NCBI GenBank assembly: GCA_022704885.1
Contig: JAKJFO010000030.1
Span: forward strand, 1 to 31,100
Reading direction: 5' to 3'
Length of the DNA: 31,100 nt
DNA from: Candidatus Rifleibacteriota bacterium
Lineage (GTDB): Bacteria > Riflebacteria > Ozemobacteria > Ozemobacterales > Ozemobacteraceae
Below, piece by piece: positions 1-31,100 of the stretch. Position 1 is the stretch's first letter; the number at the start of each line of letters is the position of its first letter. Made by a program: the position numbers and the translations under genes. The notes beneath the pieces were generated by a model. That model saw only the letters and a program-made list of their open reading frames with translations, searched no databases and had not been told where the DNA came from.

Positions 1-15
1 TCGCAAAATATTCAT

Positions 16-49
16 TTATCTTGATTGAAAATAGATAATTGTATATACT
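16..49 (+). promoter_or_regulatory. Promoter and overlapping dyad of the arsR-arsC-arsM-acr3 operon
   Basis: A sigma-70-like promoter is visible: -35 TTGATT (21-26), 17-base spacer, -10 TATACT (44-49). An inverted repeat, TTATCT (16-21) and AGATAA (33-38), covers the -35 and half of the spacer. Its arms are 7 of 8 matched when extended by two bases. The position suits an ArsR operator where bound repressor would block polymerase. The dyad and promoter are seen directly; the operator role is inferred from the arsR gene 43 bases downstream. Confidence 0.6.
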
Positions 50-91
50 TCGTTATGTGGCGAAATGTGACTTATGTTGTAAGGCGGTTAT

Positions 92-496
92 ATGAAAGAA
101 ACCCTGAATACCTTGAGAGTTCTCGCTGAAGAAAACCGTTTGCGTATATTCATGGCTCTGCATGAGCAGGAACTGTGCGTCTGCCAGATCGTTGCCCTGC
201 TGGGCCTGGCCGCTTCGACGACCTCAAAGCATCTGGCTCTGATGTATCAGGCCGGCATTCTCGATCAGCGCAAAGAAGGCCGCTGGGCGCATTACCGGGT
301 CAGTCGAGAATGGCTTGGTGGCAATGCCAGACTTGCCATCTGGCTGTCTGGCGAACTTGCTGGATCGCCCAGAATGAAATCAGACCGGGGCAGGCTTGAA
401 GAGATATTTGCAATGCCGCCGGAAAAGCTCTGCCAACCACTGGATAAGTGTGCTTCAGACAAGCCTGTTAGCAGAAGTAGAGGTAAGCAGCGATGA
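92..496 (+). CDS. arsR: ArsR family arsenic-responsive repressor
   Basis: This is a 134-aa winged-helix repressor of the ArsR/SmtB family, first gene of the rightward arsenic operon. The metal-sensing motif ELCVCQ (residues 27-32, Cys29 and Cys31) matches the alpha-3 arsenite site of classical ArsR proteins. The recognition helix follows (ASTTSKHLALM, 41-51), then the wing (KEGRWAHYRV). Two further cysteines, Cys114 and Cys120, lie in a C-terminal tail that extends beyond the usual fold and could be an extra ligand or redox pair. The stop codon overlaps the arsC start (ATGA), so the two are translationally coupled. It should repress its own promoter at 21-49 until As(III) binds. Family assignment is firm; the exact effector is inferred from the cysteine motif and neighbours. 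Confidence 0.93.
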   Translation: MKETLNTLRVLAEENRLRIFMALHEQELCVCQIVALLGLAASTTSKHLALMYQAGILDQRKEGRWAHYRVSREWLGGNARLAIWLSGELAGSPRMKSDRGRLEEIFAMPPEKLCQPLDKCASDKPVSRSRGKQR

Positions 497-918
497 AGAA
501 GCGCGTTCTATTCCTGTGTACCGGCAATTCCTGTCGCAGCCAGATGGCCGAAGCCTGGCTGCGCCATCTTCGTGGTGACGAATTCGCAGCCTTTTCTGCC
601 GGAGTAGCCACGCACGGTATGAATGAGTACGCGATATGCGTTATGAATGAGGTTGGGGTCGATATCTCAAAGCATCGATCCAAGCTGCTCAGTGAGTTCG
701 TCGGGCAAGAGTTCGATCTGGTCGTAACCGTCTGCAGCAAGGCAAACGAGAGTTGCCCGATTTTTCCAGGTAAAACCAGAGTTGTACATGTGCCATTTGA
801 TGACCCGCCGGCACTTGCCGAGGGTCTCAAAGATGAAGAGCAGATTCTCAACTGCTACCGTCGTGTTCGCGATGAAATTGCGGATTTTGTAAAACATATC
901 GAGAAAGCAGGTATTTAA
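493..918 (+). CDS. arsC: Arsenate reductase, low-molecular-weight phosphatase type
   Basis: This 141-aa cytoplasmic enzyme reduces arsenate to arsenite. The P-loop CTGNSCRS (residues 9-16) gives nucleophile Cys9 and Arg15. Cys81 and Cys88 lie exactly where the resolving pair Cys82/Cys89 sits in the S. aureus pI258 ArsC, so the thioredoxin-coupled disulfide cascade appears complete. The FDDPP motif near residue 102 carries the general-acid aspartate. A GAGG Shine-Dalgarno lies about 9 bases before the ATG, which overlaps the arsR stop. arsM follows with no gap. Its product is the substrate for the ArsM and Acr3 encoded next. The three cysteines argue against an ordinary tyrosine phosphatase. 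Confidence 0.95.
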   Translation: MKKRVLFLCTGNSCRSQMAEAWLRHLRGDEFAAFSAGVATHGMNEYAICVMNEVGVDISKHRSKLLSEFVGQEFDLVVTVCSKANESCPIFPGKTRVVHVPFDDPPALAEGLKDEEQILNCYRRVRDEIADFVKHIEKAGI

Positions 919-1710
919 ATGGATTTTAAAGTCATTAAAGACGACGAAATACGTCAGCAGGTAAGTCAGAGATACGCAAAAGTTGCTGCTGGTGGCGGCG
1001 GCTGCTGCGGCCCATCTACCGGCTGTTGTGCTGATCCTTTCGGGCACCCGGAGGTGTCTGAAAAGCTTGGTTATTCAGGTGCCGACATCGCGGGAGTGCC
1101 AGAAGGCGCCAACATGGGCCTTGGTTGCGGTAATCCACAGGTGCTCGCGCAACTCAAACCAGGCGAGACGGTTCTCGATCTCGGCAGCGGCGGCGGGTTT
1201 GACTGCTTTCTGGCTGCCCGCCAGGTCGGCGTTGAGGGCAAAGTGATCGGTGTCGATATGACTCCAGAAATGATCAGCAAAGCTCGAAAAAACGCCATGA
1301 ACGGCGGATTCGCCAATGTTGAATTCAGACTTGGCGAAATCGAGCATCTGCCAGTGGCCGACAACAGCGTTGATGTAATCATTTCAAACTGTGTAATCAA
1401 CCTCTCTCCCGACAAGCCTGCGGTATTTGCAGAGGCATACAGGGTGCTGCGCCCGCAGGGCCGCATAGCTGTTTCTGATGTGGTAGCGCTCAAACCGTTG
1501 CCGGGAAAGATGCAGAACAGCCAGGAAGCATACTGCGACTGCGTGGCCGGCTCGATTTCGGTCGGCGAACTAGAACAGATTCTGATCAGGCAAGGCTTCG
1601 ATTCTGTTCGGGTCGATCTCAAGCCCGAGAGCGCAGAATTCATCAAAACCTGGTTCCACGACGCCGAGAAGTATGTTTGCTCTGCTTCGATCAAGGCGAT
1701 CAAAAGCTGA
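919..1710 (+). CDS. arsM: Arsenite S-adenosylmethionine methyltransferase
   Basis: This 263-aa enzyme methylates As(III), with S-adenosylmethionine as methyl donor, to mono- and dimethylated arsenicals. The N-terminus has a glycine-cysteine-rich segment with two CC pairs (29-30 and 36-37). It is followed by the ArsM signature PEGANMGLGCGNP (Cys70), the SAM-binding motif DLGSGGGFD (87-95), SNCVINL (Cys158) and YCDCVAG (Cys206/Cys208). Cys70, Cys158 and Cys208 match the three conserved arsenite-binding cysteines of characterised ArsM enzymes. The start follows the arsC stop directly. A hairpin lies in the 76-base gap before acr3. Making methylarsenite here fits the presence of an ArsP-type permease in the opposing cluster, since ArsP proteins export methylarsenite. 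Confidence 0.95.
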   Translation: MDFKVIKDDEIRQQVSQRYAKVAAGGGGCCGPSTGCCADPFGHPEVSEKLGYSGADIAGVPEGANMGLGCGNPQVLAQLKPGETVLDLGSGGGFDCFLAARQVGVEGKVIGVDMTPEMISKARKNAMNGGFANVEFRLGEIEHLPVADNSVDVIISNCVINLSPDKPAVFAEAYRVLRPQGRIAVSDVVALKPLPGKMQNSQEAYCDCVAGSISVGELEQILIRQGFDSVRVDLKPESAEFIKTWFHDAEKYVCSASIKAIKS

Positions 1711-1723
1711 AAACTATCGACTA

Positions 1724-1747
1724 AATGCCGTCCCGGAGCGCGGCATT
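1724..1747 (+). other. Hairpin between arsM and acr3
   Basis: Arms AATGCCG (1724-1730) and CGGCATT (1741-1747) pair perfectly around a 10-base loop. No T-run follows, so it is not a standard intrinsic terminator. A role in mRNA processing or in setting the arsM/acr3 ratio is possible but not shown. Confidence 0.4.
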
Positions 1748-1786
1748 CAGCCGTCAGTCTGAATAGGATGATATCAGGAGCGTAAT

Positions 1787-3004
1787 ATGAGTGAGAATAT
1801 TGAAAATAAAGAACGGCAGATGACCAGCATATTCGAAAAATATCTGTCACTGTGGGTTTTTCTATGTATTGTCGGCGGCATCATTCTTGGAAAAGTAGCA
1901 CCAGATCTGGCTAAGACTCTTGACGGCATGTCGATTTTTGTCAATGGCGCGCCAGTGGTTTCTATACCGATTGCAATTTGTCTCTTTCTGATGATGTACC
2001 CGATCATGGTTAAGATTGACTTTGCCGAAGTGGTTAAAGCTGGCAAAAGCGGCACTCCGGTCATTCTTACTTTAATTGTAAACTGGGCAATCAAGCCTTT
2101 TACCATGTATGCGATTGCCTATTTTTTTCTAGGCTACCTTCTGCAGTCTTTTATTGGTGCTGATGCCGTCGATCTCGTCAAAATGCCTTTTGGCCTTGAT
2201 CTTGATGTCGGTGCCGTGCATGGTGCCGGCACTGTCGTTCTGCAGGACGGAGCTAAAATGCTGCAGGTCCCTCTCTGGCGCAGTTTCTTCGCTGGCACAA
2301 TTCTTCTCGGCATCGCTCCCTGCACCGCGATGGTGCTGGTATGGGGTTATCTGTCGCGGGGCAACGATGGCCTGACTCTGGTTATGGTTGCCATAAACTC
2401 TTTAACCATGCTGCTGCTTTACGGCCCTCTTGGCGGTTATCTTCTTGGAGTTGGCAAATTGCCGGTTCCGTGGCAGGCGCTGTTGTTGTCGATCGCTATT
2501 TATGTCGCTCTTCCGCTGGTTGCCGGTCACTTTTCGCGGAAGTGGATTCTCGCAAGTAAAGGCGAAGCCTGGTTCAAAGAAAAGTTTCTTGGTTTTCTCA
2601 CGCCGGTCACTATTCTTGCGCTTTTAACCACCCTTGTACTGCTTTTCTCATTCAAGGGTGAGATAATTGTCGCGAACCCTTTAATGATACTCTGGATAGC
2701 CATTCCTCTAACTATTCAGACTCTTTTCATTTTTGCGCTTGGTTATATTGCCGCAAAGTATCTTGGTCTGAAATACGAAGATGCTGCACCGGCAGCCATG
2801 ATCGGCGCTTCCAACCATTTTGAGGTGGCCATCGCTACCGCAGTCATGCTGTTTGGTCTGTCTTCAGGCGCTGCACTGGCTACAGTAGTGGGTGTTTTGA
2901 TCGAAGTGCCGATAATGCTCATGCTCGTGCGTTTCTGCCTCAAAACTCAACACTGGTTTAAACCACCTGGTGCTGACGAACGGAATGAGGCGATTGGATC
3001 CTGA
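1787..3004 (+). CDS. acr3: Acr3 family arsenite efflux permease
   Basis: This is a 405-aa, about ten-helix inner-membrane antiporter of the Acr3 (BART) family that exports arsenite. It opens with the family's [15 protein letters not shown] first helix, and [14 protein letters not shown] (Cys179) carries the essential helix-4 cysteine. The late motif [17 protein letters not shown] is the conserved Acr3 sequence near helix 9. Between helices 3 and 4 there are about 50 residues (118-168) where Acr3 proteins I can recall have roughly 12-20, so a loop insertion is likely. AGGAG lies 6 bases before the ATG. It is the last gene of the arsR operon and is followed by a strong terminator. Confidence 0.94.
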
Positions 3005-3015
3005 AACAACACTTC

Positions 3016-3055
3016 ATGGGTCGCATAGATCGTTTCTATGCGACCCATTCTTTTT
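3016..3055 (+). terminator. Intrinsic terminator of the arsR-arsC-arsM-acr3 operon
   Basis: A perfect 14-bp stem (3016-3029 with 3035-3048) closes a 5-base loop and is followed by TCTTTTT. It begins 11 bases after the acr3 stop. Confidence 0.93.
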
Positions 3056-3072
3056 AGCATGTTGCTAAAAAG
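3050..3072. promoter_or_regulatory. 10-bp palindrome directly after the acr3 terminator
   Basis: Arms CTTTTTAGCA (3050-3059) and TGCTAAAAAG (3063-3072) are perfect reverse complements around TGT. The left arm contains the T-run of the acr3 terminator. It may be an operator for the HExxH gene 70 bases downstream, or a second hairpin that slows read-through. The symmetry is seen; the role is unknown. Confidence 0.4.
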
Positions 3073-3141
3073 TCTCGTCATGGCATATGCTGCCAGCAAC
3101 TGTTGCTGCCTTACTGTCGCAAATTAGCTGGAGTCATCAGG

Positions 3142-3663
3142 ATGAGCCAACCAGGAGAAATAAATTTTCCTCGCCCCTTTCGTGGACTTGGTCTGGGAGA
3201 ACACCGGTTTCTGACTCTATTGCCGGTTGCGCTGGATAGTCCGGCGGTGCGGCTCATCGAGACCAATGCTTTTCCTGTTTCTTTCCTGATGAAGCGTGCC
3301 AGAATCTGGCTGCTTGCTAAAGAGGGCTTTTGCTGGATTGATGAGACCGTTCCCTGCATCGTCCTGACTCAGCATTATTACCAGAACGGAAACGATCTCG
3401 ATCTATATCTCGACCTTCTCCATGAACTGACCCACATCAGGCAGATATTCGAAGGCAGAGATGTCTGGGAAGAAAAAATCCCTTACCATAGACGGCCAAC
3501 TGAAATTGAAGGATATGCTGTGGCGGTTGCCGAAGGCCGCAGACTGGGCATGGATGAACTCGCCATCATTAAACATCTCAGCAACCCATGGATGACCACT
3601 GATCAGGTTGCGGAACTGCTGAAGAGCGTAAATAACTTTCTTGCGGAATCAGGGCGACTATAG
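3142..3663 (+). CDS. Uncharacterised HExxH protein, putative zinc metallopeptidase
   Basis: I do not recognise a named family for this 173-aa protein. It has a zincin signature HELTH (residues 94-98) and a second conserved-looking block PTEIEGYAVAVAEGRR (119-133), where Glu121 or Glu123 is placed like the third zinc ligand of a gluzincin. There is no signal peptide or membrane helix, so it should be cytoplasmic. The ATG at 3142 is chosen because GGAG lies 8 bases before it; an in-frame TTG at 3103 has no such support. It sits between the two convergent arsenic operons, but the strong acr3 terminator suggests separate transcription. The catalytic role is inferred from the motif only. Confidence 0.7.
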   Translation: MSQPGEINFPRPFRGLGLGEHRFLTLLPVALDSPAVRLIETNAFPVSFLMKRARIWLLAKEGFCWIDETVPCIVLTQHYYQNGNDLDLYLDLLHELTHIRQIFEGRDVWEEKIPYHRRPTEIEGYAVAVAEGRRLGMDELAIIKHLSNPWMTTDQVAELLKSVNNFLAESGRL

Positions 3664-3668
3664 AGCAG

Positions 3669-3687
3669 GCCGGCATTGCATTCCGGC
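3669..3687. terminator. Short hairpin between convergent genes
   Basis: Arms GCCGG and CCGGC flank a 9-base loop in the 30-base gap between the HExxH gene and the end of the leftward operon. No strong T-run is present, so termination efficiency is doubtful. Confidence 0.3.
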
Positions 3688-3693
3688 AGTTCT

Positions 3694-4389
3694 TCAAAGC
3701 CCGGCGAAGCTGATGCCGTAAATGTGCGCCAGAGTATAATAGAGGCCAGCGACGATGAAGATTATGCCGGTAGCGGTTCTTACGTAGAATTCGATGTGAT
3801 TGAGGCTTTTGAAGGCTTTTCCGAGCCATTTGCTGCTGAAGGCGATCAGAAAAGCAAAAAATACCACTGGTATTGCCGTGCCAATGCCGTATAGAGCCGG
3901 CAAGAGCAATGAAGAATTGTTGCTTACGGCGAGCGGGATCAGGGCACCAAAAAACAAACCGGCCGATACCGGGCAAAAAGAAAGGGCGAAGAGAATTCCC
4001 AGTGGAAATGCATATAAAGCGCCGCGTTTGGACGCCTTCTGTTGAATTTCCTCACCGGCCATCTGGATACTCAAACCACTTCCAATGAGGCCAAGCAGAA
4101 TCATTCCCAGCAAAATCAACAGTGGACCAAGAATTTCGTTAAGATATTTCTGCAGGAATCTTGAAAGTTCGCCACTGGCAAGGACCCCCGATGAAAGCAA
4201 CGCGCCAAGAGCAAGGTAGGTAAGGGTTCTGCCGGTGGTGTATAAAAGCCCTGAAAACAGGATGGCGGTTTTACTGTGGAGTTGCCTGCCAATGAATGAA
4301 ATCGCGGCGACGTTAGAGGCCAGCGGACATGGGCTGATTGCCGTAAGAATACCCAGCCAGGCTGCAGTAGTTATGCTTACCCAGGTCAT
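3694..4389 (-). CDS. arsG: CcdA/DsbD-type membrane protein, ArsG family permease
   Basis: This is a 231-aa, about six-helix membrane protein with the CcdA/DsbD transmembrane architecture. The paired redox cysteines are both next to proline: ISPCPLASN (Cys21) in helix 1 and LSFCPVSAG (Cys139) in helix 4. In CcdA and DsbD this pair passes electrons from cytoplasmic thioredoxin to the periplasm. An ArsF-like partner directly upstream (the start overlaps its stop by 4 bases) places it with the ArsG branch, linked in Shewanella to handling of aromatic arsenicals. Known: the fold and the cysteine logic. Inferred: whether this protein moves electrons, an arsenical, or both. It is the last gene of the leftward arsenic operon. 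A plain cytochrome c biogenesis CcdA is the main alternative. Confidence 0.78.
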   Translation of the reverse strand: MTWVSITTAAWLGILTAISPCPLASNVAAISFIGRQLHSKTAILFSGLLYTTGRTLTYLALGALLSSGVLASGELSRFLQKYLNEILGPLLILLGMILLGLIGSGLSIQMAGEEIQQKASKRGALYAFPLGILFALSFCPVSAGLFFGALIPLAVSNNSSLLLPALYGIGTAIPVVFFAFLIAFSSKWLGKAFKSLNHIEFYVRTATGIIFIVAGLYYTLAHIYGISFAGL

Positions 4390-4889
4390 TTGTTGTCTCC
4401 ATTGATTTTACCAAGGGCTTTTTTGACTGCATCTGCAACATAAATATCAAACTCGGCCGGCTTTTCAAGCAGCGGCCAGACGTCGTCAAGACGGTTAAAT
4501 TCCAGGATTTCATCACCCTGAACGACGCTGACAACAATACAGCTCGCGACAACGTCAAACTTTTTCGCCAGAGCTTCATTTTCCTGGAAGTTAATTTCTT
4601 CCCAGAGTATTTTTTTGCTGGTCCAGGCATCGGCAAAATCGCGTTCTACCAGCAGTTTTGCTCTGCTCTCAATGCTGTTGCAGGTCACACAGCGAAAGGT
4701 TGCGTGCATATAAAAGATCTTAACCAGCCGCTCGGCAGAAGTTGTGCCGCCATTGCTGGCGGCAACCATGTTTCCGTTGACGGTCCCTGTAACCACACTG
4801 TGTTTGCCGAGTGCATAGCCGATTGATACCAGCACAAAGGCCAGCAACAGGTAGGTTATTAACTTTTTGTATTTTTCACTTAACTGCAT
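4386..4889 (-). CDS. arsF: ArsF-like membrane-anchored CxxC protein
   Basis: This 167-aa protein has one N-terminal anchor helix (about residues 10-28) and an exported thioredoxin-like domain. The key block FYMHATFRCVTCNSIE (59-74) has the CVTC pair Cys67/Cys70 and matches the ArsF family, annotated as a subunit of a nitrophenyl-arsenical reductase. A third cysteine, Cys117, lies in a beta-strand (VVASCIVVS), where thioredoxins usually have their cis-proline loop. It overlaps the ArsG-like gene by 4 bases, which suggests the two proteins act together, with CcdA/ArsG passing electrons to CVTC. The ArsEFG assignment rests on family memory and gene order, not on a search. Confidence 0.75.
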   Translation of the reverse strand: MQLSEKYKKLITYLLLAFVLVSIGYALGKHSVVTGTVNGNMVAASNGGTTSAERLVKIFYMHATFRCVTCNSIESRAKLLVERDFADAWTSKKILWEEINFQENEALAKKFDVVASCIVVSVVQGDEILEFNRLDDVWPLLEKPAEFDIYVADAVKKALGKINGDNK

Positions 4890-4938
4890 ATCTACAAAAA
4901 CTTACTGATTAGTCTCTACCGGGCAGCCCTGGCTGAGA

Positions 4939-5472
4939 TTATTCACCTTTTGCGGCTTCTGAAGCGTTTTCTGGCGTTGCAGCTTCAGGGGATGATGTCT
5001 CGCTGGCATTAGAAGCCTTCAGAATGCCGAGTTCAGACCACTTGGCAAGCACATCCTCTTCAGAAATAAAGCCAGTATGGCGGAACAGTTCTTTATTTTC
5101 ACTGTCGAGAAAAATCTGAGTCGGTATTGACTGTATTCCATGGCTTCTGGCGAGATCTTGATTCTCAGTTACCCAGACATCGACAAATTCAGTTTTAAAT
5201 TTGTCAGCGTGGTTTTTTGCCAAAGCCTCAAGAACTGGTTCCATGGCTTTGCATGCCTTACATTGTTTTGAGCCGAAGTCGATTATGCGGGGAAGTTTGA
5301 GGGCATCGGTGTCGGATGCTGATGAAGTTGCCGGAGCTGCCAGCTGATTTGCTGATTCACTGATCTGTGCGGCAGGTTGTGCTGGCGTAGTTGTTTCTGA
5401 AGCAGCGCCACAGACTGATGAAAGAAAAAGAGAGGTGGCGAGAAAGACATAACTGATGTTACTTAATTTCAT
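4939..5472 (-). CDS. Exported thioredoxin-like protein
   Basis: This 177-aa protein has a signal peptide (residues 1-24, ending CGAAS), an Ala/Ser/Thr/Pro linker (about 25-58) and a thioredoxin domain. Its active site is GSKQCKACKAME (CKAC, 71-74), and SIPTQIF gives cis-Pro117. A short acidic, alanine-rich tail follows. The ATG at 5472 is chosen over one 27 bases upstream because AAAGGA lies 7 bases before it and the signal peptide then starts cleanly. CxxC with two lysine-flanked cysteines resembles thioredoxins that receive electrons from CcdA/DsbD. In this operon it is a likely periplasmic electron carrier between the ArsG-like membrane protein and a terminal substrate. Confidence 0.85.
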   Translation of the reverse strand: MKLSNISYVFLATSLFLSSVCGAASETTTPAQPAAQISESANQLAAPATSSASDTDALKLPRIIDFGSKQCKACKAMEPVLEALAKNHADKFKTEFVDVWVTENQDLARSHGIQSIPTQIFLDSENKELFRHTGFISEEDVLAKWSELGILKASNASETSSPEAATPENASEAAKGE

Positions 5473-5489
5473 AGCTGATTCCTTTGACA

Positions 5490-5870
5490 CTATTGGCATA
5501 AACCCAGCAGCTCGGCTGCTTTGTCACAGACCCTGGCAATATTTTCCTGATTGACTTCTGTCTGGCCTTTTTTGAAGCCAATTTCAGTAACCATAAGGTG
5601 CTTGAAGTTGGTAAGGCCTTTTTCTTCGAGAGTTTTTCGGGCGCAATTCAACGGGCAGCCGTCAATGACGAGCACTTCGTCAGCACCTTCGGTGCTCTTT
5701 ATAAAGCCACTGATGTTGCCGCCGATTCCGGCGAGACAGGACATGGCGCCTTTCTTGTCGCGACTGAGCTGGCGGGCCGAGCGGTCAGCCAGTTCGCCGA
5801 CATCTGCAGCGCCGGAACAGGTGTAAATAAGAGCCGGACTGCCGCCGCAGGCACAGGTAATTCCTGACAT
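5490..5870 (-). CDS. Cysteine-rich DGC-domain putative zinc-binding protein
   Basis: This 126-aa cytoplasmic protein of the DGC family has eight cysteines (6, 8, 18, 45, 72, 76, 115, 125). The signature IDGCPLNCARKTLE spans 69-82, and the N-terminus has CAC (6-8) and YTCSG. The family is annotated as zinc-binding with no firm function, and its members often sit beside arsenical permeases and CcdA-like proteins. The number of cysteines would allow tight binding of a soft metal or metalloid such as As(III). AAGGAG lies 8 bases before the ATG. By position it could be the ArsE partner of the ArsF/ArsG pair; I cannot confirm this. Confidence 0.75.
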   Translation of the reverse strand: MSGITCACGGSPALIYTCSGAADVGELADRSARQLSRDKKGAMSCLAGIGGNISGFIKSTEGADEVLVIDGCPLNCARKTLEEKGLTNFKHLMVTEIGFKKGQTEVNQENIARVCDKAAELLGLCQ

Positions 5871-5882
5871 GCTCTTTGCTCC

Positions 5883-6113
5883 TTATTTGAGGTGCTTCTT
5901 GATTTCTTCGACGCCTGGCACTTTGCCGGCGAATTTGACATTTCCGTCAACAGCCAGAGCCGGGGTAATCATGACGCCAAAGCCCATGATTTCGTTGATA
6001 TCAGTGACCTTTACCATTTCATAGCTCAGGCCGAGTTCTTTAGCAGCCTGTTCGGCTTCTGCTGCAAGCTTGTGGCACTTCGGGCAACCTGTTCCAAGAA
6101 TCTGAATCTTCAT
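5883..6113 (-). CDS. Small CPKC thioredoxin-like redox protein
   Basis: This 76-aa glutaredoxin-like protein is of the small redox-active disulfide type (MTH895/TM0996-like). ILGTGCPKCHKL carries the CPKC active site at residues 10-13, and ITPALAVDG supplies the cis-proline. It has no signal peptide, so it is cytoplasmic. The start at 6113 gives the family's usual MKIQILG opening, with GGAGG 12 bases upstream; an ATG at 6131 that overlaps the permease stop by one base would add six residues. In many genomes such proteins lie beside DUF318/ArsP permeases, as here. It may reduce or load the substrate of the permease, or feed electrons to the CcdA-like protein. Confidence 0.85.
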   Translation of the reverse strand: MKIQILGTGCPKCHKLAAEAEQAAKELGLSYEMVKVTDINEIMGFGVMITPALAVDGNVKFAGKVPGVEEIKKHLK

Positions 6114-6130
6114 AATATTGATGACCTCCA

Positions 6131-7435
6131 TCAGCTGAAAAATGTTCCGAATATCACACCCAAAATGGTGGAAAATACGATTACCAGCAATACAAACGCG
6201 AACGTCTTTTTGTTACCCAGGACGCTGCGGATAACCAGCATGTTGGGCAGGCTCAATGCTGGACCAGCGAGCAGAAGTGCCAGCGCCGGGCCTTTTCCCA
6301 TGCCGCTGCCAATGAGCCCCTGCAAAATCGGCACTTCGGTCAGTGTCGCAAAATACATGAAAGCACCGACAAATGACGCCAGAAAATTAGACATTATTGA
6401 ATTCCCGCCGACAGCGGTAGCGATCCATTCAGAGGGAATCAGGCCTTCGTAACCGACTCGGCCCAGCAATACGCCGGCAACCAGAACGCCGAACAGCAGC
6501 AGCGGCAGAATCTGTTTGGCAAAATCGTAAGATGATGAGAACCACTCGCCAAGTTCGCCTTCATCAATACTGGTAAAAATGGTCAGGCCAAGAGTGCCGG
6601 CAGTAAATGAAATAAGCGGGTCTGACGGGTACAGGTAACTGAGAGTCGCGACGGCTGAACCGGTAAGAACGGCTTTCCAGGCCTTAAGACGGAACCATGC
6701 AACCAGAATTACTCCGAGAAGAATTGCAAACCCGCTGGTAATTGCCCATTTTGCACTATAAATGTTTGCCCAGAGACCTTCGGGGGCCTGCGGTTTGCCC
6801 CAATTGGCAAATACCAGAATGAATACCATCGAAGCAAAGTATAGTGAATCCTGCCAGAGAGCCCGTTTAATTTCAGGCTCAGGCATCATCATCTGTGCAG
6901 CAGCCTTGGCTTCTTCTTCTTTTCTGAACAGCAGATGCATCGAATAGCCGATGAATATGCTGAGAAAAACCGCGCCAAATGCGCGGGCAATGCCGAGTTC
7001 GGGGCCGAGAATGCGCGCGGTCAGAACAATTGCCAGAACGTTGATTGCCGGGCCAGAATACAGAAATGCGCAGGCGGGACCGAGCCCGGCGCCCATTTTA
7101 TAAATACCCGAAAACAGCGGCAGAATTGTGCAGGAACAGACGGCGAGAATTGTGCCAGAAACCGCGGCCACGCCGTAAGCAAGCATTTTGTTGGCTTTGG
7201 CGCCGAGGTATTTCATGACTGAGGCCTGGCTGATGAAAACGCCGATGGCGCCGGCGATGAAGAAGGCCGGTATCAGGCAGAGCAGAACGTGTTCCTGCGC
7301 GTACCACTTGACCAGATGAAAGGCCTCAAGAACGGCGTTATCAAAGCGTGGTGTGCCGACTGGCAGATAATAGCAGGCGAGAAAAACAATGGTGATGGTA
7401 AGAAAGCTTTTCCATTCTCTTTTCCAGTAGTTCAT
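6131..7435 (-). CDS. ArsP_1/DUF318-type permease
   Basis: This is a 434-aa polytopic inner-membrane permease with two homologous halves. The first half has AVCSCTILPLFSG (Cys100, Cys102) and CAFLYSGPAINVL (Cys122); the second has the matching LAGPALSLPNMLVI. A charged cytoplasmic loop (RKEEEAKAAAQ, 171-181) divides them. SCT...SGPAIN is the signature of the family that includes the methylarsenite exporter ArsP. The gene starts 2 bases after the ArsR stop and overlaps the CPKC gene. With ArsM encoded 5 kb away, export of methylated or aromatic As(III) is a reasonable inference, but many family members have no known substrate. The short spacing implies one operon from 7800 to 3694. Confidence 0.85.
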   Translation of the reverse strand: MNYWKREWKSFLTITIVFLACYYLPVGTPRFDNAVLEAFHLVKWYAQEHVLLCLIPAFFIAGAIGVFISQASVMKYLGAKANKMLAYGVAAVSGTILAVCSCTILPLFSGIYKMGAGLGPACAFLYSGPAINVLAIVLTARILGPELGIARAFGAVFLSIFIGYSMHLLFRKEEEAKAAAQMMMPEPEIKRALWQDSLYFASMVFILVFANWGKPQAPEGLWANIYSAKWAITSGFAILLGVILVAWFRLKAWKAVLTGSAVATLSYLYPSDPLISFTAGTLGLTIFTSIDEGELGEWFSSSYDFAKQILPLLLFGVLVAGVLLGRVGYEGLIPSEWIATAVGGNSIMSNFLASFVGAFMYFATLTEVPILQGLIGSGMGKGPALALLLAGPALSLPNMLVIRSVLGNKKTFAFVLLVIVFSTILGVIFGTFFS

Positions 7436-7437
7436 GA

Positions 7438-7800
7438 TCAGGCCTCCATAGGCTCTTTGACTTTGTTGTGTCTGTGCTGGCGGTTGATGATTCTGGAACG
7501 GTTTTTAATGTTTTCGGCGACTTCTCTGCCGATGCAGTTGAGAAATGCTGGCAGACACTGCATGCGCAGGCGGTAAAACACCATCAGGCCACGCTTTTCG
7601 ACCTCGACCAGACCGGCATTCTTGAGCACTGCAAGGTGCTTGGAAATCGTCGAAAAATCAGCCTTGATCGCTTCGACGAACTTGCACACACACTGTTCGC
7701 CGCGGGCGAGTTCTTCGATGATGTAAAGGCGGGTAGGGTGGGCGAGGGCTTTGAGTATCTCGGTCTTGGCTTCGATCAGCACTTTCTGTTCGTCGTTCAT
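7438..7800 (-). CDS. arsR: ArsR family repressor of the leftward operon
   Basis: This 120-aa winged-helix repressor is distinct in sequence from the first ArsR. GEQCVCKF (Cys37, Cys39) is the metalloid-sensing pair at the start of the DNA-binding region, followed by the helix ADFSTISKHLAVLK (47-60) and the wing (KRGLMVFYRL). Two more cysteines, Cys82 and Cys89 (MQCLPAFLNCI), lie on the dimerisation helix and could complete a different binding site, as seen in repressors selective for trivalent organoarsenicals; that selectivity is only a suggestion. It is the first gene of the leftward operon and faces a perfect 15-bp inverted repeat 17 bases before its start, so autoregulation is very likely. 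Confidence 0.93.
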   Translation of the reverse strand: MNDEQKVLIEAKTEILKALAHPTRLYIIEELARGEQCVCKFVEAIKADFSTISKHLAVLKNAGLVEVEKRGLMVFYRLRMQCLPAFLNCIGREVAENIKNRSRIINRQHRHNKVKEPMEA

Positions 7801-7817
7801 TGCATGCCTCGATTTTG

Positions 7818-7851
7818 ATTACTTGGTTATTTGGTAAAATAACCAAGTAAT
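7818..7851. promoter_or_regulatory. Perfect 15-bp inverted repeat, probable ArsR operator
   Basis: Arms ATTACTTGGTTATTT (7818-7832) and AAATAACCAAGTAAT (7837-7851) are exact reverse complements around GGTA. The repeat covers the -10 element and ten bases of the spacer of the leftward promoter. It is not found elsewhere in the window, including in front of the other arsR, so the two repressors probably have separate targets. Confidence 0.85.
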
Positions 7852-7864
7852 GCCGGATTGTCAA
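7836..7864 (-). promoter_or_regulatory. Promoter of the leftward arsenic operon
   Basis: On the minus strand, a perfect -35 TTGACA (7864-7859), a 17-base spacer and -10 TATTTT (7841-7836) precede the arsR start by about 36 bases. The operator palindrome overlies the -10. Confidence 0.8.
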
Positions 7865-7918
7865 ATAGTGCTTTGTAATCTGCGACATCTAAAGCGCGAG
7901 ATAAACCGTGGGAGCGGA

Positions 7919-9133
7919 TTATTTTGTATCTGACTGCAATATGAGGAATTCGTCGGGCGTACAAAACCGCATTTTTGTAATGATCGGGTAGTGTTCATAT
8001 TTGTAGTCATTGGGCCTGAGCGGCGGTGGAGTGATACAATGCCTGTCAGCCGGCACGCGATCGATAATCTCTGAATCATTTGAGACGGGTTTTATTGTCT
8101 CAGGTTTTTCGGTGTCCAGGCCCGGACTGTTGAAATCATCAGACCCATCGTAAATTTGCCGCCTATCTGGCATTTTCAGGTTTACCGCATATGCGACCCA
8201 TCCGCCCGGAATGTTGAAAACTATAATCTCGGCCTTTTCGAATGCATATTCGGGCTCCATGTCGCTGTCTTGCTTGGGCTGAGAAAGGCTCTGTATCTGG
8301 TCAGGCCTTTGCGGAGATACTTTTGGCTGATAACGAAATCTGCAGACAGGCCGAAGTTTGTCTGCATCAGTTATGGAGAATCCGGTCAAAGAAAGGATTT
8401 CATCAACTTTTAAAGGTTTTTCAGGGTGATAGCTGTCTAAATATTGTTGCAGCTGTGGAATCTCATTGTCTTTGAGGGGATCGGCAAATACTTCAAGAGA
8501 TATGGTTTGCTCGGGAATACTGTCAAAGTTTTCTGGAGAAAATGGCTTTAAACTCAGAACAACAGAATGTTCTGGCTTCGCGGTAAAATAAAGTGACTTT
8601 GCGTCAGAGTTCGACTGGCAGCTGATCGGAAACTGATGCCTGGTAAGATAACTGAAAAGCAGCTTGAATTCAGTTATGTATACATGCTCGAATTCAGGCT
8701 TTCTGGGTGGAGGGAGTGGTGCTTTCGGTTCTGATATCTCAGATCTTGTCGGGGGCGGGCTGGTCATGAACAACCCGGTGATGTCGGACAGTTCGATATA
8801 AGACAGCGCCAGAATGACGTTCAGCATAAGTACAACAGATGCCTGCCCGAAGTATTTTTTTGCCTTGATATGATATTGCGGATCAGTTATCTTACCTCTC
8901 TTAATCTGGCGAAGCCTGAAACCATAGTAGAGCCAGATCAGTATCATCGGGAAAAAGAGATGCACCAGCAGCAGGCAGCAGACTGCAAAGGCATCTCCGG
9001 CCAATGATCCGTCACTGCTGTTCAGGATTGTCTGTAATGTCAGCCGTATTCGCTCGACGAAGGCGTTCAGGGCTTTGCCAAGAAATGTTTCGTCATGCAC
9101 ATAGTAGATGAGCCATTCTTTTAGTGTTTGCAT
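7919..9133 (-). CDS. Uncharacterised two-helix membrane protein
   Basis: I do not recognise this 404-aa protein. Visible features: an N-terminal amphipathic region; a hydrophobic helix (about residues 49-72, with CCLLLVHLFFPMILIWLYY); a short basic loop (RLRQIKRGK); and a second helix (about 96-115). A proline-rich linker (SPPPTRSEISEPKAPLPPP) follows, then a soluble domain of some 260 residues. With two helices this domain should be on the same side as the N-terminus. The start at 9133 is preferred to the adjacent ATG at 9136 because AAGGGG is then 5 bases away rather than 2. It has its own promoter and no obvious partner; its stop is 118 bases upstream of the arsR start. Confidence 0.7.
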   Translation of the reverse strand: MQTLKEWLIYYVHDETFLGKALNAFVERIRLTLQTILNSSDGSLAGDAFAVCCLLLVHLFFPMILIWLYYGFRLRQIKRGKITDPQYHIKAKKYFGQASVVLMLNVILALSYIELSDITGLFMTSPPPTRSEISEPKAPLPPPRKPEFEHVYITEFKLLFSYLTRHQFPISCQSNSDAKSLYFTAKPEHSVVLSLKPFSPENFDSIPEQTISLEVFADPLKDNEIPQLQQYLDSYHPEKPLKVDEILSLTGFSITDADKLRPVCRFRYQPKVSPQRPDQIQSLSQPKQDSDMEPEYAFEKAEIIVFNIPGGWVAYAVNLKMPDRRQIYDGSDDFNSPGLDTEKPETIKPVSNDSEIIDRVPADRHCITPPPLRPNDYKYEHYPIITKMRFCTPDEFLILQSDTK

Positions 9134-9190
9134 CATAGCCCCTTAATTGTCTGATTCATGGCGACAGCCGGAAATTTTTCTGCCTGACCG

Positions 9191-9199
9191 ATTATAACA
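9191..9199 (-). promoter_or_regulatory. Extended -10 promoter of the two-helix membrane protein gene
   Basis: On the minus strand TGTTATAAT gives a consensus -10 (TATAAT, 9196-9191) with the TGn extension. No good -35 is seen, as is common for extended -10 promoters. Confidence 0.6.
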
Positions 9200-9280
9200 C
9201 ACTCCCATAGGTGTCTGAGTATTCTGAACAGGAGCCGTTTTTCTTATGGCGCGCAGAAACTGCGCTCAGACTTTGTGCAG

Positions 9281-9320
9281 AAAAGCAACAGCGGGCAGTC
9301 GTTGAGACTGCCCGCTGTTG
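9281..9320 (-). terminator. Intrinsic terminator of the frameshifted lipoprotein gene
   Basis: A perfect 15-bp stem (9286-9300 with 9306-9320) with a 5-base loop lies 13 bases after the stop. In the leftward direction it runs into CTTTTC. Confidence 0.85.
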
Positions 9321-9332
9321 AGGTGTATGCTG

Positions 9333-11223
9333 TCAATTCACCGGGTCAGAATGAAATTCGACAAAGGTAAATCCTGGTGCTTCAGGCTGATTAAATGTCG
9401 GCTCTGCGAGAGGTTCAGAGAGAAATTTGAGAACGCAGATGCCGGTGGCGCCGACGTATTTGCTGAGATCCTGGTCGTTGGCGAAGATGTAGGCCTGATA
9501 TTGGTTTGCCCAGCCGCCAAAACTTGTGGTATCAGGATTTTCAACTTCTTTGAGGGCGTACTCATAAGTTACGCCGTTGCGCAATTTTGGTGTTTCAAGC
9601 TTGATGAGAGTCCCATAAAGCTTCTGGTAGCGCTCCAGAATCGGTTCTGTCGGTTCCGGACCTTCCCAGCCGGGTTCGGTGCCGGGGTTGTAACCGGGGT
9701 CGAAACCGAAAACTGCCGGATCCATTGGCTCGGCAAGCAGCACTGCCAGAGCTTCGACAAATTTGCTGCGGGCGTCGCCAGTTGGTGGTTCGGCAGCAAA
9801 TGTCAGGCGGTCAAAGTTGTCATTTATTCTACCCATCAGGTTGCTCAGCAGCAATTTGTGCATATTGGCAATCTGCGCCGGATCTTCGGTCTGTATCATC
9901 ATTTTGCGAAGGTTGGCCGCGAAAGCTTCGTCTTTGCCAGGATATGGGAGTATCCAGACGCTGTTGTCCTCGAAGTCAATTGGCGGCTGGTTATAAATCG
10001 GGCCGAAGTCTTCGGGTCTCGGCATAAGTTCGAAAAGGAGCGGCGGCGAATCTTCGCTCTTTTCGAGAAGGCCGAGATTTTTAAAGACGATGAATCTGGC
10101 TTTTTCGAAGATCAGAATCGCTGGATCGACATACATGAAACCATCGAGGCTTTCGGGCCTTTGCATCTGCACCACCTCATACATGCGCGTGAGTGCAATG
10201 TCAAAGGCCTCAATCAACTCCACTATGTCGGCGTAAGCTGCCAGAGTTTTCAGAGCCTGCGCAAGCAGTTCCATGCGGTTGCGTGCTTCGACTGCCAGTC
10301 CCATGCCTTTGAAATCATCGATGAAATCTGGAGGTAGACTCATACCAGCAGTCTGGTCGCTGATGCCCTGTACGAGTTGCAGGTTGATGTCTTCAAATGC
10401 TTTCAGCGCGTCAGCCGGCAGTCCTAGAGACTGTGCGCGGTTGCGTATCATCTGCTCGTAGCGTTCGCGCATTTCGGCGGGAGTGACCATTTCCGGGTAT
10501 TTTGCCGTGAATTCTCTTATGTCGCGGGCCGCTTCGAAGGCGAATTCTCGCAGTTGCTCTAGCTTGTTGGCTACTTCGCCGCCAAAAGAGGTTGCCAGTG
10601 TTTGGATTTTGGCTTCTTTGGCGACAAATTCGCCGGCCAGAGTTTGCAGATCGGCCTCAGAAAGACCAAAGATTACTTTTGGTGGAAACATCGACATAAG
10701 ATCGCCGATGCTTACATCGGGATTTCCCTTGATTGCTGCTTCTTTGACGAAACGGGCCATACCTTTGTCAAATGGCGTAATCGGCGGAGCATTAACTTTT
10801 TTGTCGCCGGGGTTCATCGGCACGACACCCTCTATTATCTGCCCGTTATCCAGAGCGGCTTTGAGAATGAAGTTGCGACGACTGCTGGCAATCGCATCGT
10901 AGTCAAAGTTGAATTCATAGCTGGCACTGTTGCCGGTTACCTGCGCGATTACTCCCTGCTTGAGGGGCACTTCCAGACCGCCGGTGGTCAGGTAATACAG
11001 GCTGATGCTGGCCTGTGTGGGCGCGACAACTGCTCTGAGAGAGCCGGTGTCGGTTGGGTCAGTCAGCAGCAGCGAACCACTGAGAGTTGTGGTGCCGGCT
11101 GTCGGTGCCGGCTGTCGGTGCCGGCAGCAGACCGCTGCCACTTCCTCCGCCGCCTCCGCAGCCAGTCGAAAATACAAGCGCCAGGCCGATAAAGAGCATG
11201 AAGAAATTGCGTTTAAGATCCAT
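9333..11223 (-). pseudogene. Large lipoprotein gene, frameshifted at a 13-bp tandem repeat
   Basis: The reading frame that starts at ATG 11223, with GGAGG 4 bases upstream, encodes a lipoprotein signal: basic MDLKRN, a hydrophobic core, then FSTGC and a Gly/Ser-rich stretch. It stops at 11059. The rest of the protein is read in the next frame from about 11125 to 9333. The switch falls within tandem copies of a 13-base unit (11091-11125). Deleting one copy joins both parts into 625 aa. The remainder has an N-terminal beta-rich domain (about 50-130 of the joined protein), then a long, mostly helical acidic part with no motif I recognise. It could be a disabled gene, a switchable surface lipoprotein or a sequencing error. 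The protein would sit on the outer membrane if expressed. Confidence 0.8.
11091..11125. repeat. 13-bp tandem repeat, 2.7 copies
   Basis: The unit GGTGCCGGCTGTC occurs at 11091-11103 and 11104-11116, with a 9-base partial copy at 11117-11125. One copy fewer, or two more, would put the lipoprotein leader in frame with the downstream coding sequence. The repeat encodes a Pro-Ala-Gly-Thr linker just after the lipidation site, where length changes are harmless. Confidence 0.92.
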
Positions 11224-11408
11224 AATGCCTCCGGTAAAACTGTGTTCTCAATTTCAGCGGTCAGATTCTATCACAGTTAATTCAACAAGTACAGCCCCCG
11301 GCATTTTATTCATCGATTCTCGATCAAAATTGCAGAAACCACAGACTATAGTGATTTCCGCAGATATATTGTGAGGCATTGCAGCATGGGATGCCAGAGA
11401 GGAAAGAT

Positions 11409-12032
11409 TTATGCGCTGGTTACGCTGATTTCGCCTGTTTCTTTGTCGATACTAATCTTGAACCGGTATGAACGCTCGTTTTTCTCATTGGTGTAATAAA
11501 CGTGAACTCCGTCGAATGAGGCTGAGAATGATTTGTCTGAATCTTCTTCATGCCGCAGAGTCAAGGTGGCTTCTATGTGGTGGTATGTTTGTATCAGCTG
11601 CGAATCAATAAGAAATGATACGAGAAATCCCGGGTCTGCATAGAGCCTTGAATCGAGAACTTTGCCGACGATAAACTTTTCTCCGGCGCGTAAAGCCGTA
11701 ACATCGGGGCGCGCCAGCGGGCTGAAAAAAGCCTGATTGGCGACTATACGCTGATTCTTGCGGTCATCTGCCAGTAGAACCTTGCCGTCGAAGGTGTAGC
11801 TGGCCAGGCTCGCAATTCGCGCATATTCGTCGGTCAGTTCGCCGGCAGAAATCTGCTTGCCTGCCTGTTCCTGCTCGTAACTTTTCGTATAATCACCCCA
11901 TGGATTATCTGATCGATAAACCAGATATTGTCTGCGACAGTATTCTCTCATGATTTCGCCTCCCGCTGTTATTTTTGATGAAAGCAACATCAGTATTGAA
12001 ACGGCAATCAGTACGCAAGTCATTCGGTTCAC
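11409..12032 (-). CDS. Uncharacterised secreted protein
   Basis: This 207-aa protein has an N-terminal signal peptide (residues 1-23, hydrophobic core VLIAVSILMLL, ending ITAGG) and no further membrane helix. The rest is polar with many predicted beta-strands and no motif I recognise. It starts with GTG at 12032, supported by GGGAGG 7 bases upstream; an ATG three codons later lacks that spacing. The two cysteines are Cys6, in the signal, and Cys32, so no disulfide is likely. The upstream region has a small dyad at 12049-12064 and is shared with the divergent small secreted peptide gene. The downstream gap holds only a weak 5-bp hairpin. Its location suggests a periplasmic or surface role. Confidence 0.7.
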   Translation of the reverse strand: MNRMTCVLIAVSILMLLSSKITAGGEIMREYCRRQYLVYRSDNPWGDYTKSYEQEQAGKQISAGELTDEYARIASLASYTFDGKVLLADDRKNQRIVANQAFFSPLARPDVTALRAGEKFIVGKVLDSRLYADPGFLVSFLIDSQLIQTYHHIEATLTLRHEEDSDKSFSASFDGVHVYYTNEKNERSYRFKISIDKETGEISVTSA

Positions 12033-12048
12033 AGCATTCCTCCCGATA

Positions 12049-12064
12049 ATTTGTCAGAACAAAT
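12049..12064. promoter_or_regulatory. Small dyad upstream of the secreted protein gene
   Basis: ATTTGT and ACAAAT flank CAGA in the divergent gap 12033-12207. This could be an operator, but the arms are only 6 bp and AT-rich. The rest of the gap shows no convincing pair of promoter boxes. Confidence 0.25.
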
Positions 12065-12198
12065 CAGCTGAGCCATTTGAGCTTCTATTTTTTATAGATA
12101 CAGATTTTAGATTATTGTTATCCAGGTAAATGAGTCAATCACATTTCGTTCATACAGTTGCAGACTCTGGTATACTTGGTCAAACTATCTTATTTATC

Positions 12199-12206
12199 GG
12201 GGGGGG
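12199..12206. repeat. Run of eight G before the small secreted peptide start
   Basis: Eight consecutive G end one base before ATG 12208 and take the place of a normal Shine-Dalgarno. Length changes by slippage would alter the ribosome-binding region, or the frame if translation starts at ATG 12130. Confidence 0.8.
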
Positions 12207-12207
12207 C

Positions 12208-12489
12208 ATGAAAGAGAGAAATTTTTCTGCTTTGTTGGCTGTCTTGGCCTTGTTTTACGGCGTGACGCCTGCTATCACTGCTGATACAGAGATCTCGGCA
12301 ACGGCAATTGCGCCGACTCTGCGTCAGCAATCCGACGACGATTTCGACGGCGGTCTTATTGAAAAAACAGAAGATGCTGGTGGCAGACCTTCTGGCTACA
12401 ATTGTTATGAATATGGTAAAAGCGTAGAGATTTCGCAGGAGGCTTTCTCGACGATACCAGACGAAGAATTATCGGCTGAAGCGGGTTAA
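12208..12489 (+). CDS. Small secreted peptide of unknown function
   Basis: This 93-aa open frame begins with a good signal peptide (residues 1-25, core LLAVLALFYGV, ending AITA) and continues as an acidic, probably unstructured chain (QQSDDDFDGG, EKTEDAGG) with one cysteine in YNCYEY. The ATG at 12208 is chosen because the signal peptide starts there. ATG 12130 is in frame and would add 26 residues through the G-run; an AGG lies 4 bases before it. No family is recognised. The signal peptide and the length of the open frame support a real gene; expression is not shown. Confidence 0.5.
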   Translation: MKERNFSALLAVLALFYGVTPAITADTEISATAIAPTLRQQSDDDFDGGLIEKTEDAGGRPSGYNCYEYGKSVEISQEAFSTIPDEELSAEAG

Positions 12490-12561
12490 AATAAAACTGT
12501 TTCACTGACCGCTGTTGCAGATTTTGCAGCTGCAGCAAAGATTCGGCGTCTGTATCTACAA

Positions 12562-15180
12562 TTACAGGCCTTTCAGCTCAAATCCGAGCTGAAAGGTGGC
12601 TCCTGCGGTCAGGTATGGCAGGTAGCACAACACCTTTGAACTCTTATATTCAACAATTTCATCGGGTTGTTGCGTAAAGGCAACTGGATTGACATTGTTT
12701 GGCAAAACGATGAGAAAAGCCTGGTGTCGGCACGCCGGTTGTGGCAGATGTGGCAATACAAATTTTCGTCTGGATTTTTCTTCGATCAGCCACGAGTCGG
12801 AAAGGCGGCAGCAGATGTAGCTGCTGTGTCCGGTGTTCCATGGTTCAGCGAAGGTTATTGAGACGATGCCGCCGCTGATTTTTCCCTGAGTCTGGTAGAA
12901 AGCAGAGGTAAGAATGTTACCGTGCTGATCGACAAAAGGTGACTTCGGAGTTTCTGGCAGCCATAGCTGTGTGTAGAGTTCTTCACCTTCATGCAGGTTG
13001 AAATTGCTGAAGATTGCCTGATGCTTGATGCTTCCGTCTTTCTGCACAACCAGAACCGATGTGCAGCCATAGTTTCCGATCGTGTAAGCACGCACGTCGA
13101 GCGTATCTATGCAGATTTTCTGGGCATAAAGTCGGGCAGTTGCAAACCATTCCCGCCTGCCGAGTTCTTCGGCGATGCCGGGCATAGCATCTTTCTCTAT
13201 ATGATCTGCAAGCTCCAGGTTGGTCATGAAGGCGATTTCGGGCTTGAGCTTGCGGGCCTGGGTGATGAATCGTTCGGCTGATTCGGGCTTTTCAAGGACT
13301 TCTGAGAGACGATAGAGGGAGTAATAACCCATGGCGCGCAAGCCTTCGTCGCCGGGCGTACCAACCGCGCGGCGCATGGTGTCGAAAGCCTCCTGATATC
13401 TTTCCATAACCGAGAGAATGCGGCCGTAATAGAACTGCAGCAGCATGTTGTTCGGGTCTTTTTCGAGCGACTGTCTGGTTTCGCCGGCCGCCTCTTCGAA
13501 GCGGCCGCTTAGAAGCTGCGCCTGTATTACCTTGAGGCGCAGGTTGTGATAGTCTGGGTATTTCTCGATGCGTTCGCGCAACACCTCGATCGCACTGTCG
13601 AAATCCATGACCGAAAAATAACATTCACTCTGGGCTACTGCGACAATGTTGTTCTTGCGGGAAAAGCGGGCGAGTTCATTGCCGACTTCGATGGCTTCGT
13701 TGTAGTTGCCGAGAGTTTCGAGGCAGAAGAACAGTGCAAAGTGAAAATCCTGGTCGTCACTGTAGATCTGACGAAGGCGAATCGACTGTTTGCGACCTTC
13801 TTCGTAGTCGCGCAGCAAAAATATCGAGCGGGTCAGCAGAAATTTTCCTGAAGCCTTTTCGTCGCTGCGACTGATCAGCTCTGCTGAAGTATCGATCAGC
13901 GTTTTGATCTCGGCGCGTTCGCCGATGGTGTTCAGTGCAAAACAGGCGAGAAAAAGCGTGTCGGCATTGCCGGGGTCGAGCTCAAATGCCTGTCTGAGGT
14001 CTTCAATTGCTTCAATAACGGCAAAACTTACGAAGAATTTTTTGCGGGCACTGTCGAGAAACCTGAGTGCAACCGATTTTGGTGACTCATTTTCAACAGG
14101 TGTAGTGGCTGGCTGTGCTGTACGGGGCGGTTGCGGGCTGGTGTTTTCTGTGGGAGTTTCGCTGAAAAACCAGCCTTTGAGGATTTCTTTAAAACCAGAA
14201 AACCAGGTCGGCGCAGAATAATGCTCCTGCAGCGCTTCAGCCAGTTCGTCGGAACTGGCAAATCGCTGTGCCGGTTCGGTTTTAAGGCATTTCATAATCA
14301 AAGCCGAAAATCCTTCCGAAACATGGGCGTTAAGCTCTTTTGGCGGAGTGATATCACCGCGGCTGATGGCCGAAACGATTGCTGCCGGGTCTTCGGCCGT
14401 TATCGGGTGGCGCAGACAGACGAGTTCATACATGACGATGCCCAGGCTGTAAATGTCGGTGAGTGTAGTAATCTGCGCACGATTGCCCATTAGCTGCTCT
14501 GGGGCGGCGTAAGAGAGGGTTCCCATGAACTGGTCTGGCCGCGTCAGTTCGCTGTCACCGCTTTTTTTAACCAGACCGAAGTCGATCAGCTTGAGCGTGG
14601 TGTCATTGTTTATCAGCAGATTCGATGCCTTGATGTCACGATGTATGACCTGCTGCCGATGGGCCGTCGCCAGTGCCGATGCCGCCGATGTCATCAGTTT
14701 GCGCACACGGGCCGGGTAATTCGGGTCGTTAACCGGATTGGTCAGGTGATCCTGCAGAAAATAAGGCGTACCTGGTGCGGCTTCGCGGATGTAGCCTGAC
14801 AGTCGCAGGTCGCTGATTGAATGCTCTGAATTGTGAATGTAGCGGCAGCGCGTGATAAAGTCGCGGATCGACCAGCCTTCTACCAGTTCCATGATAAAAA
14901 ACGGCTGTTCGTTGTATTCGCCATAACTGTATATCTTTACGATACCCGGGTGGTCGAGGCGGGCGATCGCCGAGGCCTCGCGCAGAAAGCGGGTGCGGCC
15001 GATGCGGTTGTCGGTTGCCTGATGCATGATTTTGATAGCAACATGGCGGTTGAGGCTTTCGTCGAAGGCCTTGTATACTGAACCCATGCCGCCGGCGCCA
15101 ATTTCACCGATGATACGGCAGCCGTTGATTATCGTGCCGGGTGCAGGTGCCTGGCCGATAAGTGGATTCTGGCTGCTCAT
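12562..15180 (-). CDS. Ser/Thr protein kinase with TPR repeats
   Basis: This is an 872-aa Hanks-type kinase. The catalytic domain spans about residues 20-330: glycine loop GAGGMG (28-33), Lys50, Glu68, catalytic HRDIKASN (180-187, Asp182 and Asn187), DFG (200-202) and APE (226-228) are all intact, so it should be active. An extra segment of about 45 residues (109-155) lies between helices D and E. A Pro/Thr linker precedes a TPR-like helical region (about 370-650), and a C-terminal domain of some 220 residues has no recognised motif. No membrane helix is seen, unlike PknB-type receptors, so the kinase is cytoplasmic and probably senses through its TPRs or C-terminal domain. It is the last gene of a three-gene leftward operon, 8 bases after the phosphatase gene. 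Confidence 0.9.
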   Translation of the reverse strand: MSSQNPLIGQAPAPGTIINGCRIIGEIGAGGMGSVYKAFDESLNRHVAIKIMHQATDNRIGRTRFLREASAIARLDHPGIVKIYSYGEYNEQPFFIMELVEGWSIRDFITRCRYIHNSEHSISDLRLSGYIREAAPGTPYFLQDHLTNPVNDPNYPARVRKLMTSAASALATAHRQQVIHRDIKASNLLINNDTTLKLIDFGLVKKSGDSELTRPDQFMGTLSYAAPEQLMGNRAQITTLTDIYSLGIVMYELVCLRHPITAEDPAAIVSAISRGDITPPKELNAHVSEGFSALIMKCLKTEPAQRFASSDELAEALQEHYSAPTWFSGFKEILKGWFFSETPTENTSPQPPRTAQPATTPVENESPKSVALRFLDSARKKFFVSFAVIEAIEDLRQAFELDPGNADTLFLACFALNTIGERAEIKTLIDTSAELISRSDEKASGKFLLTRSIFLLRDYEEGRKQSIRLRQIYSDDQDFHFALFFCLETLGNYNEAIEVGNELARFSRKNNIVAVAQSECYFSVMDFDSAIEVLRERIEKYPDYHNLRLKVIQAQLLSGRFEEAAGETRQSLEKDPNNMLLQFYYGRILSVMERYQEAFDTMRRAVGTPGDEGLRAMGYYSLYRLSEVLEKPESAERFITQARKLKPEIAFMTNLELADHIEKDAMPGIAEELGRREWFATARLYAQKICIDTLDVRAYTIGNYGCTSVLVVQKDGSIKHQAIFSNFNLHEGEELYTQLWLPETPKSPFVDQHGNILTSAFYQTQGKISGGIVSITFAEPWNTGHSSYICCRLSDSWLIEEKSRRKFVLPHLPQPACRHQAFLIVLPNNVNPVAFTQQPDEIVEYKSSKVLCYLPYLTAGATFQLGFELKGL

Positions 15181-15188
15181 GATTTATA

Positions 15189-15803
15189 TTACCTTGCGTT
15201 GAATTTGCCGTGCAGCTTACCAAAAAAATCGCGGGGATGGAAGAACCCGAAGCCCGGGTGCTTCAATGCAATGTTTTCGGCGAAGATCCGGTCGGCGGCT
15301 GAATGGTCTTCGCCGGGCGAGCCGTCTGGTTGCAGATCTCTGGCTTTTTTCCAGGCGGCATCGCCGACCATGAAACTCTGCTGCCAGTCAATGCGGCGTT
15401 TGTGCTGGTGCAGTTTGCGTTCGAGTCGCCAGGCCATTTCGCAGGCAGGTTTGCGATTCTCATCGTAATTTTCGGCGTAATCATAATAGTTGAAAATCGC
15501 GCCAAGTTCGGCGAACTGGCATATTGTCTCCTGCATGGCTTCTTCAACCTCGTTACTTGAGATATAGCCGAGGCTTATGCCCGCCTGGTTGGAAACAATC
15601 GCAAGCAGCCAGCCGGCTTCTGTCAGCGCTCTGAGCTTGTCAGCCGTATGTCGGAAGATCAGCACGTCGTGGCGGCCATGTGGCGAACGCTTCTTGCTGT
15701 GAGTTTCGCGCAAAGTGTTGTCGGCATCGAAAAAAGCCACGCACAGCTTTTTCTCGCTGCAATTTGCCGGCAGCACCAGCTCCCTGCGTTTCTGTGGCAG
15801 CAT
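15189..15803 (-). CDS. PNKP-like polynucleotide 3'-phosphatase, HAD family
   Basis: This 204-aa HAD phosphatase has motif I FFDADNTLR (Asp26 nucleophile, Asp28), motif II VSNQAGI (Ser71), Lys118 in RKPACEMAWRL and motif III MVGDAA (Asp148), with SAADRIFAENIAL (168-180) following. The last two blocks, plus HPRDFFGKL near the end, closely resemble the 3'-phosphatase domain of polynucleotide kinase-phosphatase (PNK3P), which removes 3'-phosphates from damaged DNA ends. There is no kinase P-loop, so it is phosphatase only. Histidinol-phosphate or heptose-bisphosphate phosphatases (HisB/GmhB) are related alternatives but lack this C-terminal pattern. It lies 3 bases after the oligoendopeptidase stop and 8 bases before the kinase. 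Confidence 0.82.
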   Translation of the reverse strand: MLPQKRRELVLPANCSEKKLCVAFFDADNTLRETHSKKRSPHGRHDVLIFRHTADKLRALTEAGWLLAIVSNQAGISLGYISSNEVEEAMQETICQFAELGAIFNYYDYAENYDENRKPACEMAWRLERKLHQHKRRIDWQQSFMVGDAAWKKARDLQPDGSPGEDHSAADRIFAENIALKHPGFGFFHPRDFFGKLHGKFNAR

Positions 15804-15806
15804 CGA

Positions 15807-17612
15807 TCAGCCAAGCACCTTTTTGACCAGAGTTTCGAATTCGGCAAGTTCTGGTTCGTGGCTCATTATCGCACGTTTCCAGAATTCGGTGGTTTCGAGA
15901 TCGGCTCCCAGAGTTTTTTGGGCGACACTCTGCGCCATGTCGCTGCCTGAGTAGCGCAAAAATTCCTGATATTTCGGCAGGAAAGCTTTGCCCTCGCGCT
16001 TGAACATTTCGAACAGGCCGCGGCTGAGCAGATAGCCAAAGGTATATGGATAATTGTAGAAACTGACACCGGTCAGATAAAAATGCATTTTGGAAGCCCA
16101 GAAGAACGGGTTGGCGCCATTTGCTTCGAGCAGGTCGCCGAACTGGCTCTGCATCGCCTCGGTCATCAGTGACTTGAAGCGCGAAACACTGACCTCGCCG
16201 CGCATGCGTTCTTCGTGAAAGGCTTTTTCAAAGTTAAAACGAATCGGTATGTCGATGAGAAAAGCTATGCCATGATTAACAGTAGCAGTCAGCACACTTA
16301 GCTTCTGGGCGTCGCTGCTGTCGGGGTCAGTCATGATTCCCTCTGCCAGCAGTATTTCGGCGAAAGTCGAAGCCGATTCGGCAAGAGTCATCGGGTATTC
16401 CTGCCGCAACGGCCGAAGTCCTCTGAGTTGCGCACTGTGAAAGGCATGGCCGATTTCGTGGGCAAGCGTCGAAATGTCGTTGAGGCTGCCGGCATAGCTC
16501 ATGAAGACACGTGATTCTTCGGTGAGCAGGGAACCGGTGCAGAATGCGCCCGGGCGCTTGCCCTGACGTGGTTCTGATTCAACCCATTTTTTCGTAAGCG
16601 CATCTTTGAAGAAGCTGCAAAGCTCAGGATATGCCCGCGCAAATGCCTTTTCGACCATGCTGACGCATTCTTCCCAGCTGTAGCGGTTGAGTGAAGGAAT
16701 CGCCAACGGCGCCTCGCAGTCATACCAGGCAAGTTTTTCCTGTCCGAGGGCTTTTGCCTTGGCCTTCCCAAGCTTCTGAATGAAGGGTCGGCATTCGGCT
16801 ATGGCATTAAACATGGCATCGAGAGTCTTACGCGAAATGCGTGACTGCAGCAGCGATACGTCGAGAAAATGATCAAAGCCGCGGCGGCGGTTAAGCAGAA
16901 GTCTGGTGCCTGAAATCGCATTGAGCGAGGCAGCACAGACGTCTTCAACCTGCTCCCAGGCCTTGTTGCCATGCTCGAATGCTGCCTGACGCACCTTACG
17001 GTCTGAATCCTGCATCAGTGATCGGCATTGTGCCATCGGCGTCTTTTCGACGCGGCCATCGGGCCAGTGCATGTCGAAACAGAGCTTGCCGGCCAGCACG
17101 TTGTAAAGGCGATCCCATGAGCTGAAGCCATCGACGCTGAGGTCGGCGGCCAGGTTTTCGAGCTCGCTGCTCATCGTTTTCTGTGCTTCCTCGCGTAGTT
17201 CACCGAGGTGAAAACTGATGTCGGCAAGCTTCTCGCGTTGGCAGAATGTAACAAAATCTGCATTGTCAGCATTTTTGAGGCCCATTTTGAGGTTGATCAC
17301 GATTTTGCTGAATTCAGCGCCAATAGAGTCTGTTTCGGCCGATTCTTTGCCGTATTCTTCGTTGTTGGCATCGGCAGAATGCAGACAGCCGACGTAAGAG
17401 CCGTAGTGTGAAAGCCGACGGGTCAGTTGTTCGAAGTCGAGCAGAAGTTTTTCCCATTGCTCGAGATTGCCCTTGCTCAGAGTTCCCAGCGCGCCGCTCT
17501 CGGCCTGCATTTTGCCGATCATTGCATTCATCTCTTTTTTGAACTGCTGCATCTCGGGGCTGTTGAACGAATTGAAATAGCTTGTAAGATCCCAGACGAC
17601 ACCTTTACTCAT
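15807..17612 (-). CDS. M3 family oligoendopeptidase (PepF type)
   Basis: This 601-aa cytoplasmic zinc peptidase cuts short peptides. The active site is LAHEIGHAFHS (His385, Glu386, His389), with the third zinc ligand in TLAESASTFAE (Glu412), the M3B arrangement. The helical N-terminal region (1-200) and the length match PepF-type enzymes. The start at 17612 is chosen because AAGGA lies 9 bases upstream and a promoter is well placed before it. The frame stays open for 71 more codons upstream, but that extension is cysteine-rich, unlike the family, and crosses both the promoter and the divergent gene's start. It is the first gene of the operon with the PNKP-like phosphatase and the kinase; a functional link is not obvious. 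Confidence 0.92.
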   Translation of the reverse strand: MSKGVVWDLTSYFNSFNSPEMQQFKKEMNAMIGKMQAESGALGTLSKGNLEQWEKLLLDFEQLTRRLSHYGSYVGCLHSADANNEEYGKESAETDSIGAEFSKIVINLKMGLKNADNADFVTFCQREKLADISFHLGELREEAQKTMSSELENLAADLSVDGFSSWDRLYNVLAGKLCFDMHWPDGRVEKTPMAQCRSLMQDSDRKVRQAAFEHGNKAWEQVEDVCAASLNAISGTRLLLNRRRGFDHFLDVSLLQSRISRKTLDAMFNAIAECRPFIQKLGKAKAKALGQEKLAWYDCEAPLAIPSLNRYSWEECVSMVEKAFARAYPELCSFFKDALTKKWVESEPRQGKRPGAFCTGSLLTEESRVFMSYAGSLNDISTLAHEIGHAFHSAQLRGLRPLRQEYPMTLAESASTFAEILLAEGIMTDPDSSDAQKLSVLTATVNHGIAFLIDIPIRFNFEKAFHEERMRGEVSVSRFKSLMTEAMQSQFGDLLEANGANPFFWASKMHFYLTGVSFYNYPYTFGYLLSRGLFEMFKREGKAFLPKYQEFLRYSGSDMAQSVAQKTLGADLETTEFWKRAIMSHEPELAEFETLVKKVLG

Positions 17613-17642
17613 TGCGATCATTCCTTGATGTAGATTTGTGAC

Positions 17643-17672
17643 TTTATAGCATGCAGGCGGGTGTCTGGTCAA
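17643..17672 (-). promoter_or_regulatory. Promoter of the oligoendopeptidase-phosphatase-kinase operon
   Basis: On the minus strand -35 TTGACC (17672-17667), 18-base spacer and -10 TATAAA (17648-17643) lie about 30 bases before the ATG. Confidence 0.7.
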
Positions 17673-17727
17673 AAATATCAGTGCTGATTTCTTCGCTGTC
17701 CGGCAATTCCTGCAATTTTTTGCAAAC

Positions 17728-17756
17728 TTGCCAACAAGGGCATAAGAGCATATAAT
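17728..17756 (+). promoter_or_regulatory. Promoter of the ArsB/NhaD-superfamily transporter gene
   Basis: -35 TTGCCA (17728-17733), 17-base spacer and perfect -10 TATAAT (17751-17756), 27 bases before the ATG. It is divergent from the peptidase promoter in the 171-base gap. Confidence 0.8.
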
Positions 17757-17783
17757 CGGCTGCTGTAAAGCAGGAGCAGCAAA

Positions 17784-19097
17784 ATGGAAACAATCGGAGC
17801 AGTCGCCGGCGAAGGCCTGCGACACCCCTGGGCAGCAGGACTCATTTTTGCATTTACCTTCATCATGATTTCGGTGCGCCGCATGCAGCTGCTTCCGATC
17901 GGAAGGCCGTCGGCGGCGATGCTGGGTGCAGTGCTGATGGTTCTTTGCGGCGTCATGAGCCCGGAAGAAGCCTATGCCCTGGTGAACTGGGACACGATAT
18001 GCCTGTTACTCGGCATGATGATAATAGCCGAGCATCTGCGTGCCGCCGGTCTTTTTCAAAAGTTTACCAGCGGAGTCTCGCAGGTCGATTCGCCGTTCGG
18101 CCTGCTGATGGCACTTTCAGCTATATCGGCACTTTCTTCTGCCATTCTGGTTAACGACACCGTATGCGTGGTGATGACACCGCTTGTTCTCGCGATCTGC
18201 CGTCATAAACGCCTCAATCCGTTTCCTTACCTGATCGTGCTGGTGACATCTGCCAATATCGGTTCTGCCCTGACCCTCACCGGAAACCCGCAGAACATGA
18301 TTGTTGGTAACCTTTCCGGCATGAACTACCTCAAATTCATTGCGGTAATGTTTTTTCCGGTTCTTGCTGCCATGGCGTTCAACTCGCTGCTGGCATGGTT
18401 TTATTATCGCAATCAGCTGTTGCTGCCGGAAGCCGCTGCGAATGTTGGATTAGAAGAAGATTCTGAGAGCAGCGATGTCGAAGAGGTGGCTAAGACAAGG
18501 CGCCTGCGTATCGGCCTGTTTGGTCTGGGTTTGACCTGTCTTGGTTTTGCCACCGGTTTTTCGATGGCCTTTTCGGCACTTGCCGGTGCAGTCGTAGTGA
18601 TAACCTTTCATCGCAGAGACCCTGCTGACATACTTGCGCGGGTCGAGTGGTCGCTGCTGCTGTTTTTTGCCTCGCTGTTCGTCGTGATCGGCGGCTTGCA
18701 GACCAGCGGGCTGGCCAGAATCATCACCGAGAGTCCGTTGCAGATGGTTTCAGGGAGTCTTTCGTCTCAGGTCTGGATTTTTTCGGGAGTCACTTTGCTT
18801 GGCTCGAACATTCTGTCGAACGTTCCCTACGTGCTTCTTGCCGCGAACAGCGTGCCGTCGCTCGGTAATCCAGAATTATTCTGGAGTATCCTCGCCTATG
18901 TGAGCACGGTAGCGGGCAATATGACTCTGTTCAGTTCGGTTGCCAACCTGATTGTCGCCGAATCAGCCAAAGACCGCTGCAGCATATCCTTCTGGGGATA
19001 TGCCCGTTTCGGCATTCCTACGACCCTGCTCTCGATAATTTTCGGAGTATTGATAATGCTGCAGATTTTTGCCGCAACCAGCGCCGCCGCGAACTGA
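17784..19097 (+). CDS. ArsB/NhaD (ion transporter) superfamily permease
   Basis: This is a 437-aa polytopic membrane protein with about eleven helices, of the ArsB/NhaD/CitMHS superfamily. Recognisable blocks are LVNWDTICLLLGMMIIAEHL (67-86), SAILVNDTVCVVMTPLVL with the buried polar NDT, SANIGSALTLTGNPQNMIVG (the family's conserved helix break) and SNILSNVPYVLL in the second half, its repeat counterpart. A charged cytoplasmic loop (EEDSESSDVEEVAKTRR) splits the halves. AGGAG lies 7 bases before the ATG. The substrate cannot be told from sequence: superfamily members move arsenite, sodium, citrate or other anions. It is about 10 kb from the arsenic genes with its own unrelated promoter, so an arsenic role is not assumed. 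Confidence 0.85.
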   Translation: METIGAVAGEGLRHPWAAGLIFAFTFIMISVRRMQLLPIGRPSAAMLGAVLMVLCGVMSPEEAYALVNWDTICLLLGMMIIAEHLRAAGLFQKFTSGVSQVDSPFGLLMALSAISALSSAILVNDTVCVVMTPLVLAICRHKRLNPFPYLIVLVTSANIGSALTLTGNPQNMIVGNLSGMNYLKFIAVMFFPVLAAMAFNSLLAWFYYRNQLLLPEAAANVGLEEDSESSDVEEVAKTRRLRIGLFGLGLTCLGFATGFSMAFSALAGAVVVITFHRRDPADILARVEWSLLLFFASLFVVIGGLQTSGLARIITESPLQMVSGSLSSQVWIFSGVTLLGSNILSNVPYVLLAANSVPSLGNPELFWSILAYVSTVAGNMTLFSSVANLIVAESAKDRCSISFWGYARFGIPTTLLSIIFGVLIMLQIFAATSAAAN

Positions 19098-19252
19098 AAG
19101 CAGTATTCTGTGACTTAAATAGCCCAGACAATATAATCCAGAGATTCTCATTATAGGACAATGGATTTGTACTGACGATAAATGGGTTGTTGTTTTTGAT
19201 GAATGGTATGTGCTAGCATAAAGAAATAACCTTGTAAGGAGTACATAAGAGT

Positions 19253-20782
19253 ATGAGAAAAGGTCTGCAGGTTCTATGTGTTTTTCTTGTTTTTGCCCTT
19301 TTTGCCGGGCACGCAGTCATGGCCAGCCAGGATGAAACCGTAAGGTACATCGTGCGCTTCAAGGCTGACAACGTTAAACTCCAGGGCGCAACACGCAACC
19401 AGGTAATCAGCGCGCTTCAACAGAATCTGAGAAATAACCTCAAGTCAGTGACCAAAGTAATCAAGTCGCCGACCAGTTCAAATATGAATCCACTCTGGAT
19501 TGCCAACGCATTTGCGCTTGACGCCAGCGAAGACGAAATCGCCCGCATCGCAAAGCTGCCGGCAGTTGCAGAAGTTTATCGTAACAAATATCAGATTTTT
19601 ATCGACAAGGATATTAACAAGAAAGTTGTTAAAGCTGATCCAGCTGTTATTCAGTGGGGCGTTCAGAAAGTTCGCGCACCTGAAGTCTGGCAGGAATTCA
19701 GAATTGATGGCGCCGGCGTTGTTGTCGGTATCATCGATACCGGTATCGATGGCTCACATCCCGCTTTCGAAGGCAAGATCCTTAAATTCAAAGATTTCAC
19801 AGTCGATCAGTCAGAATCTCCGACCGATACTCAGGGGCATGGCACTCACGTAGCCGGAACCGTTGCCGGTAGCGAAGGCGTCGGTGTTGCACCGGGCGCC
19901 CGCCTGATCATCGGCCGCGTTTTCGATACCAGCGGCGGCACCACCGAAGAAGTTCTTCTGGCCGGTATGCAGTGGATGCTCGATCCCGATGGAATTGCCG
20001 AAACCAACGATGGTCCGAGACTCATCAACAATTCTTGGGGTTCAAACGATTCTACCAGCAAAACCTTCTGGGTTGCTGTTGAAAACTGGGTTGCTGCCGG
20101 AATTCTGCCGGTATTCGCCGCAGGCAACAATGGTATGTGGGGCGGCAAAGTCGGAACTCCGGCTGCTTTCCCGCACTCATGGGCAGTTGCAGCCACAACT
20201 TCGACCAACGCTCTCGCTTATTTCAGCAGCCAGGGCCCGGTTGCCTGGGACGGCGCTCCGCTTATGAAACCTGACGTAGCTGCTCCTGGCGACAAGATCA
20301 TTTCCTGCAAAATCGGCGGTGGCCTCGTCAGCAACAGTGGTACCTCGATGGCCTGCCCGCACGTAGCCGGTGTTGCCGCTCTCATGTATCAGGCTGACCC
20401 GACTCTGACCATCGACCAGGTTCGCCTGATCGCCGAAGAAACCGCTCTTGATCTTGGCGCCGCCGGCAAAGACGGCAAATTCGGTTCTGGCCTCATCGAT
20501 TCCTACAAGATCGTCGAAAAGATCCTGCAGAACAGTGGTCTGGCGTCTTCTTTCAGCGCTTACGAATCTGCGCTGCACGCAGAAAAAGCTCTCGTCGGCA
20601 TGCAGGCGGTATCACCGCTGGCGGCTCCGCTGGCCCGTTCCATCGTCGAACGCTCTCTCAATCTCGACGAAGGCCAGTTCAAGTCTCTTGCTATCAGCGT
20701 CAGCCAGAACGGCGGCGAAGCTGCTCAGGCTCTTCTCAAAGAAGCCACCGCAGCAAGAGTTGCCAGCCAGCTGCACAAGTAA
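19253..20782 (+). CDS. Secreted subtilisin-like serine protease (S8)
   Basis: This is a 509-aa exported protease. The signal peptide (1-24, ending AVMA) is followed by an I9-type propeptide (about 30-118: RYIVRFKAD start, EIARIAKLPAVAEVYRN end) and the catalytic domain. The triad is Asp162 (IIDTGIDGSHP), His196 (GHGTHVAGT) and Ser365 (SGTSMACPHVAG), with the oxyanion Asn in AAGNNG (292/293). About 80 helical residues follow the catalytic domain (430-509), longer than subtilisin, and might be a docking tail. AAGGAG lies 11 bases before the ATG. It is a single-gene unit with its own terminator, and the regular use of C-ending codons suggests high expression. Confidence 0.95.
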   Translation: MRKGLQVLCVFLVFALFAGHAVMASQDETVRYIVRFKADNVKLQGATRNQVISALQQNLRNNLKSVTKVIKSPTSSNMNPLWIANAFALDASEDEIARIAKLPAVAEVYRNKYQIFIDKDINKKVVKADPAVIQWGVQKVRAPEVWQEFRIDGAGVVVGIIDTGIDGSHPAFEGKILKFKDFTVDQSESPTDTQGHGTHVAGTVAGSEGVGVAPGARLIIGRVFDTSGGTTEEVLLAGMQWMLDPDGIAETNDGPRLINNSWGSNDSTSKTFWVAVENWVAAGILPVFAAGNNGMWGGKVGTPAAFPHSWAVAATTSTNALAYFSSQGPVAWDGAPLMKPDVAAPGDKIISCKIGGGLVSNSGTSMACPHVAGVAALMYQADPTLTIDQVRLIAEETALDLGAAGKDGKFGSGLIDSYKIVEKILQNSGLASSFSAYESALHAEKALVGMQAVSPLAAPLARSIVERSLNLDEGQFKSLAISVSQNGGEAAQALLKEATAARVASQLHK

Positions 20783-20806
20783 ATCAGAGCTAAATTACTC
20801 AAACAA

Positions 20807-20835
20807 AAGAGCTGCCTTCGGGCAGTTCTTTTTTT
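20807..20835 (+). terminator. UUCG terminator after the subtilisin gene
   Basis: A 10-bp stem with one G-T pair (20807-20816 with 20821-20830) is closed by a TTCG tetraloop and followed by TTTTT. Confidence 0.93.
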
Positions 20836-20857
20836 ATTGGCGAAAATGCTTAAACAC

Positions 20858-20886
20858 TTGACAGCGCGGGGCAAAAGGCTCATTAT
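20858..20886 (+). promoter_or_regulatory. Promoter of the methionine operon
   Basis: A perfect -35 TTGACA (20858-20863), a 17-base spacer and -10 CATTAT (20881-20886) give a leader of only about 25 bases before the TTG start. That leaves no room for a SAM or cobalamin riboswitch. Confidence 0.8.
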
Positions 20887-20918
20887 TGTGCCCGAATTTA
20901 AACACAGGGGAAAAGCAA

Positions 20919-22757
20919 TTGCAGGACTTTCGTGAATTCGCTGAAAAAAATCTGGTAATCTTCGATGGCGCCATGGGCACACGATTGTATGAAAAGGGCG
21001 TTTACATCAATAGAGTATATGATGAGCTCAATTTGTCGCAGCCGGCTCTGATTCAGGAAGTGCATCGCGAATATCTGGCGGCCGGCGCGATGGTTCTCGA
21101 GACCAACTCGTTTGGTGCCAACCGCTTCAAACTCGAGCCGCACGGACTTGCCGACAAACTAGAAGTCATCAACTTTCAGGCTGCCAAGCTGGCTCGTGAA
21201 GCCGCTGGTAACAACGCCTGGGTCGCCGGTTCAATCGGGCCTCTTGGCATACGTATCGAACCCTGGGGAAAAACTTCGGTCGAAGAGGCAGAAGAAGCCT
21301 TTACCGAGCAGGCACGTGGTCTGCTCGCGGGCGGCGTTGATCTCTTCATTCTGGAGACCTTTTTCGATCTCAACGAAATTCACCAGGCGATCAAGGCGGT
21401 GCGAAAGCTCACCGACAAGCCGATCATAGCGTCGATGACCATCAACGAAGACGGTAATGCCCTTTATGGAACTACAGTTGATGTTTTCACACCCAAACTC
21501 GAAAGCTGGGGTGCTGATTTTATCGGGCTGAACTGCTCTGTTGGCCCCAAGACAATGTATGATGCGATCGAAAAAATGCGCTCACTGACCAGTCTCAATC
21601 TGATTGCGCAGCCGAACGCCGGCCTGCCGAAGGTTGTCGATGGCCGCATGATTTATCTTTGCAATCCGGAATATTTTGGCGAATACGCCCGTCGCTTCTT
21701 TCAGCTTGGCGTGCGAATGGTCGGGGGCTGCTGCGGCACTACGCCTGAGCACATCAAGTGGGTTGCCAATTCTGCCAAAGCGCTTTCGCCTGGCGGCAAA
21801 GGTGCGATACTGCAGCAGTTCCGTCAGACTGACAGTGTCGAGGCTCAGGTCGAAGTTGTTGCCTTGCCACAAAAATCGGCATTGGGCAAAAAACTGGCTG
21901 ACAAAAAGTTTGTAGTAACAGCAGAACTCACGCCACCCAAGGGTTGTGACCCCGAACAGGTCATTCAGCGGGCGAAACAGCTGAAGGAAGCAGGCATCGA
22001 TGCTATAAATATTCCTGACGGGCCGCGCGCTTCAGCCAGACTTAGCCCGTTGGCAATGTCTCTGCTGATCGAGAAGAAGGTTGGCATCGAGACGATTCTT
22101 CATTATTGCTGTCGTGACCGCAACATTCTCGGCATTCAGTCAGATCTGCTGGGAGCTTATGCGATTGGTCTGCGTAACATTTTGGCGATTACCGGCGATC
22201 CGCCCAAGGTCGGCAATTATCCTCAGGCAACGGCAGTATTCGACATCGACTCAATCGGTCTGGTCAACGTAATTCATCGTCTTAATCACGGTCGCGACCT
22301 CGGCAACAATGCCATCGGCAAGCCGACCGGTTTTGTCTGCGGGGTTGGCGCCAACCCTGGCGCAATCGATCTCGACCTCGAAGTCAGCCGCTTTGAATGG
22401 AAAGTTGACGCCGGCGCTGAGTATGCCATCACCCAGCCAGTATTCGATATCGAGTTGCTCGAGCGTTTTCTCGACCGTATCAGTCATGTGAGAATTCCGG
22501 TGTTTGCCGGAATATGGCCGCTGGCCAGTCTCAAAAATGCAGAATTCATGAACAACGAAGTGCCGGGAGCATCGGTACCTGAGCCGCTATTGGCAAGAAT
22601 GCGCAAGGCCGACACGATCGAGGCACAGCGCGAAGAGGGTATTGCCATCGCCCGCGAAGCTCTCGAGCGGGTTCGCAAAATCGTTGACGGAGTGCAGATC
22701 AGCGTGCCTTTTGGCCGGGTCGAAAGTGTTCTCAAAGTAATAGAAGTGCTCGGATAA
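20919..22757 (+). CDS. yitJ: Bifunctional homocysteine S-methyltransferase / methylenetetrahydrofolate reductase
   Basis: This 612-aa protein has the YitJ architecture of Bacillus. Residues 1-290 form the HCY domain: FDGAMGTRLYEKG at the start, with zinc cysteines Cys206 (GLNCSVGP) and Cys271/272 (GGCCGTTPEH). Residues 325-612 form a MetF-type barrel (VTAELTPPKGCDPE, ILHYCCRDRN, ILAITGDPPK, AGAEYAITQPVFD) that reduces methylene- to methyltetrahydrofolate using FAD. The TTG start at 20919 has AGGGG 8 bases upstream; the frame extends to a TTG at 20886, but that codon lies within the -10 box. Its stop overlaps the metH region. The reductase half supplies the methyl donor used by MetH; why an HCY half is also needed is unclear. 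Confidence 0.93.
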   Translation: MQDFREFAEKNLVIFDGAMGTRLYEKGVYINRVYDELNLSQPALIQEVHREYLAAGAMVLETNSFGANRFKLEPHGLADKLEVINFQAAKLAREAAGNNAWVAGSIGPLGIRIEPWGKTSVEEAEEAFTEQARGLLAGGVDLFILETFFDLNEIHQAIKAVRKLTDKPIIASMTINEDGNALYGTTVDVFTPKLESWGADFIGLNCSVGPKTMYDAIEKMRSLTSLNLIAQPNAGLPKVVDGRMIYLCNPEYFGEYARRFFQLGVRMVGGCCGTTPEHIKWVANSAKALSPGGKGAILQQFRQTDSVEAQVEVVALPQKSALGKKLADKKFVVTAELTPPKGCDPEQVIQRAKQLKEAGIDAINIPDGPRASARLSPLAMSLLIEKKVGIETILHYCCRDRNILGIQSDLLGAYAIGLRNILAITGDPPKVGNYPQATAVFDIDSIGLVNVIHRLNHGRDLGNNAIGKPTGFVCGVGANPGAIDLDLEVSRFEWKVDAGAEYAITQPVFDIELLERFLDRISHVRIPVFAGIWPLASLKNAEFMNNEVPGASVPEPLLARMRKADTIEAQREEGIAIAREALERVRKIVDGVQISVPFGRVESVLKVIEVLG

Positions 22758-22768
22758 TGGAGAAAAGC

Positions 22769-25700
22769 ATGCAGCCGATCAATGTCGAAGAATTCAGAAA
22801 ACTGCTTGAAGAAAGGGTTTTGATCTACGATGGCGCCATGGGTACCAACCTGCAGACGCAGGGTCTGACTTCTGAAGACTTTGGTGGTCATGACGGTTGC
22901 AGCGAAGCCTTGAATCTTTATTGCCCTGAGGCGGTCATCAATGTTCATCGCGGCTTTCTTGAAGCCGGTTGTCATGTTCTCGAGACCAACACCTTTGGTG
23001 GCACACGCATTACTCTGCGCGAATACGGCCTTGAGAACCGCGTTGAAGAGATCAACCGCCGGGCAGTTGAAATGGCAAAAGAGGCTATTTCCGGATTTGC
23101 CGGTGACTCTCGACGGTTGATCGCCGGTTCGATTGGTCCTGGTTCTCTGCTGCCTTCGCTTGGCAATATCTCGTTCGACGAAATGGCTGCTGCTTATGAG
23201 GAACAGATGCGGGCATTACTGGTTGCCGGCGTCGATATCTTTCAGATCGAGACCTGTCAGGATCTGTTGCAGATCAAATCTGCGCTTTATGCTGCCGAAA
23301 ATGTTTTTGCCAGCGAGGGGAGGCGTTGCCCTGTCGTGGTTTCGGTCACTCTCGAACCGAATGGTACCATGCTGGTTGGCAGTGACATCAGCGCGATAAC
23401 AACGGTTTTCGAACCTTACGATTTTATCGACATGCTGAGTATCAATTGCGCTACCGGGCCACTTGAAATGGTGCGCCACGTCGCGCATCTGGCCGAGCAC
23501 TGGCCGCGCGCCGTTGGGGTTATGCCCAATGCCGGTCTGCCGGAAAATGTAGATGGCAAGCCGTTTTATCGCATGACACCGCAGGAATTTGCCGACTTTC
23601 ACGAGCGCTTCATCTCAGAATACGGGGTAAATATGGTCGGAGGCTGCTGCGGAACTCGACCTGATCACCTTGCGGCCGTCGTTGAACGGGTTAAAAACTT
23701 GCGTCCGACGCCGCGAAAAGTTGCCCGCAAGGCCATGGTCGCCAGTCTGTTCTCGGCGGCAGCCATGCGCCAGCAACCGGCCCCCGCCATGGTTGGTGAG
23801 CGCACCAACGCCAACGGTGCCCGCCAGTTCAAAGATCTGCTGCTTGCCAATGATTATGACGGCATGGTAGCCATGGGGCGCGAGCAGGCAAAGGGCGGCG
23901 CCCACATGCTTGATTTGTGTGTAGCCTATGTCGGCCGCGATGAAGTGGCCGACATGCGGCGCCTGGTGCCGAAATTCGCGACCCAGGTCAACCTGCCGCT
24001 GGTAATCGATTCAACTTCTCCGGAAGCGATAGAAGTAGCGCTGAAAAGCCATGGCGGCCGTTGTGTCATCAATTCAGTCAATCTCGAAGATGGCGGAAAG
24101 CGTCTCAGGCGCATTGCTGCGCTTGCCCGCCGCTTTGGTGCGGCGCTGATCTGTCTGACCATCGATGAAGAAGGCATGGCTAAAACCGCCGATAAGAAGC
24201 TGGCAATCGCCAGACGCCTGCGCGGCATACTGGCAGATGAGTTCGGCTTTCGCGATCGCGACCTGATTTTCGATACTCTGACGTTTACTGTCGCCAGTGG
24301 CGATTCGCAGCTGCGCACCGCAGCCGCTGAGACGCTGAAGGCTGTCGAACTGGTCAGTCGTGAATTTCCCGAAGCGAACACAATACTCGGTGTCAGCAAC
24401 GTTTCGTTTGGCCTGCAACAGGCTTCTCGCGAGCTGCTCAATTCGGTATTTCTTGCCGAAGCCGTCGAGAAAGGGCTTACCTGCGCTATTGTCAATCCAG
24501 CCCGTATTATTCCGATGTTTTCTATTTCTGAGAATGAAAAGCGACTGGCGCTTGAACTGATTTACAACGCGAAGGGTGACGGCAGCGAACTTGCCGCTTA
24601 TATGGCAGCAACTACAGCTACGACTCATCAGCGCGCCGATCTCGAAAAGCTGCCTCCAGACCAGCGTTTGTTCGAAAAAGTTGTCGAGGGCGACTCAGCC
24701 TCTCTCGAAAAACTTCTGGAAGAGCTTCGGCGTGATCGCGCGCCAGTTGCAGTCATTAACGAGATTCTGCTGCCAGCAATGAAAAAAGTAGGTGAGTATT
24801 TCGCTTCTGGTCGTCTGCAGTTGCCTTTTGTTCTGCAATCAGCCGAAGTGGTTAAAAAATCTGTCGATCTGCTCAGGCCGTTCATGGAAAAAACCGAGCC
24901 TGATCCCGACAAGAAAATGATTCTGGCGACCGTTGCCGGTGACGTTCATGACATTGGCAAAAATCTGGTCAATATCATGCTTTCGAACAACGGTTATGCA
25001 GTGGTCGATCTCGGCATCAAAGTCGATATCGACGCAATGATCAGGGCAGCCCACGAACACCGGGCCGGTGTGATCGGCATGAGTGGTCTGCTGGTGCGCT
25101 CAACGCAGATCATGAAAGAGAACCTTGAAGAACTCAACCGGCGCGACTTTCTGCCGGCGGTTATTCTCGGCGGTGCCGCGCTGACACCTGAATTTGTTAA
25201 CAATGAACTTAAAGCCATTTATCGCGGCAAAGTCTTTTACGCGCGCGATGCGATAGACTCGATCAAGATCATGCAGGAACTCACCGACAAGTCGGAACAG
25301 CCGGTTGTAAAGCCTAAATTGGCCGAAAAGCCAGGCGCCACAAAGATTGCGGTTGATCATGCTGCCGCTATTTCGCGCTCAGAAGCGAACCGTCATCAGT
25401 TTTTTGCTGATTTTACTCCTTACAAAGCCCCTTTTGCCGGCAGTCATCTGCTCGAGATTGAATCTTCCGAGCTGTTCAAACTGCTCTCGCATAAGGTTCT
25501 GTTTGAAGGCCGCTGGGGTTTCAGACGCGGGGAGCTTTCTGAGAGCCAGTATGCTGAAATCATCGAGAAGCAGGCAATGCCTGCTTTGAAGAAGTTTGTC
25601 GATCTCGATGAAAAGGAAAGTATCTTCGCAAACCGCGCGGTATACGGATATTATCGTTGCCGCGCACATGGTGACTCGATTAAAATCTTTGACGAAACCG

Positions 25701-26170
25701 ATCTGAATATAGGTGAATTGAGCTTTCCCAGACAAAGTCGCCCGCCGTATCTCTGTCTCAGCGATTTTATCGATGAGCGTGAAGATACTGTCGTTCTCTG
25801 GGCGGTAACTGTTGGGAGTCGTGTGATAGAAGCCGAAAAAGAGCTTTTCGGGTCTGACCGGTATTGTGATTATCATCTGCTGCACGGCCTGGGAGCCGAA
25901 CTCGCCGACTGCGCAGCTGTATACCTGCATCGTCATGTTCATCGCGAATTGAACCATGACAAGCCGCTGACTGCAGAGCAGTTGATCGGCTGTCGTTATT
26001 CGTTTGGTTACCCCGCATGCCCCGATCTGTCAGCACAACGCGAACTGTTCAGAATTATAAAGGCAGACAGAATTGGCCTTGGGCTGACGACTTCCGATCA
26101 GATGGTTCCGGAGCTTTCGGTATCGGGCTTCATTATTCTCAACCATCATGCCCGCTATTTTGTGCCATGA
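22769..26170 (+). CDS. metH: Cobalamin-dependent methionine synthase
   Basis: This 1133-aa enzyme moves the methyl group of methyltetrahydrofolate to homocysteine. Domain order: HCY (1-310, YDGAMGTNLQ, zinc Cys227 and Cys293/294); pterin-binding barrel (about 335-600, VGERTNANGARQFKD); cobalamin cap and Rossmann domains (about 640-870, with GDVHDIGKN and the cobalt-ligand His727); and the C-terminal SAM-dependent reactivation domain (about 900-1133). All four modules are present. The ATG at 22769 has GGAGA 6 bases before it. An in-frame ATG at 22757 overlaps the previous stop and lacks a Shine-Dalgarno, but would add only four residues. Operon with the HCY-MTHFR gene upstream and a GNAT gene downstream. 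Confidence 0.97.
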   Translation: MQPINVEEFRKLLEERVLIYDGAMGTNLQTQGLTSEDFGGHDGCSEALNLYCPEAVINVHRGFLEAGCHVLETNTFGGTRITLREYGLENRVEEINRRAVEMAKEAISGFAGDSRRLIAGSIGPGSLLPSLGNISFDEMAAAYEEQMRALLVAGVDIFQIETCQDLLQIKSALYAAENVFASEGRRCPVVVSVTLEPNGTMLVGSDISAITTVFEPYDFIDMLSINCATGPLEMVRHVAHLAEHWPRAVGVMPNAGLPENVDGKPFYRMTPQEFADFHERFISEYGVNMVGGCCGTRPDHLAAVVERVKNLRPTPRKVARKAMVASLFSAAAMRQQPAPAMVGERTNANGARQFKDLLLANDYDGMVAMGREQAKGGAHMLDLCVAYVGRDEVADMRRLVPKFATQVNLPLVIDSTSPEAIEVALKSHGGRCVINSVNLEDGGKRLRRIAALARRFGAALICLTIDEEGMAKTADKKLAIARRLRGILADEFGFRDRDLIFDTLTFTVASGDSQLRTAAAETLKAVELVSREFPEANTILGVSNVSFGLQQASRELLNSVFLAEAVEKGLTCAIVNPARIIPMFSISENEKRLALELIYNAKGDGSELAAYMAATTATTHQRADLEKLPPDQRLFEKVVEGDSASLEKLLEELRRDRAPVAVINEILLPAMKKVGEYFASGRLQLPFVLQSAEVVKKSVDLLRPFMEKTEPDPDKKMILATVAGDVHDIGKNLVNIMLSNNGYAVVDLGIKVDIDAMIRAAHEHRAGVIGMSGLLVRSTQIMKENLEELNRRDFLPAVILGGAALTPEFVNNELKAIYRGKVFYARDAIDSIKIMQELTDKSEQPVVKPKLAEKPGATKIAVDHAAAISRSEANRHQFFADFTPYKAPFAGSHLLEIESSELFKLLSHKVLFEGRWGFRRGELSESQYAEIIEKQAMPALKKFVDLDEKESIFANRAVYGYYRCRAHGDSIKIFDETDLNIGELSFPRQSRPPYLCLSDFIDEREDTVVLWAVTVGSRVIEAEKELFGSDRYCDYHLLHGLGAELADCAAVYLHRHVHRELNHDKPLTAEQLIGCRYSFGYPACPDLSAQRELFRIIKADRIGLGLTTSDQMVPELSVSGFIILNHHARYFVP

Positions 26171-26841
26171 GCAAAAAAACGACCGGAATGGCGGGCTTTC
26201 TACAGCGACCGCCAGAAGTGTTTTCGGCAATAATGCCACCTGGGCGCAGGCTTCATGCTTCTGCCGTATACCTTCAACGCCTGACCAGAGCTCGCGCCGA
26301 AGAACTTCGGCAGCTCTATACAGATAACCGGCAGATACTCAACCGCTGCCTGCAACCCGTGCCAGAGCGGTTGAGTCTGCAGCAGATGCAGAAAATGATT
26401 GGCGAAGACCATCGACTTGCCCGAAATGGTAGTCGTCTCGATCTCGGCATTTTTCTCGCCGACTCGCATCGGTTGATCGGCAGAATTGCGCTGCATTCGG
26501 TCGATTATGGAATACAGCATTCTGCCGGTATGTCATACTGGATGTCGCACAAGTACTGGCGCTCGGGCTTTATGACCAGAAGCCTGGCGACCCTGGCTTC
26601 ATTTGCCTTTGAAGAAGCCTGTCTGCATCGGCTGTGGCTGCATATCGTCAGCGATAACATCGCTTCACTCAAACTGGCAGAAAAGCTGGGGTTTTTTCGT
26701 GAGGGTGTTCTGCGCAAAAACCTGTTCATTGCTGGCAGTTGGCAGGATTCTGTGCTGATGAGTCTGCTCGAAGACGAATATGATGCCAGAGCTGATGAGT
26801 GGATCGACCGGGGCTGGCTGGGAAATGAACTGACTGATTGA
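26167..26841 (+). CDS. GNAT acetyltransferase, RimJ/RimL-like
   Basis: This 224-aa GNAT-fold protein is similar to RimJ/RimL N-acetyltransferases, which acetylate N-terminal amines with acetyl-CoA. SYWMSHKYWRSGFMTRSL forms the strand-loop-helix of the acetyl-CoA site, though the usual RxxGxG/A is relaxed to WRSGFMT. IVSDNIASLKLAEKLGFFREGVLRK is the conserved late block (N-x-x-S-x-x-x-x-E-K-x-G-F-x-x-E-G). A 30-residue N-terminal extension precedes the fold. The start overlaps the metH stop (ATGA), so it is translationally coupled; an ATG at 26188 is possible. A link to methionine synthesis is suggested only by the operon. The target is unknown. Confidence 0.87.
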   Translation: MSKKTTGMAGFLQRPPEVFSAIMPPGRRLHASAVYLQRLTRARAEELRQLYTDNRQILNRCLQPVPERLSLQQMQKMIGEDHRLARNGSRLDLGIFLADSHRLIGRIALHSVDYGIQHSAGMSYWMSHKYWRSGFMTRSLATLASFAFEEACLHRLWLHIVSDNIASLKLAEKLGFFREGVLRKNLFIAGSWQDSVLMSLLEDEYDARADEWIDRGWLGNELTD

Positions 26842-26857
26842 GCCTGTTGCAACGGTT

Positions 26858-28351
26858 TCAGTTTTTAAAATGTATCGGTTCTTTGAGTTCACGCATGTGC
26901 GTAACGTTTATTGTCCGAATTTTTTTACCGGCCGAATAAATATCGAATGATTTTGCCGTATGGCTGTTGAACCTTTCTGCCCACCGCATTGCTTCTGAAG
27001 ACTTGTTTTCGTCGACATAGATCATGTCGCTGCCTGGCGCCAGAATTTTCCCTTGCAGCCAAACTCTGAAATTGCCGGTTGCGCTGATTTCGGCGACTCG
27101 CGAAGAGGGCAGGCCGGCATAATACCCGGTCAGTGTGGCAAGAGTGCCGCCCTGGCTGACGAAAAGCAGTTTGTTGCCGGTTTCCCGGTCGATTTCTCTG
27201 AGAATTGTTCCCATCTGTCGCCAGCCGTGCAGGCGCAGGCTTATGTCGGCCGAAGGTGGAAGAGGTAGAACCAGGGTCAGAGCCTGAACGACGGCAACAA
27301 CCGCCAGTATCGCCGAGGGGCCAATAACCCAGTAAATGCGTTTCATTCCTTTGCCAGACTCGCATAACCATTCTGCCGTTAACAGCATGGCACTTAAATA
27401 GGCAATCTGCGGCCAGTTTGCTTCAATTTTTGATTTCAGCGCGGTATGGGTGAAAAACAGCATGGCCGGCAGCGCCAGCCATGCCAGAAAAAAGCGCTGT
27501 TCATCATTGTTTCTGTAAGCCGACCATGCGACTTTAATTGTTGCAAACCAGAGCACAGGCCAGAGAGTCAGTCCTATGGTTCCGAGTTGACCACCGATGA
27601 ATTCGCCAAGGTTGTGCATAATCGATCTTGTATTGCCGGCAAGTCGCGAATCGAGCTGAAACTTGAACGAAATCCAGTCATGCTGCATGTTCCAGTAAAT
27701 AATCGGTACGGTGCCCAATGCTGCCAGCAGTACCATCAGCCAGTAACGGCGGGTAGTGACAAGATGTCGATATCTTTTGAACGTGAGTATGGCAATGGCG
27801 ACTCCAGGTACAAACAGAATCATGTTGTATTTGCTCAGAGCCCCGCAGCCAAGCGCCAGGCCGGTGACGATCCACCAGCGGTCACGCTGGTCGTTCAGAG
27901 CTCTGATGAAAGAGTAAATGCCAAGGCTCCAGAATATCGCCAGTGGCGTGTCCGGAGTCGTTATAAAGCCGAGTGCCTGACCGGCTGGAGTGCAATTGAG
28001 CATGACTGCTGCCCAGAAGCCTGCCCGGGCATTGTTGAGGCAGTCGCGGCCGGTAGCAAACAGCACCCAACCGGCGAAGGCTGTTGCGGTAATCGTTAAA
28101 ATGCGTATATGCAGCTGGGTGTCGCCCGGAATCAGTCTGATCAGGGCAATCAGCCAGGCCACCATTGGCGGATGATCGTAGTAAGACCAGTCAGGCTGGC
28201 GCGCCAGTTCCCAATAATATGACTCATCCGGGGTCAGATCGAGATACTGCGAGATAAACAGTCTGAACAGAAATAGAGAAGCGGTAAATGTGTAGAAAAG
28301 TCTGTCGAATCTGGCGATATTATTGCCTGCTGAGGTAATGTTTTCGGCCAA
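26858..28351 (-). CDS. GT39/PMT-type membrane glycosyltransferase
   Basis: This 497-aa membrane enzyme has about eleven helices and belongs to the PMT_2 family (ArnT- and PMT-like), which move sugars from polyprenyl-phosphate carriers on the outer face of the inner membrane. The first exoplasmic loop has LTPDESYYWELA (Asp42, Glu43), followed by YYDHPPMVAWL (Asp59, His60), both conserved in the family. About 100 residues at the C-terminus (from 395) form a soluble domain. It starts with TTG at 28351, supported by GGAG 7 bases upstream. The acceptor (lipid A, glycan or protein) cannot be told. It converges on the GNAT gene with 16 bases between them, and lies downstream of the phosphatase operon's terminator. 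Confidence 0.9.
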   Translation of the reverse strand: MAENITSAGNNIARFDRLFYTFTASLFLFRLFISQYLDLTPDESYYWELARQPDWSYYDHPPMVAWLIALIRLIPGDTQLHIRILTITATAFAGWVLFATGRDCLNNARAGFWAAVMLNCTPAGQALGFITTPDTPLAIFWSLGIYSFIRALNDQRDRWWIVTGLALGCGALSKYNMILFVPGVAIAILTFKRYRHLVTTRRYWLMVLLAALGTVPIIYWNMQHDWISFKFQLDSRLAGNTRSIMHNLGEFIGGQLGTIGLTLWPVLWFATIKVAWSAYRNNDEQRFFLAWLALPAMLFFTHTALKSKIEANWPQIAYLSAMLLTAEWLCESGKGMKRIYWVIGPSAILAVVAVVQALTLVLPLPPSADISLRLHGWRQMGTILREIDRETGNKLLFVSQGGTLATLTGYYAGLPSSRVAEISATGNFRVWLQGKILAPGSDMIYVDENKSSEAMRWAERFNSHTAKSFDIYSAGKKIRTINVTHMRELKEPIHFKN

Positions 28352-28396
28352 GGTTTTGCTCCGGGTCTGACAATGGTCTGAACTATATCACAGAAT

Positions 28397-28429
28397 AAAA
28401 GAAAACCGCCACTCCTTGAGAAGTGGCGG
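28397..28429 (-). terminator. Intrinsic terminator of the STN-like/phosphatase operon
   Basis: An 8-bp stem, CCGCCACT (28406-28413) with AGTGGCGG (28422-28429), encloses an 8-base loop. In the leftward direction it is followed by TTTTCTTTT. Confidence 0.9.
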
Positions 28430-28449
28430 CCGGGTAAAACCTTATGCGT

Positions 28450-29472
28450 TCAGCGAACCTGATAATACCTGCGGGCAGACGGATATGCAGAAGCCGGCAT
28501 TTTTATGCTGAACAGCAGCTCTTCTGGCCTGTCAGGGTAGACAGCGCGAAATACCATATGGTCGCTCGCAGTTGTGCTGATAATCAGACCGCCACCCTTG
28601 CTGTTACCGTAAGCAGGAGTCATACCTATGTCGATCGAAATCAGCCGGTTGTCTTTGACTACGATACGCCCTTTTTCGCCAAGAGCGCCGACTGTGTGAC
28701 CAAAAACTACGCCCATGACGCCGAGAACCTTGAGGTTGCGGTTTACGAGAACGTCGTCCTTCCACCAGTCGCGGTTCCAGAGCACGCTGTCGTGGTTCAT
28801 GAAGATTCCGACCTTGAAGTCGCCCTTTTCGATGTCGTCTTTGTAATCAGCTGCAAGAGTCGACTTGGTTACAGGTGTATTCGGCAGGCCACCATGCACG
28901 AACATGAAGCCATTGATGACGGCAAACAACGGGCGGTTGCGAATCCAGCTGCCATAGACGCCTTTTCCCGAGATAGCTTCATTAAAATCAAGACCATCAC
29001 GGGTAAAGGAATCAAGAGTGTTCTGGTAATGCTGTTTTTTGTGTGAGGTCAGCGTCTTTGCCCATTCTTCGATCTGGCCATTGAGAAGCATTACTTCATG
29101 GTTGCCCAGCAGCACGACTACCTGCCCGCCCGCCTTTTCAGCCTGTATCTGCAGATCCATCACAGCATCATATACCTGTTTGGTATGCAGACCGCGATCG
29201 TTGAGGTCGCCGGTGAAAATCAGAACAGAATCTTCTCCGGCCCATCTGAACCTGAATGCGGTAGAAGACGTTCTATATGCAACTTTCATGGCCTCCAGAG
29301 TCGAGGTCAGCTCGTCGAAAGCTCCGTGAATGTCACCAACTGCATGAACCCGCCTGGCTCCGGTAATTTCGAGCCATGCCGGGTATTTTTCCCAGTCGCG
29401 CGCACAAGTTGGTGTACTGGCCGTCAGCACCAGCAGAAACATTACCATTACAACCGAAAAAGCTCTTTTCAT
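28450..29472 (-). CDS. Exported calcineurin-like metallophosphatase
   Basis: This 340-aa protein has a signal peptide (1-24, core VVMVMFLLVLTAS, ending CARD) and a metallophosphoesterase domain. Metal-binding motifs in order are GDIHG (46-50), GDLNDRG (88-94), GNHE (123-126), FVHGGLP and VFGHTVG. Together they fit the PPP-like branch with secreted bacterial members (Shewanella-like phosphatases), which remove phosphate from Ser/Thr or Tyr of proteins. The ATG at 29472 is chosen because GGAGA lies 7 bases before it; a TTG at 29484 has no such support. It lies 16 bases after the proline-rich protein gene, same operon. A periplasmic protein phosphatase in a genome with a cytoplasmic kinase is not a direct pair. 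Confidence 0.9.
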   Translation of the reverse strand: MKRAFSVVMVMFLLVLTASTPTCARDWEKYPAWLEITGARRVHAVGDIHGAFDELTSTLEAMKVAYRTSSTAFRFRWAGEDSVLIFTGDLNDRGLHTKQVYDAVMDLQIQAEKAGGQVVVLLGNHEVMLLNGQIEEWAKTLTSHKKQHYQNTLDSFTRDGLDFNEAISGKGVYGSWIRNRPLFAVINGFMFVHGGLPNTPVTKSTLAADYKDDIEKGDFKVGIFMNHDSVLWNRDWWKDDVLVNRNLKVLGVMGVVFGHTVGALGEKGRIVVKDNRLISIDIGMTPAYGNSKGGGLIISTTASDHMVFRAVYPDRPEELLFSIKMPASAYPSARRYYQVR

Positions 29473-29488
29473 GTTTGTCTCCAATCTT

Positions 29489-30256
29489 TTACCAGACGTT
29501 ATAAGCGTCTGTTTTTACACCTTTAGGATAGAAATATATAACTTTCGAAGGAATGTCGACGCCCCAGTCACGGCCAGACTTCATCGCCAGAATGTCGAGC
29601 AGCTCATCGAGAGTGATATCCTCTTCTTCGACCGTTATCAAAAATTCTTCATCAGGGTTCAGGCCCTCAATTTTGAAAATGTCATCAGCTTCTTTGCTGT
29701 AAACTTCTACAGCATGTGACAGAAGAGTGTTGCCATCGTAATTATCGCACTGCCAGCTTTTCATGACCATGAAAATGGCAGAACTTGTGTCTTTGGGATA
29801 AACTGGCAGGGTGCCGCCTGAAGCACTGTCTACCGGCACTTCGGGTGGCGGTGCCGGTGGAATCAGGTCGTTCATTGAATCGCTCGGACTGATCACTACT
29901 TCGTCTGGGGGAACCGGAATGTCATCCATCAGAACGGGTTCCGGTGGAGGCGCAGGAGTTGCGATCGGCAGCAGAGGTTTGTCTTGAACTGGGGTTGGCG
30001 GTTCGGGTGTTTCTGGCTTTGCAGGTTTGGGAACGGGTTTAATCTGTTTGGGCAGCGGAATGATTGCAGCTGAGCCGCCAGGTTTTTTGACTTCGGGCTG
30101 CTTTTTTGGCAGGTTAACCGTCGCTGATGCCTTCTCGATGTCCTTTTTTCCGGGCATTGGCAGGATAAGGCCGTCGCTACCGTAAGATCCAGAGGTCAGC
30201 GCGGCGAGCAGAATTGCCGTCAGCACTGCTCTTTGCCCACTACTGAAATACTTCAT
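29489..30256 (-). CDS. Proline-rich exported protein with STN-like C-terminal domain
   Basis: This 255-aa protein has a signal peptide (1-26, core VLTAILLAALTSG). A long Pro/Lys/Glu-rich segment follows (about 35-145, with repeated PxP such as PKPAKPETPEPPTP), the kind that spans the periplasm or cell wall in TonB. It ends in a compact domain (about 160-255). EEDITLDELLDILAMKSGRDWGVDI followed by KVIYFYP resembles the secretin/TonB short N-terminal (STN) fold: strand, helix with L-x-x-L-L, strand. The STN reading is an inference by pattern. AGGAG lies 6 bases before the ATG. First gene of the operon with the phosphatase. Confidence 0.7.
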   Translation of the reverse strand: MKYFSSGQRAVLTAILLAALTSGSYGSDGLILPMPGKKDIEKASATVNLPKKQPEVKKPGGSAAIIPLPKQIKPVPKPAKPETPEPPTPVQDKPLLPIATPAPPPEPVLMDDIPVPPDEVVISPSDSMNDLIPPAPPPEVPVDSASGGTLPVYPKDTSSAIFMVMKSWQCDNYDGNTLLSHAVEVYSKEADDIFKIEGLNPDEEFLITVEEEDITLDELLDILAMKSGRDWGVDIPSKVIYFYPKGVKTDAYNVW

Positions 30257-30297
30257 TGACTACTCCTGTACAAATGCAGAATGTACTGCTTGAAACA

Positions 30298-30326
30298 AGT
30301 ATAAAACATTTCATTGCAAATGTTAA
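30298..30326 (-). promoter_or_regulatory. Promoter with internal dyad, STN-like/phosphatase operon
   Basis: On the minus strand, -35 TTAACA (30326-30321), 17-base spacer and -10 TATACT (30303-30298). An inverted repeat, AACATTT (30305-30311) and AAATGTT (30318-30324), lies in the spacer and touches the -35, so a repressor or activator may bind there. Confidence 0.75.
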
Positions 30327-30352
30327 GCAGGTTTGATCAGTCTGATAACAAT

Positions 30353-31100
30353 TCAATTCCCGGCGGGATTTTTATCAGGACTCTTTACCATGGGCACGAA
30401 ACGTACCGGCAGGTCGTCTTCGGTGACGAAGCTGTCTTCCTTTTTGCGCAATACCACCAGTCTTTGGTAATAGGCTCCAAGTGGCAGAATCATGCGTCCT
30501 CCGTCGGCAAGTTGCTCAATCAGTTTTTCAGGCAGTTCTTCAGGCGCGCAGGTTACGATGATCACCGAAAACGGGGCATGTTCTGACCAACCCTGGTAGC
30601 CATCGCCATGTTTGACCGTGCATTTATACCCTTCTCTGGCCAGAGCTTCGATAGAATGAGATGCAAGTTCCGGTACAATTTCTATGCTATAAACATCGGC
30701 TCCGAGTTCAGCGAGCACTGCCGCCTGATACCCTGAGCCAGTGCCAATTTCAAGTACTTTTTCGCCTTGCCTGGGTGCGATTCTTTCGGTCATGTAGGCG
30801 ACTATGTATGGCTGCGAGATTGTTTGCCCATGCCCTATTGGAAGGGGGTGATCGCCATATGCCTCTCGGCTGAAATAACCTGCCGGCAGAAAATTGTGGC
30901 GCCTGACCTTGCGCATGGCAGCGATGACTTTCTCGTCGCGAATACCGTAGTCGATCAATTGCTGAACCATCGTTTCGCGGGCTTCATTCATCGCTTTTTC
31001 CTCCACCGTCATGATCTGATCTGCGCAACTTCCAGGCAGCAGGCTTATTGTCACGAGAAATGCTGCGATGACAAGCAGTGGCCAGACTATTGTTTTCCCT
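30353..31100 (-). CDS. pcm: Protein-L-isoaspartate O-methyltransferase, 5' end beyond the window
   Basis: The SAM-dependent repair enzyme methylates L-isoaspartyl residues. Visible motifs: RHNFLPAGYFSREAYGDHPLPIG, GQTISQPYIVAYMTE, the SAM loop EIGTGSGYQAAVLAELG, and later VTCAPEELPEKL and GGRMILPLG. The frame stays open to the window edge, and the upstream part reads as a hydrophobic stretch (VWPLLVIAAFLVTISLLPG) followed by SCADQ, like a signal peptide, so the protein may be exported and the start lies outside. Alternatively translation begins at ATG 30991, with GGAGG 8 bases upstream, giving a 212-aa cytoplasmic enzyme of normal length. The catalytic domain is complete. It ends 96 bases before the next gene's start. 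Confidence 0.9.
   Translation of the reverse strand, partial: GKTIVWPLLVIAAFLVTISLLPGSCADQIMTVEEKAMNEARETMVQQLIDYGIRDEKVIAAMRKVRRHNFLPAGYFSREAYGDHPLPIGHGQTISQPYIVAYMTERIAPRQGEKVLEIGTGSGYQAAVLAELGADVYSIEIVPELASHSIEALAREGYKCTVKHGDGYQGWSEHAPFSVIIVTCAPEELPEKLIEQLADGGRMILPLGAYYQRLVVLRKKEDSFVTEDDLPVRFVPMVKSPDKNPAGN

Follow-up and report, generated by a model that had tools for sequence, protein, structure and literature searches.

An ArsR-headed seven-gene version of the arsEFG system that recurs in distant bacterial phyla: a possible thiol-electron relay for arsenical export

The ArsEFG system, first known from Shewanella, reportedly couples nitroreduction of aromatic arsenicals, ascribed to ArsE and ArsF, with efflux through ArsG, which is said to be a permease. 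A second reference point is the ArsP protein of Campylobacter, which we take to be a member of the PF03773 family. ArsP is described as a methylarsenite exporter in a review (PMC6205960). A trio of genes for CcdA, a thioredoxin and redox-active disulfide protein 2 has also been reported in ars operons (Castillo & Saier 2010; PMC2963123), with 8 instances in 7 organisms, 7 of the 8 being accompanied by arsC. Those authors viewed the trio as a support for arsenate reductase and judged a transmembrane flow less likely; they note that ArsC is cytoplasmic and also report ArsP proteins of ~300 and ~400 aa, and the term "DGC" is absent from the main text.

The window analysed here, a stretch of 31,100 nucleotides from Candidatus Rifleibacteriota (contig JAKJFO010000030.1 of assembly GCA_022704885.1), contains on the minus strand at 3694-7800 seven intact genes packed nearly gap-free among the open reading frames, with a biggest gap of 49 nt and three overlapping junctions (1, 10 and 4 nt); all seven are present as the initial annotation had listed them. 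The operon begins with the metalloregulator ArsR (7438-7800; NF033788, 85 bits, cut-off 55; also PF01022) and continues with an ArsP_1/DUF318 permease of 434 aa (6131-7435; PF03773, 243 bits, cut-off 32.3), the cytoplasmic thioredoxin-like protein ArsE with a CPKC motif (5883-6131; TIGR00412 "MTH895/ArsE family", 108.2 bits, cut-off 62), a cysteine-rich DGC protein with eight cysteines (5490-5870; PF08859, 108.1 bits, cut-off 27), an exported CKAC thioredoxin (4939-5499; PF13098/PF00085), the membrane-anchored ArsF with an RCVTC motif (4386-4889; NF040494, 76.7 bits, cut-off 60), and ArsG, a CcdA-like membrane protein with Cys21-Pro22 and Cys139-Pro140 (3694-4389; NF040495, 267.7 bits, cut-off 200). 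In this unit, arsEFG is accompanied by the genes for ArsR, the ArsP_1 permease, the DGC protein and the exported thioredoxin. The ArsF-like and ArsG-like calls of the initial annotation stand above the NCBIfam cut-offs, and its "cytoplasmic CPKC protein" is corrected to ArsE itself.

The phyletic spread of the arrangement was followed in 81 ArsG loci (80 fetched plus the window), using profiles derived from the proteins encoded in the window. The seven genes stand in just this order in 16/81 loci, in records titled Riflebacteria, Lentisphaerae/Victivallales, Verrucomicrobia, Kiritimatiellae, Desulfobacteraceae and Neomarinimicrobiota, although one of these loci (L047) has a short and broken DGC frame. 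Because of this recurrence the arrangement is not a matter of chance, and the expectation that the gene set would be found elsewhere is borne out in distant phyla. Where 4.5 kb or more of sequence upstream of ArsG is available (56 loci), ArsR is present in 43, the permease in 47, ArsE in 52 and ArsF in 54, as against 38 for CKAC and 21 for DGC. The core of the operon is ArsR, permease, ArsE, ArsF and ArsG, with DGC and CKAC as optional members; the full seven-gene set is thus one state of a variable operon.

Conservation of the redox cysteines is near complete in the central proteins. Both cysteines of the ArsE CPKC motif are kept in 69/69 proteins, and the PDB relative of this protein is MtH895 (1ilo; E 2.2e-17). 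The two Cys-Pro motifs noticed initially in ArsG are built around residues that are invariant (Cys21 and Cys139, 81/81). A structural model of ArsG, of moderate confidence, retrieves CcdA (5vkv) at Foldseek rank 1 (probability 1.00, E 9.8e-3; TM 0.54/0.56), with the next match at E 0.48. As CcdA is the best PDB match of this model, electron transport is tentatively favoured over the name "permease". ArsG Cys21 also aligns with the first redox cysteine in 13/13 CcdA/DsbD rows, and the second cysteine lies two columns off; the second motif is Pro-Cys in CcdA/DsbD but Cys-Pro in ArsG. At E 0.01 ArsG shows no match to PF02683 (DsbD_TM), the only match being PF13386 (DsbD_2, 55 bits). In the tree, the 24 ArsG rows fall on one side (98/90), joined there by three other PF13386 proteins, and the 13 CcdA/DsbD rows on the opposite side (97/89). 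By the sequence comparison ArsG is a clade separate from CcdA/DsbD, which is newly seen here, and the clustering with cytochrome c biogenesis CcdA that had been considered at the outset is not what the tree returns. The family is large: of 7996 candidates scored, 5457 proteins match at E 0.001, a figure that possibly includes other DsbD_2 proteins.

ArsF departs from the classical thioredoxins. Its CxxC cysteines (Cys67/Cys70) are present in 77/78 proteins and a membrane anchor in 76/77 of those with RCxxC, while proline is found at position 117 in 0/78. This position is instead occupied by Cys (34), Ser (20), Thr (13), Gly (6), Met (4) or Ile (1), with Cys117 in the window protein, and HHalign (probability 93.9) pairs it with Pro126 of the CKAC family, the site of the cis-proline. 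As judged from these alignments, the thioredoxin cis-proline is missing from the ArsF family (78/78), which is a new observation. According to a review (PMC2757866), the cis-proline may stop metals from binding to the thioredoxin CxxC. CKAC keeps Cys80/83 in 51/53 proteins and a hydrophobic N-terminal segment in 50/53; like the ArsF anchor, this agrees with the initial description of an exported CKAC and an anchored CVTC protein. The DGC protein, with six of its eight cysteines conserved, has a Rossmann-like AF2 model (pLDDT 87.9). In the permease, Cys100-x-Cys102 is conserved in 57/59 and Cys53 in 51/59 proteins; its matches to the models of the Cu/Zn exporter SO_0444 (NF033936) and of SaoE of the SAO system (NF040736) both score 110.4 bits, below the respective cut-offs of 300 and 325.

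The regulator and its operator set the operon apart from neighbouring arsenic genes. Operon ArsR proteins contain Cys37 (52/52) and Cys39 (46/52), a Cys-x-Cys that we take to be the As(III) site motif of ArsR/SmtB regulators and that places them with the As(III)-type members; the ArsR proteins linked to ars genes also have it (18/18 at both positions). Two further cysteines, Cys82 and Cys89 (each in 48/52), occur together in 48/50 permease-heading ArsR proteins versus 0/18 of those heading arsC, acr3 or arsM. The operator core ACTTGGTTATTTTACCAAAT (7829-7848, minus strand) lies within a perfect inverted repeat (7819-7850) and overlaps a sigma-70-like promoter, TTGACA-17-TATTTT (7836-7864, minus strand), which matches at 10/12 positions, although such promoter-like sites as a class show no excess around this region (5 found versus 6.1 expected). 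A common operator, ATTTGGyTATwTTrCCAAAT, is found at the operon arsR in 36/52 loci, whereas the arsC/acr3/arsM-heading ArsR genes have CG or AG half-sites (14/14 scoring ones of 18). The frame of the operon operator is identical to that of the arsC-operon operator, and one base pair per half-site differs. Newly observed here are an operator class shared by the operon arsR genes and distinct from the arsC/acr3/arsM-heading class, and the Cys82/Cys89 pair that the ArsR proteins of the latter genes do not have.

The plus strand of the window encodes an adjoining ars operon, with the sister operator ACTTCGTTATGTGGCGAAAT (47-66), a second ArsR (92-496; NF033788, 81.8 bits), an ArsC-like protein nearest to the thioredoxin-type arsenate reductases (493-918; TIGR02691, 144.8 bits, below the cut-off of 174.3), the arsenite methyltransferase ArsM (919-1710; NF008823, 346.9 bits, cut-off 263) and the arsenite exporter Acr3 (1787-3004; TIGR00832, 373.4 bits, cut-off 282.8). 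ArsC, ArsM or Acr3 is present in 36/81 ArsG loci, which supports the early view of an ArsR-headed redox and permease unit in an arsenic setting, and ArsC in 24/81, many loci ending early at contig ends. ArsG has an acr3 match no farther than 10 kb away in 13/19 acr3-bearing genomes (21 searched), against 0.1 expected. Genomes of the phylum with ArsG more often encode ArsM over the cut-off (7/8 versus 8/31 without ArsG; Fisher p 0.003, uncorrected for kinship), which hints at methylarsenite as substrate; Acr3 shows no difference in the same genomes (5/8 versus 17/31).

From gene content and order, the operator, the redox cysteines, the ArsG model, the ArsF anchor, the CKAC N-terminus and the arsenic neighbourhood we infer arsenical export with an outward thiol-electron relay, a reading to which we give about an even chance. 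ArsR would sense a trivalent arsenical and let go of the operator. ArsE would pass electrons in the cytoplasm to ArsG, which would carry them across the membrane by its Cys21/Cys139 pair and reduce the exported CKAC protein, ArsF or both. In its reduced state ArsF, with a CxxC unshielded by a cis-proline, could accept the trivalent arsenical exiting via the permease or keep it reduced. DGC, an optional cytoplasmic protein, may deliver the arsenical to this permease, and might conceivably hold As(III) as first proposed. A trivalent and probably methylated arsenical is the best candidate for the natural substrate, ahead of nitro-aromatic compounds. More tentatively, the operon might form a separate organo-arsenical regulon with electron-powered export, kept apart from the inorganic-arsenic regulon by a single operator base pair per half-site and two additional sensor cysteines. 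ArsG would then be a CcdA-type electron carrier and not a permease, and would keep ArsF ready to take the trivalent arsenical from the permease. ArsF itself would be a new type of thioredoxin fold that faces the periplasm and binds metalloids (Cys67, Cys70 and, where the cis-proline would be, residue 117), and DGC the cytoplasmic donor.

Other explanations have to be weighed against the relay. The published reading, in which ArsE and ArsF carry out nitroreduction of aromatic arsenicals and ArsG is the efflux permease, agrees with the NCBIfam names of NF040494 and NF040495; but, the name of the ArsF model aside, the seven proteins match no family of nitroreductases or flavin enzymes, the operon has its own permease, and the ArsG model resembles CcdA. 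Roxarsone-type compounds are man-made, yet the operon spans many phyla of mostly uncultured bacteria, and this reading appears unlikely. The trio could instead supply electrons to the arsenate reductase ArsC, as Castillo & Saier proposed, a role in keeping with the arsC genes in most of their reported instances and with the ArsC-like protein of the adjoining operon. We regard it as highly improbable, considering the minority of loci with ArsC, the different operator class of arsC-heading ArsR genes, and the anchor and export signals of ArsF and CKAC, ArsC being cytoplasmic, also in the account of PMC2963123.

A unit for some other soft metal or organometal (Hg, Sb, Cu/Zn), lying beside ars genes merely as part of a metal island, would account for the distinct operator class and sensor cysteines and for the permease matches, far under cut-off, to the SO_0444 and SaoE models. 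It is nonetheless improbable given the recurrent arsC, arsM or acr3 neighbours, the operator frame shared with the arsC operons save one base pair per half-site, and the Cys-x-Cys common to ars-linked ArsR. A general role in periplasmic disulfide repair or in the maturation of cytochrome c, with control by ArsR merely incidental, would fit the resemblance of the ArsG model to CcdA, but ArsG and CcdA/DsbD lie on opposite sides of the tree and a separate PF02683 CcdA/DsbD protein is encoded in 12/12 genomes searched, making this very unlikely.

If the thiol relay is correct, the operon represents a membrane-crossing thiol relay devoted to the export of metalloids, and the database names of ArsG (efflux permease) and ArsF (nitroreductase subunit) are wrong across a large family. 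The cysteine pairs of ArsG and ArsF are readily and inexpensively testable by mutation, and one genome holding two ArsR proteins with operators one base pair per half-site apart offers sharp, cheap test material.

The three redox genes at the centre of the operon had been described before, and the operon is a more elaborate form of that known system. ArsE, ArsF and ArsG of the ArsEFG system are all matched here over curated cut-offs; the operon adds ArsR, a permease of the ArsP type, a conserved operator and, as optional members, DGC and the exported thioredoxin, and the inferred chemistry is a thiol relay instead of nitroreduction with ArsG efflux. Campylobacter ArsP shares the ArsP_1 family with the operon permease, a putative arsenical exporter of 434 aa. 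The initial claim that the unit exceeds the described three-gene system holds for the full seven, but is preceded in part by a Prevotella nigrescens plasmid (NZ_CP072340), on which a winged-helix regulator, ArsF, ArsG, a thioredoxin-family protein, a permease, ArsC and Acr3 lie in one run, and by the trio of PMC2963123, which, from its description in that source, is very probably the same as ArsG/F/E. The Prevotella run differs from the operon in its order and in including arsC and acr3, with neither DGC nor CKAC annotated.

An ORF reading of the window places seven intact genes, with almost no gaps between them, on the minus strand at 3694-7800, which upholds the arrangement described in the initial annotation. 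They encode an ArsR (NF033788, PF01022), a 434-residue ArsP_1 permease (PF03773, 243 bits), ArsE (TIGR00412, 108 bits against a cut-off of 62), a DGC-domain protein (PF08859), a thioredoxin with a CKAC motif and an export-type N-terminus, ArsF (NF040494, 76.7 against a cut-off of 60), and ArsG (NF040495, 267.7 against a cut-off of 200). Judged by these profile matches, the unit is arsEFG with four further genes. The closest relative of its ArsG is from Candidatus Riflebacteria (92% identity). To its left lies a plus-strand ars operon, arsR2-arsC-arsM-acr3 (92-3004), whose ArsC protein scores under the curated cut-offs; the plus-strand ORF at 3103-3663, between acr3 and arsG, matches no Pfam or NCBIfam family at E 0.01.

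A scan of genome contigs confirmed ArsG at 410 places, and the loci of the best 80 were retrieved, so that the sample is tilted toward close relatives; profiles from the window's own proteins were run over all open frames of these loci. The recurrence of the gene set, on which the initial annotation had made its proposal depend, is borne out by the exact seven-gene order in 16 of 81 loci, the window counted and one (L047) having a short, broken DGC frame. Where the contig extends 4.5 kb or more upstream of ArsG (56 loci), ArsF is present in 54, ArsE in 52, the permease in 47, ArsR in 43, the CKAC protein in 38 and DGC in 21 (one, L062, doubtful). Fourteen of the 56 carry the full seven in order, 14 all but DGC, and 10 ArsR-permease-ArsE-ArsF-ArsG, with other arrangements in 18. 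On account of these counts, the unit is a five-gene core of ArsR, permease, ArsE, ArsF and ArsG, to which DGC and CKAC are additions. On the ArsG tree of 54 loci DGC requires 17 gains or losses, of which supported branches force 14; CKAC requires 6.

Placement of the ArsG from a Desulfobacteraceae locus (L034), nested within a Verrucomicrobiota/Kiritimatiellota clade, suggests horizontal transfer of the operon. The ArsG of L009 (genome G003), titled Candidatus Methylomirabilis, groups with Riflebacteria, and G003 itself is listed under the phylum of G002; the record title or binning may be wrong. Five loci (L012, L025, L031, L041, L038) have a second ArsG-like frame downstream, near other ars genes and partial at least in L038, which we read as a remnant or duplicate copy. 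At L083 (G007:C404) one in-frame TGA interrupts a DsbD_2-family match, representing either a break or a selenoprotein.

The redox-active residues of the unit are strongly conserved: the CPKC of ArsE is invariant (69/69), as are Cys21 and Cys139 of ArsG (81/81), while Cys67/Cys70 of ArsF occur in 77/78, Cys80/Cys83 of the CKAC protein in 51/53, and Cys100/Cys102 of the permease in 57/59. A hydrophobic N-terminal segment is found in 50/53 CKAC proteins, with a lipobox-like motif in 15/53, and an N-terminal anchor in 76/77 ArsF proteins with RCxxC. Across 78 proteins, the thioredoxin-type ArsF has Cys (34), Ser (20), Thr (13), Gly (6), Met (4) or Ile (1) at the cis-proline position; proline is kept in at least 90% of CKAC (column Pro126) and ArsE (column Pro57) proteins. 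The transmembrane thiol relay proposed in the initial annotation is plausible, and its support is now better than before.

ArsG, named an efflux permease by NCBI, has a predicted structure (pLDDT 70) whose first match is the CcdA electron carrier 5vkv (probability 1.00, E 9.8e-3), followed by a match at E 0.48. As VIA-align puts unrelated transporters level with CcdA, a CcdA fold for the modeled protein is likely but not sure. Firm clustering with cytochrome c biogenesis CcdA, which was to count against the relay, is not seen: the tree separates ArsG (24 rows) from CcdA/DsbD (13 rows) with good support and puts three further DsbD_2 proteins on the ArsG side. The DGC model (pLDDT 87.9) is Rossmann-like, without a clear match in the PDB, and the conserved Cys18, Cys45 and Cys72/Cys76 lie in it at or right after the ends of three strands, an arrangement that might resemble a thiolate site. 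DGC matches occur in 13 of the 21 genomes searched, singly in 11 of the 13; the genome of L074 (G020, titled Acidobacteria) has four on one contig (G020:C93:18521-24447), read as a local family expansion, with ArsM and Acr3 matches there too.

A perfect inverted repeat (7819-7850) precedes the window's arsR and covers the -10 of a TTGACA-17-TATTTT promoter. Its core matches the consensus ATTTGGyTATwTTrCCAAAT, found at 17/20 or better around the start of the operon arsR in 36/52 loci, a count that, like related ones, is partly circular as the consensus derives from the same loci; 6 of 1000 random 135-base pieces of these loci score as high. All 69 such matches in 1.02 Mb (both strands, palindromes counted twice) adjoin an ArsR, permease or ArsE gene, the ArsR heading arsC in a few cases. 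Allowing up to two mismatches, the 21 whole genomes hold 20 distinct operator places in 14 genomes, against 2 matches for the reversed pattern; 13 are at the permease/arsEFG operon and 7, all with two mismatches, elsewhere. ArsR genes heading arsC, acr3 or arsM (18 in total) share the operator frame with GG replaced by CG (10) or AG (4) in all 14 that score, whereas permease-heading ArsR genes (50 in total) have GG in 33 of 36 scoring, with 2 CG and 1 GC (p 7e-10, kinship not corrected for). The window's two ars operons likewise share one frame, with CG in each half-site of the arsR2 operator (47-66) and GG in that of the seven-gene operon (7829-7848). The regulators differ too: Cys82 and Cys89 occur together in 48/50 permease-heading ArsR proteins versus 0/18 of the others, and the residue directly preceding the conserved Ser-Thr-x-Ser in the presumed recognition region (position 48) is Asp in 43/50 versus Ala in 14/18. 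Since operator class and ArsR residues both differ, these groups probably represent two arsenic regulons held separate, with different inducers.

ArsC (24), ArsM (18) or Acr3 (25) is detected by our own profiles in 36/81 loci, many of them cut by contig ends. Among 21 genomes picked from the loci, a biased choice of mostly long ones, acr3 is matched in 19 (in 18 over cut-off) and lies within 10 kb of ArsG in 13 of the 19, with about 0.1 expected (distances taken by hand from coordinates; for G003 the fragment counted is below cut-off, and G020, at 13.6 kb, is not among the 13). In the phylum of G002, where 8 of 39 genomes have ArsG over cut-off, ArsM exceeds its cut-off in 7/8 ArsG-bearing versus 8/31 other genomes (p 0.003; 7/9 versus 8/30 if an ArsG fragment in G034 is counted), and Acr3 shows no difference (5/8 versus 17/31). 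In 6 of the 7 genomes carrying both, ArsM and ArsG are no more than 3 kb apart; in 5 of the 7 the reported ArsM match contains one stop, presumably the terminal codon. ArsP of Campylobacter is reported in a review (PMC6205960) to export methylarsenite. As ArsM goes with ArsG in this phylum, methylarsenite fits as a candidate export substrate of the operon. ArsM is over cut-off in only 10 of the 21 mixed-set genomes and is thus not required.

The ArsEFG names reportedly come from Chen, Zhang and Rosen in 2019, and the ars operon of Bacteroides vulgatus is said to have been studied in 2016. In the text accessible to a literature search that covered few subscription journals, we found neither the seven-gene set nor the operator pair described, nor an ArsF lacking the cis-proline. 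Castillo & Saier 2010 (PMC2963123) report two kinds of ArsP, one of about 300 residues and one of about 400. A Prevotella plasmid carries a winged-helix regulator, ArsF, ArsG, a thioredoxin-family protein, a permease, ArsC and Acr3 in an order unlike that of the window, and the seven-gene unit is a variant of the already known arsEFG kind.
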